From: Acidobacteriaceae bacterium
GTDB taxonomy: Bacteria > Acidobacteriota > Terriglobia > Terriglobales > Acidobacteriaceae
Direction of reading: 5' to 3'
Assembly (NCBI GenBank): GCA_003139095.1
Contig: PLHW01000026.1
Span: 107,233 to 171,232, forward strand
DNA length: 64,000 bases
Shown piece by piece: positions 1 through 64,000 of this stretch (position 1 is the stretch's first letter; the number at the start of each line of letters is the position of its first letter). The notes below the pieces were generated by a model. That model saw only the letters and a program-made list of their open reading frames with translations. It was not told where the DNA came from and searched no databases. The position numbers and the translations under genes were made by a program.

Positions 1-830
<830 letters not shown>

Positions 831-1057
831 TCAACGACGACAAGGGGCATTACCTTTTCCAGTTTCCTTTTGTGTCCCGTCGCGGTCCGTCCGGGTAAAA
901 GCGATTTTGATGCTGTCGAGTTCCCCCCTTGTACAACTGTTTGTTGAACAGTTGGTCGCCTCTCTTCCGATGGAAGGCGAGCATCTGCGCCTCTGTCTTC
1001 ACAGCCTGTTGGGGCCCAAGGCCTCGCGCCTTCCGAGACCTGTCAACTCTTTATCTC

Positions 1058-1105
1058 TGTCATCCTGAGCGAAGCGAAGGATCCATGCATTTCGCCGGCA
1101 GCGGC
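1058..1105 (+). repeat. Dispersed repeat, TCATCCTGAGCGAAGCGAAGGATC family
   Basis: The copy begins CTGTCATCCTGAGCGAAG, continues with an imperfect palindromic core and ends in ATGCATTTCGCCGG. A second copy is at 1282-1343 and an inverted core is at 1682-1706, on either side of the GIY-YIG gene. Confidence 0.75.
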
Positions 1106-1281
1106 TGGTCACTGTGCGCGTGCACGAGCTCGGCTACTACTACGTCTACAGAGTCAGAGTCATCGCAAACTTCGGCAAAGTCGCGGATAGGGGGAGTATT
1201 CATCACAAACGAACCGCGCTCCCCTCACAGACTTTCGCCCTCCAATCCATCAAACTCTCAAGTGCTAACATCCCGCAAATG

Positions 1282-1343
1282 CTGTCATCCTGACCCTGAG
1301 CGCAGCCGAAGGGGAAGGACCTATGCATTTCGCCGGTAGCGCC
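1282..1343 (+). repeat. Dispersed repeat, second copy upstream of GIY-YIG gene
   Basis: This variant of the 1058 repeat has the core expanded by a few bases (TCATCCTGACCCTGAGCGCA) but the same ATGCATTTCGCCGG tail. It ends about 10 nt before the start codon of the GIY-YIG gene. Confidence 0.7.
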
Positions 1344-1351
1344 TGAACACC

Positions 1352-1705
1352 ATGGGTCACCACGAACGCCACGACTACTGTGTCTACATTCTGACCAACC
1401 ACTCAAAAACTCTCTACATCGGCGTCACCGGAAATCTGCACTGCCGTGTCTGGCAGCACAAGCAGGGTGCCGGATCGGAGTTTTGCGCGCGCTACAAGAT
1501 CGACCGCCTCGTCTACTACGAAAGCTTCGACGATGTGATCAAGGCCATCAACCGGGAAAAACAGCTCAAAGGACTGCTGCGGATAAAGAAGATTCAGTTG
1601 ATTGTCTCGATGAATCCAACGTGGCGCGACCTGAGCGAGGAGTGGTACACGCGCCATCGTTATCAGCCAGAAGAACGCGCTGATCCTTCGCTGCGCTCAG
1701 GATGA
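1352..1705 (+). CDS. GIY-YIG nuclease domain protein
   Basis: The 117-residue protein has a single UvrC/URI-type GIY-YIG domain. The first motif is Y9-C-V-Y12, the second is L21-Y-I-G24, and R32 in the CRVWQH helix is the usual catalytic arginine. The family makes metal-dependent single-strand nicks or double-strand breaks; stand-alone members of this size are common in soil bacteria and their cellular role is mostly unknown. The last residues (ADPSLRSG) and the stop are encoded by an inverted copy of the dispersed repeat that also lies upstream, so gene and repeats may have spread together. The start is ATG with no clear Shine-Dalgarno, so the first few residues are less certain. Confidence 0.85.
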   Translation: MGHHERHDYCVYILTNHSKTLYIGVTGNLHCRVWQHKQGAGSEFCARYKIDRLVYYESFDDVIKAINREKQLKGLLRIKKIQLIVSMNPTWRDLSEEWYTRHRYQPEERADPSLRSG

Positions 1706-1706
1706 C
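1682..1706 (-). repeat. Inverted copy of the TCATCCTGAG repeat
   Basis: GATCCTTCGCTGCGCTCAGG followed by ATGAC is the reverse complement of the 1058-type core. It forms the 3' end of the GIY-YIG coding sequence. Confidence 0.75.
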
Positions 1707-1762
1707 AACTGCGAGCTTAGACCCCGAGTTCACCGTTGCAGGTCCTGGGAAGCTGCACGGTG

Positions 1763-1803
1763 CCCCATTCTAAAATCGCGTTCTGTGCGATTTTAGAGTG
1801 GGG
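1763..1803 (+). repeat. REP-type hairpin, copy 1
   Basis: The arms 1763-1779 and 1787-1803 pair over 17 bp (one G-T pair) around the 7-nt loop GTTCTGT, preceded by GTG. The same design occurs at 8643, 9307 (inverted) and 10875 with different stem sequences, so pairing is kept while the bases change. Confidence 0.8.
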
Positions 1804-1849
1804 ATATCTCCATCCCGTCCGCAGCCCTCTGCCCCCTCCGGCTCGACTT

Positions 1850-2593
1850 CTACTCCGCCGTCACCACAAAATCCGCCTCCACCACCGCCGCACCGCGCCG
1901 CCTCGACGCGTTTCGGAACACCAGATAATATTTTTCCGGCTCGCCAAACGTCGGCTTCAAGTCCCAATCAATGTCCCGATTCCCCGCCGGACTAACCCAA
2001 AACGTGCTCCTCTCCGTCTCATCCCGCCCAAACCGCGCAAACTCTTCCTCGTTCATCAGCAGCACTTCCACCGCGCCTCTTCCCGCATTCCCCGTTTCCA
2101 CACACCGAAATGTCCCCTCCACATGCCCGCCGCGCTTATGTGCCGGTAACTCGAATGTAAGTGTCTGGTAAGTTGTCACCGAAAGCCGTCCATGCACTAA
2201 CTGATCCGTCCACCCCGCCGTCTCCCTTGCTACGCGGTCAATCGACGCCGACGCCTCACTCACAGCCGCGTTCGCCGACGCACCATTCTCCGGCCCATCG
2301 GCTGACGCCCCATTCACACCCGACCCGTCCGCCACCGGCGTCTTTCCATCTCGCTGTCCGCCCGCAATCTCGTGCTCTCCCAGCACGCCATACACGGCTA
2401 CGTTCGGACCCACTGTCCCCGATTTGCCCGCCCCGCCCGCATTCACCTTTCCCGCCGTCCCGTCCGCCAGCGGCGAGTGTTCCCTCCACCATGCGTGTCC
2501 CTGGTCGCCCAACTCCACGAACGTATATGCAGCCCCTAACAGAAAGCCGATTCCCGCCACCAGATGTAAGAATCCTTTCAGCCCCTTTGCCAT
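1850..2593 (-). CDS. Membrane-anchored protein of unknown function
   Basis: I do not recognise the family. The 247-residue protein begins with a short basic stretch (MAKGLKG) and one hydrophobic segment at about residues 8-28, which should anchor it in the inner membrane with the rest outside the cytoplasm. Residues 45-110 are a low-complexity Gly/Ala/Ser/Asn linker. The last ~100 residues form a compact, probably beta-rich domain containing two Trp-rich stretches (FWVSPAGNRDIDWD) and ending VVEADFVVTAE. It stands alone between a repeat-rich region and the REP hairpin, so context gives no function. The plus strand across the gene is strikingly C-rich. Confidence 0.6.
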   Translation of the reverse strand: MAKGLKGFLHLVAGIGFLLGAAYTFVELGDQGHAWWREHSPLADGTAGKVNAGGAGKSGTVGPNVAVYGVLGEHEIAGGQRDGKTPVADGSGVNGASADGPENGASANAAVSEASASIDRVARETAGWTDQLVHGRLSVTTYQTLTFELPAHKRGGHVEGTFRCVETGNAGRGAVEVLLMNEEEFARFGRDETERSTFWVSPAGNRDIDWDLKPTFGEPEKYYLVFRNASRRRGAAVVEADFVVTAE

Positions 2594-2994
2594 GACTTAC
2601 CTTTAAGTTCTCCCAGTTATCCATAAGTAGAGCATGTTTAAAAAATCGGTTTTGGGTAGGGCACGGCTTCAGCCGTGCCGCCATGGGCCAACAAAAATGC
2701 GGGCTTTAGCCCTGAGGGTGAGTCGTTCGAACTGAAGAGCATTTTTGAAACGCGCTTTAGCAGAACCCGCCTCATATCTGTCCGTCGCACCTTCGCGACA
2801 AACGCCTCGCCCCCTCGCTGCGCCTCCGACCACCCCCAAACACTTCAGTATGTCCGCAACCCCACTGCCCGGCAAGATGACATCCGTAAGGGGGCATGGG
2901 TCACCCGGCCACAGTCCCGTCTCCCCATCCCCATTTGCGTCTCTCCCAACTTTTCTGCATCATCAAGCCAACACGTCACCTCACATAGGCAAGC
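2594..2994. repeat. Repeat-rich intergenic region
   Basis: No gene is supported. Around 2659-2678 there is a perfect 8-bp hairpin (GGCACGGC/GCCGTGCC with loop TTCA), followed at 2701-2712 by GGGCTTTAGCCC, and then by sequence to about 2820 of the type that recurs between genes of Acidobacteriota. Related text (CAGGGCTAAA) occurs near 9461. Confidence 0.5.
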
Positions 2995-4320
2995 ATGCGC
3001 CCGCTACCAATCCTCCTGCTCTCCCTCCTCTTATTAATAGCTCCCGCCGCCGCACAAAACGCTCCCCCCATGAGCATGCCACCCAACTCCGACTCTCAAA
3101 TGCCCGGCATGTCCGGCCCCGACCGCTCCATGCCCGCTGAGCCACCCTCCTTCATCACCCTCCTCCTCGCCCACGCCACCTCCGGCACCGACGCCGAGCC
3201 CGCCTCCACGCCCTTCCCCATGCTCATGACCACCCGCCGCGCCTGGTCCTTCATGTTCCACGGCTCCGCATTTCTCAGCGACATTCAGCAATCCGGCCCG
3301 CGCGCCGCCGACAAGCTTTTCTCCACCAACTGGTTCATGCCCATGGCCCAGCGCCAACTCGCCCGCGGCACCCTCACCCTCCGCGCCATGTTCAGCCTCG
3401 AGCCCGCCACCATTTCCGACCGCCGCTACCCCGAGCTTTTCCAGCAGGGTGAAACCGCCTTCGCCCTCCCCATCGTCGACGGCCAGCATCCCCACAACTT
3501 TTTCATGGAGCTCGCCGCCCTCTACGACTACCCGCTCACCGACCGCACCCTCGTCTCCTTCTACGCCGCTCCCATGGGCGATCCCGCTCTCGGCCCCGTC
3601 GCCTATCCTCACCGCGCCTCCGCTTCCGAAAATCCCATCGCCCCTCTCGGCCATCACCTCGAAGACTCCACCCACATCGCCGACGACGTCATCACCATCG
3701 GTCTTACCTACCGCAGCTTCCGCCTCGAAGCATCCGGCTTCCATGGCCGCGAGCCTGACGAACATCGCTGGCAACTCGCCTCCGGCAAAATTGATTCCTG
3801 GTCCACTCGCGTCACCCTCGATCCCGCGCCCAACTGGAGTTTTCAATATTCCATCGCCCAGCTTCACAGCCCTGAGTCGCTCTTTCCCGCCGAAGATCTT
3901 CGCCGCATGACCGCGTCGCTCTTCTATAACCGGCCCATCCACAACGGCAATTGGGCCTCACTCATTTTGTGGGGACGCAATCAAAGTCTCTCCGACGGCA
4001 ACATCGGCAATGGCTATCTCCTCGAATCCACGCTTCAATTCCGCCGCCGCAATTACGCCTGGACCCGCATCGAAAATGTCGACCGCACCAACGAGCTTCT
4101 CGTCGGAGAACATCCCCTGCCCCCCAACTTCACCGAGCGTTACTTCACCCGCGTCCAGGCCTACACCCTCGGCTATGATCGCGAGCTCGCCCACATCCCG
4201 CATCTCTCGACGGCGCTAGGCGCGCAGTTCACGACTTATGGCGTCCCGCCCGCCCTCAAACCAATCTATGATTCCCACCCAGTAACTGGCCTACTCTTCC
4301 TCCGCATCCGTCTTTATTAG
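2995..4320 (+). CDS. Predicted outer-membrane beta-barrel protein
   Basis: The 441-residue protein starts with a signal peptide (RPLPILLLSLLLLIAPAAAQ). A Met/Pro-rich stretch with repeated MSMP/MPGM motifs follows (residues 26-50), reminiscent of metal-binding tails but unproven. The body has alternating polar and hydrophobic strands rich in Tyr, Trp and Arg, and the protein ends FLRIRLY with a terminal aromatic residue, as BAM substrates do. I recognise no enzyme motif. An outer-membrane barrel or porin-like role is inferred from these features; metal handling is only a guess from the Met-rich segment. Codons are extremely C-rich in third positions. Confidence 0.65.
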   Translation: MRPLPILLLSLLLLIAPAAAQNAPPMSMPPNSDSQMPGMSGPDRSMPAEPPSFITLLLAHATSGTDAEPASTPFPMLMTTRRAWSFMFHGSAFLSDIQQSGPRAADKLFSTNWFMPMAQRQLARGTLTLRAMFSLEPATISDRRYPELFQQGETAFALPIVDGQHPHNFFMELAALYDYPLTDRTLVSFYAAPMGDPALGPVAYPHRASASENPIAPLGHHLEDSTHIADDVITIGLTYRSFRLEASGFHGREPDEHRWQLASGKIDSWSTRVTLDPAPNWSFQYSIAQLHSPESLFPAEDLRRMTASLFYNRPIHNGNWASLILWGRNQSLSDGNIGNGYLLESTLQFRRRNYAWTRIENVDRTNELLVGEHPLPPNFTERYFTRVQAYTLGYDRELAHIPHLSTALGAQFTTYGVPPALKPIYDSHPVTGLLFLRIRLY

Positions 4321-4568
4321 AGAAGGTCTAATTAAGTCCTTGGTGTCCCCAGTGTCCCTCCGTGTACCCCGTGGTTGTCCGCTTTTTGCTGGCACTTAAT
4401 CAGAGCTTCCCTAAAAAGTTTTCTCTGCGTACTCCGCGATCTCCGCGTTAAGATCCACCACGATTAACGGCGAGATTCGCGGCAATGGTTAGCCGAGACG
4501 GCTTGCAGAGACCATTCGCAAACCGAGGTCGCGGGCAACAGTGCGCCGGGATAGGTTAACCGCGTGGG

Positions 4569-5261
4569 TTACCACACGTGCGGCACAAGGCGGTACCGCA
4601 CTTTCTCGCGATAGGCCGGGTAGCCTTCCAGATCGCGTGCCAACAACTTCTCCTCGCCAAAGATGCGCACAACCAGCAACCCGGCCATGGCCAAGCCTGC
4701 GAGAAGGCCATAAACGGAGCCCAGCAGCAACGCCGCGCCAATAAATACGAGACTTGCCCCAAGATACATGGGGTGGCGCACAATGCCATAGACGCCTGTG
4801 TCAATTACATGCTGGCCGCGCTCGCTCTGAATGCGCACTAGCTGCGACGCATACGTGTTATCGGTGAACGCGCGGAAGAAAGGGAAACTACCCCCGACCA
4901 GCAGGATGCCTCCGCATACTTCGCTCCACAGCGGCAGGCGGCGTGTCCAACCGAAGCGCACATCCAGCGCTGGCACAACGAGCAAAGCCAGAAAGCATAG
5001 TTTTGTCCCGAGTAGGATCGCCACATCGGCGCGCGATTCACCGCCGCTGCCGGGCATGCGCATGCGCTCCGCCAACAGCGCAGGGTCCCTGAAGCGAAGC
5101 CACAGAAGAAGCGCGGAAGCGAACAAGACCCACCAGACGCCAAATATCCAGCCCTCCACCCACCGCCAATCGCCCGACTCCCATAGCAGCAGCGCCGCGA
5201 GCCCAAGAAAGACAACGGGGGCAGCCACCACCAGCCCGGTGATGATCGTCGTGCGCCGCAT
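4569..5261 (-). CDS. Isoprenylcysteine carboxyl methyltransferase-like membrane protein
   Basis: The 230-residue protein has about five hydrophobic segments. The C-terminal region carries the ICMT/PEMT-type signature: GVYGIVRHPMYLGASLVFIG, with the RHPMY motif, followed by EEKLLARDLEGYPAYREKVRYRLVP. In this family the His-Pro and the downstream Glu/Arg bind S-adenosylmethionine at the membrane surface. The bacterial substrates are generally unknown (lipids or small hydrophobic molecules). The ATG at 5261 was chosen because hydrophobic sequence starts directly after MRRTT; a start further upstream would add an unlikely Arg-rich extension. It is read alone, divergent from the DUF1579-like gene. 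Confidence 0.8.
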   Translation of the reverse strand: MRRTTIITGLVVAAPVVFLGLAALLLWESGDWRWVEGWIFGVWWVLFASALLLWLRFRDPALLAERMRMPGSGGESRADVAILLGTKLCFLALLVVPALDVRFGWTRRLPLWSEVCGGILLVGGSFPFFRAFTDNTYASQLVRIQSERGQHVIDTGVYGIVRHPMYLGASLVFIGAALLLGSVYGLLAGLAMAGLLVVRIFGEEKLLARDLEGYPAYREKVRYRLVPHVW

Positions 5262-5409
5262 CGGAAGTCGATAACATCCTACTCCCGAAACATACCTACG
5301 TTGTACCGCCGCATGCCGATTGCCGCGTGGTCTGGCGCCAGGGCACAACTCCTTCGGGGCAAATTGCGGGCAGACATCAGCTCATACCTTTCTCTACTCT
5401 AAAAAGCCC

Positions 5410-5447
5410 TTGACAACAACTATAGTGTTGTAGTTAACTATAACACT
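5410..5447 (+). promoter_or_regulatory. Probable operator: 24-bp near-perfect palindrome next to a -35 element
   Basis: TTGACA at 5410-5415 is followed by the palindrome 5424-5447, with 11 of 12 base pairs matching and half-site AGTGTT-N-TAGTT around a GTTAAC centre. The heptamer AACTATA also recurs at 5418 and 5436. The palindrome covers the expected -10 region of the downstream secreted-protein gene, the layout of a repressor site. The GntR regulator at 6313 is the nearest candidate, but a BlaI-type or other repressor would fit equally well. Confidence 0.55.
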
Positions 5448-5485
5448 GAATGGATTCGCCCAGCGATTCCCAAGGAGGCTCCACC

Positions 5486-6067
5486 ATGCATTCCCTTCGT
5501 TCTATGCTCTCAGTTGCTTTGATCGCGCTCTCTACTGTCGCTTTCGCCCAGTCGCAGACGCAAAACCCCGACCCGCACATGTCCTCCACAGCTCCCGCGC
5601 TGTCCGAAGCGCAGAAGGCCTTCGCAACCATGAAGTCCCTCGCCGGAGAGTGGGAAGGCCCCGCCACCGTCGCCGAGATGCCGGGAATGTCAGACGGCAA
5701 GCCCCTCCACATCTCCATGCGCGTCACCTCAAGGGGCAACGCGCTCGTCCACGAGCTTCAGGAAGCAGGCACTCCGCTCGATGCCACTAAGTACGACCAT
5801 CCCGTCACCATGCTTTACGTCGACGGCGATCAGCTCACCCTCATCCACTATTGCGACGCGGGAAATCGCCCGCGCATGACCGGCACCATGTCTCCCGACG
5901 GCAAGCGCGTCGAGTTCGAATTCAAGGACATCAGCGGCAGCATGGATTACCACATGCACCACTCCGTCTTCACCATCATTGACGCCAACCATCACACCGA
6001 GGATTGGACCTTCATGATGAAGGACAAGCCCATCCACGCCCACATGGACCTGCAGCGCGCCAAGTGA
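5486..6067 (+). CDS. Secreted DUF1579-like protein
   Basis: The 193-residue protein has a signal peptide (MHSLRSMLSVALIALSTVAFAQS). A single domain of about 150 residues then opens with FATMKSLAGEWEGPATV, the Gly-Glu-Trp opening typical of DUF1579 and related lipocalin-like 'residue loss' families. The C-terminal half is His-rich (MDYHMHHSVF, DANHHTEDW, KPIHAHM), which may bind metal; that is inference. The start is fixed by AAGGAGG eight bases ahead of ATG 5486; the longer frame from 5450 lacks a ribosome site. It lies directly downstream of the palindromic operator and may share control with the GntR-ABC genes beyond the repeats. Confidence 0.7.
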   Translation: MHSLRSMLSVALIALSTVAFAQSQTQNPDPHMSSTAPALSEAQKAFATMKSLAGEWEGPATVAEMPGMSDGKPLHISMRVTSRGNALVHELQEAGTPLDATKYDHPVTMLYVDGDQLTLIHYCDAGNRPRMTGTMSPDGKRVEFEFKDISGSMDYHMHHSVFTIIDANHHTEDWTFMMKDKPIHAHMDLQRAK

Positions 6068-6111
6068 CGACCTTCGGGGGTAGTAGTGTAGTTGGATTGT
6101 CATCCTGGTGC

Positions 6112-6287
6112 AGTTTGGTTGGCGCCCTGGTGTAGTTTGATTGTCATCCTGAGGAGAGCGGTAGCTCGACGAAGGATCTCGGACGCCACCACCCGTACCA
6201 GTTAGTGTAGTTTGGTTGGCACCCTGGTGTAGTTTGATTGTCATCCTGAGGAGAGCGGTAGCTCGACGAAGGATCTCGGACTCCACC
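6112..6287 (+). repeat. Two direct copies of a ~79-bp repeat, period 97
   Basis: Copy 1 (about 6112-6190) and copy 2 (about 6209-6287) are nearly identical; each contains TGATTGTCATCCTGAGGAGA and GACGAAGGATCTCGGA. The core belongs to the TCATCCTGAG...GAAGGATC family seen at 1058. The second copy ends only about 25 nt before the gntR start codon. Confidence 0.85.
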
Positions 6288-6312
6288 GCCGCCAGTAACC
6301 GGAAAAACCCTG

Positions 6313-6750
6313 ATGGACCGTGAGTGGAACGACAGTCAGCCGATTTACCGCCAGCTTCGCGACCGCGTCGTCGCGATGATTCTCGACGGCGTCCTCAAGG
6401 AGGGCGATCCTCTGCCCTCCGTGCGCAACGTCGCCGCCGAGTATCGCGTCAATCCACTCACCGTCCTCAAGGGCTATCAGCAACTGGTCGACGAGGGCTT
6501 CGTTGAAACTCGCCGCGGCCTCGGCATGTTCGTCCAGCCCGGCGCCCGCGCTTCCCTCTTACATGCCGAGCGCCAGAAGTTTCTCGCCGACGACTGGCCC
6601 CGCATCTTCTCCATGCTCCAGCGTCTCGGCCTCGACGCCGATGCCCTGCTCAACGCCGCCCATCCCCAGTCCTCGCCCGCCGCCCCGCAAGGCCCTAAAT
6701 CAACGCCCCAATCCGGCTCACACCATCCAGAGGAGGAGCCCCACCAATGA
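6313..6750 (+). CDS. GntR-family transcriptional regulator, YtrA type
   Basis: The 145-residue protein has an N-terminal winged helix (residues 8-75) with the GntR signature: QPIYRQLRDRVVAMILDGVLKEGDPLPSVRNVAAEYRVNPLTV, then YQQLVDEGFVETRRGLGMFV. There is no large ligand-binding domain, only a short C-terminal helical tail, as in the YtrA subfamily. YtrA regulators usually sit first in an operon with an ABC exporter and repress it. That is the arrangement here: the stop codon overlaps the start of the ATPase gene. The effector is unknown. The palindrome at 5424 is a candidate binding site. Confidence 0.9.
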   Translation: MDREWNDSQPIYRQLRDRVVAMILDGVLKEGDPLPSVRNVAAEYRVNPLTVLKGYQQLVDEGFVETRRGLGMFVQPGARASLLHAERQKFLADDWPRIFSMLQRLGLDADALLNAAHPQSSPAAPQGPKSTPQSGSHHPEEEPHQ

Positions 6751-7652
6751 CTGTCATCGAAGCCCGCGGTCTCCGCAAAACCTTCGGCGCCACCGTCGCC
6801 CTCAGCGCCCTCGACCTCCGCGTCGAATCCGGCCGCATCCTCGGCCTCGTCGGCCCCAACGGCGCCGGCAAAACCACCGCCCTCAACGCCATCCTCGGCC
6901 TCATCCCCTACCAGGGCCAGCTCAAAGTCCTCGGCCGCGATCCCTGGACCGAGCGCGATCACCTCATGCGCGATGTCTGCTTCATCGCCGATGTCGCCGT
7001 CCTGCCCCGCTGGATTCGCGTCTCCCAGGCCCTCGACTATGTCGCCGGCGTCCATCCCCGCTTCGATCGCGCCAAGGCCGAAGCCCTCCTTGCCAAAACC
7101 ACCATCGCCCGCGACCGCAAAGTCCGCGAACTCTCCAAGGGCATGGTCGCCCAGCTTCACCTCGCCCTCGTCATGGCCATCGACGCCAGGCTCCTCGTCC
7201 TCGACGAGCCCACCCTCGGCCTCGACATCCTTTTCCGCAAGCAGTTCTACGACTCCCTCCTCAACGACTACTTCGACCGCGATCGCACCATCCTCGTCAC
7301 CACCCATCAGGTCGACGAAATTCAAGACGTCCTCACCGACGTCATGTTCATCGATCGCGGCCGCATCGTCTTCTCCTCCACCATGGAAGAGTTCGAGTCC
7401 CGCTACGTCGAGCTCATCGTCAATCCCGAAAACGCCGCCGCCGCCCGCGCCCTCGCCCCCATCCACGAGCGCCAGGTCCTCGGCCGCACCATCTTCCTTT
7501 TCGATCTCATGACCCTCCACAACATCGATCGCCCGCAACTTGCCGCCCTCGGCGACCTCCGCTCCCCCGGCATCGCCGACTTATTCGTCGCCCTTCTCGG
7601 CAATCCATCCACGCCCCCGCAACCCGCCGCAAAAACAGGAGCCGCAAAATGA
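6747..7652 (+). CDS. ABC transporter ATP-binding protein (YtrB-like)
   Basis: The 301-residue ATPase has Walker A GPNGAGKT at residues 36-43, Walker B LLVLDEPTLGLD near 150-161 and the H-loop TTHQVDE. The signature motif is LSKGM rather than LSGGQ, as in several drug- or peptide-export ATPases of this subfamily. The C-terminal ~90 residues are the accessory domain of CcmA/YtrB-type ATPases. ATG overlaps the gntR stop (ATGA) and its own stop overlaps the next start (ATGA), so the three genes are translationally coupled. It powers the membrane protein encoded next; the substrate is unknown. Confidence 0.92.
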   Translation: MTVIEARGLRKTFGATVALSALDLRVESGRILGLVGPNGAGKTTALNAILGLIPYQGQLKVLGRDPWTERDHLMRDVCFIADVAVLPRWIRVSQALDYVAGVHPRFDRAKAEALLAKTTIARDRKVRELSKGMVAQLHLALVMAIDARLLVLDEPTLGLDILFRKQFYDSLLNDYFDRDRTILVTTHQVDEIQDVLTDVMFIDRGRIVFSSTMEEFESRYVELIVNPENAAAARALAPIHERQVLGRTIFLFDLMTLHNIDRPQLAALGDLRSPGIADLFVALLGNPSTPPQPAAKTGAAK

Positions 7653-8623
7653 CCACCCCATCCAACTCCATGCCCAATTCGTTCCCCGCGCAACCCGCCG
7701 CCCCCAACTCCGTCCCAACTCCGCCCGATTCCCCCACCCGCCCCTTCTACTGGTCCGTCCGCCGCGAGCTCTGGGAGAACCGCTCCATCTACCTCGCCCC
7801 TCTCGCCGTCGCCGCCGTCACTCTCGTCGGCTTCGTCGTCGCGACCCTCGGCCGCGCCCTCTCCACCAGCGATATCGCTCACCGCCGCGCCATCCTCGAA
7901 AGCCACTTTAACTTCGTCTCCGCCATGATCATGGGCACCACCTTTGTCGTCGGCATCTTCTATTCCCTCGACGCCCTCCACTCCGAGCGCCGCGACCGCT
8001 CCATCCTCTTCTGGAAATCCCTCCCCGTCTCCGATCTCACCACCGTCCTCTCCAAAGCCAGCATCCCGCTCCTCGTTCTCCCCGCTATCACCGTCATCCT
8101 TACCGTTGCCATGCTCTGGATCATGCTCTTACTAAGTTCCTTAGTCTTAGTCGGCAGCGGCCTCAACGCCGCCACCCTATGGTCTCAGTCCCCGCTCTTA
8201 CAAATATCACTCCTTCTTCTTTACCACCTTATTACCGTCCACATACTCTGGCACGCCCCCTTCTACGCCTGGATGCTCTTAGTCTCCGCCTGGGCCCGCC
8301 GCGCCGTATTTCTCTGGGCCGCCTTACCGATAGCCGCCATCGGCATCCTCGAAAAAATCATCTTCAACACCACCCACTTCGCCAACTTTCTCGAATACCG
8401 CCTCTCCGGCCCCGAGCCCTACGCCATGGGCGCTCCCTCCAACTCCATGTCTCAAGGCCCCGCCGCCGGCTCCATCTCGCAGGGCGCCCACTCCATGCAC
8501 ACGATGTCCACCGTCGATCCCGCCAAATTCCTAACCACCCCCGGCCTCTGGTTAGGCCTGATAGTAACTGTCGCCCTGCTAGCAGCAACAGTCCACCTAC
8601 GCCGCAGCCAATCCCCCCTCTAA
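7649..8623 (+). CDS. ABC transporter permease subunit
   Basis: The 324-residue protein has about six membrane segments (near residues 45-65, 90-115, 140-170, 185-220, 225-250 and 300-320). An N-terminal Pro/Ser-rich cytoplasmic stretch precedes the first segment. A Met/Ser/His-rich extramembrane loop (APSNSMSQGP...HSMHTMSTVDP) precedes the last segment. It overlaps the ATPase stop codon by one base set (ATGA). With the ATPase it should form a homodimeric ABC-2-like exporter. The reading frame is open much further upstream, but that part lies within the ATPase gene in another frame and is not this protein. Confidence 0.85.
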   Translation: MTTPSNSMPNSFPAQPAAPNSVPTPPDSPTRPFYWSVRRELWENRSIYLAPLAVAAVTLVGFVVATLGRALSTSDIAHRRAILESHFNFVSAMIMGTTFVVGIFYSLDALHSERRDRSILFWKSLPVSDLTTVLSKASIPLLVLPAITVILTVAMLWIMLLLSSLVLVGSGLNAATLWSQSPLLQISLLLLYHLITVHILWHAPFYAWMLLVSAWARRAVFLWAALPIAAIGILEKIIFNTTHFANFLEYRLSGPEPYAMGAPSNSMSQGPAAGSISQGAHSMHTMSTVDPAKFLTTPGLWLGLIVTVALLAATVHLRRSQSPL

Positions 8624-8642
8624 TCAAGATAGGGCCGGGTGC

Positions 8643-8675
8643 CCCACTCATTCGCGTTCTGTGCGAATGAGTGGG
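8643..8675 (+). repeat. REP-type hairpin, copy 2
   Basis: The 13-bp perfect stem CCCACTCATTCGC / GCGAATGAGTGGG encloses loop GTTCTGT, preceded by GGGTGC. The stop codon of the RAYT pseudogene lies inside the left arm (8648-8650). Confidence 0.9.
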
Positions 8676-9241
8676 CTCTCGACTCGATCAAAACTCTCGA
8701 CCGGACGAGGCCTGATCTCGAGTGTCCATTCCTGAAACTTCACTCGGACCGGTTCCGTCTCGCCATATAAGTAAGCCCGAAAACTGCTCCACGGCCATTG
8801 TTCCGGGCGCTCGACCAGTCCCCGCGTTACCGGATTTCGATGCATGTACTTTACTTTCTCGACCTGTTTCCGCGCGCTCCACACGTTGAAATCGTAGAAA
8901 CGTTTCTCCCAGACCGGTAGTCGTGGCGCTCCCTCCGCGGCGCTTCCTTCTTCGGCGTGGAGCTGTCTCGAGAATCGCTCTTTGATGACTTTCATCACCA
9001 CCGAAGGATCGCCCATCTCGGGCTCGCAAATGAGCAGGTGAAAGTCGAGCAGGTGAAAATGTTCGGGCATGACGACCTATCCATGTACAACAAAGCGATA
9101 CTTGAGGCGCGTCTGTTCGAGGATGGTTGTGAACCGATCGCGACGTTCCGGTAAGCCCAGCAAGGGTTGCCGCCGGTAGCAACTGCAGGTGATGAAGTGC
9201 AGATGGTTCGCGCCGTAGTAGCGATGAAGCTTTCGGGTCAC
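8648..9241 (-). pseudogene. REP-associated tyrosine transposase (RAYT), interrupted by an in-frame stop
   Basis: Conceptual translation from a GTG at 9241 gives a Y1/RAYT transposase of about 197 codons: RYYGANHLHFITCSCYRRQPLL, then the HUH motif in MPEHFHLL, and the catalytic-Tyr region VEKVKYMHRNPV. A TAG at 9077-9079 replaces the Tyr expected in ...VVHGY-VVMPEH; both sides stay in the same frame, so this is a nonsense change and not a frameshift. Just after the HUH histidines, 15 nt are tandemly duplicated, giving FHLLD-FHLL. RAYTs mobilise REP hairpins in trans. Here the gene lies between REP copies at 8643 and 9307 in opposite orientations. Translation could restart at the ATG after the stop, but that product would lack the N-terminal beta strand. 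Confidence 0.85.
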
Positions 9242-9280
9242 AGCCAAGCGTATTGCGAAACGCGCTTCGTGGCTGTGACC
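9236..9280. repeat. 11-bp inverted repeat at the start of the RAYT gene
   Basis: GGTCACAGCCA (9236-9246) and TGGCTGTGACC (9270-9280) are perfect complements 23 nt apart. The left arm covers the presumed GTG start. The pair may be a transposase or end-recognition structure. Confidence 0.6.
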
Positions 9281-9306
9281 ACGCCCTCGGTCAGATTGTG
9301 ACGAAA

Positions 9307-9339
9307 CCCCACACATCGCAAAGAGCGCGATGTGTGGGG
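9307..9339 (-). repeat. REP-type hairpin, copy 3 (inverted)
   Basis: On the minus strand the order is GGGTGC, a 13-bp perfect stem CCCCACACATCGC / GCGATGTGTGGGG, and loop GCTCTTT. With copy 2 it brackets the RAYT gene in opposite orientation, a BIME-like arrangement. Confidence 0.88.
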
Positions 9340-9344
9340 CACCC

Positions 9345-10088
9345 GGCGCAATCAATGCAAAAGGTTGCAGAAAATTGACTGAGGACGATGTCGGGAGCTC
9401 GAAGCGATTCTCCAAATTCAAGGAGTCAATAAACGGGCGTTACGGGAGCGTGTCCAGGGCAGGGCTAAAATCGGCATCTCAAAACGGCTTCGGTGTTGCA
9501 GGAATAGCTACTTATTGGCTTCGTTCTACACTTTTGCGGGCAGGAAGCAAGACTGGACCGACAGGCGTTTCGAGAGTTTTTCCCGAAGGTTATCCGGCTT
9601 GATCGATCTGTCCGATTGGATGCTTTTTCGTTGTTCTTCCTCGACGAGGGGCGAGATTCGGTCGAGAGTCTTTTGAGGTAGTGCTCCTGAGTCTCGGAGC
9701 TGTTGCTCTGCGTCGGTCAAGCCCCAGATGTCAATTTGCATGTCTAGCAACCGAAGGTTCTCATTACGGTCGGGGTCTCGAGTTGTCCTTTTTGTGGGAG
9801 TCCCCTTTTTATAACACAGTAGTACTAGCGGGGTAGCTAAAAACTCGGGAAAACAAATCCGGCAGAAAGGAGGCAAGAGACGGAGCGGTGTGTGAAAGTG
9901 CTCGGCTGCGCGCGCGGCGGAATCCGGGTGCCGGGAAATTTATTTCAAAAGTGGTCGATATTGAACAGAAACGCCGCCGCCAGGATGACCTAATGGCGCG
10001 TACGGGCTTCAGAAACAGAAACTCAAGTATCGTGTCGGGCTGTTCGAAGCCAAAACGGAAATTCCAGTTTATATCTGTGGAGGGAACA
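9345..10088. other. Region without a firmly supported gene
   Basis: The only long frame is on the minus strand (9876 to 9526, 116 codons). Its C-terminal two thirds look protein-like (MQIDIWGLTDAEQQLRDSGALP...) but no family, ribosome site or conserved motif is apparent. It may be a decayed accessory gene. Sequence near 9455-9485 resembles the dispersed repeat found near 2700. Confidence 0.35.
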
Positions 10089-10724
10089 ATGAAACGAGTA
10101 ATGCTCGGCCTAGCGCTATTGGCGATCATGCTGCCAATTGCGGCTAGGGCAGACGGGATCAACCTCACGAACCAGTCCGGAACGGTAACGATTCTGGCAT
10201 CCGGAATCTCATCGTACGGCTCCCAGCTAAGAAGCTTCAACGGCGTGGTAGCGCCCAAGGGTCAAGCTTTGGGCACGGTGAGCTATGCGACGGGCGCTCT
10301 TCTGACCGGGGACATCTGGAACGGTGGAACGTTTTCGTCCACCGGGTCAACGTTTGACGTCGTGGGCGAGGGCGATTGGATGAAAAAGTTGGCGGGCTTG
10401 TCGGGATCGAAAGGCAAAGTTCCGCTCTTTACCGGCGCCTTTAGCGGAACGATTGACTGGAAACTGATCTCATCCACCAAGCAATTTCACGAGTACCAAC
10501 TCACCGGCGACATTCAGGGATCACTCTGGACGGGCCGGGTAGTGACGGGAAATACAACGCAGACGATCTACACCTACTGGAACCAGGAGAAGATCGACAA
10601 TAAGGGCAGTGGGCATCTGGGTAACACGCACCTGACCACTCCTGAGCCGAGCACGCTCGGATTGCTGGGAGGCGGGTTGCTGGCGATGGCGGCAATGTTC
10701 CGCCGGGCGCTGCGGAAAGCTTAG
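10089..10724 (+). CDS. PEP-CTERM sorting-domain protein
   Basis: The 211-residue exported protein has a signal peptide (MKRVMLGLALLAIMLPIAARA). A Gly/Thr/Ser-rich beta domain of about 150 residues follows, and then the PEP-CTERM tail: TPEPSTLGLLGGGLLAMAAM and a basic end RRALRKA. Such tails are recognised by an exosortase and are linked to exopolysaccharide-associated surface proteins. The ATG at 10089 follows GGAGGGAAC; the upstream open frame lacks a signal sequence. The stop codon overlaps the end of a gene remnant on the other strand. No exosortase gene is in the window. Confidence 0.85.
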   Translation: MKRVMLGLALLAIMLPIAARADGINLTNQSGTVTILASGISSYGSQLRSFNGVVAPKGQALGTVSYATGALLTGDIWNGGTFSSTGSTFDVVGEGDWMKKLAGLSGSKGKVPLFTGAFSGTIDWKLISSTKQFHEYQLTGDIQGSLWTGRVVTGNTTQTIYTYWNQEKIDNKGSGHLGNTHLTTPEPSTLGLLGGGLLAMAAMFRRALRKA

Positions 10725-10868
10725 GGCATAGCTGCCTTGATTTTCTCGCGTACCTCTGGCTTCAGCCCAGCCACATACTTGGAGAACGCCTCCTCGGGTT
10801 CCGGTTTGGAAATTGCCGCTCCGGGTGCGCCCATCGTCCGTACCGCGGGAATATCTTCGACCGTCGCC
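10721..10868 (-). pseudogene. C-terminal gene remnant cut at a REP element
   Basis: The minus strand reads 45-50 protein-like codons: EDIPAVRTMGAPGAA, then PEPEEAFSKYVAGLKPEVRE, and KIKAAMP followed by TAA at 10721-10723. Going upstream, the frame closes in a TGA within the REP hairpin at 10875. The rest of the gene is missing, as expected if the REP or a deletion next to it truncated the gene. A very short gene starting at the GTG after that TGA cannot be excluded. The family is not recognised. Confidence 0.4.
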
Positions 10869-11235
10869 GGGTGCCCCACTCATTCGCGTTCTGTGCGAAT
10901 GAGTGGGCTTCTCGACTCGACCAAGACCCCCGAAATTCGGAGACAGAGAGGACGTACCCCAAGTTCTAATTCGCAAAGACTGGTAAACCACCACGACCCC
11001 TGGACGGCTATGCGGCAAAGATTCGGGCGTCGGTGGTTATCGCTTTTCGTTCGCCAACGACCGCCGACGAACGACCAACGACGAACGACGTTTTTACCCA
11101 AACTGACGGCTGAAAACCGAAAACTGACAACGTTCTCCCTATAACACATTTTTCAAGGTCGACATACTATTTAAGTGGTTATATTTCCAGAAAATTTTGG
11201 TTGGCAACTTAGTTAGCCGAGCCTCAGCCCCCGAT
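10869..11235. other. Intergenic region with REP copy and ACGAC-type repeat
   Basis: Apart from the REP at 10875 and about 20 nt of RAYT-like 3' flank after it, the region holds an ACGAC-rich stretch (11052-11090) like those in front of sucC and sucD. No gene is supported. Confidence 0.45.
10875..10907 (+). repeat. REP-type hairpin, copy 4, with RAYT-derived flank
   Basis: It is identical in stem and loop to copy 2 at 8643. The following bases (GGGCTTCTCGACTCGACCAA) match the RAYT 3' coding end next to copy 2 (GGGCTCTCGACTCGATCAA), so REP plus flank moved as one unit. Confidence 0.9.
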
Positions 11236-11514
11236 TCACCCTTTCTTCGCCTTCCTCTCCCCACTTACCACTTCTCGCAGCGCCTCGTTGATCCGAGTCT
11301 GATACCCCCTGCCGCCCCGTTGGAACCATGCCAGAACATCGGCATCCAGACGCAGCGTCACCGGCTTTTTCACCACCTTGTACATCCCAGACAACTCCTC
11401 CGGCAGCGTCCCCAGCCTCCCCGCGGCCGCCCCGCCCCGGCCCGCCTGCGCCTCCATCCGTTTCACTCTTCCCGAAGCCTTTCGCCCCTTCGCAACTGTT
11501 TTCTTTTGTGCCAT
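11236..11514 (-). CDS. BrnA-type antitoxin, without a visible toxin partner
   Basis: The 92-residue protein has a basic Ala/Gly-rich N-terminal half and a C-terminal ribbon-helix-helix: VVKKPVTLRLDADVLAWFQR followed by GGRGYQTRINEALREVV. The run KKPVTLRLDADVLAWF...GYQTRIN is the BrnA signature. BrnA normally neutralises the RelE-fold RNase BrnT and represses the operon by DNA binding; brnT usually precedes brnA and overlaps it. Here the upstream neighbour is glmS and no brnT is present on either side, so this is an orphan. The start at 11514 follows AAAGGAGGGGAA. A promoter is visible upstream. Confidence 0.82.
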   Translation of the reverse strand: MAQKKTVAKGRKASGRVKRMEAQAGRGGAAAGRLGTLPEELSGMYKVVKKPVTLRLDADVLAWFQRGGRGYQTRINEALREVVSGERKAKKG

Positions 11515-11530
11515 TTCCCCTCCTTTGTAC

Positions 11531-11559
11531 TTACAATCCGATACTAACATAACTGTCAA
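11531..11559 (-). promoter_or_regulatory. Promoter of the BrnA-like gene
   Basis: On the minus strand TTGACA (11554-11559), a 17-nt spacer and TTGTAA (11531-11536) precede the gene by about 15 nt plus a Shine-Dalgarno sequence. Confidence 0.5.
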
Positions 11560-11595
11560 CATCCACCCGACGAAGAAAGACGAAGAAATCCACAA

Positions 11596-11611
11596 TGTTC
11601 CACGTGGAACA
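11596..11611. other. parS centromere site (ParB-binding palindrome)
   Basis: TGTTCCACGTGGAACA is a perfect 16-bp palindrome and fits the universal bacterial parS consensus (GTTNCACGTGNAAC core). ParB loads at such sites to drive chromosome segregation. parS sites cluster near replication origins. It lies in the gap between glmS and the BrnA-like gene. No parA, parB, dnaA or DnaA-box cluster is in the window. Confidence 0.85.
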
Positions 11612-11648
11612 CTATGCCAGTAACCCATATTTACTTGTATGTCTTTGA

Positions 11649-13523
11649 CTACTCCACAGTTACGGATTTGGCCAGGTTGCGGGGTTGGTCCACGTCGCAC
11701 CCGCGCCGCACGGCGATGTGGTAGGCCAGCAGTTGCAATGGCACGATCTCCAGAATGCAAGACAACTCTTCCGGGGCCGGCGGGACGTATAGCACGTGAT
11801 CGGCCTCTTCGGCGATCTCCGTGTCGCCCTCGGTCGCCAGCGCAATCACGATTCCCGACCGCGCCTTGACTTCCTTCAAATTCGACATAGTTTTTTCATA
11901 CCGCACCATCGATTGGGGGCTTGACACATCGCGAGTAGCGATGATAACCACCGGCAAATTCTCGTCGATGAGGGCGTTGGGGCCGTGTTTCATCTCCCCG
12001 GCAGGATAGCCTTCGGCGTGAATGTAGGAGATTTCTTTCAGTTTGAGCGCGCCTTCCAAGGCGATGGGATAATGGATGCCGCGGCCGAGGAACAAGAAGT
12101 CCTGGGAACGAAGATAGGTTTTTGCCAAGTCATCGCAGGCTTCGTCGTGAGTCAGAATCTGCTCTAACTTGCCGGGGATTTGAGTGAGTTGCTGAACCGC
12201 CTCCTTAGATTGGTCGGACGTTAGCGTACCGCGGACTTGAGCGAGATATAAGGCGAAGAGATATAAGGCAGTAAGTTGTCCGGTGAAGGCTTTGGTGGAG
12301 GCGACGCCGATTTCAGGACCGGCATGAGTGTAGATGGTACCGGCGGCTTCGCGGGTGATCATGGAGCCGACGACGTTGCAGATGGCGAGGGTCTTTGAGC
12401 CTTTGTTTTTGGCCTCGCGCTGGGCGGCGATGGTGTCGGCGGTTTCGCCGGACTGCGAGATGAGAAGCGTGATCGTGTTGGAGTCGAGGATGGGATCACG
12501 ATAGCGCCACTCACTGGCGTAATCGACCTCGACCGGGATGCGGGCGAGGGTTTCGATCATGAACTTTCCGGCGAGTCCCGCATGCCAACTGGTGCCGCAG
12601 GCGGCAATGTTGATTTTCTTGAGGGCACGAAATTCGTCTTCGCCGACGTGCATTTCCTCGAGGAAGATCCTGCCGGTTTCCTGGGAGATGCGGCCGAGGG
12701 TGGTTTCCTGGACAGTGCGGGGCTGCTCGTAAATTTCCTTGAGCATGAAATGCTTAAAGCCGCCCTTTTCGGCCATGATGGGATCCCAGGTGATGCGCTG
12801 GGCTTTGCGCTCGAGGGGATGCCCGTCGAAATCCATGACGCGCACGCCGTTTTCGGTGATGACGGCAAGATCGCCATCGGCGAGGAAGAAGAGATCGCGG
12901 GTGTGGTCGAGGAGCGCGGGCACGTCGCTGGCGACGAAATATTCGTTTTTGCCGATGCCGATGACGACGGGCGGGCCGTTGCGGGCGGCGACAATTTTGC
13001 GCGGATCATCGGCGGCGATGACGACGAGGGCGAAGACGCCGGTGAGTTCTTTGACGGCTTTGCGGACGGCATCCTCGAGTTGCGGGCGATGGCCGTTGCC
13101 GGTCTGGAAATAATATTTTTCGATCAGGTGGGCAATGATTTCAGTGTCGGTTTCGGTAGTGAACGTGTGCCCTTCCGCGATGAGCTTCTTTTTCAGCGAG
13201 AGATAATTTTCGACGATGCCGTTGTGAACGACGACGATTTTGCCGGTGCAATCGCGATGGGGATGGGCGTTTTCTTCGGTGGGACGGCCGTGAGTGGCCC
13301 AGCGGGTATGGCCGATGCCGTAGGTGCCGTCGAGAGGCTTAATGCGGATGGCCTCTTCGAGATTGCGGAGCTTGCCTTCGGCGCGGCGAATCTGAAGGCC
13401 CTCGCCGTTGCCGGCGACGGCGATGCCGGCCGAGTCATAGCCGCGATATTCGAGCTTGCGCAGGCCCTCAATAATAACCTCGACGACCGGCTTCTTTCCT
13501 ACGTATCCGACGATGCCGCACAT
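11649..13523 (-). CDS. glmS: Glutamine--fructose-6-phosphate aminotransferase (isomerising)
   Basis: The 624-residue enzyme makes glucosamine-6-phosphate from fructose-6-phosphate and glutamine, the first step to UDP-GlcNAc. It starts MCGIVGYVG, with Cys2 as the N-terminal nucleophile of the glutaminase domain after Met removal. It contains RGYDSAGIA and HTRWATHG, then two SIS domains ([36 protein letters not shown]) and ends in the GlmS tail [11 protein letters not shown]. The start at 13523 is set by the invariant MCGI. It reads in the same direction as purS, 113 nt downstream. No glmS ribozyme-like leader was recognised. Confidence 0.97.
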
Positions 13524-13636
13524 GCGAGTTGGCTCCTTGAACGAATCAGTGAGGGGAGCGCCGATTTGTTTTACCACCCCAGATCAGCGGGAGAACTTGT
13601 CCGGGCTTTGCCGGTTCGATTTGAACATGTCGCTAC

Positions 13637-13885
13637 TTATTCCACGAGGGAGAAACGAAATTCTTCGATGACCGGGTTCGTAAGAACTTCGCGAGCAATG
13701 CGCTCGACCTCCGCCTCGGCGTCCGCCCTGGAGATGCCGGAGTTCAAGGTAATTTCGAAGAACTTGCCCTGGCGGACTTCCTCCAAACCCTGGTAGCCGA
13801 ACTTGGTCAAGGCGCCATGAATAGTTTTTCCCTGCGGATCAAGCACGCTTTTTTTCAGCGAGACGAAAACTTGAGCTTTCATCAT
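13637..13885 (-). CDS. purS: Phosphoribosylformylglycinamidine synthase subunit PurS
   Basis: The 82-residue protein matches PurS: AQVFVSLKKSVLDPQGKTIHGAL, then GYQGLEEVRQGKFFEITL. PurS bridges PurL and the glutaminase PurQ in the three-part FGAM synthase of purine synthesis. Two adjacent ATGs are possible (13885 or 13882). Unusually, neither purQ nor purL is adjacent; the next gene in the same direction is glmS, also a glutamine-dependent enzyme. Confidence 0.92.
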   Translation of the reverse strand: MMKAQVFVSLKKSVLDPQGKTIHGALTKFGYQGLEEVRQGKFFEITLNSGISRADAEAEVERIAREVLTNPVIEEFRFSLVE

Positions 13886-13959
13886 CTGGAGGAATTATAC
13901 GTTACGGAACGGCGGTCGCGTCTGCGGATTTGCTTATAACGGGTATACGAACTGACCAA

Positions 13960-14229
13960 TCACCTCGGTGCTGAGGGGGACGAGGGAGGATCGAGGGCGG
14001 AGAGCTGGCGGTCGAGTTCGGCGAGATCGCGTTCGAGGATCTGGCGATATTGGGAGTGAGTTGCGGATTGCAACATCTGAAGGAGGCGAGTACGGGCGAG
14101 AAGCAAGCCCTCGCGGATGCGGTTGCACTTCTGTTCGGCGGGCGACAGAGTAGGTCGTCGCGACTTGTTATGTTCGACGAAATCGGCTTGCTGCTGTTCG
14201 ATGGACTTACTTTCCCAACCACGCGCCAT
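13960..14229 (-). CDS. Small conserved-looking protein of unknown function
   Basis: The 89-residue, highly charged protein begins MARGWESKSIEQQQADF. The middle and C-terminal part (CNRIREGLLLARTRLLQML, then YRQILERDLAELDRQLSAL) is predicted to be long amphipathic helices, possibly a coiled coil. I do not know the family. The start could also be 33 nt upstream. The composition looks coding, and it sits alone upstream of purS on the same strand. Confidence 0.6.
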   Translation of the reverse strand: MARGWESKSIEQQQADFVEHNKSRRPTLSPAEQKCNRIREGLLLARTRLLQMLQSATHSQYRQILERDLAELDRQLSALDPPSSPSAPR

Positions 14230-14499
14230 TTTGGTATTCCGTTTTTGGAAAACGAGAAACAAATTACTTGATTATAGGTCGAACAGGCATAAGATGTTGT
14301 GTTCCGGGCGGTGATTCACGCCTGGAAAAAAGAAGGGTCGTGGTCTGAGAGGGCTTCCGTCCAGGGAGGGCAGATCATTTCCCACGGCAGATTGGTTCCC
14401 AATGAAGGAACTGACAACCGCGAACAGATAAGGACCAAACGGCGTGGCAAGCCGTAGTCATCCCGGAACTGCTCAACATTCTTCATAGAAAGAGGTCCC

Positions 14500-16635
14500 G
14501 TGGCAGAGAGAGCAGGCGCCTCGCTACGCAGGGAGGGATTCGCACGCGAACCCGAAGGAGAGTTCCGCCCCGGCGGCTCTTCCGCGAGAAACGCCGCGGG
14601 CGGCGGAGATAAACGACGATTGGCAACCGAGATATTGCTGGCGATCACGGACCTGATCGTTGACGGCCGGGAGTTGCCGGAGCTGTTTGAAGAGCTGGCG
14701 CCGCTTTTGCGGGAACTGACCAACTGCAAGCTGGTGGTATTCGCGTTCTGCGATGGCGGGAACAACTCCGGGGTGAGCGAATTCTGGGAAAGCGGGTCGA
14801 AAACGACGTCCGCGGCGCTGGCAGTTGAGGAATCGCCCACCGCTTGGGTTTGCGAGCATCAACAGCCACTTTTGATTCCGGATCTGGAACTCGATACGGA
14901 CTATGCGCAAACCCTGGCGCAGATTCGAGCGGGTGGAGTGCGCTCCTACAGCGTGGTACCGCTGGCAACCGCGCGGCGACTTTATGGGGCACTCGGGATT
15001 GGGCGGGGCGAGGCCGGAGCACTAAGCGACGAGGAACTGCGACTGCTGGAGCGGGCGGCGAGCCCGGTGGCGCTGGCGGTGGAGAACCACGAAATCCATC
15101 GGGAGTGGAAGCAGCAGCAGAACCGGCTGCAAAGCCTGATGGCGATCAGCCGGGAACTGGCCTCGACGCTGGAGTCCGACCAACTTGTGCCGCTGGTGTT
15201 CGCGAAGATGCGGGAGATCACGAACTACGACTATGCCGGAGTTGCACTGCTGGGGCCGGACGGGAGGTTCTTCCGTGTAAACGCCATCGACACGGGAAAA
15301 AGCGCGGACATGAGGGCTCGCGAAGGGGAGCGGATCGCTTTGTCGGAGGCGCTTTCCACGCGGGCGATCGAAACGCGTAGCGTGACGTTCCATAGCGCGG
15401 ACGAAGTCGATCATCCCAACCCGGTGGTGAAGAAGCTGTTCGAAGACGGAATACGGCGCGTCTGCTGCGTGCCGCTGCTGATGGGGAATCGAGCGCTGGG
15501 GAGCATCGTTTTAGGGTCAAGGCAGAAGACAGCCTTCCGAGGAGATGGGGAGTATCTGCAACAGTTCGGCGTACTGATTGCAGTGGCGATTCATAATGCG
15601 AGCACGCATCGCGAAGTGGAGCGGGCCGAGGACCAGCTGACGCAGGAGAAAGAGTATCTCGAACAGGAGATTCGAGGAGAGCAGGTGGTCGGGGGCATTA
15701 TCGGGAAGAGCCTGGTGCTGAAGCACGTACTGGATTATGCGGCGATTGTGGCCGATACCGACGCGACCGTACTGATCACGGGCGAAACGGGGACGGGGAA
15801 AGAGCGGGTGGCGCGGTCGATTCACCTGATGAGTTCGCGGCGAGACCGCAATTTCATCAAACTGAATTGCGCGGCGATTCCGACAGGCCTGCTGGAAAGC
15901 GAGCTGTTTGGCCACGAGAAGGGAGCTTTCACGGGCGCGGTAAGCCAGAAGGTGGGCCGGTTGGAACTGGCGGACCGCGGAACGTTATTACTGGATGAAA
16001 TTGGGGAGATTCCGCTGGAGCTGCAACCGAAGCTTCTGAGAGTGCTTCAGGACCAGGAATTCGAGCGGCTGGGCGGAAACAAAACTATCCGGGTGGACGC
16101 GCGGGTGATCGCGGCCAGCAATAAGGATCTGGCGCGGGCGGTGGAAGAGAAGGAGTTCCGCAACGACCTGTTCTACCGGTTGAATGTATTTCCGCTGCAT
16201 CTGCCTCCGTTGCGGGAGCGGCGGGAGGATATCCCATTGCTGATCCGGCACTTCGTGGAGAGGTGCGCGAGACGGATGAATAAGCAAATCGATCTGATTC
16301 CCGACGAGGCGGTCGAAGCGATGATGAACTGGAGGTGGCCGGGAAATATACGGGAGTTGGAGAACTTTATCGAGCGCTCGGTGATTTTGTCGGCGGGCAA
16401 CCGGCTGCGGCCTCCATTGGCGGAATTGCGTGAGGAGATGGTGGCGAGGCGACCTCCCGATTTGGAACGGACGCTACGCGACCGGGAGCGAGATCACATC
16501 TTGGAGGTGTTGCGGCAGACGCGAGGGCTGCTGTCAGGCGCGAAAGGCGCGGCGGCGCGGCTTGGTCTGAAGCGGACGACGCTGCAATACAAGATGCAAA
16601 AACTGGGAATTGCCCGAAGCGAGTATCTCGATTGA
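14500..16635 (+). CDS. Sigma-54-dependent transcriptional activator with GAF sensor domains
   Basis: This 711-residue FhlA/NorR-type protein has two GAF-like sensor domains (about 45-195 and 210-370), a short linker helix, an AAA+ domain and a C-terminal Fis-type helix-turn-helix (about 660-705). Key motifs are Walker A GETGTGKE (near 428), the sigma-54 contact loop GAFTGA (near 477), Walker [11 protein letters not shown], and the arginine finger region [22 protein letters not shown]. It hydrolyses ATP to open sigma-54 promoters in response to a signal bound by the GAF domains; the signal is unknown. GTG start at 14500 follows AGAAAGAGG. There is no receiver domain, so it is not a two-component regulator. 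Confidence 0.93.
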
Positions 16636-16864
16636 GATGTGCGAGATATGTGAGGTGTGACTAACTTTCGGCAGAGCTGCCAAGATAATGGCAGATAGCG
16701 GGCGAAGTACAATGTAAGTTGTGATGTAACAGGTTGCGAAGATAGTAGTTTGGCAGATTTACCAATATGGCCCCTTGGGTGCAAGAAGCAAAGGCGCACT
16801 CCACGGACCTCCGGCGCACTAACTTTGCAAGCAAGAGATGGTTTCGCATCCCAGGAGTCAAGTC

Positions 16865-17572
16865 ATGGGTCTGCCCAGGCGCTTCATGGTGCCTAACGAC
16901 TGCCTTAACTGTACGCTTCGACAAAAAGGGGATTTCTGCCATCTGGCCGACCCACTATTGACCGAATTCAACCGAATGGGGCACCTGACAATTTATCCGG
17001 GAAACGCGACGTTGCTGCGGGAAGGTCAAATCCCGAGGGGCATCTACATTCTCTGTTCGGGGCGAGCCAAGCTGTCCGTGGAGGCGCGTGACGGGAAGAC
17101 GATCATCCTGAAGATTGCGGGGGACCGTGAGGTGTTGGGCGTGAGCGCGATCGTTTCCGGGCGGCCCGCCCCTGTGACGGTGACGACCATCGGCTTCTGC
17201 CAGGTCAAGTTTATCGAGCAGGAAAGCTTCCTGCACCTGCTGACGCAGGACCAAGGGGCTGCGATGGCGTGTGCGGCGATGCTGGCGCGAGAGGTGACCG
17301 GCGCCTTCAGCGACGTGCATGACCTGCTGCTGGCCCGCAGTTCGACGGAAAAGCTGGCGCGACTGCTGCTGTCGTGGGTGGAACGCGAGCCCCACAACCG
17401 AGATTTGCGCGTGCGCGCGGAATTTACGCACGAGGAGATCGCGCAGATGATTGGGTCATCGCGGGAGACGGTGACTCGTTTGTTGAGTGAGATGAAGCGA
17501 AAGGAATTGATCCGGATTGACGGGTCGACGCTGGTGATTCCGAACCGGGTCGCCCTGCAAGCGATTGCGTAA
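16865..17572 (+). CDS. CRP/FNR-family regulator with an FNR-like cysteine set
   Basis: The 235-residue regulator has an N-terminal cyclic-nucleotide-binding fold, a long dimer helix and a winged helix (EFTHEEIAQMIGSSRETVTRLLSEM). Cys13, Cys16 and Cys25 (CLNC...FC) lie ahead of the fold and Cys112 (IGFCQ) lies inside it. This is nearly the FNR spacing (three N-terminal Cys plus one about 100 residues later), so a [4Fe-4S] oxygen or NO sensor is plausible, although the gap between the second and third Cys (8) is longer than in E. coli FNR. ATG 16865 follows AGGAG; an earlier start at 16838 has none. A terminator follows. Confidence 0.88.
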   Translation: MGLPRRFMVPNDCLNCTLRQKGDFCHLADPLLTEFNRMGHLTIYPGNATLLREGQIPRGIYILCSGRAKLSVEARDGKTIILKIAGDREVLGVSAIVSGRPAPVTVTTIGFCQVKFIEQESFLHLLTQDQGAAMACAAMLAREVTGAFSDVHDLLLARSSTEKLARLLLSWVEREPHNRDLRVRAEFTHEEIAQMIGSSRETVTRLLSEMKRKELIRIDGSTLVIPNRVALQAIA

Positions 17573-17602
17573 CCAACCCTGAGAATTGATCGTCCCTCCC
17601 CT

Positions 17603-17637
17603 GGGCGGCCTGGCGGTTTTATGGCCGCCCATTTTTT
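17603..17637 (+). terminator. Rho-independent terminator after the FNR-type gene
   Basis: The 8-bp stem GGGCGGCC / GGCCGCCC (17603-17610, 17623-17630) is followed by A and six T. Confidence 0.85.
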
Positions 17638-17793
17638 CGTTGCGAAACTCCGAATTGCGAGCGGCGAGCTTCGAGCCCAAACCTTGATTCAATCGAAGTG
17701 CGCCTTCCCGGGGCTTCCGCGTGGAAAAGATAGTAACTCGCACTACGGGCTCAGGAGCATTTAGCGCGCGACCATTCGCGAGCGATCAGGCAA

Positions 17794-18570
17794 TCATAGG
17801 TTAAACAATTCGCGCAGGCGGCGGGTCTGAGCGCGGCTCACTGGAATCTCGGTCTGCTTCTTATCATCCATGCGTAATTGGTAGGAGCTTTTGAACCAGG
17901 GGACGACTTCGCGGATGTGATTGGTGTTGACCAGGTAGGAGCGGTGGGCGCGCCAAAAAAGATTGGCGTCGAGATTTTCGTAGAGCTCTTCCAGGGTGCG
18001 GCAGTTGGACTGGCCTTCCATGCCGAGGTGCCCGCTGGTGGTGACGGTGATCACGCCGTCTTCAATGGTGGCGAAACAGATGTCCTTGGGATCGGCGAGG
18101 AAGAGGCGGCCGGCAGCCTTGATCAGGATTTTAGCGGTTGATGGCTTCTGCGATTCGAGCATGCGCACCAGCGTCTCAAGCTTTTCGACGGGGCCCGTCG
18201 ACGTATCCATTTTGGCGCGCGCTTTTTCGATCGACTGGGCGACGCGCTTTTTGTCGAAGGGCTTGAGAATGTAGTCGACGGCATTGACCTCGAAGGCCTT
18301 GACCGCGTACTGATCGAACGCCGTGGCGAAAACAATTTTCGGCAGGTGGACCTTGCGATCGAGCAATTTCTTGATGACGCCGAAGCCATCGAGACCCGGC
18401 ATTTGCACATCGAGGAAGACGAGGTCAGGGTTGTGTTCGCGAATCAGATTGATGGCTTCCAGCCCGTTCTTGCCCTGCGCGACGACATTTACGTCAGAGT
18501 GGTTGAGCAGGTAGGCGAGTTCGTCGCGAGCCAGTTGTTCGTCGTCGACGATGACAACGGAAAGAGACAT
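17794..18570 (-). CDS. LytTR-family response regulator
   Basis: The 258-residue protein has a receiver domain (1-120: VVIVDDEQLARDE, phospho-acceptor Asp in LVFLDVQMPG, Lys in YILKPFDKKRV), a linker, and a C-terminal LytTR DNA-binding domain (about 150-255: RLFLADPKDICFATIEDGV, RTLEELYENL, FWRAHRSYLVNTNHI). LytTR regulators of this form (LytR/AlgR) pair with 5TM-LYT or HPK8 kinases, but no kinase gene is adjacent. ATG 18570 precedes MSLSVVIVDDE, the natural receiver start; the frame upstream is Pro/Ala-rich and not part of the fold. Confidence 0.92.
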   Translation of the reverse strand: MSLSVVIVDDEQLARDELAYLLNHSDVNVVAQGKNGLEAINLIREHNPDLVFLDVQMPGLDGFGVIKKLLDRKVHLPKIVFATAFDQYAVKAFEVNAVDYILKPFDKKRVAQSIEKARAKMDTSTGPVEKLETLVRMLESQKPSTAKILIKAAGRLFLADPKDICFATIEDGVITVTTSGHLGMEGQSNCRTLEELYENLDANLFWRAHRSYLVNTNHIREVVPWFKSSYQLRMDDKKQTEIPVSRAQTRRLRELFNL

Positions 18571-18728
18571 GAGTTTTTCCACCAGCCGGTGCGGGGGGGG
18601 AACTACGGGCTCCGGACCTGCGGATGCTGACTTGAGTATAGCGACCGGAAGAAAGCGGGCGCAAGGCGAGGCGGGAGCCATCGGAGTCACTAACGGGGGT
18701 GCGGCGTGATTGCTAGAATCGACGCAAA

Positions 18729-19820
18729 TTGAGATTCCTCCCGGCAAAGATTGGCAAAGATATCGATTGCGCAAGGCGCGTGTCTCCAGCCACGGCAAAA
18801 ACTCTGAGCGGGGGCGCGTCGGCCAATCTGGATCTGCTGCGCGCGGTCGCTGTGTTGCTGGTTTTACTGAATCACCTCACGCGTCATTACCACTACGATC
18901 ATTTCGACGGGGTGGGGATTTTTGGCGTGCTTCTGTTCTTCGTTCACACCTCGCTGGTCCTGATGTACTCGATGCAGCGAAGCAGTTTGACGGGTGTGGC
19001 GCTCATCAAGGACTTTTATATTCGACGCTTCTTCCGGATTTACCCACTGAGCGTGCTGGCGGTTGTAACAGCCGTTGCGCTGAATCTGCATGCGGATGGA
19101 CGCGGACTGGCTCTTGCGGCGCGGCCCGGTCCCATCGAGTTCGTCTCCAACCTCTTACTAGTACAAAATCTGACGAACACAAGCTCCATTATCGGACCGC
19201 TCTGGTCGCTGCCGATTGAAGTGCAGATGTACCTGTTTCTTCCATTGCTATTTTTGTGGAGAAGGCGGTCGGTGGGCACACTGCTCGTGGTGTGGGCGAT
19301 TTGCGGAGCGCTTGGACATTTTCAGCAGACGGTGCCGACCCTGGGCTGGTTTACGCTGCTGCTTTATGCGCCAAATTTTCTGCCGGGCATTATTGCCTTC
19401 ACGCTTCCGGAGAAGCGAGTGCTGCCTTCTTACCTGTGGCCGGCGTTTATCTTAATTCTCACGGGCCTCTTCTTCTTATATCCATCACGGCGGCTGGGCG
19501 GAATTGCTTGCCTGTCACTCGGATTCGGGATTCCCTATTTCAAGGAGATTACGTTCCGGCCATTGAATTTTGTGGCGAATCGCATTGCAATTTATTCGTA
19601 TGGAATTTATCTGGGGCATTCGTTTTTTATCTGGTGGGCGCTGACCGAGCGCAACAATTGGCCGCTGTTGTGGGCGATGCTGCTGATCATTCCGGTCGCG
19701 CTTTACGAGGGGTTCGAGCGCCCAGCGATTGATGCGGGCAGAAGGATTGCGAAGAGAATGTCGCGGCCGCGGCGGCCGGTTCTGGCGACCGAACCGCAAA
19801 ATGCGGAGGGCGTGAGTTAA
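18729..19820 (+). CDS. Acyltransferase 3 family (OafA/YrhL-like) membrane protein
   Basis: This protein of about 360 residues has ten or so hydrophobic segments and the acyltransferase-3 pattern: ANLDLLRAVAVLLVLLNHLTRH near the start (with the catalytic-type His), then KDFYIRRFFRIYPL and PLWSLPIEVQMYLFLPLLF. The family transfers acetyl or other acyl groups across the inner membrane to sugars of O-antigen, peptidoglycan or exopolysaccharide. The most upstream start is TTG at 18729 without a good ribosome site, so the first 25-30 residues before ANLDLLR are uncertain. It is not obviously in an operon. Confidence 0.87.
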   Translation: MRFLPAKIGKDIDCARRVSPATAKTLSGGASANLDLLRAVAVLLVLLNHLTRHYHYDHFDGVGIFGVLLFFVHTSLVLMYSMQRSSLTGVALIKDFYIRRFFRIYPLSVLAVVTAVALNLHADGRGLALAARPGPIEFVSNLLLVQNLTNTSSIIGPLWSLPIEVQMYLFLPLLFLWRRRSVGTLLVVWAICGALGHFQQTVPTLGWFTLLLYAPNFLPGIIAFTLPEKRVLPSYLWPAFILILTGLFFLYPSRRLGGIACLSLGFGIPYFKEITFRPLNFVANRIAIYSYGIYLGHSFFIWWALTERNNWPLLWAMLLIIPVALYEGFERPAIDAGRRIAKRMSRPRRPVLATEPQNAEGVS

Positions 19821-19921
19821 ATCGAATTCGGAGTCGGCGCGATCAATCGAAGGCTTTGCAGCGACTTATTCGCCGCCGCGAATTCGCCGCGAGACAAATT
19901 TACCCTCAACTTTTCCGGCTG

Positions 19922-21112
19922 CTAACGTTTGCCCGCAGCGTTTTCGATGACAAGGGCCATGCCCATGCCGCCGCTGACGCAGAGTGTGGCCAAGCCGCGG
20001 TGCGCGTTGCGTTTGAGCATCTCGTGCAGAAGCGTGACGACGATGCGCGTGCCGGTGCAGCCGATGGGGTGGCCGAGCGCGATGGCTCCGCCGTTGACGT
20101 TGAGCTTGCCGCGATCGAGGTGGAGTTCGCGATCGCAGGCGAGCACTTGCGCGGCAAAGGCCTCGTTGAGTTCGATGAGATCGAAGTCCGCGAGTTTGAA
20201 GGCGTGTTTTTGTTCGAGCTTGCGGATGGCGGGGACGGGGCCGATGCCCATGATGCGCGGGTCGACTCCGGCGGAGCTTGCGGCGAGGATGCGCGCCATC
20301 GGCTTGAGATTATTTTGCGTGGCGAATTTCTCGCTGGCGAGGACAACGGCGGCAGCGCCATCGGTGATCCCAGAGGAATTGGCGGCTGTAATGGTTCCGG
20401 TTTTCGAAAACACCGGCGGGAGCTTGGCCATTTTTTCTGGCGTGGCGTCGGGGAAGAGATGTTCGTCGCGCGCGAAGATGGTTGCGCCTTTTTTGCTTTC
20501 GATGGTGACGGGCACGATTTCGGCGTCGAAGCGACCGGAGGATTGCGCGGCAGCGGCGCGCTGTTGCGAGGTGAGGGCGAATTGATCCTGCTCCTCGCGG
20601 GAGATTTTGTATTGCTCGGCAAGAAGTTCCGCGGTTTCCCCCATGAGCATTTTCGCGAGCGGACAGAAGAAGCCGTCGCGGTACATGCCATCGACGAGTT
20701 CCTGAGTGCCGAGGCGGTATCCCCAGCGCGCGCCGTCGAGATAATAAGGGACACGCGACATCGACTCGGTTCCTCCGGCGAGTGCGCATTCGAGATTACC
20801 GGTAGCAATTTCGTTGTAGGCGAGCGCGATGGACTTGATACCCGAGGCACAAGCTTTGTTGACCGTGTAGGCGGGAACTTCCTGCGGGACGCCGGAGCGG
20901 ATGGAGATCTGGCGGGCTGGATTGGGGCCTCCGCCGGCCTGGCGGGCGTTGCCAAAAATCGTTTCTTCGATTTGCTGCGGATCGACTCCCGCGCGGTCGA
21001 TGGCGGCTTTAGCGGCTACCGTGCCCATGTCGGAGGCAGTTTGCGAGGCCAACGAGCCTCCAAATTTTCCGATGGGGGTGCGGGTAGCGGAGAGGATGTA
21101 GACGGGTTTCAA
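19922..21112 (-). CDS. Acetyl-CoA C-acyltransferase (thiolase)
   Basis: The 396-residue thiolase has all catalytic motifs: the acyl-accepting Cys in [11 protein letters not shown] (about residue 90), NEAFA, the His in [10 protein letters not shown] and the second Cys in CVSGGMGMA near the C terminus. It catalyses reversible condensation of acetyl-CoA or cleavage of 3-ketoacyl-CoA; sequence alone does not separate AtoB-type from FadA-type. The start is TTG at 21112, supported by GGAGG five bases upstream and the expected [19 protein letters not shown] start. It stands alone. Confidence 0.94.
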
Positions 21113-21241
21113 AGCGGCCTCCGGAACGTTTTAGTCTAGACCATACAAGCACAGTTGTACCGTGCGGAAGCGGGGATGTGCTCCGGTTGGATATGCCTCA
21201 GCCTCGTCCCCGCACGATCGCCAACCTGTAAACTAGACGAC

Positions 21242-21988
21242 GTGAATATTCTGTATGGAATCAATACGGTCACTGAAGCGCTCAAAGCGCGGGGGCGGGC
21301 TTTTACCTGGATCGCTGTCGCCAAGGAGCGCAAGGACATCCGGTTGCAGCGCGTGATTGATGAGTGCCGAAAAATGGGGGTCCCGGTGCGGTTTGTATCG
21401 CGCATGGAACTGGACGAACTGGCCGGCAATGTTGCGCATCAGGGACTGGTGGCAGCGACTTCGGCCAAGCAATATAGCGATCTGGATGACCTGGTGGCGG
21501 CGCGGAGGGGCGAGCATTCGCTGGTGGTCGTGCTCGATGGCGTTGAGGATCCGCATAACCTGGGGGCGATCATGCGGACGGCCGATGCGGCGGGGGCGGA
21601 TGGCGTAATCATTCCGGAGCGGCGATCGGCGGCGGTGACCGGAACGGTGGCGAAGGTGTCGGCGGGAGCGAGCGAACATTTGCCGGTGGCGAAGGTCACG
21701 AATGTTTCGCGCACGCTTGAAGAATTAAAGGAAAAGGAGTTGTGGATTGTGGGACTGGACGAGCGCGGCCCGCAGACCTACGATCAGGTCGACTACAAAA
21801 TGCACTGCGCGGTGGTGCTGGGCGCGGAGGGTAAGGGACTGCACGATCTGGTGCGGCGGCACTGCGATTTTCTGGTGTCAATCCCAATGTTGGGGCAGGT
21901 GCCGTCGCTGAACGTGTCGGTGGCGGCGGGGATCGTTTTATATGAAGTGGTGCGGCAGAGGCGCCTCGGCGCATCGAAACAATCATGA
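21242..21988 (+). CDS. rlmB: RNA 2'-O-methyltransferase, TrmH/RlmB family
   Basis: The 248-residue SpoU-family enzyme has an N-terminal substrate-binding domain (ILYGINTVTEALKARGRAF) and a SPOUT knot with motif 1 DPHNLGAIMRTADAAG, motif 2 VVLGAEGKGL and motif 3 IPMLGQVPSLNVSVAAGIVLYE. RlmB methylates G2251 of 23S rRNA in E. coli; the exact target here is inferred. GTG 21242 gives the typical VNILYG start. Its stop codon overlaps the start of the next gene (ATGA). Confidence 0.9.
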   Translation: MNILYGINTVTEALKARGRAFTWIAVAKERKDIRLQRVIDECRKMGVPVRFVSRMELDELAGNVAHQGLVAATSAKQYSDLDDLVAARRGEHSLVVVLDGVEDPHNLGAIMRTADAAGADGVIIPERRSAAVTGTVAKVSAGASEHLPVAKVTNVSRTLEELKEKELWIVGLDERGPQTYDQVDYKMHCAVVLGAEGKGLHDLVRRHCDFLVSIPMLGQVPSLNVSVAAGIVLYEVVRQRRLGASKQS

Positions 21989-23802
21989 GATTCGCCGCAA
22001 CCAAGAGATTCCTCTGCGTTCTCTGTGTCCTCGGTGTCCTCTGTGGTTCACGCTTTTTTGCAGCAGCGCTGGACCGCGAGGCCTTCACCATCACTAAATA
22101 CGACCTCACAGTTCAGCTTGAACCGCAGCAGCAGAGGCTGGGGGCGCGCGGGACAATCATTTTGCGCAACGACTCGTCAGAGCTGCAGAAAATTATCGCC
22201 CTGCAGATTTCTTCCTCGCTCAACTGGCGGGCAATTCGCGACGCAGGCAAGGCGCTGCAATTCGTTTCTCAGCCCTACGCGTCTGACATCGATCACACGG
22301 GGGCTCTTTCGGAGGCGATTGTGACACTGCCTGCGGAGATCAAGCCGAAGGATTCGGTCGAACTGGAGATTGGCTACGAGGGCGTGATTCCGGTCGATAT
22401 GACGCGGCTGACGAGGGTCGGCGTTCCTGACGACATTGCGCGGCACACGAGTTGGGATCATATTGGCGCGTCGTTCACGGCGGTGCGCGGGGCGGGATAT
22501 GTGGCGTGGTATCCCATCACGACCGAGTCGGCGGATTTTTCCGAGGGGAACAGTTTGTTTGAAGTGGTGGATCGGTGGAAGGCGCGGGCCGCGGGGAGTG
22601 AGTTCCAATTGGCAATCACGTCGCAATACGGCGGGTCGGATTCGCGTCCGGTTCTGATCTGCGGCGCGGAAACGGACCACGCTGCCAATGCGGACGACAG
22701 CGCGGGAAAACGTGAGGCGAAGAGGGTGGAAAAACATGGCGCGAAAAACGACGAAGTTCACACCGAATGCCAGTGGAATCCACTTGGAACTACCGCCCCG
22801 ATGTTTGCGATGGCCGACTATGTCGACAACTTCAAGCCGCCACTGAGAATCCTCAGCCTGCGCGGGCACGAGGCTGGCGCGGAAAAATATTCGGACGCAC
22901 TCTCACCCGCGATGAGGTTTGTGACGGAATGGTTCGGCAAACCGAGCGCGCCGGTGACAATCGCAGATCTTTCCGATCCGCATGCCGCACCGTTCGAGAG
23001 TGGGACATTGCTGATGGTCTCAATGGCGGGCGAGGATACGAAACTCGCGGGCATCAACGTGGTGCATGAGTTGGTGCATTCGGCGCTGGCATCGCCGCGT
23101 CCGTGGGTTTATGAGGGGCTGGCGCATTTTGCGGAGGCCGCGTATCGCGAGCAGCAAGGTGGACGCGAATCTGCACTCGATCTTCTCGGGATTCATCGGG
23201 CGGCATTTCTGGATGCAGAGAAAGAGGTTCCGGCGCCGCCGGGAAAGGAAATTCCCACTGCGCAGGCGAGGGATATCGGACCGCCGCTGGCCACGAGCTA
23301 TGACGAAATTTATTACCGCAGCAAGGCGGCGTACGTCTGGTGGATGTTGCGTGACATGGTGGGCGACGACGCGCTGAAGGCGGCGATTGCGAAGTACCGC
23401 GCGGCGGACGATAAAGATTCGAAGTATGTGGAGGGACTGGTGGAGGCCGCCGCCAAGCGCGACCTCGGTTGGTTTTTTGACGACTGGGTCTACCACGATC
23501 GCGGCTTGCCGGATGTGCGCGTGCAGTTGGCGCATCCGTGGGACGACGAGAAGCCGGGCGGCGGAAAACAAACGCAAATGATCACTGTGACTCTGGAAAA
23601 CACTGGGAATGCGGGCGCGGAGATTCCATTTACCGTGCGCTGCGAAGGGGCGGAAGCTTCGAGGCGGCTCGAAGTGCGCGCGCGGAGCACGGCGACGTTG
23701 CGCGTAGAAATACCCTCAAGGCCAGCAGAGATTGTCGTGAACGACGGCAGTGTGCCGGAGAACGACTTGACGAATAATGTATTTAAGATACCGGCGCAAT
23801 GA
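21985..23802 (+). CDS. Secreted gluzincin-like metallopeptidase (M1-like)
   Basis: The 605-residue protein has a Cys-rich signal segment (FLCVLCVLGVLCG), an N-terminal beta domain like that of M1 aminopeptidases (ITKYDLTVQLEPQQQRLGARGTIIL), and a zinc site HELVH (around residue 358) followed by E in PWVYEGLAHFAE. The third ligand candidate is only 11 residues after the HELVH, shorter than the usual 18 of M1/M61. The C-terminal ~90 residues are an Ig-like beta domain. Peptidase activity outside the cytoplasm is likely. Translation is coupled to the rlmB stop. The DNA for the signal segment resembles an intergenic repeat (see findings). Confidence 0.75.
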   Translation: MRFAATKRFLCVLCVLGVLCGSRFFAAALDREAFTITKYDLTVQLEPQQQRLGARGTIILRNDSSELQKIIALQISSSLNWRAIRDAGKALQFVSQPYASDIDHTGALSEAIVTLPAEIKPKDSVELEIGYEGVIPVDMTRLTRVGVPDDIARHTSWDHIGASFTAVRGAGYVAWYPITTESADFSEGNSLFEVVDRWKARAAGSEFQLAITSQYGGSDSRPVLICGAETDHAANADDSAGKREAKRVEKHGAKNDEVHTECQWNPLGTTAPMFAMADYVDNFKPPLRILSLRGHEAGAEKYSDALSPAMRFVTEWFGKPSAPVTIADLSDPHAAPFESGTLLMVSMAGEDTKLAGINVVHELVHSALASPRPWVYEGLAHFAEAAYREQQGGRESALDLLGIHRAAFLDAEKEVPAPPGKEIPTAQARDIGPPLATSYDEIYYRSKAAYVWWMLRDMVGDDALKAAIAKYRAADDKDSKYVEGLVEAAAKRDLGWFFDDWVYHDRGLPDVRVQLAHPWDDEKPGGGKQTQMITVTLENTGNAGAEIPFTVRCEGAEASRRLEVRARSTATLRVEIPSRPAEIVVNDGSVPENDLTNNVFKIPAQ

Positions 23803-23805
23803 AGC

Positions 23806-23914
23806 AATTTGGTAATTTTGTAATTGGGTAATTGGGCATTTTCACCCCCCCACCAACACTTGAAGGCTTGGGGGTTCAAATTACCAATTTACGACATTAC
23901 TCAATTGCGCAATT
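23806..23914. repeat. AATTGGGTAATT-type AT-rich inverted element, copy 1
   Basis: The left part (23806-23836) repeats GGTAATT/GGGTAATT. The right part (23881-23914) carries the approximate complement (TTACCAATTT, ATTACTCAATT). Shorter or similar copies occur at 25391 and 51691. Confidence 0.6.
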
Positions 23915-23953
23915 CCTAAATCTCTTCCGTTCGCATTTGCTAAGGAGAGCCTC

Positions 23954-25387
23954 TTGGCCTACATCCAATTTCTTGGCGCGGCCGGCACCGTGACCGGCTC
24001 CAAGCACCTCATCAGCACAACCTACGATGTGAGCGACAAAGGTGGATTTCGCGCGCTGATCGACTGCGGCCTTTTTCAGGGGCCAAAGGAATGGCGCGAG
24101 CGCAATTGGCAGGACACGCCAATTCCCGCGCGGGAGATCAATGCCGTCGTTCTTACTCATGCGCACCTCGACCACTGCGGATGGATTCCGCGACTGGTGA
24201 AGGAAGGCTTCCGCGGCCCGATCTACGCGACGCAGGCGACGATCGATTTGTGCTCGGTGGTGCTGCCTGACTCCGGGCATCTTCAGGAGGAAGACGCGGC
24301 ATTCCACAACAAGAAAGGCACATCAAAGCACGATCCCGCATTGCCGCTCTACACGCTCGAAGAGGCAGAGGATTGTTTGCAGTATTTCAAACCGGTGGCA
24401 TTCGAGCAGACCGTGCAACTGAGCCCTCAGCTTTCGTTTCGCTTTGTGCATGCCGCGCACATTCTCGGTTCGTGCATGGCGGAGATCGCGCTGAATACCA
24501 ATGGGCAAGCACGCCGCCTGCTTTTTACGGGCGACATTGGGCGCGTGCGCGACAATCAGATTGCGCCGGGAAAAGTGGTTCACTCCGGGCCACAGGAAGG
24601 CGAAACAGCCGATGTGCTGGTGATGGAATCGACGTATGGCAACCGCGCGCATCCGGACACGGATCCGCGGCCGCAACTCGCGAATTTGATTCGTGACACG
24701 GTGAAACGCGGCGGCAGCGTGATCGTTCCGGCGTTTGCCGTCGAGCGAACGCAAAAATTTGTTTTCATGCTGAAGGAGATGATGGAGTCGGGCGAGATTC
24801 CACATGTGCCCGTGTTTTGCGACAGCCCGATGGCCATCAAGGCGGTCGAAATTTACCTGAAGCACTCCGAAGAGTACACGCCGCAGGCCGCCGGACTGAT
24901 CGACAAGTACGGCTCTCCAGTCACGTGGCCGGGGTTCACGTTTGCGCAAACGCCGGAGGAGTCGAAAAAGATCAATGACAGCAAGTTTCCGTCCATCATT
25001 ATTTCGTCGAGCGGGATGGTGACGGGCGGACGCATTTTGCACCATCTGGCGCTGCGCCTGCCCGACCCGAGGAACCTTGTGATCTTTATTGGGTTTCAGG
25101 CGCCGGGAACGCGGGGCGCGATTATCAAGGGCGGCGCATCCGAAGTGAAGATTTTCGGTGAGTTCATTCCGATTCGCGCGCAGCTCGCGGCGCTGGAACA
25201 GTTCAGCGATCATGCCGACCCGCCCGAGCTGCTGGAGTGGCTGCACACTTTCAAGAACCAGCCGGGCGTGACTTATTTAGTGCATGGCGAACCGGCCGCG
25301 GCGTCGCAACTGCGCGACTTGATGAAGAAAGATCTGGGGTGGAATGTGGAGGTGGCAGAGTACATGGAGCGGGTAGAGGTGAATTGA
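23954..25387 (+). CDS. MBL-fold beta-CASP ribonuclease (CPSF73/YSH1-like)
   Basis: The 477-residue protein begins MAYIQFLGAAGTVTGSKHLI, with the metallo-beta-lactamase motif LTHAHLDHCGWIP, HILGS, and the beta-CASP features FTGDIG, VMESTYGNR, SSSGMVTGGR, VIFIGFQAPGTRG and SDHAD. These enzymes are zinc-dependent endo- or exoribonucleases. Members of this length without KH domains are widespread in bacteria and presumably act in RNA turnover. The start is TTG (shown as Met), supported by TAAGGAGAG at good spacing. Confidence 0.92.
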   Translation: MAYIQFLGAAGTVTGSKHLISTTYDVSDKGGFRALIDCGLFQGPKEWRERNWQDTPIPAREINAVVLTHAHLDHCGWIPRLVKEGFRGPIYATQATIDLCSVVLPDSGHLQEEDAAFHNKKGTSKHDPALPLYTLEEAEDCLQYFKPVAFEQTVQLSPQLSFRFVHAAHILGSCMAEIALNTNGQARRLLFTGDIGRVRDNQIAPGKVVHSGPQEGETADVLVMESTYGNRAHPDTDPRPQLANLIRDTVKRGGSVIVPAFAVERTQKFVFMLKEMMESGEIPHVPVFCDSPMAIKAVEIYLKHSEEYTPQAAGLIDKYGSPVTWPGFTFAQTPEESKKINDSKFPSIIISSSGMVTGGRILHHLALRLPDPRNLVIFIGFQAPGTRGAIIKGGASEVKIFGEFIPIRAQLAALEQFSDHADPPELLEWLHTFKNQPGVTYLVHGEPAAASQLRDLMKKDLGWNVEVAEYMERVEVN

Positions 25388-25390
25388 TTT

Positions 25391-25420
25391 CGTAATTTGG
25401 CAATCGGGTAATCGCAATTT
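25391..25420. repeat. AATTTGGCAATCGGGTAAT element, copy 2 (short)
   Basis: This short relative of the 23806 and 51691 elements lies between two convergent genes. Confidence 0.45.
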
Positions 25421-26472
25421 CAACGGGCACGGTTGGAAAACTGAGCGAGATTCCGCAGTTTTTCGGCAGCGGCGCCGGAGTCGATTGCCTTTTCTCCCAT
25501 CGGCACAGCATCGCGCAGATGATCGGCTCTGCCGGCAGCTACTAGAGCTGCTGCGGCATTTAGGAGCACCACATCGCGGCGCGCAGATTTTTTTCCTTCC
25601 AAAACTTCGCGAATCAGCTTGGCGTTCTCGATCGCGTCGCCGCCGGAGATTTCTTCGAGTGGTGCGCGCCCCAGACCGAACTCTTCCGGAGTCACTTCGT
25701 AGGTCCGCACCTGGCCCTCGCGAGCTTCGCCGATTCTGGTGGTGCCAGTGATGGTGATTTCGTCGAGCCCATCGCTGCCATGAACGACGAGTGCACGGCG
25801 CAATCCCAGCATGCTGAGGGCTTCCGCTAACTTCTCGACCATGTCCGCCGCGTAGACGCCCACTACCTGGCAGGTGGCGCGCGCGGGATTGGTGAGCGGA
25901 CCGAGCAGGTTGAACACGGTGCGGAGGCGCAGGTCGCGGCGGGCTGGCTGCACATATTTCATTGCCGAATGCATGGACGGCGCATAGAGAAACGCGATGC
26001 CAACTTCTTGCAGGCAGGCAGCAATGCTTGCGGGTGGCAGATCGATCTTCACGCCGAGCGCTTCCATCACATCGGCGGAGCCGCATTTCGAAGTCATGCT
26101 GCGATTGCCGTGTTTGGCAACGCGCACGCCCGCTCCGGCAACAACCAGGGCAGTCGCGGTTGAGATGTTGAAAGTCCCGCTGGTGTCGCCTCCGGTGCCG
26201 CAGGTATCAACGAGTGCGTCGCGTCCGGTGCCGCTGGCGTCGAGCACAGAGCTGGAATGAAGTTCCAGCGGCGTGGCGGCGGCGCGAATGGCTTCGGCAA
26301 ATCCGACAATCTCCTCGACCGTCTCACCCTTCATGTGCAGCGCAACGAGCAGCGCGGCGATCTGCGCGTCGGTGCATTGGCCGGTGAGGACTTCGGTCAT
26401 CACGGCACACGCCTCGTCGCGGGAGAGCGATTGGCGGTGATTGGCGATGCGATGAAGGGCGTCGAGGATCAT
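25420..26472 (-). CDS. trpD: Anthranilate phosphoribosyltransferase
   Basis: The roughly 350-residue enzyme of tryptophan synthesis joins anthranilate to PRPP. Motifs: [17 protein letters not shown] (pyrophosphate loop), [39 protein letters not shown] and [10 protein letters not shown]. The ATG at 26472 gives the standard MILDALHRI start; a TTG 12 nt upstream is possible. No other trp genes are in view, so trpD is dispersed here. Confidence 0.95.
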
Positions 26473-26630
26473 GCGGTCTACCAAAGAGTAGCACCATCAC
26501 AGCGGTGTGTGATCTCCGTCGTTTGCGCCGATGCTTCCGCCTTCTATAGAATCAATAGTTTGCTGCAAGGTGATTACGCTGCAGGCATGGTCCTCTCAAG
26601 TGTTCATAAGCGACAGTCGATTCGTAAGCG

Positions 26631-26665
26631 CGAAGGACGAACGACCAACGACGAGCGACGGTTTT
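26631..26665 (+). repeat. ACGAC-rich repeat upstream of sucC
   Basis: CGAACGACCAACGACGAGCG and flanks are nearly identical to 11052-11090; similar text precedes sucD (27891-27923) and, more loosely, ndk (28948-28977). Confidence 0.6.
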
Positions 26666-26673
26666 AAATCATT

Positions 26674-27846
26674 ATGAAAATTCATGAATATCAGGCAAAG
26701 GCAATTTTAAAGAAGTATGGAGTCGCTGTGCCGCGTGGCACCATGGCGACGAGCCGCGCGGACGCGGAGGCAGTGGCGCAGGAGTTGTTCGATTCCGGCG
26801 CGACCGGCGTGGTGGTCAAGGCGCAGATTCATGCGGGCGGACGCGGCAAGGGCGGCGGCGTGAAGATTGCGAAATCCGTCCACGAAGCGAGCGAGTTGGC
26901 CGACAAAATTCTCGGCATGAAGCTTGTCACGCACCAGACCGGCCCCGAAGGCCGAATCGTGCACCGGCTTTTGATCGAAGAGACGCTGCCGATCGAAAAA
27001 GAGCTTTACCTGGGCATCCTCGTCGATCGCGGCGAGGGCAAGCCCGTGTTCATGGCCTCGGCGGCGGGCGGCATGGATATTGAGCAGGTCGCAGCAGAGC
27101 GGCCCGAGGCGATTTTGAAGCAGTACATTGACCCGGGCATGGGGCTGGAACCGTTCCAGGCGCGCAAGATTGCCTTTGCGCTGGGACTGAAGGGATCGCA
27201 GATCAACCCCGCGGTGCAGTTCCTCACGAGTCTCTACCGCGCATTTCTGGAGACGGACGCTTCGCTGGTGGAGATCAATCCTTTTGTCAGTTGCACCGAT
27301 GGCCGCCTGTTCGCGCTCGATGCCAAGCTCAACTTCGACGACAATGCGCTCTTCCGTCATGCCGACCTGCGCGAGCTTCGCGATATCACCGAAGAAGATC
27401 CGCTGGAGGTCGAGGCGTCGAAATACAACCTCAATTACATCAAACTCGACGGCAACGTCGGCTGCATGGTGAACGGCGCCGGCCTCGCGATGGCGACCAT
27501 GGACATCATCAAGTACGCGGGCGGCATGCCGGCTAACTTTTTGGATGTGGGCGGCGGCGCGAACTCAGAGCAGGTGGCGCACGCATTTGAAATTTTGCTG
27601 AGCGATAAGAATGTGCGCGCAGTGCTGATTAATATCTTCGGCGGGATCCTGCGCGTGGACATGCTGGCGACTGGAGTGGTTGATGCGGCAAAGAAAATGA
27701 ACATTCAGTTGCCCGTCGTTCTGCGGTTGGAAGGTACGAACGTAGAGGAAGGCCGGCGGATTCTGAAGGAATCCGGGCTGAATTTTGTGATCGCCGAGAC
27801 CATGAAAGACGCGGCTGACAAAGTAGTGGCGGCGGCGAGGGCATAG
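26674..27846 (+). CDS. sucC: Succinate--CoA ligase (ADP-forming) subunit beta
   Basis: The 390-residue protein has an ATP-grasp domain ([43 protein letters not shown]) and a C-terminal CoA-ligase domain ([36 protein letters not shown]). With SucD it converts succinyl-CoA to succinate with ATP formation in the TCA cycle. Length is standard. The ATG has no clear Shine-Dalgarno; the ribosome-site region is occupied by the ACGAC repeat and a T-rich run. sucD follows after 93 nt. Confidence 0.96.
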
Positions 27847-27939
27847 ACGCCAAGGGCGAGCGCGTCGCCGAATGTTGATAGGCGTCTCGCGAAAGACGGC
27901 GACGAACGACAACAACGATTTTTTGGAAAGAGAGCAATC

Positions 27940-28824
27940 ATGGCAATCCTGGCTGACAAACGAACTCGACTGGTTGTGCAAGGCTTAACGGGCCGCGAAG
28001 GCACGTTCCACGCGAAGGCTTGCGCCGCGTATGGCACGCAGATTGTCGGAGGCGTAACGCCCGGCAAAGGCGGAACGACTCACGAGGGCTGGCCGATTTT
28101 TAACACCGTGCAGGAAGCGGTGGATAAGACCGGGGCTAACGCCACCGTAATTTTTGTTCCGCCGCCATACGCCGCGGACGCGATCATGGAAGCGGCCGAT
28201 GCGGAGATCGAGTTGATCGTTTGCATCACCGAGGGAATTCCGACGCTCGACATGGTGCGCGCGTGGGAGTTTTTGCAGAACCGGCGGTCGCGGCTGATCG
28301 GGCCGAATTGCCCGGGCATCATCTCGCCCGGCAAATGCAAAATCGGCATCATGCCCGGCCACATTCATAAAGAAGGCAACGTCGGCATCGTCTCCCGCTC
28401 GGGCACGCTGACCTATGAGGCCGTTCACCAACTGACGCAGCGCGGCATTGGGCAATCGACCGCCATCGGCATTGGCGGCGATCCGATCATCGGCACAAAT
28501 TTTGTCGACGCGCTCGAGTTGTTCAATCGCGATCCCCAGACCGAGGCGGTGGTGATGATTGGGGAGATCGGCGGCAACGCCGAAGAGACGGCGGCGGAGT
28601 ATATAAAGTTGCACATGAAGAAGCCGGTGGTGGGATTTATCGCCGGGCAGACTGCGCCTCCGGGGCGGCGCATGGGGCACGCAGGGGCCATCATCTCGGG
28701 CGGCAAAGGCACTGCGGCGGAAAAGATTGCGGCCATGGAAAAGGCCGGGCTGAAGGTTGCGAAATCGCCCGCCGATATTGGCGAGACTCTGGCGGCGGCA
28801 CTGGGCGCGAAAGTAGGCGCTTAG
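27940..28824 (+). CDS. sucD: Succinate--CoA ligase subunit alpha
   Basis: The 294-residue protein has an N-terminal CoA-binding Rossmann domain ([38 protein letters not shown]), [36 protein letters not shown], and the phosphohistidine in [17 protein letters not shown]. It is the catalytic partner of SucC. GGAAAGAGAG gives a reasonable ribosome site, unlike sucC and ndk. Confidence 0.96.
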
Positions 28825-28880
28825 AGTTGCGAGGCCGACATAAGGCGCCCGGCCCCGCGTATCGTCGGGTGTGGGGGGTC

Positions 28881-28930
28881 CCGCGGCCCCGCGGGGTTCG
28901 CTAGGCTCGCCCGCTCCGCTCGGGATGACA
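28881..28930. repeat. Intergenic repeat with GC-rich palindrome
   Basis: The palindrome CCCCGCGGGG (28887-28896) is followed by CGCCCGCTCCGCTCGGGATG, a dispersed element related in style to the TCATCCTGAG repeats. Confidence 0.5.
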
Positions 28931-28980
28931 TCTCAAGGATTTTATTTGACGACTAACGATCAAGGACCCACGACTAATTC

Positions 28981-29406
28981 ATGAAAACACTGCAGCGCAC
29001 TCTGACCATCATCAAGCCCGACGCGGTGAAAAAAAACGCCGTCGGAGACATCATCGAGCAGTTTGAGAAGAACGGCTTCCACATCCTGGCCATGAAGATG
29101 CTGGAAATTTCCCAGCACCAGGCGGAGCAGTTCTATGCCGTTCATGCGAGCCGTCCCTTTTACCATTCGCTGACGCAGTTCATGTCAAGCGGGCCGATTG
29201 TGGCTCTGGCGCTGGAAAAAGAAGACGCCATTGCCGATCTGCGCAAACTGATGGGCTCGACCAATCCCGCGCAGGCGGAAGAAGGAACGATCCGCAAGAA
29301 GTGGGCGACTAACATCGAGCACAACGCCATCCACGGCTCGGACGCGGACGAGACGGCGCGTTTCGAGTTGAGCTTCTTTTTTGCGGGATACGAATTGGCC
29401 CAGTAA
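28981..29406 (+). CDS. ndk: Nucleoside-diphosphate kinase
   Basis: The 141-residue enzyme equilibrates NTP and NDP pools. It starts [19 protein letters not shown] and carries the active-site His in [16 protein letters not shown]. The Ala/Gly-rich loop and length are normal. No Shine-Dalgarno is visible (ACGACTAATTCATG). Confidence 0.96.
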
Positions 29407-29489
29407 GGCAGCTTCGAGCCACGAGCCTCGAGCGATCACGAATCGGTCGCTCGATACTCGAAACTCGGGACTCCAGACGGGAAGAGCCC

Positions 29490-29675
29490 ATGCCACTTGT
29501 TCAAGTCACCATGCTGCAAGGCCGCACGACCGATCAGAAACGAAAGATCGCGCAACGAATCACCGACGCCATGGTGGAAGAAGCGGGCGCGCGCCGCGAA
29601 GGCATCGTCGTCACCTTCCTTGAAGTGTCGAAGGAGAACTATGCCTCCGGCGGCGTGCTGATGGCGGATAAGTGA
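29490..29675 (+). CDS. 4-Oxalocrotonate tautomerase-family protein
   Basis: The 61-residue protein has Pro as second residue (MPLVQVTMLQGRTTDQKRKI), the catalytic N-terminal amine after Met removal, and the family C terminus TFLEVSKENYASGGVLMADK. Such hexameric tautomerases isomerise enol/keto acids. Neighbours do not show a substrate. Confidence 0.9.
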   Translation: MPLVQVTMLQGRTTDQKRKIAQRITDAMVEEAGARREGIVVTFLEVSKENYASGGVLMADK

Positions 29676-29702
29676 AGAAGCCCGGAAACCGCGCTGCTGC
29701 TA

Positions 29703-30959
29703 CTACGGCGTGATTTCAAACACCGTTCCCGACTGCGCGTCTCCGCCCCCGCTTGTCGTCCCATACCAATTCCCTTGCTTGTCGGGGAGCAAGCTTCCTT
29801 GCGGGTTCAGCCCGTCGTCGCTGCCGGCAAACCGATGGAGCACAGTTTCCGCCCACGGCCCTTTGGCGCTCGGCGAAAGTTGGAACGCGGTCCCGCATCC
29901 ATATCCGAACTCGCACCCGTTCCCACCTCCCGTCTCGGTCGTACCGTACAAGTTGCCCGAACCATCGAACGCCAGCGTCCCATCGGGCGACCTGCCATCT
30001 TTACCGCCGGCGAAGCTGTATAGCACCGAAAACGTGAATCCGCTTGCCCCGGTCTTTGGACTCAACCTATACACGGTGCCGCAGCCAAAGTCGCAACCAT
30101 TCTGGTTCTTGGCCGCGCCGCCTGACTCCGCCGTCCCATACAGATTGCCGGCGGCATCAAAGATCAGCTTTCCCGAGGGAAACTCCCCATCCTTCCCACC
30201 TGTGAAACGATGCAGCACAACTCTCTTCCACTTCCCTTTGGCCTGCGGGGTCAGTTCGAATATCGTGCCACCACTGTAGCCCGCAAGAGTGGTCCCAAAA
30301 AGGTTTCCATGCGAATCGAACACGACGCCGGCCTGGGGAAGGCCTCCATCTTTCGCCCGTCCAAAGGCATGAATCACTTGCTCCGTCCAGTTTCCCTTGC
30401 CATCGGGCGACAACTCGAACACCGTTCCCAGACCGAAGGGATCGCCGCCTGCCTGCGTGGTTCCGTAGATATTTCCTTTGGCATCGAGGACGACGCCTCC
30501 CAAAGGAAATGAGCCGGTGCTCTGGTCCACGAAACTATAAAGAACCGTCCTCACCCATGTGCCTCCGGAGAGCGATAGTTCGTACACCATCCCCGCATCG
30601 TTGGCGCCGCCGCCGGTTTCTCCGTACAGATTGCCCGCCGCGTCCCAGGCGAGTCCGGAGGTCGGTACGCCATCGTCGCTCTGAAATGAGTAGAGAACCT
30701 GCTGCTGCCAGCCTCCATTTTTTGGCGACAACTCAAACACCACGCCCATACTCTGATCGCCGCCGTCGACCGTTGTCCCATACAAATTTCCTGCCGCGTC
30801 CGCGATCAGATCCTGCGTTGGATTAACCCCGCCACCATTCGGGCTGAACGAATAGATGACTTCTTCGCTGCTCGCTGCGGCCGGCAAAGCGCTGAGAATC
30901 ACACCTACCAGCATCGCCGCCGCAAACACACTCGCAGTCTCAAATAGTTTTCGACCGTG
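29703..30959 (-). CDS. Secreted tandem-repeat protein (GloVer / choice-of-anchor type)
   Basis: The 418-residue protein has a signal peptide (MHGRKLFETASVFAAAMLVGVILSALPAAA). About eight repeats of roughly 45 residues follow, built as VLYSF...DG..P..G...D..GNLYGTT..GG......GTVFELSP; the recurring LYGTT..GG and VFELSP give the GloVer name. The fold is probably a beta-propeller-like extracellular structure; the function is unknown. ATG 30959 is preceded by AAGGAGATATTT. It is a typical Acidobacteriota protein. Confidence 0.85.
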   Translation of the reverse strand, partial: HGRKLFETASVFAAAMLVGVILSALPAAASSEEVIYSFSPNGGGVNPTQDLIADAAGNLYGTTVDGGDQSMGVVFELSPKNGGWQQQVLYSFQSDDGVPTSGLAWDAAGNLYGETGGGANDAGMVYELSLSGGTWVRTVLYSFVDQSTGSFPLGGVVLDAKGNIYGTTQAGGDPFGLGTVFELSPDGKGNWTEQVIHAFGRAKDGGLPQAGVVFDSHGNLFGTTLAGYSGGTIFELTPQAKGKWKRVVLHRFTGGKDGEFPSGKLIFDAAGNLYGTAESGGAAKNQNGCDFGCGTVYRLSPKTGASGFTFSVLYSFAGGKDGRSPDGTLAFDGSGNLYGTTETGGGNGCEFGYGCGTAFQLSPSAKGPWAETVLHRFAGSDDGLNPQGSLLPDKQGNWYGTTSGGGDAQSGTVFEITP

Positions 30960-31266
30960 CATAAATATCTCCTTGCTTGATTTGCCGCGAGGAAGTGCGG
31001 GTTCAGACTGCAATTAAGGTGTGCCGCGGGGAAGTACGTGTGGGCACAACCATCGTACCCGGATAGCATGCCACAAAGAGGACCGTGTGCGAGCCCGGAC
31101 TTGTAAATTTTCTGTCAACAATGCCGAGCGGGAAGGACATCGGCGCAGAAAACACTTCCGCAGCGCAGGGGCAGCCAAGTGAGAACAGCCGGCCGCGACT
31201 GTTGGGCTGAACGAACCTCGACAACAGCACTCGCTTTACTCCGTCGTTCCCGGCAACGCGCAGCCC

Positions 31267-32391
31267 CTAAAACGCAATCTTCCAGATCACGCCGTTCTCG
31301 CCGACCAACCAGCCTGCCGCGGGAGTCGCAAAGGCTACCGCCCATTCTCCTGTTACACCCGGCAGCACATACCAGGTCGTTCCTTCATCCGGAGTCCACG
31401 CGGCGCCGCCCGTATTCGCCGTGACCACCACATAGCGCAGCGTCTCCTGGCATATCGGGCGATTGCAGGGGCCGATCTGGCGCGCATAACTCAGCCCGAA
31501 AATCGCTCCCGTCACCGGAGGCGCGCTGGTCAACGTCCAGGTCTGGCCGCCATCGGTCGAGGCCGCCGTGCGCGCCTGATTGGGATCGCCCGGATCAAGG
31601 TCGCCTCCGCCGACGATTCCATTTGAAGCGTCGCGAAAATCTACGGTAAATGCGCCAGCGGACGACGAACTCACAATCGGCGTGTCATACGCGTTCCACG
31701 TGTCGCCGCCGTCGGTGGTCGCCAAAATGCGCGCAATGGCCGCCCCGCCGGTCGCGATCCAAGCATTCTCCTGGCCTTGCGTCGCCACGCATGTGTCGCT
31801 CGACGAAAACGAGAATTCTCCCGGAAGCGCCGGCGGCATATTATTCGCGATGCTCTGCCAGGTCGTTCCGTCCTCGGTGCGAAGGTCGGGAAACACTCCA
31901 TTCACCGAGTCGCTGTGCGCAATCCCGCGCGTCGGCGTCCAAAATGCAAAGCAATCGTAGAATGCACCGGCCAACTCGTTCCGGAACTGCATCGTCCAGG
32001 TCGAGCCGCCGTCTTCCGTTTTATAAATGCGAAAATTCCCCGGCGCATTGCCGATGGACAAAAGGTACGCCACGTTCGCGCTCACGGCCCGCACGCCGCG
32101 AAACTGAAGCCACTCTGCTCCATTCACCTGACCCGACCGCCAGGTATTTCCGCCGTCCGTGGTAACCAGAAAAGTCCCATGACGCCCGGCCGCCCAAACC
32201 ACCTTCGCATTCACCGGACTGACGGCGATCAATCCCTCGGAAGTTCCGCTATTCTGCGGCGTCAATTTTGGAAACCGAGTTTGCCCCAAAGCCGCTCCAC
32301 TGAGCGAATGCAGAGCGAGAGTAATCGCGAATACAAAAGCAAACGTAAAACCGATGGCGGAATTTCGAAGGACACCAAGTGCGCGACTCAT
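31267..32391 (-). CDS. Secreted YCF48/BNR-type beta-propeller protein
   Basis: The 374-residue protein has a signal peptide (FTFAFVFAITLALHSLSGAALGQ). BNR/Asp-box repeats follow: TTDGGNTWRSGQ, TEDGGSTWTMQF, TEDGTTWQSI, TTDGGDTWNAY, STDGGQTWTLTS and DEGTTWYV, ending GWLVGENGVIWKIAF as in YCF48-like proteins. A six- to seven-bladed propeller is likely. No sialidase catalytic residues are apparent, so an enzymatic role is not claimed. The start at 32391 follows CGGAGAATGTC. Confidence 0.82.
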   Translation of the reverse strand: MSRALGVLRNSAIGFTFAFVFAITLALHSLSGAALGQTRFPKLTPQNSGTSEGLIAVSPVNAKVVWAAGRHGTFLVTTDGGNTWRSGQVNGAEWLQFRGVRAVSANVAYLLSIGNAPGNFRIYKTEDGGSTWTMQFRNELAGAFYDCFAFWTPTRGIAHSDSVNGVFPDLRTEDGTTWQSIANNMPPALPGEFSFSSSDTCVATQGQENAWIATGGAAIARILATTDGGDTWNAYDTPIVSSSSAGAFTVDFRDASNGIVGGGDLDPGDPNQARTAASTDGGQTWTLTSAPPVTGAIFGLSYARQIGPCNRPICQETLRYVVVTANTGGAAWTPDEGTTWYVLPGVTGEWAVAFATPAAGWLVGENGVIWKIAF

Positions 32392-32502
32392 GACATTCTC
32401 CGGGAAGGAAATTCGTGGCGTGGACGCCGAGTATAGGCCGCCGACCAATCAGTGTCAAATATCAGAGTGGGGATCTTTCTTTCCGAGTCGGGGAAGTTGG
32501 GC

Positions 32503-32530
32503 TTGACAATCTCGCGGTTGGGTTTACGAT
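32503..32530 (+). promoter_or_regulatory. Promoter of the structured RNA candidate
   Basis: TTGACA (32503-32508), a 16-nt spacer and TACGAT (32525-32530) would place the start of transcription near 32537. Confidence 0.55.
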
Positions 32531-32536
32531 GAAAGC

Positions 32537-32824
32537 ATCACCTCCGATCCCTTTCCGGATCGAATGGGCCGATAGCCAAGGAAACGTCACCGCTTCTTGG
32601 CTGGCGGCCCATTTTAATTTCCCCTTCGACTTGGCGCGAGGAGCTTTTATGGGTGCGGCGAGGCGTACATGCGCAAATCGTGACTACAAGTTGACGTGGG
32701 CGGGACAACCGCGTGCCACGGTTGCGGCACAATCAAAGCGTTCTCCGATTTCTGAAAAACGAGGCGGGAACATTCCTGGAAGCGGTCTGACGCGAGGCGT
32801 TCTCCCTCTCGTCAGACCTTTTTT
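32537..32824 (+). ncRNA. Putative structured non-coding RNA, ~290 nt
   Basis: The interval runs from a good promoter to a strong terminator and is antisense to nothing. It folds by eye into at least three hairpins: GATCC/GGATC near 32546-32561; a two-part stem GGGCCG+AGCCAAG (32566-32580) with CTTGGCT+CGGCCC (32596-32610) around a 2x2 internal loop; and CAACCG/CGGTTG (32706-32724). It is not tmRNA, RNase P, SRP or 6S RNA as far as conserved cores can be recognised. A small mRNA is the alternative, since an ATG at 32529 opens a frame of about 100 codons, but this has no Shine-Dalgarno and the ATG overlaps the -10. Confidence 0.4.
32784..32824 (+). terminator. Strong rho-independent terminator of the RNA candidate
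   Basis: GGTCTGACG (32784-32792) pairs with CGTCAGACC (32810-32818), with further GAG/CTC pairing inside, and is followed by six T. Confidence 0.85.
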
Positions 32825-32862
32825 GAAGAAATCGTAATTGTAGCGGCGGGGTTTTGCGCGGT

Positions 32863-33231
32863 TTACTGTGCCGCCGGCTGCAGTAAACCCGCGATTTTTT
32901 CCAGCAAGAAAACCATACCGATCTCAGAATTAACCACCGCATCCACCTCGTGATGGTGCGTTCCAGCATGCATAACCAAGACCTTCGTTCCCTCGTGCGC
33001 CTTCTTCACCATATACGGAAGATGATGGCGATCCTCCTTGGAAAGCGTGGAGCCTAGAATCACCAGGTCGAATGAATCCCGGCGCAACTCTTCCTGCACG
33101 CCGTTGCGGTTCAGGGCGGCAGTTACCTGGTGGCCAGCTTTCTCAATGGCTGCGGCGTGAGTGGCAAGAACTTTCTCGTCAGATTCGCCATAAAGGATTT
33201 TGATTGTCGGCTTTGAAGCGGTCGAGTGCAA
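32863..33231 (-). CDS. Degenerate response-regulator receiver-like protein
   Basis: The 122-residue protein has the alpha/beta pattern of a receiver domain: KILYGESDEKVLATHAAAIEKAGHQV, FDLVILGSTL, TKVLVMHAG. The acidic pair at the start is reduced (GES), and the phospho-acceptor position in FDLVILG is Gly. It therefore probably cannot be phosphorylated and may be a protein-interaction module. It is a single-domain protein without output domain, flanked by unrelated genes. Confidence 0.65.
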   Translation of the reverse strand: MHSTASKPTIKILYGESDEKVLATHAAAIEKAGHQVTAALNRNGVQEELRRDSFDLVILGSTLSKEDRHHLPYMVKKAHEGTKVLVMHAGTHHHEVDAVVNSEIGMVFLLEKIAGLLQPAAQ

Positions 33232-33352
33232 AGCTCCTCCTTAGAACTCCATTTCGCAGCCTACCAACCTTGGGGCGGCTTTGAGAGGTAACGGAAGAAC
33301 ACGACCAACCGGATGAAATAGGATTGGAAGGCTGAATGCCGAGACTACATTT

Positions 33353-35263
33353 TTATTGCGCTTGAAGCTGGTCGGCGATTTGCTGCGCCTTCTCGACATC
33401 GCTCGAAATGCTCTGTGCCTGGCGATACGCTCGCCGAGCATTTTCGTCGTGCCCGCCACTCTTGAGGGCGTGCGCCAGGAGAAGGAAGCCCACGTCGCTC
33501 GGCTCGGCGGAAACCGCCTGCACAAAGTAGCGACTTGCCGCGTCCCAATCTCCCATTTTTCCGGCAAGGAGGCCCAACTGCAACGGGAAGGGATCGTTCA
33601 GCATCATCGCAGATTCGAAGTGGGCGCGAGCCCGTACATAGTCGCGCTGCGCGTAGTAGATTTGCCCGAGATTGGCATAGGCTCCGGCGCGGACGCGGCT
33701 GTCAGTGGCGAGCAATAGCGCGGTCTCATAACGTTTGATGGCCTGTACTTGTTCACCGTGCTTCTGCGCGTAGATTCCGAGGTTCAACTGACTCACAGGA
33801 TCTCCCGGCTCCAACATGGAGGCCATGCGAAAATGCGCGGCGGCCTCTTCGTCCCGACCCTCGCGCCCCAGGATCGCGCCAAGATTATTTTCTGCCACAA
33901 AATTGCCTTGGGTGACTTCCAGTGCATGCGACCACAGACGCGTATCATCGTGCCAATAGCCGACCTGGATGCGGGTGATGAAGGCCAGAGCAACGACGGC
34001 GCTCAGACTTGCCGCGACGAGCGGCCACTTCCAAAGGGCATGTCGATGCTCCTGCGTTACGGTCTCCGCCCATTCCGACACGCCCCAAACCGTCATCACG
34101 AAGAGCCCGATGAAAGGCAGATATGCGTAGCGGTCGGCCATGGCTTGGTTTCCCACCTGCACAAGGCCGATCATTGGAACCATCGTCCCCAAATACCAGA
34201 ACCATCCGACCACGAGGTAGCGCCGTTCACGGTATTTGAGCACCAATCCCGTGGTCGTAACCAGGAACAGCGCGGAGGCGAGAACTTCTCCAGCAGGCAA
34301 GGCACGAGGGTATGGATAGAGAACGGCCAGGTGCGCTGGCCATATTAGCTTGGCGATGTAGACCGCATAGCATACCGCGGAATTTTGAAGACGCAGCAGC
34401 AGCGGCTTGGCGATCGTCGAACTGACCGCTCCGCCGGCCTTTTGCGCCATAACGGTGACGATGGCGCTCGCGATGGAAGTCGCGAGCAGAGGCACTTTCT
34501 CGAGGAGTAGCCACCAAATCGGGCGCGCGCTGTACTGGCTGGGGCCAGGTGTTTCACCCTCGAGTTTGGACGCTTCCGCGTCGCGCTGCGGAGTGGAAGG
34601 GAGATTCATTCGCTGCAAGGGCCAGTAGTCGAGCAGCAGAAGTGCAAACGGGAGCGTTGTCACCATGGGCTTCGACATAAGGCCCATGGCGAATGCGGCG
34701 GCGATCAGCAGATAGCGACCAATCCCGGGCTTGCGGACGTACCACGCGTATGCCGCTACGGCGAGTAAGAAGAACAGCATGGAAAGCACGGTCTTGCGCT
34801 CGGCGATCCAGGCGACCGATTCCACATTGATGGGGTGAGTGGCAAACAGGGCAGCGACGGCCAAGCTACGCCATTTCGATTTCGTCAGTCGGTCCAGCAC
34901 GAGAAACAGCAGCATCACGTTCAGCACGTGGAGCAGAAGGCTGGTGTAGTGATGCCCGGCGGGATTGAGTTGGAAGAAGTGGCAATCCAAGGCATGGGAG
35001 AGCCATGTGAGCGGGTGCCAGTTGGCTTCGTCGAAGGACTTGAACGCCCACGCGATTGTAGTGCCGTCGAGGCCGCCGCGTACGTGCGGATTGGTCAGAA
35101 TATACCGGTCGTCGTCAAAGTTGACGAAGCCATTCCGGGTCAGGCCGCTGTAGAGGACGAGCGTTCCAAGCGCCAGACAGAGGCAGAGCACAAGCCGCGA
35201 ATTGAGAATGCGCAGCTTTGGGATGGGACGGACGCGCGCGGGCTCGGCAGCAGCGAAAGGCAT
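33353..35263 (-). CDS. TPR-containing polytopic membrane protein, O-mannosyltransferase (TMTC)-like
   Basis: This protein of about 636 residues has some ten membrane segments in residues 20-400 and TPR repeats in the last ~200 (WSHALEVTQGNFVAENNLGAILG, AAHFRMASMLEPGDPVSQLNLGIY, AIKRYETALLLA). The N-terminal half has GFVNFDDDRYILTNPHVRGG and ANWHPLTWLSHALD, the motif pattern of the TMTC/PMT-related family common in Acidobacteriota and Planctomycetota. The acidic FDDD motif fits a GT-C glycosyltransferase acting on lipid-linked sugars outside the membrane. Activity and substrate are inferred. The ATG at 35263 was preferred to a TTG 21 nt upstream. Confidence 0.8.
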   Translation of the reverse strand: MPFAAAEPARVRPIPKLRILNSRLVLCLCLALGTLVLYSGLTRNGFVNFDDDRYILTNPHVRGGLDGTTIAWAFKSFDEANWHPLTWLSHALDCHFFQLNPAGHHYTSLLLHVLNVMLLFLVLDRLTKSKWRSLAVAALFATHPINVESVAWIAERKTVLSMLFFLLAVAAYAWYVRKPGIGRYLLIAAAFAMGLMSKPMVTTLPFALLLLDYWPLQRMNLPSTPQRDAEASKLEGETPGPSQYSARPIWWLLLEKVPLLATSIASAIVTVMAQKAGGAVSSTIAKPLLLRLQNSAVCYAVYIAKLIWPAHLAVLYPYPRALPAGEVLASALFLVTTTGLVLKYRERRYLVVGWFWYLGTMVPMIGLVQVGNQAMADRYAYLPFIGLFVMTVWGVSEWAETVTQEHRHALWKWPLVAASLSAVVALAFITRIQVGYWHDDTRLWSHALEVTQGNFVAENNLGAILGREGRDEEAAAHFRMASMLEPGDPVSQLNLGIYAQKHGEQVQAIKRYETALLLATDSRVRAGAYANLGQIYYAQRDYVRARAHFESAMMLNDPFPLQLGLLAGKMGDWDAASRYFVQAVSAEPSDVGFLLLAHALKSGGHDENARRAYRQAQSISSDVEKAQQIADQLQAQ

Positions 35264-35393
35264 AATTGTGTTGCGAAGTTCCAAATCTCTGAACTCTCAA
35301 TATTTTCGATTGGGATGAGGGGAAATTCTTCGGAATTGAGCAAGCACCCCACACTTAGGTCATCGCGGCAGAGAAAAGGCCGGCCAATTCCGC

Positions 35394-35441
35394 TTGACAC
35401 GAATTCGAGAATGTACGAATATTCATTCGTTTTAATAAAAC
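35394..35441 (+). promoter_or_regulatory. Promoter-operator 1 of the glucosamine regulon (kinase/SIS genes)
   Basis: TTGACA at 35394-35399, 18 nt, then AATATTCATTCG and TTTTAATAAAAC. The CG centre (35428-35429) is flanked by an imperfect palindrome (ATTCAT...TTTTAAT), as expected for a LacI-family operator placed at the -10/+1 region. The same architecture occurs at 38971 and 43762. Confidence 0.75.
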
Positions 35442-35468
35442 AATTTAATAGGGAGAATTGGTCGAAAG

Positions 35469-35516
35469 ATGAAGGAAAATACCAGCCAGAATCGGACGCG
35501 ACCGATTGCCACATGA
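35469..35516 (+). CDS. 15-codon upstream frame coupled to the ROK gene
   Basis: ATG 35469 opens MKENTSQNRTRPIAT and stops with TGA overlapping the ROK start codon (ATGA). GGGAGA lies about 13 nt before it. It may couple translation to the ROK gene, which itself lacks a ribosome site. It is not a recognised leader peptide, and coincidence is possible. Confidence 0.3.
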   Translation: MKENTSQNRTRPIAT

Positions 35517-36490
35517 TCGCCGGGATTGACATTGGTGGCACCAAGATCGCCGTAGGAGTCGTCGACCATGCGGGCCGAGTTCTCGCCCGCGAGGAGTGCC
35601 CCACGGCCGTAAGCCTCGGGTTCGTTGCTGCGATGCACCGCACGTCGGAGCTTCTGCGTGAGTGCGTTCGTCGCGCGAATGTCGAGTTGCATGGAATTGG
35701 GATCGGTAGCCCTGGCCCCGTGGACCCTAAGACCGGCAGGTTGGGCGACGTAAACAATCTCCCTGGCTGGGAAGGTGGCAATCCGGTCGAAATTCTATCG
35801 CGGGAGTTTGGCGTTCCGGCGGCGCTCGAAAACGACGCCGATGCCGCAGCGCTCGGTGAACTCCGGTGGGGAGCCGGAAAGTCGAGAGCGCGGTTTCTCT
35901 ACGTCACCATCGGGACAGGGATTGGCGCAAGCCTGATTCTGGATGGGCAAATCTACCGCGGAATTAATGGCTGTCATCCCGAAATTGGCCACCATATCAT
36001 CGATCCCTCTGGCCCTGCGTGTTCCTGCGGCACGCGCGGATGCTGGGAGAGTTTGGCGGCTGGGCCCGCCATGACTGTCTGGCTGCGGGAAAATTCCCCC
36101 GAAAGCGACGGCAAGGGAGATGTGGCCGCACGCGAGATTTTCGAGCGTGCGGAAAACGCAGATCGATCCGCATGTGCCGCGGTGGAACGCGAAGCCTTTT
36201 ACCTTGGGCTGGGTCTGGCCAATCTCATCACGTTATTTGCTCCTGAAGCGATTGTGCTGGGTGGAGGTGTGATGCGAAGCGCACCTTTGTTTATGAATCG
36301 CGTGCGTGAGGTGATCCACGAGAATTGCAGGCTTGTTCCCACCGACCGGGTCGAGATTTCATTGGCCGCGCTGGGAGCGGATGCTGGATTGATCGGCGCC
36401 GCGGAAGTTTGGAATCATCGTTTTCAGTTGCACGGGGGTGAGGTTGAAAGCCGCTTCGTACCAGATCGTCGAGGGCCAATATCTTCGTGA
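35513..36490 (+). CDS. ROK-family sugar kinase (glucokinase / glucosamine kinase type)
   Basis: The 325-residue ROK kinase has the phosphate loop GIDIGGTKIAVGVVD, the sugar-binding/catalytic ENDADAAALGE, and the ROK zinc motif HPEIGHH...CSCGTRGCWE. It should phosphorylate a hexose or amino sugar with ATP. Next to an SIS isomerase and in a regulon with an exo-glucosaminidase, glucosamine or N-acetylglucosamine is the likely substrate; plain glucokinase cannot be excluded. ATG 35513 was chosen because it directly precedes the IDIGGT strand; a longer open frame upstream is not part of the family. The gene end overlaps the SIS gene by 53 nt. Confidence 0.9.
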   Translation: MIAGIDIGGTKIAVGVVDHAGRVLAREECPTAVSLGFVAAMHRTSELLRECVRRANVELHGIGIGSPGPVDPKTGRLGDVNNLPGWEGGNPVEILSREFGVPAALENDADAAALGELRWGAGKSRARFLYVTIGTGIGASLILDGQIYRGINGCHPEIGHHIIDPSGPACSCGTRGCWESLAAGPAMTVWLRENSPESDGKGDVAAREIFERAENADRSACAAVEREAFYLGLGLANLITLFAPEAIVLGGGVMRSAPLFMNRVREVIHENCRLVPTDRVEISLAALGADAGLIGAAEVWNHRFQLHGGEVESRFVPDRRGPISS

Positions 36491-37496
36491 CATTCTGGAC
36501 CAACCGCCTGCGCTGGAAAGAACGCTGCGGGGGCTGCGGATTGCCGAGGACCTGAAACGCTTCGCAGTGCGTTTGCGGGAAAGCAAACTCAGGCGCATCG
36601 TCCTCACGGGAATGGGTGCGTCGATGCACGCTCTCTATCCGTTGTTCTTGCAGTTGAACGAGCACGGCTACACTGCCATCGCCGCGGAGACATCTGAGTT
36701 AGTCCATTCTCTCCAGTGCTTCTTTGATCCCGAAACGCTGATTGTCGCGGTTTCGCAATCCGGGCAGAGCGCGGAAATTGTGCGGCTCCTTGAAGAGAAT
36801 CGCGGACACGCGCCGATCGTCGGCGTGACAAATACGGCAGGCAGTCCGCTGGCTTCGCAAGCCAATGTCTCAATAGTCACCGAGGCGGGAACGGAATTTT
36901 CCGTATCGTGCAAGACCTACGTTACCGCTCTAATGGCGCTCCATCTGCTCGGCGGATTCTTCTGCGGGTGCGAGCCCAGTCAGACGCGTGAAGAACTCGC
37001 CCAAACCATCCCTGCGGCTCACTCGTACCTGCGCGGGTGGAGAGACCACATCTTCCAAATGGCAGCTGAACTGAAAGCTATGCGTAACTTCTTTCTGCTG
37101 GGGCGTGGGACTTCGCTGGCCGCGGCCGGCGACGGTTCGCTCATCCTCAAGGAGTCCGTAAGGCTACACGCGGAAGGCATGAGCGGCGCGGCCTTCCGGC
37201 ACGGCCCTCTGGAGATGGTGAACGAGGAAACTTTCGCGGTCGTCTTCGCCGGACCGGAATCGACGAGACCGCTACAACGGCGCCTGCTTGCCGATATTCG
37301 AAAAGCGGGCGGCAGAACCGCATGCATCGCCGAAGACGACACTCCGGGACCTTGGAACCTGCCCAGAACTCCGACTGCGGTTCAGCACATCCTTGAGATT
37401 ATGCCGGTGCAAATGATGACTCTGGCCCTAGCTGCGGAAGCCGGCATCGAGGCCGGACGGTTCGCCCGCATTCCCAAGATCACCGCGACGGAGTAA
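36438..37496 (+). CDS. SIS-domain sugar isomerase/deaminase (NagB-II-like)
   Basis: The 352-residue protein has two SIS domains and no glutaminase domain. The first (about 40-170) carries LTGMGASMHALYPLFLQL and VSQSGQSAEIVRLLEE. The second (about 205-340) carries FLLGRGTSLAAAGDGSLILKES and FRHGPLEMV, and the GlmS-like end RFARIPKITATE follows. Such proteins (NagB-II/AgaS-like) deaminate glucosamine-6-phosphate to fructose-6-phosphate and ammonia, replacing classical NagB. The start is GTG 36438 inside the end of the ROK gene, so the two are translationally linked and probably act in sequence. The exact sugar is inferred from context. Confidence 0.87.
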   Translation: MRLKAASYQIVEGQYLRDILDQPPALERTLRGLRIAEDLKRFAVRLRESKLRRIVLTGMGASMHALYPLFLQLNEHGYTAIAAETSELVHSLQCFFDPETLIVAVSQSGQSAEIVRLLEENRGHAPIVGVTNTAGSPLASQANVSIVTEAGTEFSVSCKTYVTALMALHLLGGFFCGCEPSQTREELAQTIPAAHSYLRGWRDHIFQMAAELKAMRNFFLLGRGTSLAAAGDGSLILKESVRLHAEGMSGAAFRHGPLEMVNEETFAVVFAGPESTRPLQRRLLADIRKAGGRTACIAEDDTPGPWNLPRTPTAVQHILEIMPVQMMTLALAAEAGIEAGRFARIPKITATE

Positions 37497-37547
37497 GCGC
37501 AAAATTCTCGTGACCGAAATGCTTTTTACAGCCCACTCGCTGTCTCG

Positions 37548-38942
37548 CTACGAATCCTTAAAATCAATCGTCGCAGGCGCGCGACGGAAGCCACCTGTGG
37601 TAATTGCCAGATAGACGAGACCAATCGCGAACCAAATCCCCCCAATCGTTTTCGCCAGCCCGTTGAGGTTCCACCAGATCAGCGCGCAGAAAACGAATCC
37701 TATTGCGGGCAATAAAGTGTCGACGATAATTCTTCGCTTATAACCGGCGCGCTTGATCACGGAGAATTGCCAGAGAGTGGCCAGATTCACACCCATAAAC
37801 GCAAGAAAAGCTCCAAAGTTGAGCAACTCGCCCGCGTGCTCGTAGGCATTGCCGATGGAGTTGAGCACCACCGCGCCGAAAAACGTCAGGCCGCCGATGA
37901 TCAGAATGTTATAACTCGGCGTGCGGCTCCCGGCGCTGAGATGGCCAAACACGCGGCGCGGCAGCACATTGTCCCGGCCCATGCCAAATAGCAGGCGAGC
38001 GGCTCCCAGGCCTCCCGTAAGCCCGCTGCCGAATGCGGCCAGGATCAGGATGAACCCCATGGCGTTAAAAAGCGCCACACCGCCGACGCGATTGCAGATG
38101 TCCATGAACGCAGTCTCAAGATTCGGAAAGGTGTGCCAGTTCGGCCAGACCAGGTGGCCGAGATATACCTCGAGGCCTCCGAATATTCCGGTAAACAGGC
38201 AGACCAGCACCGTCGCCAGAAGCACATTGCGCTTTGGATTTTTCACTTCTTCGGCGAGTGTGGTGACGCCGTCAAAGCCAATATAGGTGAGCGCCGCGAA
38301 AGAAGTCGCAGTCCATACGCGGTGGGCATTGAAGGTCGCGGGATCATACAGAGGTTTAACCGAGAACAAGCCCGGCAGCCCTTGCGAGCGCAACAAGAAG
38401 CGAATTGCCAGGACCAGGAACGCGCCCACTACCACGAACATAAAAAACAGCAACACCTTGTTCGCTCGCGCGGAAGAACGGATGCCGCGCAAGTTGAGCA
38501 GCGTGATGATGATTGAGATGACGGCCGCCCACGCGATAAAGGGCACTGCCGGCACATATCGCTCGTGGAGAGCAGTCGAGATCCACACGGTATTGATGAG
38601 CGGCTGGAGCAGATAGTCGAGAAACATGGCCCAGCCCGCCAGAAATCCAAGATGCGGGTTTAGTCCCTTGCCGACATAGGTGTAGGCCGACCCCGCCGCC
38701 GGGTAAATTGCCGCCATCCGCCCATAGCTGACCGCGGTGATCAACATGGCAAACATGGCAATTAGAATGGTAGTAAGAAAATGGCCGTCGGAGAGCTTTT
38801 GCGCCACTCCGTACAGGGGAACGGGAGCGATGGGTTGGATCAGGACAATTCCGTAGAAAACGAGGTCCCAGAGCGTCAGCGCGCGCTTCAGAGTTGGCGC
38901 ACTGGAAGCGCCATTTTGCACTGCTTTCGTCGATTCACTCAT
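37548..38942 (-). CDS. APC-superfamily permease
   Basis: The 464-residue transporter has about 12 membrane segments. It begins TLKRALTLWDLVFYGIVLIQP with the APC opening G-IVLIQPIAP, and carries YPAAGSAYTYVGKGLNPHLGF and FAALTYIGFDGVTTLAEEVKNPKRN. The closest recognisable relatives are amino-acid/polyamine permeases of the PuuP type. It is divergent from the glucosaminidase operon with only 79 nt between, which contains the shared operator, so it may import the released amine-containing sugar; that is inference, and amino-acid uptake is the default alternative. ATG 38942 starts MSESTKAVQ; a longer frame lacks support. Confidence 0.88.
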   Translation of the reverse strand: MSESTKAVQNGASSAPTLKRALTLWDLVFYGIVLIQPIAPVPLYGVAQKLSDGHFLTTILIAMFAMLITAVSYGRMAAIYPAAGSAYTYVGKGLNPHLGFLAGWAMFLDYLLQPLINTVWISTALHERYVPAVPFIAWAAVISIIITLLNLRGIRSSARANKVLLFFMFVVVGAFLVLAIRFLLRSQGLPGLFSVKPLYDPATFNAHRVWTATSFAALTYIGFDGVTTLAEEVKNPKRNVLLATVLVCLFTGIFGGLEVYLGHLVWPNWHTFPNLETAFMDICNRVGGVALFNAMGFILILAAFGSGLTGGLGAARLLFGMGRDNVLPRRVFGHLSAGSRTPSYNILIIGGLTFFGAVVLNSIGNAYEHAGELLNFGAFLAFMGVNLATLWQFSVIKRAGYKRRIIVDTLLPAIGFVFCALIWWNLNGLAKTIGGIWFAIGLVYLAITTGGFRRAPATIDFKDS

Positions 38943-38970
38943 TGTGGCCGCCCGAGCTTGCCCTTTCGTC

Positions 38971-39018
38971 TTGACAGAAATGCATTTATACATCAATATT
39001 CATACGTTTTAATAAACA
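38971..39018 (+). promoter_or_regulatory. Promoter-operator 2 (glucosaminidase operon; also between divergent permease)
   Basis: TTGACA at 38971-38976, 18 nt, then AATATTCATACG and TTTTAATAAAC, with the operator centre at 39005-39006. The glucosaminidase ATG follows at 39022, leaving a 5' leader of only about 15 nt. On the minus strand TATAAA (38984-38989 region) is a plausible -10 for the permease. Confidence 0.75.
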
Positions 39019-39021
39019 TTT

Positions 39022-41790
39022 ATGCGCTACTGCCCGGACACGAAAACTGCACCCAACGCCGCCGAATCCGCGACGGCTCCCCGCTTCGCTCCGTCCGCTA
39101 CGTTACCAGATTTCTCCCTAGCCTCATTTTTATTTCCCTTACTGGCAGTTGTCCTGCTCTGTGCGGCGCAATGCGTGGCTTCTGCTGCTGCCTCCGTCGA
39201 GGCTTCCACGAAACTCCCGCTCCATAACAACTGGATGCTTCAATCGTCTTGTGAAGTAAAAACCGAGGGCGCGAAGATCTCCACAACCAGCTTTCACCCG
39301 GACGGTTGGCACAAAACCGCCGTTCCCACCACGGTGGTTGCCGCGCTTGTCGAGGATGGAACCTATCCCGACCCGTATTTCGGGATGAACTTGAAGAAGC
39401 TTCCGGGAATGGACTATGCGGGAAAATCGTTCTTTGCAAATCAACCCATGCCGGCTGACAGCCCGTTCCGGTGCTCCTGGTGGTATAGCACCGAATTTCA
39501 AACCCCCGCGCAAGGAGCGAATCGCACGACCTGGCTGCATTTCGACGGCATCAATTACCGCGCAAATATTTGGTTGAACGGCGAGAAGATTGCCGATGCG
39601 AATGAAGTCAGCGGCATGATGCGGCGTTTCGATTTTGATATTGCTGGGCATCTCGCGAAAGGTCAGCCGAACGTTCTAGCGCTCGAGGTCTTCGCCCCCG
39701 AAAAAAACGACCTGGCGATGACATGGGTCGATTGGAATCCGACTCCGCCCGACAAAGATATGGGGCTTTGGAAAGACGTGTACCTCACCACCACTGGCGA
39801 TGTTTCTCTGCGACATCCATTCGTGGCCTCCAAGCTCGACGAGAACTACGCGAGGGCGGCTCTTACGATTTCCACGGCTCTGCACAATTCCGCTTCGCAT
39901 CCGGTCGCGGCCACCGTTCGCGCCGAGATCGAGGACATTCGAATCAGCCAGAAAATAGAGCTGGCACCTTCCGAATCGAAGACCATTGTCTTCACTCCCG
40001 ATCAGTATCCTCAGCTCCGGCTCGATCATCCCCGGTTGTGGTGGCCTTATCAGATGGGCACGCCCGAGCTTTACGCCGCGAGGCTTGAGGTTGAAGCCGG
40101 CGATCACCTTTCCGACTCGGCAACGGTGGAGTTCGGCATTCGCGAGGTAACCTCGCAGTTGACTGACAAGAAGCACCTCCTTTTCAAAATCAATGGCCGC
40201 AAGCTGCTTATACGTGGAGCGGCCTGGGCTCCCGACATGCTTTTGCGCTGGTCGCCCGAGCGCGCCGCAGCCGCAATGGATTACGCGCGCGGCATGAACC
40301 TGAATGCCATTCGCCTTGAGGGTCGCATGGAGCGCGATGAGTTCTTCGATATGGCAGATCGGCTCGGCGTCCTCATCATGCCAGGCTGGACCTGCTGCGA
40401 TTTTTGGGAGAAGTGGAAGAAGTGGACGCCGGAAACCGAACGGATCGCGGCGGCTTCCCTCGCGGATCAACTGCTGCGGCTGCGCAATCATCCCAGCGTA
40501 TTTGTCTGGCTCTATGGCAGCGACAATCCTCCACCCGCGCGTATCGAAAAGTTGTACTTGCAGGTTCTCAAAGACGTGCAGTGGCCTAACCCAACTATCT
40601 CTTCCGCCTCTGCCAAATCGACGAAACTAACCGGTCGTTCCGGGGTGAAGATGACGGGCCCGTACGACTTCGTGCCGGCAAACTATTGGCTCACCGACAA
40701 GAAGGCCGGCGGCGCATTCGGATTCAACACCGAAACCAGCCCGGGCCCAGTGATTCCAACTTTACCCAGCTTGAAGCGCTTCATTCCCGCCGATCATCTC
40801 TGGCCCATTGACGATTACTGGACCTACCACGCCGGCCTCGAACGATTCACCGACATCGACAAATTCATAAACGGCATGGACCGGCGTTACGGCAAAGCCG
40901 CGAACCTGGAGGACTTCCTTCGCAAGTCGCAGGCCATGAATTACGAAGCCCAGCGCGCCATGTTCGAGGCCTATGGCCGCAACCGGTACGAGTCCACGGG
41001 CGTGATCCAGTGGATGCTGAATAATGCATGGCCATCCATAATCTGGAACTTATACGACTACTACCTCGTCCCTTCTGGCGCCTACTTTGGCTCGAAGAAA
41101 GCCTGCGAGCAACTGCACGTCCAATACTCGTACGATAACAACTCCGTAGCTGTGGTGAATGGGTACGATCACGCGTTTCCCCGCAGCCGCGTGAAGGCCA
41201 CGATTTACGACATTAACGCGAGAGAAAATTCCTCGCAGGACGCAACTCTCGACATCCCGGCCGACAGCAGCGTTCAGGCTTTGCGACTACCAGCGGCAAA
41301 AGGAATTTCTTCGACTTATTTCCTAAAACTCGAACTGTATGACTCCGCCGACAAGTTAGTGAGCGACAATCTTTACTGGCTCTCGACCAAACCCGATGTT
41401 CTCGACTGGGCAAAGAAGCTCGAGGAGGTGTACACCCCTCAAAGCGCCTATGCCGACCTGACCGGGCTAAACTCGTTGCCACCCGTCAAACTCACGATCC
41501 ACACCTCGATCAGAGAAAGCGCGAACGAAAAATTGCTCCACGCGTCGATCGAAAACCCCAGCTCCAGCCTCGCTTTTATGGTGCATTTGCGAGTCGCGAG
41601 AACCAGCGATGGAGAAGATGTCGTTCCGATCTTCTGGGACGATAACTACATCTCTCTTCTTCCCGGAGAGAGTCGGGAGCTCAGCGCCCGCTTCGAGGGC
41701 AAGAAAAACGACGGTGGTCTTACGCTCAACGTGGACGGCTGGAACGTAGCCGCAACTAGCATTACTCTGGGCAACGAGGAGAAACCCTAA
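39022..41790 (+). CDS. Exo-beta-D-glucosaminidase (GH2, CsxA-like), secreted
   Basis: This 922-residue glycoside hydrolase family 2 enzyme has an N-terminal export segment (about residues 33-55) and a sugar-binding domain with the exo-glucosaminidase hallmark VDWNPTPPDKDMGLWKDV (near 235). Its TIM-barrel active site has acid/base D501 in LYGSDNPPP and nucleophile E571 in GFNTETSPG, matching CsxA D469/E541 in spacing and surroundings. It should release glucosamine from the non-reducing end of chitosan oligomers in the periplasm or outside. The beta-mannosidase branch is the main alternative. ATG 39022 is the only possible start; it has no Shine-Dalgarno and gives an unusually long 33-residue stretch before the hydrophobic core. 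A creatininase-family gene starts at its stop codon. Confidence 0.85.
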   Translation: MRYCPDTKTAPNAAESATAPRFAPSATLPDFSLASFLFPLLAVVLLCAAQCVASAAASVEASTKLPLHNNWMLQSSCEVKTEGAKISTTSFHPDGWHKTAVPTTVVAALVEDGTYPDPYFGMNLKKLPGMDYAGKSFFANQPMPADSPFRCSWWYSTEFQTPAQGANRTTWLHFDGINYRANIWLNGEKIADANEVSGMMRRFDFDIAGHLAKGQPNVLALEVFAPEKNDLAMTWVDWNPTPPDKDMGLWKDVYLTTTGDVSLRHPFVASKLDENYARAALTISTALHNSASHPVAATVRAEIEDIRISQKIELAPSESKTIVFTPDQYPQLRLDHPRLWWPYQMGTPELYAARLEVEAGDHLSDSATVEFGIREVTSQLTDKKHLLFKINGRKLLIRGAAWAPDMLLRWSPERAAAAMDYARGMNLNAIRLEGRMERDEFFDMADRLGVLIMPGWTCCDFWEKWKKWTPETERIAAASLADQLLRLRNHPSVFVWLYGSDNPPPARIEKLYLQVLKDVQWPNPTISSASAKSTKLTGRSGVKMTGPYDFVPANYWLTDKKAGGAFGFNTETSPGPVIPTLPSLKRFIPADHLWPIDDYWTYHAGLERFTDIDKFINGMDRRYGKAANLEDFLRKSQAMNYEAQRAMFEAYGRNRYESTGVIQWMLNNAWPSIIWNLYDYYLVPSGAYFGSKKACEQLHVQYSYDNNSVAVVNGYDHAFPRSRVKATIYDINARENSSQDATLDIPADSSVQALRLPAAKGISSTYFLKLELYDSADKLVSDNLYWLSTKPDVLDWAKKLEEVYTPQSAYADLTGLNSLPPVKLTIHTSIRESANEKLLHASIENPSSSLAFMVHLRVARTSDGEDVVPIFWDDNYISLLPGESRELSARFEGKKNDGGLTLNVDGWNVAATSITLGNEEKP

Positions 41791-42659
41791 TGCGCAAATC
41801 CATGGCTCTCCTTCCGATACTTCTTTTCAGCGCGCTCGCGTGGCCGCAGTCAAAGCTCTCTCCGCGCTGGGAGGAATTGACCGCTGACGAGTTCTGGTTC
41901 GCGATCCAGCAGGCACAGGGGACATGCCTGCTGCCCTTTGGCATTCTCGAAAAGCACGGCCCACACCTGCCTCTGGGCACCGACCTGATGAATGCTCGCC
42001 ACGTCTCGTTGGCAGCGGTCCAGACCGATTTCGCGGTCGTCTTCCCCGAGTATTATTTCGGTCAAATTTTTGAAGGCCGACACGAGCCCGGTACCATCGC
42101 CTACAGCACCTCGCTACAGTTGCAACTGCTCCAGGAAACCACCGACGAGATGGCTCGCAATGGCTGCAAGAAAATCATCATCGTCAACGGCCACGGCGGC
42201 AATGAGCACCTGCTTCCCTACTTTGCGCAAACTCAATTGGAGAAGCAGCGCGATTACGTCGTCTACGTGATGCCGCTGTTTATCGCGCCTGTGGCCCTCG
42301 GGCCGCCCAAGAAGACCACCAACGATATGCACGCCGGCGAAACCGAAACCTCCGAAATGCTGATCGTCCGGCCCGATCTCGTGCACACCGAGCGCGCCGG
42401 CCAGGAGTCCGGCGCGGACCAGGCTCGCATTAAGTTGCCTGACCCGCTTTACACCGCCATCTGGTGGTACGCCAGCTTTCCATTTCATTACTCCGGCGAT
42501 GGCACCGCGGGTACGCGCGAGTTGGGCGAGTATGATATGAACGCTTGGACGGCGGCAGTCCAAAATGCGATTCGCGCAGTGAAGGCCGATGACGAAAGCC
42601 TGCGGCTGCAGAACGAGTTCTTTGAGAAGGCGAAGCACCCGCTGGATACTCAACACTGA
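41790..42659 (+). CDS. Secreted creatininase-family hydrolase
   Basis: The 289-residue protein has a signal peptide (MRKSMALLPILLFSALAWPQS) and the metal-binding motifs of the creatinine amidohydrolase family: GILEKHGPHLPLGTDLMNA (Glu, His, Asp ligands) and IIIVNGHGGNEHLLPYF. Family members hydrolyse cyclic or linear amide bonds. An exported member directly after an exo-glucosaminidase is unusual; it might deacylate a modified amino sugar or oligomer, but nothing in the sequence proves that. Its ATG overlaps the stop of the GH2 gene. The LacI-family gene follows after 22 nt. Confidence 0.82.
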   Translation: MRKSMALLPILLFSALAWPQSKLSPRWEELTADEFWFAIQQAQGTCLLPFGILEKHGPHLPLGTDLMNARHVSLAAVQTDFAVVFPEYYFGQIFEGRHEPGTIAYSTSLQLQLLQETTDEMARNGCKKIIIVNGHGGNEHLLPYFAQTQLEKQRDYVVYVMPLFIAPVALGPPKKTTNDMHAGETETSEMLIVRPDLVHTERAGQESGADQARIKLPDPLYTAIWWYASFPFHYSGDGTAGTRELGEYDMNAWTAAVQNAIRAVKADDESLRLQNEFFEKAKHPLDTQH

Positions 42660-42681
42660 GAGCTTGAGATAAGAGCCCACC

Positions 42682-43728
42682 ATGGTGACCATTCGCGACG
42701 TGGCGAAGGATAGCGGATTTTCTGCGACGACCGTCTCCATCGTTTTAAACAACGCTCCCCTCGCTCGCTACATTCCGACGGCAACGAAGAAACGCATTGA
42801 GGGGGCCGCCAAGAAACTGGGCTACCGCCCGAACCTTTTTGCCCGATCGCTGCGCAGCCGCCGCAGTCACACGGTTGGCGTCATGGTTTTCGACATGACA
42901 GACCCGTTCTGCACGCTGGTGTTGCGCGGCATCGAGAACTCGCTCTATCAGGCGTCCTACCTTCCCATCCTCACCGACGTGCAAAATGAGCGCGCTCGCT
43001 TCGAGCGCTATCTCGAGATGCTTCTCGACCGTCGTGTCGAAGCGCTCATCGTGCTGGCCAACTGGCTTTTCGTAAATATCGATGTCCTCGGCGATCTCGA
43101 AAAAAGCAACATTCCAACCGTGATGATCGGCCGGGAATTGAAGAATGATTCCATCAGTTCCGTGATCGTCGACAATGAACTGGGCGGGTACACTGCCGTC
43201 GAGCATCTGTACGCCCTCGGCCATCGCAAAATCGCTTTCATCCGAGGTCCAAAATCGCTAACGGACAGCGCTCCGCGCTGGAAAGGCGTTAAGGCTTTTG
43301 CCAAAGCCCGCGGGCTCGAAATCGACCCCCGCTTGGCCGTCGATCTCCCCGAATCCCGCCACCCGACTTCCAGCTTCGAGACCGGATATAAACTCACGGA
43401 GGAGATGCTGAAAGCGAAGCGTCCCTTCACCGCGCTGATGGCATTCGACGACATGACCGCGTTCGGCGCGATCCGCGCCCTCTCGCGGGCCGGCCTGCGC
43501 GTGCCGCAGCAATGTTCGGTCGTGGGTTTTGACGATGTCGCCGCTGCCAGCCTGTGCACCCCTCCACTGACCACCATCCGTCAGCCGATGGAAGCCATGG
43601 GCGCGATGGCTGCCAGCATCGTTCTCGAGGGCATCAGCGCCATGCTGGAAAAACGTGAATTGCCAGCCGTCCATCGCAAACTCGCGCCCGAACTGGCGGT
43701 GCGCGATTCCACCCGGAGCCCGGCGTAG
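42682..43728 (+). CDS. LacI-family transcriptional regulator
   Basis: The 348-residue repressor has the N-terminal helix-turn-helix VTIRDVAKDSGFSATTVSIVLNNAP, the hinge helix GYRPNLFARSLRSRRSHTVGV, and a periplasmic-binding-protein-like effector domain (MVFDMTDPFCTLVLRGIE, GYTAVEHLYALGHRKIAFI, LMAFDDMTAFGAI, CSVVGFDDVAAASLCTPPLTTIRQP). It is the third gene of the glucosaminidase operon and is the natural candidate to bind the CG-centred elements at 35428, 39005 and 43796, with a sugar such as glucosamine or a chito-oligomer as inducer. Autoregulation would follow, as operator 2 drives its own operon. Confidence 0.94.
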   Translation: MVTIRDVAKDSGFSATTVSIVLNNAPLARYIPTATKKRIEGAAKKLGYRPNLFARSLRSRRSHTVGVMVFDMTDPFCTLVLRGIENSLYQASYLPILTDVQNERARFERYLEMLLDRRVEALIVLANWLFVNIDVLGDLEKSNIPTVMIGRELKNDSISSVIVDNELGGYTAVEHLYALGHRKIAFIRGPKSLTDSAPRWKGVKAFAKARGLEIDPRLAVDLPESRHPTSSFETGYKLTEEMLKAKRPFTALMAFDDMTAFGAIRALSRAGLRVPQQCSVVGFDDVAAASLCTPPLTTIRQPMEAMGAMAASIVLEGISAMLEKRELPAVHRKLAPELAVRDSTRSPA

Positions 43729-43761
43729 AACCGAAAGCAGCGCCCCTCGTCCATTTTTTGC

Positions 43762-43809
43762 TTGACTGAAAATCGCAAAAGGAACAATATTCATACGTTT
43801 TAATAAAAC
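43762..43809 (+). promoter_or_regulatory. Promoter-operator 3 (TonB-dependent receptor)
   Basis: TTGACT at 43762-43767, 18 nt, then AATATTCATACG and TTTTAATAAAAC; the operator centre is at 43796-43797. From the 18-nt spacing onward it is nearly identical to operators 1 and 2. Confidence 0.75.
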
Positions 43810-43881
43810 GATTCTTCACAGATTGCGGGTCCGCGCCGGCAGCCCATGCGCGCGCCGCACGCCAGCGCTGGAAGGAGCCTC

Positions 43882-46800
43882 ATGATGAAATGCCAACGTT
43901 TCGCGCTCTGCCTCATCCTCTTGTGCGCCGCCACCGCTCGGGCACAGGATACCGCCTCCATCACTGGCACTATCACCGATCCGAGCGGAGCTGCTGTCTC
44001 GGGTGCCCAGGTCACTATCGCCAGCCCCGAGCGCGGCCTCAATCGCACCGTTCCAACCAACAACAACGGCGATTATCTTTTCGCCTCGCTGCCCATTGGC
44101 TCTTATAACCTCACCGTCGCGGCCAATGGTTTTAAGACCTACAAAGCGAGCGGAGTTGTTCTGCGCGTCGCGCAGAAGGCGCGTGTCGATGTCGCTCTCA
44201 GCATTGGAGGCGCCAAGGAGGAAGTCGACGTTCAGGGCACGACAGTCGCCCAGGTCGAAACTCAAAGTTCCGAACTCTCCGGCGTCGTCACGGGCAAAGA
44301 AATCACGCAACTCGAACTGAATGGCCGGAACTTCACCCAACTCGCCACTCTGGTGCCCGGAGTGAGCAACCAGTCGGGACAGGATGAAGGCGTCGTCGGC
44401 ATCCTGGGTAACGTCGCTTTCAGCGTCAATGGAGGCCGCACCGAATACAACAACTGGGAACTCGACGGCGGCGACAACATGGACAACGGCAGCAATACTT
44501 CGCTGAACGTCTATCCCAGCATCGATGCCATCGGCGAGTTTCGCGTGCTCACCTCCAACTATGGCGCGCAGTATGGGCGCAATGGTTCCGGAACGGTCGA
44601 GGTCGAAACCAAGTCCGGAACCAGCAGCTTTCACGGTGACATTTACGAGTTCGTCCGCAACGACGACTTTAATGCGCGCCAGTACTTCCAGACTTCCGTT
44701 CCTTCCTACAAGAAAAACGACTTCGGATACACGCTTGGCGGCCCAGTTTACATTCCCAACCTGTACAACACGGAAAAACAGAAAACCTTCTTCTTCTGGT
44801 CCGAGGAGTGGCGCCGCGACCGCGTTCCCGGTCAGGTCTTTAACATCCCGGTGCCTTCGAATCAAGAGCGCATGGGCAACTTCAGCGATCTCTGCCCCGG
44901 GCCCGACTGTCCAATCGAGCCTGCTTTCATCAATGGCGCCCCGAATCCCAATGCCGGTCAAGCGTTCCCCGGCAATCAGGTTCCCGTGGATCCTGTCGGG
45001 CAGGCGCTGTTGGCTCTTATCCCTCCTGCCAACGCGGGCGTCCCAGGCGCCGCCCTCTACGTCGCCTCGCCCGTTCAACCCACGAATTGGCGCGAGGAAC
45101 TGCTTCGCGTCGACCACAATATCAACTCCCGGCTTCGCGCCATGTTCCGTTACACGCACGATTCGTGGGATACCGTCACTCCGACCGCGCTCTTTTCCGG
45201 CGGCGCATTCCCCACGGTGGAAACCAACTTCGACGGGCCCGCGGTGAGCCTCGTGGCCCGTTTGTCGGCCGTGATGTCGCCGACATTTCTGAACGAGTTT
45301 GTCGCGAGCTACACGACCGACCATATCTTGACGTCCTCGACCGGATATCCCAACCCCGATGCGTGGATGCGCCCGGCAAACTTCCCCATGGGCTCGTTTT
45401 TTGACAATGGATTCGGCGGTAAGCTTCCCGACATCACTCTCACCGGCAACACGGCTTACGGCGGCGGCTTTTACCAGGATGTGAATGGGGAATGGCCGGA
45501 GGGAAAGTACAACTCCAATCCCACTTACACTTATCGCGACAATGTCACCAAGATCATCGGACGCCACAACCTCCAGTTCGGCGCCTATTTCGTAGCCGCA
45601 CAAAAGAACGAACTAAGCGGCTTGTTCATCAATGGCTCTTTGAGCTTCGACGTTTCCTCTGCCGTCTCCACCGGCAATTCGTTCGCCGACCTTCTTACGG
45701 GGCAGGTCGCCAACTACTCGCAAGGGAGCAACCAGGTCAAGTTCTACAATCGCTACAAAATCCTCGAGCCTTACATGCAGGATGACTTTCGTGTTACCGA
45801 TCGCCTGACGCTCAATCTCGGCCTGCGAATCAGCCTTTTCGGCACGTATCGCGACCGCTACCGTCACGCATACAACTGGGATCCAGCGCTGTATAACCCA
45901 GCCAATGCGCCCATCATCGACGAGAGTGGCAACCTCACTGGCGGCAACTCAGGAGCTTTAGTACCGGGCGCTGGCAATATCTTCGATGGCCTTGTCCAAT
46001 GCGGCGTCAATGGCGTTCCCGCCGGATGTTCGAAGGGACATCTCTTCAATCCTGCGCCTCGCATCGGCTTTGCCTGGGATCCGCGCGGAAATGGCAAGAT
46101 GGCCGTTCGCGGAGGCTACGGGATATTCTTCGAGCATACCAACGGCAACGAGGCGGATACCGAAGGCATGGAGAGCCAGTCTTCTCCGCTCTTGCAGTCT
46201 CCTACTGAATACAACGTCACTGGATATATGAATCTCGGTGGATCGGGTACGACAGTCGAGTTCCCGCTCTCTTTCTACTCGATTCCCGACAAAGCGATCT
46301 GGCCCTACATGCAGCAATGGCACTTCGACTTTCAACGCGAAGTCGCTCCAAGTACCGTTGCGACGATTTCCTATGTCGGAAGCAAGGGAACGCACTTAGG
46401 CCGGCAACGCGACATCAACCAGATTTATCCAGTGTCTCTCAGTCAGAACCCGTACGCAGCGGGACAGCCTATCAGCGCTACGGATTGCGGCACGGTTTCC
46501 ATCGATACGACCGCGCCGCTGGCGACGGCGACGGCGACCGTGAATGGCGTAACTAGCGTTGGCGGTTGGGCGAATAACCTGGCCGTCGCATGCGGCAACG
46601 ATCCCAACCCTTACCGGCCGCACTATGGTCTCGGCAGCATTACTCGACTTGAGAACACGTCAAACTCGGGTTACAACGCCTTGCAGATGTCGTTGCGCAG
46701 GAGCGCCGGCGCGCTGCAGATCAATGCCTCTTACACCTACAGCCACTCGATCGATGACGCTTCCAGCCGCTACGACGCCGGATTTGCCAACTCCTACGAT

Positions 46801-47493
46801 CCGAGTGCCAGCCGCGCCAGTTCGTCATTCGACATCCGCCACATGCTGAATATCGGGTACATTTATGATCTCCCGTTCTTCAAGGGAACTGGGCTTACTC
46901 ACACGTTCCTCGGGGGCTGGCAATACTCGGGCATCGCAAGTTGGCAGACCGGCACACCGTTTAGCGCGACCAACTCGGCAAACTATCCCGACAATGCGGG
47001 CGTTGGTGGCAACTCGAACGTCGTTGTCGGCTCCTACGCCGATGTCGTCGGCAATCCGAGTTCCAACATTCCGTCCGCGAGCGAGTCCTCTATATCGGGA
47101 TATGCGGGCCTTTTCTACAATCCGGCGGCTTTCGCGGCGCCGCGCGGTTTGACGTTTGGCGACTCGGGCAGGAATTTCCTACGCAATCCCGGGCGCACCA
47201 ACTTCGACATGGCGCTGTTCAAGCACTTCGCCATCAAGGAAAGCATGGCGTTCGAGTTCCGTGCCGAGGCATTCAATATCTTTAATCACACCGAATTCGC
47301 TCCGCTGAATGGAGATGGCGGTTCTGCCAGTTACAACGGTGGGCCATCCTCGGGCACAAATATGGCAAACTGCTACGCGGGACCTGACAACTCGGCGGGC
47401 GACCCAAGTTGCTTGAGCCAATCGAACTTCCTTCACTTAGGCGCGGTTCATCCGGCGCGCGTCTTGCAGTTGGGGTTGAAATTCGTCTTCTGA
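43882..47493 (+). CDS. TonB-dependent receptor with carboxypeptidase-regulatory-like domain (Oar-like)
   Basis: The 1203-residue outer-membrane protein has a signal peptide (MMKCQRFALCLILLCAATARAQ) and a carboxypeptidase-regulatory-like Ig domain at about 25-110 (ASITGTITDPSGAAVSGAQVTI, GDYLFASLPIGSYNLTVAANGF). A plug-like segment follows (ELSGVVTGKEITQLELNGRNFTQLATLVPGVS), then a long 22-strand-type barrel ending LQLGLKFVF. Such receptors take up or bind glycans and peptides. It is expected to import the oligomers processed by the GH2 enzyme, because it shares the promoter element. ATG 43882 was chosen because GAAGGAGCCTC precedes it; the earlier ATG at 43846 would spoil the signal peptide. 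Confidence 0.92.
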   Translation: MMKCQRFALCLILLCAATARAQDTASITGTITDPSGAAVSGAQVTIASPERGLNRTVPTNNNGDYLFASLPIGSYNLTVAANGFKTYKASGVVLRVAQKARVDVALSIGGAKEEVDVQGTTVAQVETQSSELSGVVTGKEITQLELNGRNFTQLATLVPGVSNQSGQDEGVVGILGNVAFSVNGGRTEYNNWELDGGDNMDNGSNTSLNVYPSIDAIGEFRVLTSNYGAQYGRNGSGTVEVETKSGTSSFHGDIYEFVRNDDFNARQYFQTSVPSYKKNDFGYTLGGPVYIPNLYNTEKQKTFFFWSEEWRRDRVPGQVFNIPVPSNQERMGNFSDLCPGPDCPIEPAFINGAPNPNAGQAFPGNQVPVDPVGQALLALIPPANAGVPGAALYVASPVQPTNWREELLRVDHNINSRLRAMFRYTHDSWDTVTPTALFSGGAFPTVETNFDGPAVSLVARLSAVMSPTFLNEFVASYTTDHILTSSTGYPNPDAWMRPANFPMGSFFDNGFGGKLPDITLTGNTAYGGGFYQDVNGEWPEGKYNSNPTYTYRDNVTKIIGRHNLQFGAYFVAAQKNELSGLFINGSLSFDVSSAVSTGNSFADLLTGQVANYSQGSNQVKFYNRYKILEPYMQDDFRVTDRLTLNLGLRISLFGTYRDRYRHAYNWDPALYNPANAPIIDESGNLTGGNSGALVPGAGNIFDGLVQCGVNGVPAGCSKGHLFNPAPRIGFAWDPRGNGKMAVRGGYGIFFEHTNGNEADTEGMESQSSPLLQSPTEYNVTGYMNLGGSGTTVEFPLSFYSIPDKAIWPYMQQWHFDFQREVAPSTVATISYVGSKGTHLGRQRDINQIYPVSLSQNPYAAGQPISATDCGTVSIDTTAPLATATATVNGVTSVGGWANNLAVACGNDPNPYRPHYGLGSITRLENTSNSGYNALQMSLRRSAGALQINASYTYSHSIDDASSRYDAGFANSYDPSASRASSSFDIRHMLNIGYIYDLPFFKGTGLTHTFLGGWQYSGIASWQTGTPFSATNSANYPDNAGVGGNSNVVVGSYADVVGNPSSNIPSASESSISGYAGLFYNPAAFAAPRGLTFGDSGRNFLRNPGRTNFDMALFKHFAIKESMAFEFRAEAFNIFNHTEFAPLNGDGGSASYNGGPSSGTNMANCYAGPDNSAGDPSCLSQSNFLHLGAVHPARVLQLGLKFVF

Positions 47494-47505
47494 TCCGTGG
47501 TGGGC

Positions 47506-48711
47506 TTATCGGGCAAACCGCAGGCCGCTGATCTGCGCGACTCTCTCGACACTTACGCCTCGGCTGGCCAGTAAGACGCGGAAGGTCTCGCCCATTCCGC
47601 TGGGCGTGACCAGATGCTTCAACTGGAGCGCGACCTTCACCCGCTCCTGCGGGAGACGGCAGTCTTCGAATGCATCGGCAAACTCGGTCTTCTCTCCAAT
47701 GCCCATCAGGAACTGCGATTGCGTGATGAGCGGTTCGGTCCGCATGCCTGCGTGTTCCGCGGCCGCTGTAAGCGCGGTGAAGTTTACGTGCGCGGACAGG
47801 TCCTGTTCTCCGGGCGCTTCGTAGAGATTCGGGCTAGCTGAGTGCTGACGATAGGCCATTGCAGTGCCGCGATGGCGTCCAGACAACTGCTCATTGCGCG
47901 TGTAGCCGTAATCGATGATGACTGCGAAGCCGCGCTCGACGGCATTCGCAATCTTCTTCATCCAGTGTTGCGCTGCCTGTGACACCTCCAGACGTTCGCC
48001 CGCTTCCGATTGGACGCTGTAGCGGTCGAGGAACTCTTGCTCGTCGCGAGAGACCGGAAGCCAAACCTCGGTCAGGCGGACATTTTCGAGGGCCAGATGC
48101 AGTCTGCCTTCGGGACCGACAATTTCCACGGGAAGAGCATCGAAGAACTCGTTGGCGAAGATAATGAGCGGAGTTTCGGGTGTTCGAGTGCGATGGATTC
48201 CGATTGTCGCGGCGTTTGGAGTCGGCGCGGATGAGTGTGTCCGCGACGGATTAGCGATAATCGCGCGGCCGCTGTGGAGATGGTCGCTGAGAGTTTCCTG
48301 CAGCTTGGCTTGGAGCGCGGGCGAGGACTCCTGAAGCGTGTAAGTTAGCGCGGCGAAGAAGTCGGGGAATTTCTTGTGGGACCAATCGAGAACATCGCGG
48401 GCGAAGAGGCCGCGACCTGGACCGAGTTCGAGGATCTCGATACGGTGGGGACGATCAAGCGCTTGCCATAGCTCTTGGAATTGGCGGGCTAACAGGCGTC
48501 CGAAAACGGCGTGAACGTCGCTGGAAGTGTAGAAGTCGCCAGCCTTGCCGAACTGGTTGGCATTGCGCGAGTAGTATCCCAAAACGGGATCGTAGAGGCA
48601 GATCTCCATATAGCGCGAGAACGGAATTGGCCCGCGTTCGCGGATCTCGCGCTCGATCTGGTCGCGGATAGACAGTCTTGGGACCCCCCTGAGTCGGTCT
48701 TTTAAAGTCAA
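47506..48711 (-). CDS. MidA/NDUFAF7-family SAM-dependent methyltransferase
   Basis: The 401-residue DUF185 protein contains IREIRERGPIPFSRYMEICLYDPVLGYYS, GDFYTSSDVHAVFGRLLARQ, the SAM-binding motif EILELGPGRGLFARDVL, FANEFFDALPVE and IDYGYTR. The eukaryotic homologue methylates an arginine of complex I subunit NDUFS2; bacterial targets are not established. Length is typical. It lies convergent to the TonB receptor gene, 12 nt away. Confidence 0.92.
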   Translation of the reverse strand: MTLKDRLRGVPRLSIRDQIEREIRERGPIPFSRYMEICLYDPVLGYYSRNANQFGKAGDFYTSSDVHAVFGRLLARQFQELWQALDRPHRIEILELGPGRGLFARDVLDWSHKKFPDFFAALTYTLQESSPALQAKLQETLSDHLHSGRAIIANPSRTHSSAPTPNAATIGIHRTRTPETPLIIFANEFFDALPVEIVGPEGRLHLALENVRLTEVWLPVSRDEQEFLDRYSVQSEAGERLEVSQAAQHWMKKIANAVERGFAVIIDYGYTRNEQLSGRHRGTAMAYRQHSASPNLYEAPGEQDLSAHVNFTALTAAAEHAGMRTEPLITQSQFLMGIGEKTEFADAFEDCRLPQERVKVALQLKHLVTPSGMGETFRVLLASRGVSVERVAQISGLRFAR

Positions 48712-48731
48712 AGACTTAGCGGTCGATTTTT

Positions 48732-48868
48732 GCCAGGTCTTTGAGGAATAAGGACTTACTCGTAAAGTCTTTATAAATCAATGAGATACAAAACTTCTCC
48801 CGACCCATTCCCGCCAGGTCTTTGGAGAATAAGGACTTATACGTAACAAACTATAAATCAATAAGATA
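48732..48868. repeat. Two copies of a ~57-bp AT-rich direct repeat
   Basis: Copy 1 is 48732-48788 and copy 2 is 48813-48868, period about 81. Both start GCCAGGTCTTTG, contain GAATAAGGACTTA and end TATAAATCAATRAGATA. The pair lies directly upstream of the MidA-family gene on the minus strand. Confidence 0.85.
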
Positions 48869-48885
48869 GAGACTTCCTCCATTTT

Positions 48886-49209
48886 TCACTCCGTGTGGCC
48901 ATCGGAGACACGACCTCCGGGCGAAACAGGTTTTGGGGTTCGATCCTGGGGCGTTTTGGTGAACATTTCTACGAAATAGTCGTGCAGGCCGTCGTAGATT
49001 TGCCGTTGGAGGTGCCAGGCAAACTGGGGATGATCGAGGTCGCGGGCGTGGATGGGAAGGACGTATGTATGGACGGGGACGGAACAGTTTTTCAGGTCGA
49101 TCAGAATCTCAATGAGTCCATTCGTTTCGCGTGCGGAAAACTTCAGCAGCGGGTGCTCATAGAGGCGTAGGTGGTCGAGGACCTTGGCAAGTTTGGGAGA
49201 GTCGGGCAC
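48886..49209 (-). CDS. Conserved-looking small protein of unknown function
   Basis: The 107-residue protein begins MPDSPKLAKVLDHLRLYEHP. Its mixed alpha/beta core includes NGLIEILIDLKNCSVPVHTYVLPIHARDLDHPQF and WHLQRQIYDGLHDYFVEMF. I do not recognise a family. The composition and even hydrophobic pattern favour a real protein. It reads in the same direction as the MidA-family gene, separated by the AT-rich repeats. Confidence 0.65.
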   Translation of the reverse strand: MPDSPKLAKVLDHLRLYEHPLLKFSARETNGLIEILIDLKNCSVPVHTYVLPIHARDLDHPQFAWHLQRQIYDGLHDYFVEMFTKTPQDRTPKPVSPGGRVSDGHTE

Positions 49210-49301
49210 GGGAACATTGTAGTGGAGGCGGCAGGATACGGGCCTCAGATATCGGCTTAAGGGTCTCTCGGGTCTCTAGCGCGTCTCGGTGGAATCGGCA
49301 G

Positions 49302-49323
49302 CGCGCCGGGGGGACCCGGCGCG
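49302..49323. repeat. GC-rich 9-bp hairpin
   Basis: CGCGCCGGG / CCCGGCGCG with a 4-nt GGGA loop. No T-run follows on either strand. It lies between the small protein gene and the permease fragment. Confidence 0.5.
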
Positions 49324-49351
49324 GTCCCCTAAGACCGAATACCCGAGGCCT

Positions 49352-49503
49352 TACTCATACCTTAGCCCTTCGATTGGGTCCAGCCTAGAGGCTTTGATGG
49401 CGGGTAACATGCCGCTAACTATGCCTACGAATCTGAGAATGGCCGCCAGGCCACGAGTGTGGTGGCATCGATGGAGAGGTAAATGACCCCCTTGGTTGCT
49501 CAG
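49352..49503 (-). pseudogene. Duplicated C-terminal fragment of an FtsX-type ABC permease
   Basis: The fragment is closely similar to the 3' end of the intact permease gene at 50449-50600. The minus strand still reads RFVGIVSGMLPAIKASRLDP, then IEGLRYE and a stop, against FVGIVSGMLPAIKASRLDP and IEALRYE in the full gene. Similarity fades beyond about 49500. The two copies are in direct orientation on either side of the DUF1697 gene. Confidence 0.85.
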
Positions 49504-49572
49504 GCAGGCCTCGCACGGCAAATCGCTTGACAGTCGGTTCCGCGTTTCAGTAGGTCTTGTGCACCTCGGATT

Positions 49573-50124
49573 TCAACGATTAGAATCCCCGCGTCCGCCC
49601 GTCAGACCCTTCAACATTCGTATGATCGCAATTATTGTGTTCCAATTCCGAGTCGTAGCTGGCACACCGTAAAGTTTGTCGATCTGGCCAAGATAGCCGA
49701 TTGTCTTCATGTGACGACGGTACACTCCGAACACGAACTGCCCTTCGGATGCAATCACTCGCACCAACCACTCTCCCTCTGAAGGAAACGTGACTGGAAG
49801 CGATGCCCGGACACCCCCGGCTTTCGACAGGATACTCACGAAGCGGACAACATCCGGGGGTGATAGCTGAGTTCCAAACGGATTCTCCATCTCCAGTCGC
49901 ATAACATCGCGGCCCTCGCAAAGCACAACTTCCGCTTCGAACGGCAGTTTGCGAAGCAATGCAGAACGGAATTTTGCTCGGGATCCCGGTTTACGAACAA
50001 CAAAGGTGCCCGCAGCACCGACGTTCAGGACATCATACCCGCTCAGTTCTCGTGCGAGGATGCTTGGGCGAAACGTTCGGTGTCCGCCAACATTTACACC
50101 CCGGAGGAAGACAACAAGGGCCAT
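49573..50124 (-). CDS. DUF1697-family protein
   Basis: The 183-residue protein starts MALVVFLRGVNVGGHRTF and includes VLNVGAAGTFVVRKPGSR and the end TTRNWNTIIAII, the recognisable DUF1697 pattern (LRGINVGG..., GNVVF, TARNWNTV). Its biochemical function is unknown. It sits in a segment bracketed by two direct copies of a permease 3' end, so it may have arrived by a duplication or insertion event next to the ABC genes. Confidence 0.85.
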   Translation of the reverse strand: MALVVFLRGVNVGGHRTFRPSILARELSGYDVLNVGAAGTFVVRKPGSRAKFRSALLRKLPFEAEVVLCEGRDVMRLEMENPFGTQLSPPDVVRFVSILSKAGGVRASLPVTFPSEGEWLVRVIASEGQFVFGVYRRHMKTIGYLGQIDKLYGVPATTRNWNTIIAIIRMLKGLTGGRGDSNR

Positions 50125-50448
50125 ACCCGAATTATGAAGGAAAAGACTAAGGTGCGCTATAGCAGCTTAGGTTTGCAACTGCCGTATATTTTAGCTCATC
50201 GCGTTTCTGTAGTTGGCGAAGAATTCCCATCGCACTATTGAGAGCATGAAGTCGCCGCGGGCTGCGGAGGGATGGGCTCCCTCGGACCTAAGAGCTTGCC
50301 GAAAAATGCTTATGGCGCGGCAGACGTACCGCAGCGGGTAAACGGCATTGAAAACAAGGCCGTCTCTCGCAGTGGTAAACCGGGGCGCCACCCAAAACCA
50401 GAAGCAACATCGACTTTTTGCGCAGCCTCATAAGACATAAGGCGCGCT
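50125..50448. other. Intergenic stretch inside the duplicated segment
   Basis: No gene, hairpin of note or repeat was recognised. It separates the DUF1697 gene from the end of the intact permease gene. Confidence 0.4.
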
Positions 50449-51687
50449 TTATTCGTATCTTAGGGCTTCGATTGGGTCGAGGCGGGAGGCTTTGATGGCG
50501 GGTAACATGCCACTTACTATGCCTACAAATCCTAGGATGGCGGTTGAGGCGAGGAGCGTGGTCGCGTCGATAGTCAGGCGAATGTCGCCCTCGGTGGCGT
50601 TTTCGATGAAGGCGCTCCATAGGGTTAGCGAGCCAACTGACCACGACACGATATAAGCGAGGACTACGCCGGCGATTCCGCCTAGCAGCGTGATGACGAG
50701 GGCTTCAGCTAAAAATTGGACCAGGATGTGCCAACTGCGGGCGCCAAGGGCTTTTTCCACGCCGATTTCGCGGGTGCGCTGGGTGACTGACACCAGCATG
50801 ATGTTCATCAGGCCGACGCCGCCGATGCCGAGCGTTAGCAGGCCGATGAAGCCGAGGAGAATCTTGATGCCGGTGGTGATGACGCGCAGGTCGAGGAGGT
50901 CGGCGAAGACGTCGAAGATAAATACGGCGCGCTTATCTTTGGGATCGAAATCGTGGTGGAAGGCCATGGAGCGGCGGACGGCGTCGGCGACCTTCTGGTG
51001 ATCGCCTTCGTACTCCATGGCGACGGCGTTGAGATAGTAAGTGTTCGTAAGGTCGCTCATGGCGCTGAAGGGAACGTAGACCTTGCCGTTCATGTTTTCG
51101 TCGCCATTTTGAATGGTGTACTTGAGCACGCCGATGACCTGGTAGGCGATGCCGTCGATGCGAACCTTTTCGCCGAGGGCATTCTGGCCGGAGAAAAGCT
51201 TTTTCTTGACGTCGGAACCGAGGACGGCGACGTGGCTGCGCGTGTTCTCGTCGTAGTCGGTGAAGAAAGTGCCGTCCTGCACGTCCATACGGCGCATGCG
51301 CTCGTAATACGGATAGACACCACTAACGCTGTAACTGGCGCTGCGGATGCCGTAACCGACGGTGCATTGCTTGGCGGCCTCGGGGGACATGCGCTTGAGC
51401 AGCGGGACTTCGGCCTGGAGATAGTCGAGGTCGTTGACGGTAAGCTTGACTTCGCTGCCAGCCTTGGTGCCACCGGCCTGGAGCGAGGTGCGTCCGGGAA
51501 AGACAAATACAAGGTTGGTGCCCCAGGAGCGGAAGGCGATCCAGAGAGCGCTCTCGAATCCGGCACCATAAGCGAGGAGCAACACGACCGTGGCGATGCC
51601 CCACGCCATGCCGAGCATGGTGAGCACGCTGCGGCGGCGGTTGTGCTTGAGCGCGTTGTAAGCCTGGCGGGCGAGTTCGAGGATCAT
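50449..51687 (-). CDS. MacB/FtsX-type ABC transporter permease (second of a pair)
   Basis: The 412-residue protein has one N-terminal membrane segment (RSVLTMLGMAWGIATVVLLLAYGAG), a large periplasmic MacB-type domain (about 45-270), and three C-terminal segments of the FtsX domain (GLLTLGIGGVGLMNIMLVSVTQRTREIGVEKALGA, then two more), ending ASRLDPIEALRYE. Such permeases export peptides, lipoproteins or macrolides, or transmit force, together with a MacB-like ATPase; no ATPase gene is nearby. It follows a paralogous permease on the same strand, with an AT-rich repeat between. Its 3' end has been copied to 49352. Confidence 0.9.
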   Translation of the reverse strand: MILELARQAYNALKHNRRRSVLTMLGMAWGIATVVLLLAYGAGFESALWIAFRSWGTNLVFVFPGRTSLQAGGTKAGSEVKLTVNDLDYLQAEVPLLKRMSPEAAKQCTVGYGIRSASYSVSGVYPYYERMRRMDVQDGTFFTDYDENTRSHVAVLGSDVKKKLFSGQNALGEKVRIDGIAYQVIGVLKYTIQNGDENMNGKVYVPFSAMSDLTNTYYLNAVAMEYEGDHQKVADAVRRSMAFHHDFDPKDKRAVFIFDVFADLLDLRVITTGIKILLGFIGLLTLGIGGVGLMNIMLVSVTQRTREIGVEKALGARSWHILVQFLAEALVITLLGGIAGVVLAYIVSWSVGSLTLWSAFIENATEGDIRLTIDATTLLASTAILGFVGIVSGMLPAIKASRLDPIEALRYE

Positions 51688-51690
51688 AAA

Positions 51691-51785
51691 ATAATTTGGT
51701 AATTGAGTAATTTGGTAATTGGGTAATTTGAGAACCGCGACGCAACTCGATTTATAAATTACTCAATTACTCAATTACTCAATCT
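51691..51785. repeat. AATTGGGTAATT-type AT-rich inverted element, copy 3
   Basis: The left arm (51691-51730) repeats TTTGGTAATTGAGTAATT; the right arm (51757-51783) repeats ATTACTCAATTACTCAATT. The two are roughly complementary and could form a long imperfect hairpin in the 100-nt gap between the two permease genes. Confidence 0.75.
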
Positions 51786-51787
51786 CC

Positions 51788-53035
51788 TTACTCCTGGCGC
51801 AAAGCTTCTACGGGCGGCAGCAGTGCGGCCTGGCGCGCGGGATAGAGGCCGGCTGCGATGCCTGCGACCGCGAGCGAGAGAATCGCGATTACGGCTGACG
51901 CGGGCACAATGCGAGGCGTATCGAATCCCTCGGGGGCCGGTAACGCGGCCAGGGCGGTAACGAGCGCGGTCGTGATAGCGAGGCCAATGCCTCCGCTGAG
52001 CGCCGTGAGAAAAGCCCCCTCGACGAAGAACTGCGTCAAAATCGCGCGATGCGTGGCGCCGAGGGCCTTGCGCAGGCCGATTTCTCGCGTGCGCTCGGTG
52101 ACCGAGACAAGCATGATGTTGATGATGCCGATCGCGCCGAGGGCCAGCGTGACTACGCCCACGACGCCTAGGAACCAGTCCATGGCGTTGAAGATTTTGC
52201 CGACACGCTTGTTGTCTTCAATCGTGTCCCAGTCTTCAAAAGCATCGGTCAGGTTGGGGTCGAATCCGTGGCGGCGTGCCAGAATTTCGTGCACCTCGCG
52301 CTTCGCATCGAGGTCGCCGGCCGGCGTGATGGGACGGTAATTCAGGAACGAGATGGCATCTTCGGTGTTCTGCTCTTTCAGGCGGAACAGGTTCCGCATG
52401 GTCTGGATGGGGATGAAGATGCGGGCGTTGGTGCCGTTGTTGCCGTCCTGGCCGACTTTGCTGACCACGCCGATTACGTCGAAGGTGATGTCGTTGAGCA
52501 TGATGGTCGAGCCAACCGCGGGCCGGCCCGGGAACATGTTCTTCAAAAGCTCCCACCCGACGATGGCCACGCGGCGAGTCTCGTTGTTGTCTTCGTCGTT
52601 GAACCAGCGGCCGGGTCCGACGGGGACGTTGCGAATCTGGTTGTACTCGGGGGCGATTCCAAAGACTTGGCCGTTGGTCGAGCCGTAATCGCTGACGGCG
52701 CGGATATCTTCGCGGTTGAGGACGGGCGAGACATACTTCAGGGTGCGTGCCTCGCTGCGGACTGTCTCGTAATCGGCGTAGGTGAAATGGTAGGTGCGGC
52801 CGGATTGCGTGCTGCCTTCGACCGCCGGAATTCGGCCGGGGAAGGTAAACATAATGTCTTGGCCAAGTGTCTTGAGCTGTCTGTTCTGGCCACTGCGGAA
52901 GCCTTCACCAAGGCCCACTAGCAGCAAGAGCGAGCCCACGCCCCAGGCGATGCCGAACATAGTGAGGAACGAGCGGAGCTTATGCGCCCACAGAGTGGCG
53001 AGCGACTGACGCACGATTTCGATGAGCATCCGCAT
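51788..53035 (-). CDS. MacB/FtsX-type ABC transporter permease (first of a pair)
   Basis: The 415-residue paralogue of the following gene has N-terminal membrane segment SFLTMFGIAWGVGSLLLLVGLGEG, the MacB periplasmic domain, then FtsX segments (VVGVVTLALGAIGIINIMLVSVTERTREIGLRKALGA, and two more), ending ARQAALLPPVEALRQE. Two unequal permeases in tandem suggest a heterodimeric exporter whose ATPase is encoded elsewhere or has been lost. The gene start is followed on the other strand by the DUF2911 gene. Confidence 0.9.
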   Translation of the reverse strand: MRMLIEIVRQSLATLWAHKLRSFLTMFGIAWGVGSLLLLVGLGEGFRSGQNRQLKTLGQDIMFTFPGRIPAVEGSTQSGRTYHFTYADYETVRSEARTLKYVSPVLNREDIRAVSDYGSTNGQVFGIAPEYNQIRNVPVGPGRWFNDEDNNETRRVAIVGWELLKNMFPGRPAVGSTIMLNDITFDVIGVVSKVGQDGNNGTNARIFIPIQTMRNLFRLKEQNTEDAISFLNYRPITPAGDLDAKREVHEILARRHGFDPNLTDAFEDWDTIEDNKRVGKIFNAMDWFLGVVGVVTLALGAIGIINIMLVSVTERTREIGLRKALGATHRAILTQFFVEGAFLTALSGGIGLAITTALVTALAALPAPEGFDTPRIVPASAVIAILSLAVAGIAAGLYPARQAALLPPVEALRQE

Positions 53036-53298
53036 AGGGGACTAATCCAAAACGGCGGGCATAACCGGGTCTGCCGCCGATTTCCTGAAGGTAAATACGC
53101 TCGAAGCGCCCTCGGGGTTCCATTAAGGATGACAATTTGACCTAAAGAATAGACGTACGGAGATTGGAGCGGTTAGCGTTGGTCGCTCACCTCTTGCGAA
53201 CCTGTCCGTCTAACGCGACGCTTGAGGATGGGGCGGATGATCTCCGCTGCTTTTCCACCACGCGATTCTGAAGGGCTTTCCAATAAGGAGGAGTTCCC

Positions 53299-54363
53299 AT
53301 GCATCGAGGAGTCTCGAAAGCGGTCGTTTTGCTTGTGGCAGTCGTCATGCTGGCGGAAATCGGCTTGGCCCAGTCTTTTGTTCTCGATCTGCCGCGCCAG
53401 AGCCAGCGGGCTCAGGTGTCGCAGCGGATCGGCATCACCGATATCACCATCTCCTACCACCGGCCGCTCGTGAACGACCGGAAAGTCTGGGGCGGGCTCG
53501 TACCGTATGGCGAGGTTTGGCGGGCCGGAGCGAATGAGAACACGACGATCACTTTTACGGATCCTGTGACCATCGAAGGTCAGCCACTCGCGGCCGGGAC
53601 CTATGGCCTGCACATGATTCCGAGGGCGGATGATTGGACGATCATCTTTTCAAAGAACGCGACTTCGTGGGGTTCGTTCACCTATAAAGAGTCCGAAGAT
53701 GCCCTGCGCGTGACCGTGAAGCCGCACGCCGCGGAGATGCACAATGCGCTGACCTATGATTTTGACGAGGTGAAGCCGGATTCGGCGGTGGTCGAGTTGG
53801 AATGGGAGAAGGTTGCCGTGCCCTTCAAAGTCGCGGTCAATGTGCACGACGTGGTGGAAGCCAGCCTGAAGAATCAGCTGCGCGGGCTGGGCCAATACAC
53901 GTGGGAAGGTTGGGATGACGCCGCCAATTACCTGCTGGCAGAAAAAGTGGACTACGACGATGCGCTGATTTACGCCAATAAATCGATCGAGAACGAAGAC
54001 CGTTTCGATAACGAGACGACGAAGTCAAAAGTTCTTCTCGCGATGAACCGCAAGGAGGATGCAATGGCGGCCCAGAAAAAAGCGCTCGACCTGGCCAGCC
54101 CGCTTCAGCTTCACATATATGCGCGCGGCTTGCAGGGCGAAAAGCGCAATGACGAGGCCTTCGCCATATTCCGCGAGAATGCGCAGAAGCATCCCGACAT
54201 GTGGTTCGTGCATTCCGGCATTGCGCGCATGTACTGTTCGCAAGGCAAGTTCGACGATGCCGCGAAAGAGATGAAGTTGGCGCTGGCGGGCGCGCCCGAA
54301 AATCAGAAGACCTACGTCGCTGGACTAGTCAAGAAGTTGGAGGCGAAGCAGGACATTAACTAG
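53299..54363 (+). CDS. Secreted DUF2911 protein with TPR-like C terminus
   Basis: The 354-residue protein has a signal peptide (MHRGVSKAVVLLVAVVMLAEIGLAQ). A DUF2911 domain at about 30-175 contains SQRIGITDITISYHRPLVNDR, VWGGLVPYGEVWRAGANENT and LAAGTYGLHMIP. A helical C-terminal part with TPR-type pairs follows (DALIYANKSIENEDRF, DEAFAIFRENAQKHPDMWFVHSGIARMY). Function is unknown; the family is common in Bacteroidota and Acidobacteriota. AAGGAGGAG precedes the ATG and a terminator follows the stop. Confidence 0.87.
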   Translation: MHRGVSKAVVLLVAVVMLAEIGLAQSFVLDLPRQSQRAQVSQRIGITDITISYHRPLVNDRKVWGGLVPYGEVWRAGANENTTITFTDPVTIEGQPLAAGTYGLHMIPRADDWTIIFSKNATSWGSFTYKESEDALRVTVKPHAAEMHNALTYDFDEVKPDSAVVELEWEKVAVPFKVAVNVHDVVEASLKNQLRGLGQYTWEGWDDAANYLLAEKVDYDDALIYANKSIENEDRFDNETTKSKVLLAMNRKEDAMAAQKKALDLASPLQLHIYARGLQGEKRNDEAFAIFRENAQKHPDMWFVHSGIARMYCSQGKFDDAAKEMKLALAGAPENQKTYVAGLVKKLEAKQDIN

Positions 54364-54422
54364 GCATTCGATCAGCGCGCTTATTTCGTGCGCAGAGATG
54401 AAGTGCCGTTGTTCGGAGACGC

Positions 54423-54456
54423 GTGCAGCACATATCATTGTGCTGCACGAATTTTT
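54423..54456 (+). terminator. Terminator after the DUF2911 gene
   Basis: A 10-bp perfect stem GTGCAGCACA / TGTGCTGCAC with loop TATCAT is followed by CGAA and five T. Confidence 0.75.
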
Positions 54457-54462
54457 CTGGTG

Positions 54463-54528
54463 ATGAAGAGAAATCTCACTCTCAAACTCGACGAGGATCT
54501 CATTTGCTCCGCATGGTCAATCCGTTGA
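54463..54528 (+). pseudogene. N-terminal remnant of a ribbon-helix-helix antitoxin-like gene
   Basis: A 21-codon frame reads MKRNLTLKLDEDLI followed by CSAWSIR and TGA. The first 14 residues are the typical start of VapB/RHH antitoxins; the rest of the protein is absent. It is probably a deletion remnant of a toxin-antitoxin module, although the match is short. Confidence 0.4.
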
Positions 54529-54586
54529 AAGATTGAGCGGCAGCTCTGCTTCGACCCATATCGGCATCTCGCGATAAACTCTTTTA

Positions 54587-56845
54587 ATGACTGACTCTCC
54601 ATGCAACTCCCTCGCTGGCGCCTCTTCTTCTTATTTGCGCTCGGCCATGCACCAGCCGGTGCGATGGCAGGAGTGGGGCGAGGAAGCTTTCGCCGCCGCG
54701 CGGCGCGACAACAAGCCGATCCTGCTCGATATCGGCGCGGTCTGGTGTCACTGGTGTCACGTCATGGATCGGGAGTCCTACGATGATGCTGAAATCGCGA
54801 AGATCGTCAACGAGAACTTCATCGCGGTAAAGGTCGATCGCGACGAGCGTCCCGACATTGACAGCCGCTATCAGATGGCCGTGAACGCGCTCACCGGCCA
54901 GGGCGGCTGGCCGCTGACGGCATTTCTCACTCCCGACGGCAAGCCTTTTTATGGCGGCACGTATTTCCCCCCCAACGACCAATATGGCCGGCCGAGCTTC
55001 CAACGCGTTCTGCTGTCAATTGCACAGGCCTACCGGGAAAAGCATAGCGACGTGATGGAGCAGACAAAGCTGGTGGAAAGCGCAATAGCGCGCTCCGAAC
55101 GGAACATGAAAAGCGAGGGAAATATTTCGCCGACCCTGATCGAAGCCATCGTCGAATCTGCGCGGAAGATGTTCGACGAAGCGAATGGGGGGTTCGGGCA
55201 CGCGCCAAAATTTCCACATCCTTCGGCGCTCGATCTGGTCATGCATCGGTACGTGAGCGGGACTAAAAATCGTCCCGGCAGTGAAGGCGCGGACAAAGAA
55301 GATGAAAACCTGCGCCACGTCTTCGTTCATACACTGGAAAAAATGGCGCGGGGCGGAGTCTATGACCAGCTTGCCGGCGGTTTCCATCGCTATTCGGTCG
55401 ACGAGCGCTGGACCGTTCCTCACTTCGAGAAGATGAGCTACGACAATTCGGAATTGCTGAAAAACTATATTCATGCCTACCAGGCGACGGGCGAGGAATT
55501 CTTTGCCGAAGTGGCGCGCGACATTGTTCGCTGGATGGACGCGTGGCTGACCGACCGCGCCCACGGCGGCTTTTACTCTTCTCAGGACGCCGATTACTCG
55601 ATGGACGACGACGGCGATTATTTCACCTGGACGCTCGATGAAACCCGTGCCGCGCTCGATGAAGAAGAAGCCCGGGTCGCCGAACTGCATTATGACATCG
55701 GCGAAATCGGCGAGATGCACCACAACCCCGCCAAGAACGTGCTCTACGTTCGCGCGACTGTCGAAGAGATTGCCCCCCGCCTGAATCTGAGCGAGCAGCG
55801 AGTTCGCGACTTGCTCCAGTCCGCGAAAAAGAAAATGTATGAGGTGCGCTTGAAGCGCCCCACGCCATATGTGGATAAGACGGTCTACGTCTGCTGGAAT
55901 GCCATGTGCATCTCGGCGTACCTCGAAGCGGCAAATGTGCTCGAGTTACGCGACGCGCGCGCCTTTGCGCTGCGCTCGCTCGATCGCCTGTTAGCGGAAG
56001 GTTGGCGGACGGAATCCCAAGCAGAATCGACCGCGCAAGGAAATGCAGCGGAAGGACATTTGTCTTCGGCGCGAGATCAATCCCCCGGCACCCTCTGCCA
56101 TGTCATCGCCTACTCGGACCCCAAAGCGGAGCGCCGGGAAACCGCTGGCGTGCTCGATGACTACGCATTCACGGTCATTGCCTGCCTCGATGCTTACGAA
56201 GCCACTGCCGACCTCAGCTATTTCCGTTTTGCGCGCGCCGTTGCCGACTCGATGGTGAAGAGATTCTACGATCCGGACGAAGGCGGATTCTTCGACACCC
56301 CGGTTGCGTCTGCCTCGTCGGGCACGGGCGAGAATGGGCAAGGCATTCTACCCATTCGGCGCAAACCCTTCCAAGATTCACCGACTCCGGCAGGCAATCC
56401 CGCGGCCGCCATTGGGTTGCTGCGCATATACGCGTACACGAATGACGCTTCCTATCGCGAACGCGCGGAGCGGACACTTGAGCTTTATGCCGGAGGGGCC
56501 GCGCAGCACGGCATTTTTGCGGCAACTTTCGGACTTGCGATGGCACGCCTTACCGCGCCCCACACGCAGATCGTGATTGTGGGCAACGACGACGCGGCCG
56601 CTGAATTGTGCCGCGCTGCGCGGCGTTCGTTCTCTCTTACCACGGCGATCCTGCGCATCGATCGCAACGCGGCCATCGCGCAGAATCTTCCGCCCGCTTT
56701 AGCGGAGACGGTTCCCAACCTTCCCGCCCTCGCGGAGGCACGTTCGTTTGCGGTGACCTGCTCGGAACTCGGCTGCCAACCGCCTGTCTTCCAAGTCGAG
56801 GAACTACGGCAATTGCTCCGCTCGCGGATTCCGCACGCCGCCTAA
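54587..56845 (+). CDS. DUF255 thioredoxin-domain protein (YyaL / SPATA20 family)
   Basis: The 752-residue protein has an N-terminal thioredoxin-like domain (PVRWQEWGEEAFAAARRDNKPILLDIGAVWCHWCHVMDRESYDD) with the active-site pair C-H-W-C, then ALTGQGGWPLTAFLTPDGKPFYGGTYFPP. A long alpha/alpha-barrel region follows (MARGGVYDQLAGGFHRYSVDERWTVPHFEKMSYDN), like N-acylglucosamine 2-epimerase/glycosidase folds. The bacterial role is not established. ATG 54587 gives MTDSPCNSLAG; an internal start at MHQPVRW is possible. Confidence 0.9.
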   Translation: MTDSPCNSLAGASSSYLRSAMHQPVRWQEWGEEAFAAARRDNKPILLDIGAVWCHWCHVMDRESYDDAEIAKIVNENFIAVKVDRDERPDIDSRYQMAVNALTGQGGWPLTAFLTPDGKPFYGGTYFPPNDQYGRPSFQRVLLSIAQAYREKHSDVMEQTKLVESAIARSERNMKSEGNISPTLIEAIVESARKMFDEANGGFGHAPKFPHPSALDLVMHRYVSGTKNRPGSEGADKEDENLRHVFVHTLEKMARGGVYDQLAGGFHRYSVDERWTVPHFEKMSYDNSELLKNYIHAYQATGEEFFAEVARDIVRWMDAWLTDRAHGGFYSSQDADYSMDDDGDYFTWTLDETRAALDEEEARVAELHYDIGEIGEMHHNPAKNVLYVRATVEEIAPRLNLSEQRVRDLLQSAKKKMYEVRLKRPTPYVDKTVYVCWNAMCISAYLEAANVLELRDARAFALRSLDRLLAEGWRTESQAESTAQGNAAEGHLSSARDQSPGTLCHVIAYSDPKAERRETAGVLDDYAFTVIACLDAYEATADLSYFRFARAVADSMVKRFYDPDEGGFFDTPVASASSGTGENGQGILPIRRKPFQDSPTPAGNPAAAIGLLRIYAYTNDASYRERAERTLELYAGGAAQHGIFAATFGLAMARLTAPHTQIVIVGNDDAAAELCRAARRSFSLTTAILRIDRNAAIAQNLPPALAETVPNLPALAEARSFAVTCSELGCQPPVFQVEELRQLLRSRIPHAA

Positions 56846-56978
56846 AGCGGTTTGTTTGCACAATCGCGAAGGCCGGTGCAATCCGGACCAAGCTGAACCC
56901 ATGGTCATTATTTCGAGTCCCGTCTGTAGTTCACGCTGAAGGCGTTCCCAATTCTGCCGATATAGCCTTTGAAGCACT

Positions 56979-57917
56979 TTGTCCGCTATGTCATCCAGTT
57001 TCTTTGACAATCCGGGATTCATCCGCACCGTGCTCGAAGAACTGCCAGTGGGCATTTACCTGGTCGATCGCGATCGTCGAATCCGCTTTTGGAATCGGGG
57101 CGCCGAACAGATCGTCGGCCATCTGGCACAGGAAGTTGTTGGACGGGCCTGCACCGAGCACATTTTTGAAGCGGGCGATGCGCACGGACAGGTACCGGCG
57201 CACGATGCCACTCCGGTCACGCTGACGCTGCACGACGGGCAGCCGCGGCAGGCGCGCGCGCATTTACTGCACAAGGAGGGGCATCGGGTTGCAGTAACGA
57301 TGCGCTGCCGGGCGATTGCCGGGAGCGGGGATGCAATCGAGGGGGCAATCGTTCTCTTCGACTTGGTAGCCGAGCCTTCGGGGGCAGCAAGCGAGGAGTC
57401 AGCCTTTGGATTTCTGGATCCAACCATGGGAATCCCAGCGCACCGGCTGACCCAGACGGTGCTTCGCGAATCGATGGAGGCGATGGAAGAATCAAAACAT
57501 GGCTTCGGATTGCTGCGCATTCGAGTGCTCGGGCTGGACGAATTTCGCTCCAAGCATGGCCCGCACTCGGTGGTGCCTTTTCTGCGCACCACCGCTCACA
57601 CATTGCGTCACACTCTGGATCCCGCAAGTTTCCTCGGGCGCTGGGGCGAAGATGAGTTCATCGCGGTGCTGCCTTCGTCGAATCCCGTTGCTACCGCGAC
57701 GGCGGCGGAAATGGTTTGGAATTTGCTTACCAGCTCGGAAGTGCGCTGGTGGGGTGATCGCTTCCCAATTCAGGCAGTGGTCATGCACACCGTGGCTCGG
57801 CCCGGCGACAAGCTGGAAAAGCTGCTCAATGGACTGGAACCAACGCACGCAGCGGCAACCGGACGAGCGATCGGAATGGCGCATGGATCGGCGCAAGCTG
57901 CGTCGAATCGGGGATGA
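56979..57917 (+). CDS. PAS-domain protein with degenerate GGDEF domain
   Basis: The 312-residue protein has a PAS domain (about 12-130: FIRTVLEELPVGIYLVDRDRRIRFWNRGAEQIVG) and a C-terminal GGDEF-like domain (about 155-300) whose signature reads RWGEDEF instead of RYGGDEF. The upstream FDxFKxxND region is also changed (LGLDEFRSKHG). It may therefore be a weak or inactive diguanylate cyclase, or a c-di-GMP/nucleotide sensor. It ends seven bases before motA and is almost certainly co-transcribed with it, suggesting a role in controlling swimming. The start may instead be the ATG nine bases downstream. Confidence 0.83.
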   Translation: MSAMSSSFFDNPGFIRTVLEELPVGIYLVDRDRRIRFWNRGAEQIVGHLAQEVVGRACTEHIFEAGDAHGQVPAHDATPVTLTLHDGQPRQARAHLLHKEGHRVAVTMRCRAIAGSGDAIEGAIVLFDLVAEPSGAASEESAFGFLDPTMGIPAHRLTQTVLRESMEAMEESKHGFGLLRIRVLGLDEFRSKHGPHSVVPFLRTTAHTLRHTLDPASFLGRWGEDEFIAVLPSSNPVATATAAEMVWNLLTSSEVRWWGDRFPIQAVVMHTVARPGDKLEKLLNGLEPTHAAATGRAIGMAHGSAQAASNRG

Positions 57918-57923
57918 TTGGTT

Positions 57924-58829
57924 ATGTTTGCGATCATTGGAATTGTCGTCGTCTTTGGCTGCCTCGTCGCCGGCTACTTGATGGAACACGGGAACCTGCG
58001 CGTGCTGTTTCAGCCGGCGGAACTGGTGATCATCGGCGGGGCGGCGGCAGGGACGGTGCTGATCGCCAATCCTCTGCAAATTCTGAAGGAGATTGTGGGC
58101 GGCATTGGAGCGGTGTTCGGCTCGTCGAAATTCACCAAGCAGCGTTACATCGAGTCCCTGAAGATGATGTACGAACTGCTGCAAAAAGCGCGCAAGGAAG
58201 GCCTGGTCGCGCTCGAGACCGACATTGAAGCGCCGGAAAAAAGTCCGCTGTTTTCAAAGTACAAAGATTTCGTTGGCAATCATCATCTGCGCGACTTCGT
58301 TTGCGACACCATGCGCATGGCGGTCAGCGGAGGAGTCGAAGTCTTCGATCTCGATCAGATGCTCGATGCCGACATGGAAGTCCATCACCATGACGCGGCG
58401 GAGCCGGTCACCGCGCTCAGCACCATGGCGGATTCCCTGCCGGGATTGGGGATTGTGGCTTGTGTGCTCGGCGTGGTCATTACCATGGGCGCATTGGGGG
58501 GACCGCCGGAAGAGATCGGACACCATGTCGCCGCCGCGCTGGTGGGCACCTTTCTTGGCATTCTGCTCTGTTACGGACTGGTCGGCCCTGTGGCCTCGCG
58601 CATGGGCAAAACGACGGAGGAGGAGCACGCATTTCTCGGGGTGCTGCGGGTTGTGATGATCGCATTTCTCAAGGGCGTGGCTCCGATTATGGCAGTGGAG
58701 ATGGGGCGGCGCGTGGTCCCGGGACATGTGCGGCCGTCGTTTAAGGAAGTGGAGCAGGCTTGCCGGAACCGCGGGGGGAGCGCGGAGGCCGCGCCCGCAG
58801 CCGCTGACGCAGCCGCTGCCGGTGGGTAG
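57924..58829 (+). CDS. motA: Flagellar motor stator protein MotA
   Basis: The 301-residue protein has four membrane segments (near 2-18, 30-50, 170-190 and 200-225) and the large cytoplasmic loop with EGLVALETDIEAP and MRMAVSGGVEVFDLDQMLDADMEVHHHDA. The conserved Pro residues of the stator appear in TMADSLPGLGIVACVLGVV and the preceding loop. With MotB it forms the proton- or sodium-conducting stator. ATG 57924 is preferred to the TTG six nt upstream. The tail is Ala-rich. motB starts 11 nt after the stop codon. Confidence 0.95.
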   Translation: MFAIIGIVVVFGCLVAGYLMEHGNLRVLFQPAELVIIGGAAAGTVLIANPLQILKEIVGGIGAVFGSSKFTKQRYIESLKMMYELLQKARKEGLVALETDIEAPEKSPLFSKYKDFVGNHHLRDFVCDTMRMAVSGGVEVFDLDQMLDADMEVHHHDAAEPVTALSTMADSLPGLGIVACVLGVVITMGALGGPPEEIGHHVAAALVGTFLGILLCYGLVGPVASRMGKTTEEEHAFLGVLRVVMIAFLKGVAPIMAVEMGRRVVPGHVRPSFKEVEQACRNRGGSAEAAPAAADAAAAGG

Positions 58830-58840
58830 AAAAATTCGCC

Positions 58841-59668
58841 ATGCCAACACAACCCATCATCATTAAGAAAAAGGGCGGTCATGGCGGTCATCACGGGGGC
58901 GCCTGGAAGGTCGCCTACGCTGATTTCGTCACCGCCATGATGGCTCTGTTCATCGTGCTATGGCTGATGAACTCAAGCAAACAGCTCCAGGTTGCGGTGG
59001 GCGGCTACTTTAAGGATCCAACGGGAACTGCGAAGAAAGTGGGCAGCAACCAGAATGGCACGGGCGAGAATGTCCTGTTGACCAAGCAGAATATGTCGAC
59101 CCTTAAAGAACAATTGCAGAAAAGCATTCGCAGCATCAACGACCTGGACAAGCTGAAGAAGAACATTGAGATGACGGTAACCTCCGAAGGCCTGCGCATC
59201 GAGTTGATGGAATCGGATAAGGGAACGTTCTTTGACAGCGGCAGTTCGGAACTGAATCAGAGCGGCAAAGAAATGTTGGCTCTGCTCGCGCAGCAACTGG
59301 CAGGCGTTCCCAACCACGTCTCAGTCGAAGGGCATACCGACGCGAAGCCATTTGCCGAGAGAGCCAACTATAGCAACTGGGAGCTATCATCGGATCGCGC
59401 CAACGCCGCCCGGCGAGTCATGCAACAGGCGGGTCTGCGTGAGGATCAGGTTTCCCAGGTGCGCGGATTTGCGGATCAGCGGTTGCGCAACGGCAAGGAT
59501 CCCCTGGATGCCTCGAACCGCCGCATTTCAATTATTGTGGAGTATCTGGCGCACGCACCGGAACCGGACGACGATGCCAAGCCGGCGGCCGGCGAAGCGG
59601 CGGAAGGAAAGCCCGCGGAGGGCGGCGCGAAAGAGCCAGCAACGGAGAATCACGAGGAAAATAAATAG
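58841..59668 (+). CDS. motB: Flagellar motor stator protein MotB
   Basis: The 275-residue protein begins with a cytoplasmic His/Gly/Lys-rich tail (KKKGGHGGHHGGAWKVAYADFVTAMMALFIVLWLMNSS). The ion-carrying Asp is in AYADFVTAMMALF. A plug/linker and an OmpA-like peptidoglycan-binding domain follow (about 140-245: SVEGHTDAKPFAERANYSNWELSSDRANAARRVM). The C-terminal ~30 residues are acidic, Pro/Ala/Glu-rich and disordered. A small hairpin follows the stop. Confidence 0.95.
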   Translation: MPTQPIIIKKKGGHGGHHGGAWKVAYADFVTAMMALFIVLWLMNSSKQLQVAVGGYFKDPTGTAKKVGSNQNGTGENVLLTKQNMSTLKEQLQKSIRSINDLDKLKKNIEMTVTSEGLRIELMESDKGTFFDSGSSELNQSGKEMLALLAQQLAGVPNHVSVEGHTDAKPFAERANYSNWELSSDRANAARRVMQQAGLREDQVSQVRGFADQRLRNGKDPLDASNRRISIIVEYLAHAPEPDDDAKPAAGEAAEGKPAEGGAKEPATENHEENK

Positions 59669-59688
59669 GCTGACCATAAAGGTCAGCC
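59668..59688 (+). terminator. Hairpin at the end of motB
   Basis: GGCTGACC / GGTCAGCC with loop ATAAA begins at the last base of the stop codon. No T-run follows, so it may act as a 3' stabiliser or as a weak terminator. Confidence 0.45.
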
Positions 59689-59725
59689 CAGAAAATTGCC
59701 TTGTCGCAGTTTTAAATCTAGCTTC

Positions 59726-59875
59726 TTACGATTGCGGCGGTTCGTCGCAATTCGGGTTCTTTGGTGGGCACAGCGGCACCGGACCACCCGGAGTGGGAGT
59801 ACTCGGGATGGCGGCGTACGCGAAAGTACCTACCAGACCTACCAACAGCAGTAACGCCCTGAGTGAACGTTTCAT
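59726..59875 (-). CDS. 49-residue secreted peptide
   Basis: The protein begins MKRSLRALLLLVGLVGTFAY with a complete signal peptide ending about AYA. The mature part of about 28 residues is Pro-rich (IPSTPTPGGPVPLCPPKNPN) with two Cys in C-x7-C spacing, ending CDEPPQS. The ATG is preceded by TAAGGAGAAGTCCA, a strong ribosome site, so it is likely translated. I know no family. The two cysteines could form a disulfide or bind a metal. It faces the motB gene tail to tail. Confidence 0.7.
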   Translation of the reverse strand: MKRSLRALLLLVGLVGTFAYAAIPSTPTPGGPVPLCPPKNPNCDEPPQS

Positions 59876-60199
59876 TGGACTTCTCCTTAGGGTCTGGCGA
59901 ACCCAAATAAAGTTGAGGGCTCGCCGGCGGCATTATACACACAATGTAGACTTTGATTGTGGAAGAGTTAACTGCTTGATTTGGAGCGAGAAAGCCGCGG
60001 GGAACTGGAAAGCGGGAGTGTAAAGGAGCCGGAAGTTGGGAAGGCACAATCCACAGGATTCCCGCTAGAGTTTCTTAAAGTATTACTTAAAGATTGATCT
60101 TGCCTTGGAAAGACGATTATGACTCTTAGTCGCTGGCAATTTTTCCCTTGACACTCATTTTACATTCTCGCGGATTTTCTGCGAGTTGGCCCTGCTCGT
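59876..60199. other. Intergenic region, nothing recognised
   Basis: It contains the presumed promoter region of the 49-residue peptide gene and an AT-rich stretch near 60070-60100; no gene or clear repeat was seen. Confidence 0.4.
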
Positions 60200-61090
60200 T
60201 CACCCGTTTTTTGAGCCTGCCGCGATCGAATTTGCGCGCTCGGGGGCAACTGGGTTGGCGAAGCCGAAAGGCTTTTCCGGGGATTCCGAACTGCGCGAGA
60301 AGGCCCGCTCCACCATTCCCTCAAACATCGGAATCAGCGAATCCTTCTCCGTGCCCGTCTGCAAATCGGCGAGACCCCGCTCCCAGCGTTGCGTCTGGAG
60401 GCGGTTCACCGCCGCATCCCGCGCCGCCACCGGCGAGAATGAGTATCCGAGCCAGATGAGAGCCGAGATGTTATACGACAGCATGTCGATGAAGTCGTAG
60501 CTGCCGCGACGAATCAGTCCCCCGGAGTGCATAGCCAGCAGCATCAACTCCGTTGCGGCGAACACTCCAAAGCCGAGCGCGATGCCAAAACTCACCTGTT
60601 TGCGCGACACTCCGAGAAAACCCGAGAACAAGATGAGGAAAAGTATCAGACCAACCTGCGCCAAGCGGACCGAGCGTTCCAGTGTAGTCACGGCGTGACT
60701 GATCGGATCCTGGTTGTAAGAGTTGGAGGCTGCCACCACCACCGAAACCAGGAGCATCACCAGTCCCGCCCACTTGAATACCGGCGTTCCCAGGTCTTTC
60801 AACGCGTGATAGGGGCGGAAGATGTCCAGAAAGATCTCGTGAATGACCTTGAAGCTCAGAATGGCGTTGACGACCTCGCCCATCCAGTAGAGCCAGAAAT
60901 ACCAAGTGTCATTGCGATGGTAGAAGGGGAAGGTCAAGCCAAAAATTGCAATTTGGGCCAGCAGGTAATAGAAGAAAACCGGAAAATACTTGTAGAGCTT
61001 GCGACGCCAGATGATTGCCGCCACCACCGATTGCAGCACCGGTTGAGCGCACCACAAGACCATGAACGTCGAATTGCTATACAAGGACAT
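60200..61090 (-). CDS. Seven-helix membrane protein of unknown function
   Basis: The 296-residue protein has about seven hydrophobic segments (FMVLWCAQPVLQSVVAAIIW, FPVFFYYLLAQIAIFGLTF, WLYWMGEVVNAILSFKVIHEIF and four more). A cytoplasmic C-terminal tail of about 70 mostly polar residues follows (RDAAVNRLQTQRWERGLADLQ...). It looks like the conserved Acidobacteriota 7TM proteins of unknown role; no enzyme or receptor motif is recognisable. Confidence 0.75.
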   Translation of the reverse strand: MSLYSNSTFMVLWCAQPVLQSVVAAIIWRRKLYKYFPVFFYYLLAQIAIFGLTFPFYHRNDTWYFWLYWMGEVVNAILSFKVIHEIFLDIFRPYHALKDLGTPVFKWAGLVMLLVSVVVAASNSYNQDPISHAVTTLERSVRLAQVGLILFLILFSGFLGVSRKQVSFGIALGFGVFAATELMLLAMHSGGLIRRGSYDFIDMLSYNISALIWLGYSFSPVAARDAAVNRLQTQRWERGLADLQTGTEKDSLIPMFEGMVERAFSRSSESPEKPFGFANPVAPERANSIAAGSKNG

Positions 61091-61297
61091 GGCTGGCTAC
61101 CTGGAAGCCGCGCAGCTCTGCGAGCCTTACGGTGTGCCTCTATACTGCCCTAATCTTGGGGAGATATCCACAGAAGATCACCCGACTTTAGTAACCTTGG
61201 TAACCATTACCCTCAGGCAAGGCCTGCGGCCAAGTGGCGTTCCAGTTGCCCGCTGCCTCGGGCAACCGGTCTCGGCCCGAAATCGGTGTCCGTCGCG

Positions 61298-62716
61298 CTA
61301 GGATAGCGGAGTCAGCGACTTGGGTTCCGCCAGAGAGATTACATAAGACACATTGGCGAATCCCTGAGGAACCTGGGTGCGCTCGCGGGCCGTCACAATC
61401 ACGTTGTAGTCTTCGCTCGCTCGCAGGCGGCCAAAAACAGGAGTGGCTTCCTGCGGCTCGACGAGGGCGAGGTAATGCAGGAAATCGAAGACGTCGGCTG
61501 TCGGTTCCAGACCGGGCGCGACGAACGAGAGTTCCACATCTTCATGATGGAAGTGCCAGGCAAGCGATGCCGCAAGCCGCACGGCGCGCTCGTAGGCCGC
61601 AGGCGCCAGCACTCCGGGCGCGGGATTGTCGAAGACGATGCGGAGCTTGCGCTCATCTTCGCGGCTGAACTCCCGCACCTTCAACCCGCCGGTGCGCGCG
61701 GTCGCTTTCCAGTCCACATGGCGGGCCGAGTCCTCGGGCATGTATTCGCGAATGCGATAGAGATCGTATCCGCGTCCGCGCACGAAAGACTCGAATTCGC
61801 CGGTGACCTTGGGCAGCACTTCGAGGAACTGTTCGGTCGGCTCGACCACCGGATAAACGATCACCTCGCGGGCCAGCCGGACGCGTCGCGTCTTGGTCAG
61901 GAAGGCGAAGGGAAAGCGCGTTTGCAGACCGAAGGTCTTCTCCTGATACCGCCCGCGCAGGGGGAAACACAGCTCTAGATCCGCGCGCAATTGCTGGGCG
62001 GGCGCCAGGAATGGAAAGTAAACCGATTGCTCCAGAATCGGCCGTTCCTGAGGCTCGCTCACGCGGCGCAATCGGCGATCGGGCAGGCGCACCCATTGCT
62101 GCTCGGGTGCGCGATTGCGCGGCCAAGCAAATGTGTAAGCTTCCCAACGCCAACTGCGAGCGGGTTTGCGCCTGGCGGGAACCACGCGCACCGAAAACGA
62201 GGGCATCCAGGAACTGGTGTTGCGCAGCAGCAATCGCGCCATTATGGGACGCCCGGCAAACACGTGCTCGGGAAGATGCACATCGAGTTCCAGGCTGCGC
62301 AGAACAGATGAAGACGCAATCCCGGAAACCACAATCGCGGAGAGCAACGCGGCAACGATGACGTAAAGCAAATTATTGCCGGTGTTAATCGCGGCAATCG
62401 CGATGACGACTGCGATCAGGATGTAAATCACTCCGGCGCGCGTGACCTCGTAATCGATGGCTTCACGCAGGCGCGCCGCAACCACACGCCGCGCAAGATA
62501 AGGAACGGTCGTCAATCCCACGAGCGTTGCGAGCAGGAGTGCAGCGGAAGCCAGAACAATGGTTCCCCAAACGCTTCCCGATTCGCGCGAGACGGTGGAA
62601 AAGAGGGCAGCCCCAAAGGCCAGGAGGAGTCCGGCAATCGCGACGAGAAATCGAACCCAGACTTCAGAAAGTCCGAAACGACGCAATCGCGGAGCCGAGT
62701 TGCTGTCGGGAGGCAT
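61298..62716 (-). CDS. DUF58-domain protein
   Basis: The 472-residue protein has two N-terminal hydrophobic segments (about 25-65), a further pair near 95-140 (VIYILIAVVIAIAAINTGNNLLYVIVAALLSAIVVSGI), and the DUF58 core with RGRGYDLYRIREYMPEDSARHVDWKATARTGGLKVREF followed by the VWA-like end. Usually it is encoded with a MoxR-type AAA ATPase and a transglutaminase-like protein; neither is adjacent here. Cell-envelope or chaperone-related roles have been proposed for the family. Confidence 0.9.
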   Translation of the reverse strand: MPPDSNSAPRLRRFGLSEVWVRFLVAIAGLLLAFGAALFSTVSRESGSVWGTIVLASAALLLATLVGLTTVPYLARRVVAARLREAIDYEVTRAGVIYILIAVVIAIAAINTGNNLLYVIVAALLSAIVVSGIASSSVLRSLELDVHLPEHVFAGRPIMARLLLRNTSSWMPSFSVRVVPARRKPARSWRWEAYTFAWPRNRAPEQQWVRLPDRRLRRVSEPQERPILEQSVYFPFLAPAQQLRADLELCFPLRGRYQEKTFGLQTRFPFAFLTKTRRVRLAREVIVYPVVEPTEQFLEVLPKVTGEFESFVRGRGYDLYRIREYMPEDSARHVDWKATARTGGLKVREFSREDERKLRIVFDNPAPGVLAPAAYERAVRLAASLAWHFHHEDVELSFVAPGLEPTADVFDFLHYLALVEPQEATPVFGRLRASEDYNVIVTARERTQVPQGFANVSYVISLAEPKSLTPLS

Positions 62717-63320
62717 GAGGAAATTGGCGCTGGTTCAGAATACGTCCTGGCCCGGGATTCGCGAAAGTGACGTTGGAGCGATCGGTAAGGGATGACTCGG
62801 GCGCATCAATTCATTCTCGGTCTAAGTCGTAATCGTTGGGCCCACCATTCGTCCCAGCCAGCACCAGGCGCCGCGGTGATTCGAGTCACAGGAAACCGTG
62901 ACCAATGTGGTTGACCCAAACAGCCCGCCGAGGCTGTACTAGGGACCGAGGCTGACGTAGGGCATTTGCCGGGCACAAGCGGCAGACGATTCCATTTTTC
63001 CTTGCCGGCCTCGCGAAGCCTCAAACGTTTTTCCCCAGTGGAGATCGATAGCGTGATGTACCAAAAAGAAGCCGCCAGGCTCGACGCACGATATCTTCAC
63101 TTGGTCTTAAGTGTGTGCGTGAAATTCAATTCTGGGAAAAACGATGGATTCGATCCCATCCGCTTTCACTCCCGCTGGAACGATTCAGCATAGCCCGGCG
63201 CTTCAACACCGGGTCAACTGGACCGACTGAAGAATTCTGAGGGACGCCCCAGTTGGCACGCACTATCCCGGCCATACACGAGCGTTCGTGTAAACGAGCC
63301 GCAGTCTGCGGGAGGCAGTG
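62717..63320. other. Intergenic region without a supported gene
   Basis: Short frames exist on both strands but have no ribosome site or motif. The last 40 nt contain the ribosome site of the aldehyde dehydrogenase gene. Confidence 0.45.
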
Positions 63321-64000
63321 ATGAGCGTGAGCGAAGCAGTGGACGAGCGAATCCGAATTTCGTCCATCCCGGAACCTCCCAGTCCAGAACGGATCGCCTA
63401 CCTGGAAAACCTGGTCGGCCACGCGCGTACCGCAGCCGCGGTGTTTACGCAATACAGTCAGCAGGATGTGGACCGCATTGTGCGCGCGATGGTCCTGGCC
63501 GGGCTCGCCCAGGCTCAGCATCTGGCGCGGCTCGCCGTCGAAGAGACGCGCCTCGGCGTCATGGAAGACAAGGTCATCAAGAACATGGTGGCCTGCGAGT
63601 TCGTCTACAACTTCGTCAAAGACAAACGCACGGTGGGCGTGATTCGCGAATTCCCCGAGCGCAACCTCGAGGAAATTGCCGAGCCGATCGGCGTCCTCTT
63701 CTCCATCACTCCCATAACGAATCCGACGTCGACAGTTTTGTTTAAGTGCATCGTCGCCATCAAAACGCGCAACGCGGTCGTTTTCGGTCCGCACCCAAAA
63801 GCTTGGCGCTGCTGCGCCGAAGCGGTGCGGATCATGTACGAAGCGGCCGTCAAGCACGGCGCGCCCGAGGGTGTTTTCAGCTGCATCGAGTCGCCGACGA
63901 TCCCGGACAACGTTTACCTGATGCACCACAAAGATGTCGGCATGATCGATGCCACCGGTGGCCCGGGCGCCGTGAAAGCGGCCTACAGTTCCGGCAAGCC
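63321..64000 (+). CDS. Acylating acetaldehyde dehydrogenase (AdhE/EutE-like), N-terminal part
   Basis: The first 226 residues of an aldehyde dehydrogenase-fold protein are present; the rest is cut by the right edge. It carries the AdhE-type CoA-acylating signatures EPIGVLFSITPITNPTSTVLF, KTRNAVVFGPHPKAW and the NAD-site stretch DATGGPGAVKAAYSSGKP. The enzyme interconverts acetyl-CoA (or another acyl-CoA) and aldehyde with NADH. Whether an iron alcohol dehydrogenase domain follows, making full AdhE, cannot be seen. ATG 63321 follows GGGAGGCAGTG. Confidence 0.9.
   Translation, partial: MSVSEAVDERIRISSIPEPPSPERIAYLENLVGHARTAAAVFTQYSQQDVDRIVRAMVLAGLAQAQHLARLAVEETRLGVMEDKVIKNMVACEFVYNFVKDKRTVGVIREFPERNLEEIAEPIGVLFSITPITNPTSTVLFKCIVAIKTRNAVVFGPHPKAWRCCAEAVRIMYEAAVKHGAPEGVFSCIESPTIPDNVYLMHHKDVGMIDATGGPGAVKAAYSSGK

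Follow-up and report, generated by a model that had tools for sequence, protein, structure and literature searches.

The closest described systems come from the Rhizobiales, in which AbcR1 and AbcR2 are intergenic RNAs that act in trans and expose a pair of short C-rich motifs, one lying within a hairpin and the other in the stretch between hairpins, for base-pairing with target mRNAs, ribosome-binding regions among the sites (PMC5461406, PMC3712013); these motifs are 6 nt long (PMC5461406). The Rhizobiales CCUCCUCCC-loop RNAs (SmelA075/SmelA099) are anti-Shine-Dalgarno (anti-SD) RNAs with several repeated loops, and expose the anti-SD sequence on stems of drifting sequence (PMC3927594). For the phylum Acidobacteria, a 2022 survey counted only four annotated sRNAs (PMC9029176), and Acido-1 (RF01686) and Acido-Lenti-1 (RF01687) have been reported as candidate structured RNAs (PMC2864571).

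The locus described here lies in the window, a 64,000-nt stretch of DNA from an Acidobacteriaceae bacterium, and holds what is, with near certainty, a genuine RNA gene. The initial annotation had proposed a single element of ~320 nt (32503-32824) that ended in a strong U-tract terminator. DNA matches in relatives span ~32490 to ~32628, with similarity ending at ~32620-32628, and the 3' half of the proposed element was unmatched except for faint scattered pieces in a single genome from a different family. Across 82 homologues, information amounted to 0.02-0.09 bit/position from the first base past the 88-nt model. Given that conservation drops to background right after the core, the conserved unit consists of the promoter (32503-32530, plus strand) and an RNA of 84 nt (~32537-32621), without positions 32625-32824, and from these edges in DNA similarity and information we infer that the conserved transcript ends at its own hairpin and UUUUAAUUU near 32621 (Table 1). 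The interval 32503-32824 was rejected as one unit, conservation ending at ~32621. The U-tract terminator itself exists, as a hairpin with 14-bp arms followed by TTTTTT at 32784-32826 (plus strand), and is not conserved at that place in relatives; it could serve at most as a local back-up terminator in this genome. A stop there would yield a 290-nt read-through RNA. Past the stem of the conserved RNA, the T fraction in homologues was 1.00, 0.85, 0.85, and 0.52, then 0.82-0.87 three to four bases on, and the U-tail was weak in distant members.

Table 1. Parts of the RNA gene and its promoter, in window coordinates.
Feature	Position	Strand	Evidence or remark
-35 element TTGACA (CTTGAC in homologues)	32503..32508	+	1.0-1.7 bits/position at -35 to -30, 82 homologues
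-10 element TACGAT (consensus TAGCAT)	32525..32530	+	7 nt ahead of predicted start
Small RNA, ~84 nt	32537..32621	+	DNA homologues, covariance models, conservation edges
Predicted RNA start and predicted end	A32537; within UUUUAAUUU tail	+	
Exposed 5' tail AUCACCUCC	32537..32545	+	9 nt identical to 16S rRNA 3' tail (anti-SD)
Hairpin 1, CGAUCC-CUUUCC-GGAUCG (6 bp)	32545..32562	+	GACCC/GGGUC in distant members
Hairpin 2, long stem doubling as terminator	32563..32613	+	Stem sequence varies with compensation
Apical-loop motif GUCACCGCUUC (hairpin 2)	32586..32596	+	No variation among the 53 close homologues; CCGCU core or ACCUCCGCU in distant members
U-rich tail UUUUAAUUU	32612..32621	+	Predicted intrinsic terminator tail, possible Hfq site

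Other parts of the first description held up. The promoter, reported as near-consensus, is the sigma-70-like TTGACA-16-TACGAT (10/12 consensus matches), and it is conserved in 82 homologues, with CTTGAC at -35, GG at -16/-15, and TAGCAT at -10. The homologue promoters share this GG and a -10 element of TAGCAT/TACGAT, not TATAAT, which could be a feature of activator-dependent or regulated promoters. The RNA is indeed encoded opposite to both neighbouring genes; these lie on the minus strand, the upstream one coding for an exported protein of 393 aa with BNR/YCF48-like repeats and the downstream one for a receiver-like protein of 122 aa. Ahead of the BNR-repeat gene, a near-perfect promoter (TTGACA-17-TATACT, 11/12; 32430-32458, minus strand) stands back to back with the sRNA promoter. 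The stable hairpins were present as well, namely hairpin 1 and, within hairpin 2, the 6+7-bp stem with a 2x2 internal loop (GGGCCG-AT-AGCCAAG / CTTGGCT-GG-CGGCCC, 32566-32611).

The 85-nt core had a folding energy of -39.8 kcal/mol, versus -21.4 ± 3.2 for shuffles (z = -5.8), and the whole 290 nt gave z = -3.8. In an alignment of the 53 close homologues (A1), 99.6% of cells could pair, with a covariation score of 0.108 versus 0.073 ± 0.004 in sequences that are too similar to test covariation strongly. A divergent alignment of 31 sequences (A2) included nine added divergent members that lacked a match to the first model and that, in the atpF'-hflX gap, carried the promoter, a 5' (A)UCACC/ACCACC, a hairpin GACCC..GGGUC, and a long hairpin. 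Both sides had changed in 12 of the 21 pairs of A2, doubly changed cells numbered 57 versus 13.6 ± 3.0 after shuffling, the covariation score was 0.368 versus 0.197 ± 0.012 shuffled, and every slid register dropped to 27-49% paired. The two-hairpin structure is real. Thus, the gene combines what is expected of a trans-acting intergenic sRNA: a promoter of its own and a conserved end, both separate from its neighbours, and a structure with compensatory changes.

No match was obtained in the window with Rfam 15 at gathering thresholds, and at permissive thresholds the best score for the element was tfoR, with 15.1 bits versus a threshold of 70; none of 15 homologous loci matched up to E 1. Even with E relaxed to 1-10, Acido-1 and Acido-Lenti-1 gave no score for the element or for its homologues. 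The same search covered tmRNA, RNase P, SRP, and 6S without match, in line with the statement of the initial annotation that the locus resembled none of them, and its proposal of a structured, free-standing RNA is borne out by covariation, the lack of a conserved reading frame, and the absence of an Rfam match. We found no publication on this RNA in the open literature.

By DNA search alone, a match was found in 47 of 101 relatives, 45 of these 47 belonging to the window's own family. The covariance model R2, whose E-values are rough owing to short calibration, extended this to 341 of 397 sampled genomes of the order Terriglobales (336 of the own family, 5 of a second family), mostly with one copy per genome; the second matches listed were mostly the antisense image. 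R2 matches were absent from a few high-quality or complete genomes of the order, and a phylum-wide sample of 297 genomes gave only chance-level matches outside the order (E 0.003-0.007). Named carriers in one pattern scan were Candidatus Sulfotelmatobacter, Candidatus Angelobacter, and other Terriglobia. The second-family homologues (L160, L165) keep the structure and promoter and not the loop motif, and are probably genuine. The L160/L167 and L165 homologues lie upstream of a divergent glycine-zipper lipoprotein-like gene, not of atp. Two sense-strand copies were seen in one assembly (G002:C101:33427-33514 and G002:C93:624-711), and also in G845; these doubled copies may be genuine duplications or may reflect contamination (6% in G002). 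A phage origin was rejected, the core pattern being absent from 2.9 million viral contigs.

The usual site in relatives is between a divergent ATP synthase operon and convergent hflX-hfq genes. The divergent ATP synthase b' gene (atpF') lies upstream in 108 of 130 loci, 200-270 nt away, and convergent hflX is found downstream in 84 of 126 loci, not always adjacent (median distance 127 nt, upper quartile 878 nt). Past hflX, hfq follows in 24 of the 25 loci with hflX close and sufficient flank, and is usually two genes downstream of the RNA. A receiver-like gene frequently takes the place of hflX within the window's own genus, and the window's genome has the three parts on separate contigs: C28 (hflX-hfq), C60 (atpF'), and C9 (the RNA). 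The RNA sequence is intact in this genome though both neighbours are gone, and given that it is unchanged after both neighbourhood breaks, the RNA gene is autonomous, independent of its neighbours. Adjacency to hfq is no proof of Hfq binding, and the window's genome has the two separated. Nearly all relatives that were checked encode a canonical Hfq. One or two divergent Hfq-like genes accompany it in relatives and in the own genome, where the Hfq and Hfq-like loci are G000:C28:298563-298745, G000:C14:112311-112463, and G000:C47:100478-100642.

Neither this hfq/ATP-synthase neighbourhood and the near-universality within the family nor the anti-SD 5' end and the C-rich loop had been part of the initial annotation. 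The 5' tail AUCACCUCC is predicted to be unpaired, and its CACC is retained in 90 of 95 homologues. The loop of hairpin 2 carries GUCACCGC, invariant in A1, and many members keep CCGCU, not CCUCC, in this loop. Among divergent members the tail drifts to ACCACCCGG or AUUACCUAG, and because the loop reads CACCACCUCCGCU in those with the drifted ACCACCCGG tail, one or the other exposed site often retains an ACCUCC stretch. Summing the longest 16S-tail match over 22 chosen representatives gave 145, versus 92 for composition-preserving shuffles (500 shuffles, maximum 109), a sum that is to be taken as support and not as a probability given that the representatives are related to each other. The RNA therefore presents a segment complementary to the Shine-Dalgarno sequence that is predicted to be exposed.

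We consider, with moderate confidence, that the RNA is a trans-acting sRNA, probably Hfq-assisted, that would mask Shine-Dalgarno sequences via two C-rich modules. It would be made from the sigma-70-like promoter as a ~84-nt two-hairpin transcript, which Hfq, encoded nearby in relatives, would stabilise and present. Either module (the AUCACCUCC 5' tail, or the loop with GUCACCGC or, in distant members, ACCUCCGCU) could then pair with Shine-Dalgarno regions of the types GGAGGUGA and GCGGUGA, and such pairing, in competition with the 3' end of 16S rRNA, would reduce the translation of a set of mRNAs. The anti-SD mechanism as such is likewise moderately probable. A trans-acting role, offered at the outset alongside protein binding, is the best inference.

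Perfect sites for the 11-nt loop complement GAAGCGGTGAC were not clearly enriched over a reversed control in 23 genomes; they lay mainly inside coding frames, mostly in codons of E-A-V-T, and no conserved start-codon site was seen. Nine small groups of sites were common to two or three genomes, and we read them as shared coding sequence, not start-codon sites. With atpF', hflX, and hfq as targets, duplex energies were equal to or weaker than background.

The lack of start-codon targets for the loop among these 11-nt sites would suit a trans-acting RNA whose modules are not anti-SD but serve coding-region pairing, a non-Hfq RNA-binding protein, or the sponging of another sRNA, as would the retention of CCGCU rather than CCUCC in many loops. 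Given that the similarity of the exposed segments to the 16S tail exceeds what composition alone would give, we regard this as unlikely. Somewhat less likely still is a decoy that imitates the 16S rRNA 3' end and titrates its binding protein, the foremost candidate being Era, a ribosome-assembly GTPase that binds AUCACCUCCUUA. The first nine bases in the window's clade, AUCACCUCC, exactly match the beginning of the Era co-crystal RNA (PMC9032327), and the tail is predicted to be unpaired; however, the distant tails ACCACCCGG or AUUACCUAG, and an anti-SD core that can move to the loop, fit mRNA pairing better than a fixed protein site, and a decoy leaves the conserved loop unexplained. Similarly doubtful is a wider scope, in which the family-wide copy of the 16S 3' end at the RNA's 5' end would mark a global modulator of translation or ribosome assembly, not a regulator of few mRNAs, acting via bulk Shine-Dalgarno competition or Era titration and linked through its location to ATP synthase and Hfq, that is, to energy state and an RNA chaperone.

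It is very unlikely that the element acts only in cis, as a bidirectional hflX-hfq terminator or a leader that controls the ATP synthase operon. In most relatives it has the divergent atp operon on one side and the 3' end of the convergent hflX gene on the other, and hairpin 2 ends near hflX, both of which are consistent with such a role, but a dedicated own-strand promoter is conserved, the sense-strand model scores 99 bits versus 22 for the antisense, the RNA is intact where both neighbours are absent, as in the window, and a terminator has no need of a conserved loop and 5' tail. The antisense strand as the RNA was rejected on the same bit scores. Open frames do exist in the window (140 aa at 32415-32837 and 62 aa from an ATG at 32650), yet a short protein-coding gene is improbable in the extreme: the loop varies by indels of 1-4 nt, homologues have stops in all frames, and nothing is conserved past 32625, so that comparison of homologues already refutes a coding frame.

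Acidobacteria are among the commonest soil bacteria, and most of the sampled genomes of the order carry the RNA, whose compensatory changes extend across a broad span of relatives. Having predicted ends, defined modules, and a covariance model, it offers a testable entry into riboregulation in this phylum, and an anti-SD tail equal to the 16S 3' end together with a site beside hfq in relatives gives direct predictions for cultivated members.

Like AbcR1 and AbcR2, this RNA is intergenic and putatively trans-acting, with two short C-rich motifs that are predicted to be exposed. In contrast to them, it occurs in another phylum, has no Rfam match, forms two hairpins only, and has no tandem copy, and its motifs are CACCUCC and CACCGC versus CUCCCA and GUUCCC. 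With the CCUCCUCCC-loop anti-SD RNAs, to which we take CcsR-type RNAs to be related, it shares an apparently exposed anti-SD sequence and a stem of drifting sequence; unlike these RNAs with their several repeated loops, it has one anti-SD stretch at the 5' end and a different loop motif. By analogy, it would work most like the AbcR and CCUCC-loop sRNAs of Rhizobiales, with no sequence or model match to either, and it constitutes a new, previously uncatalogued RNA family of a known functional kind.
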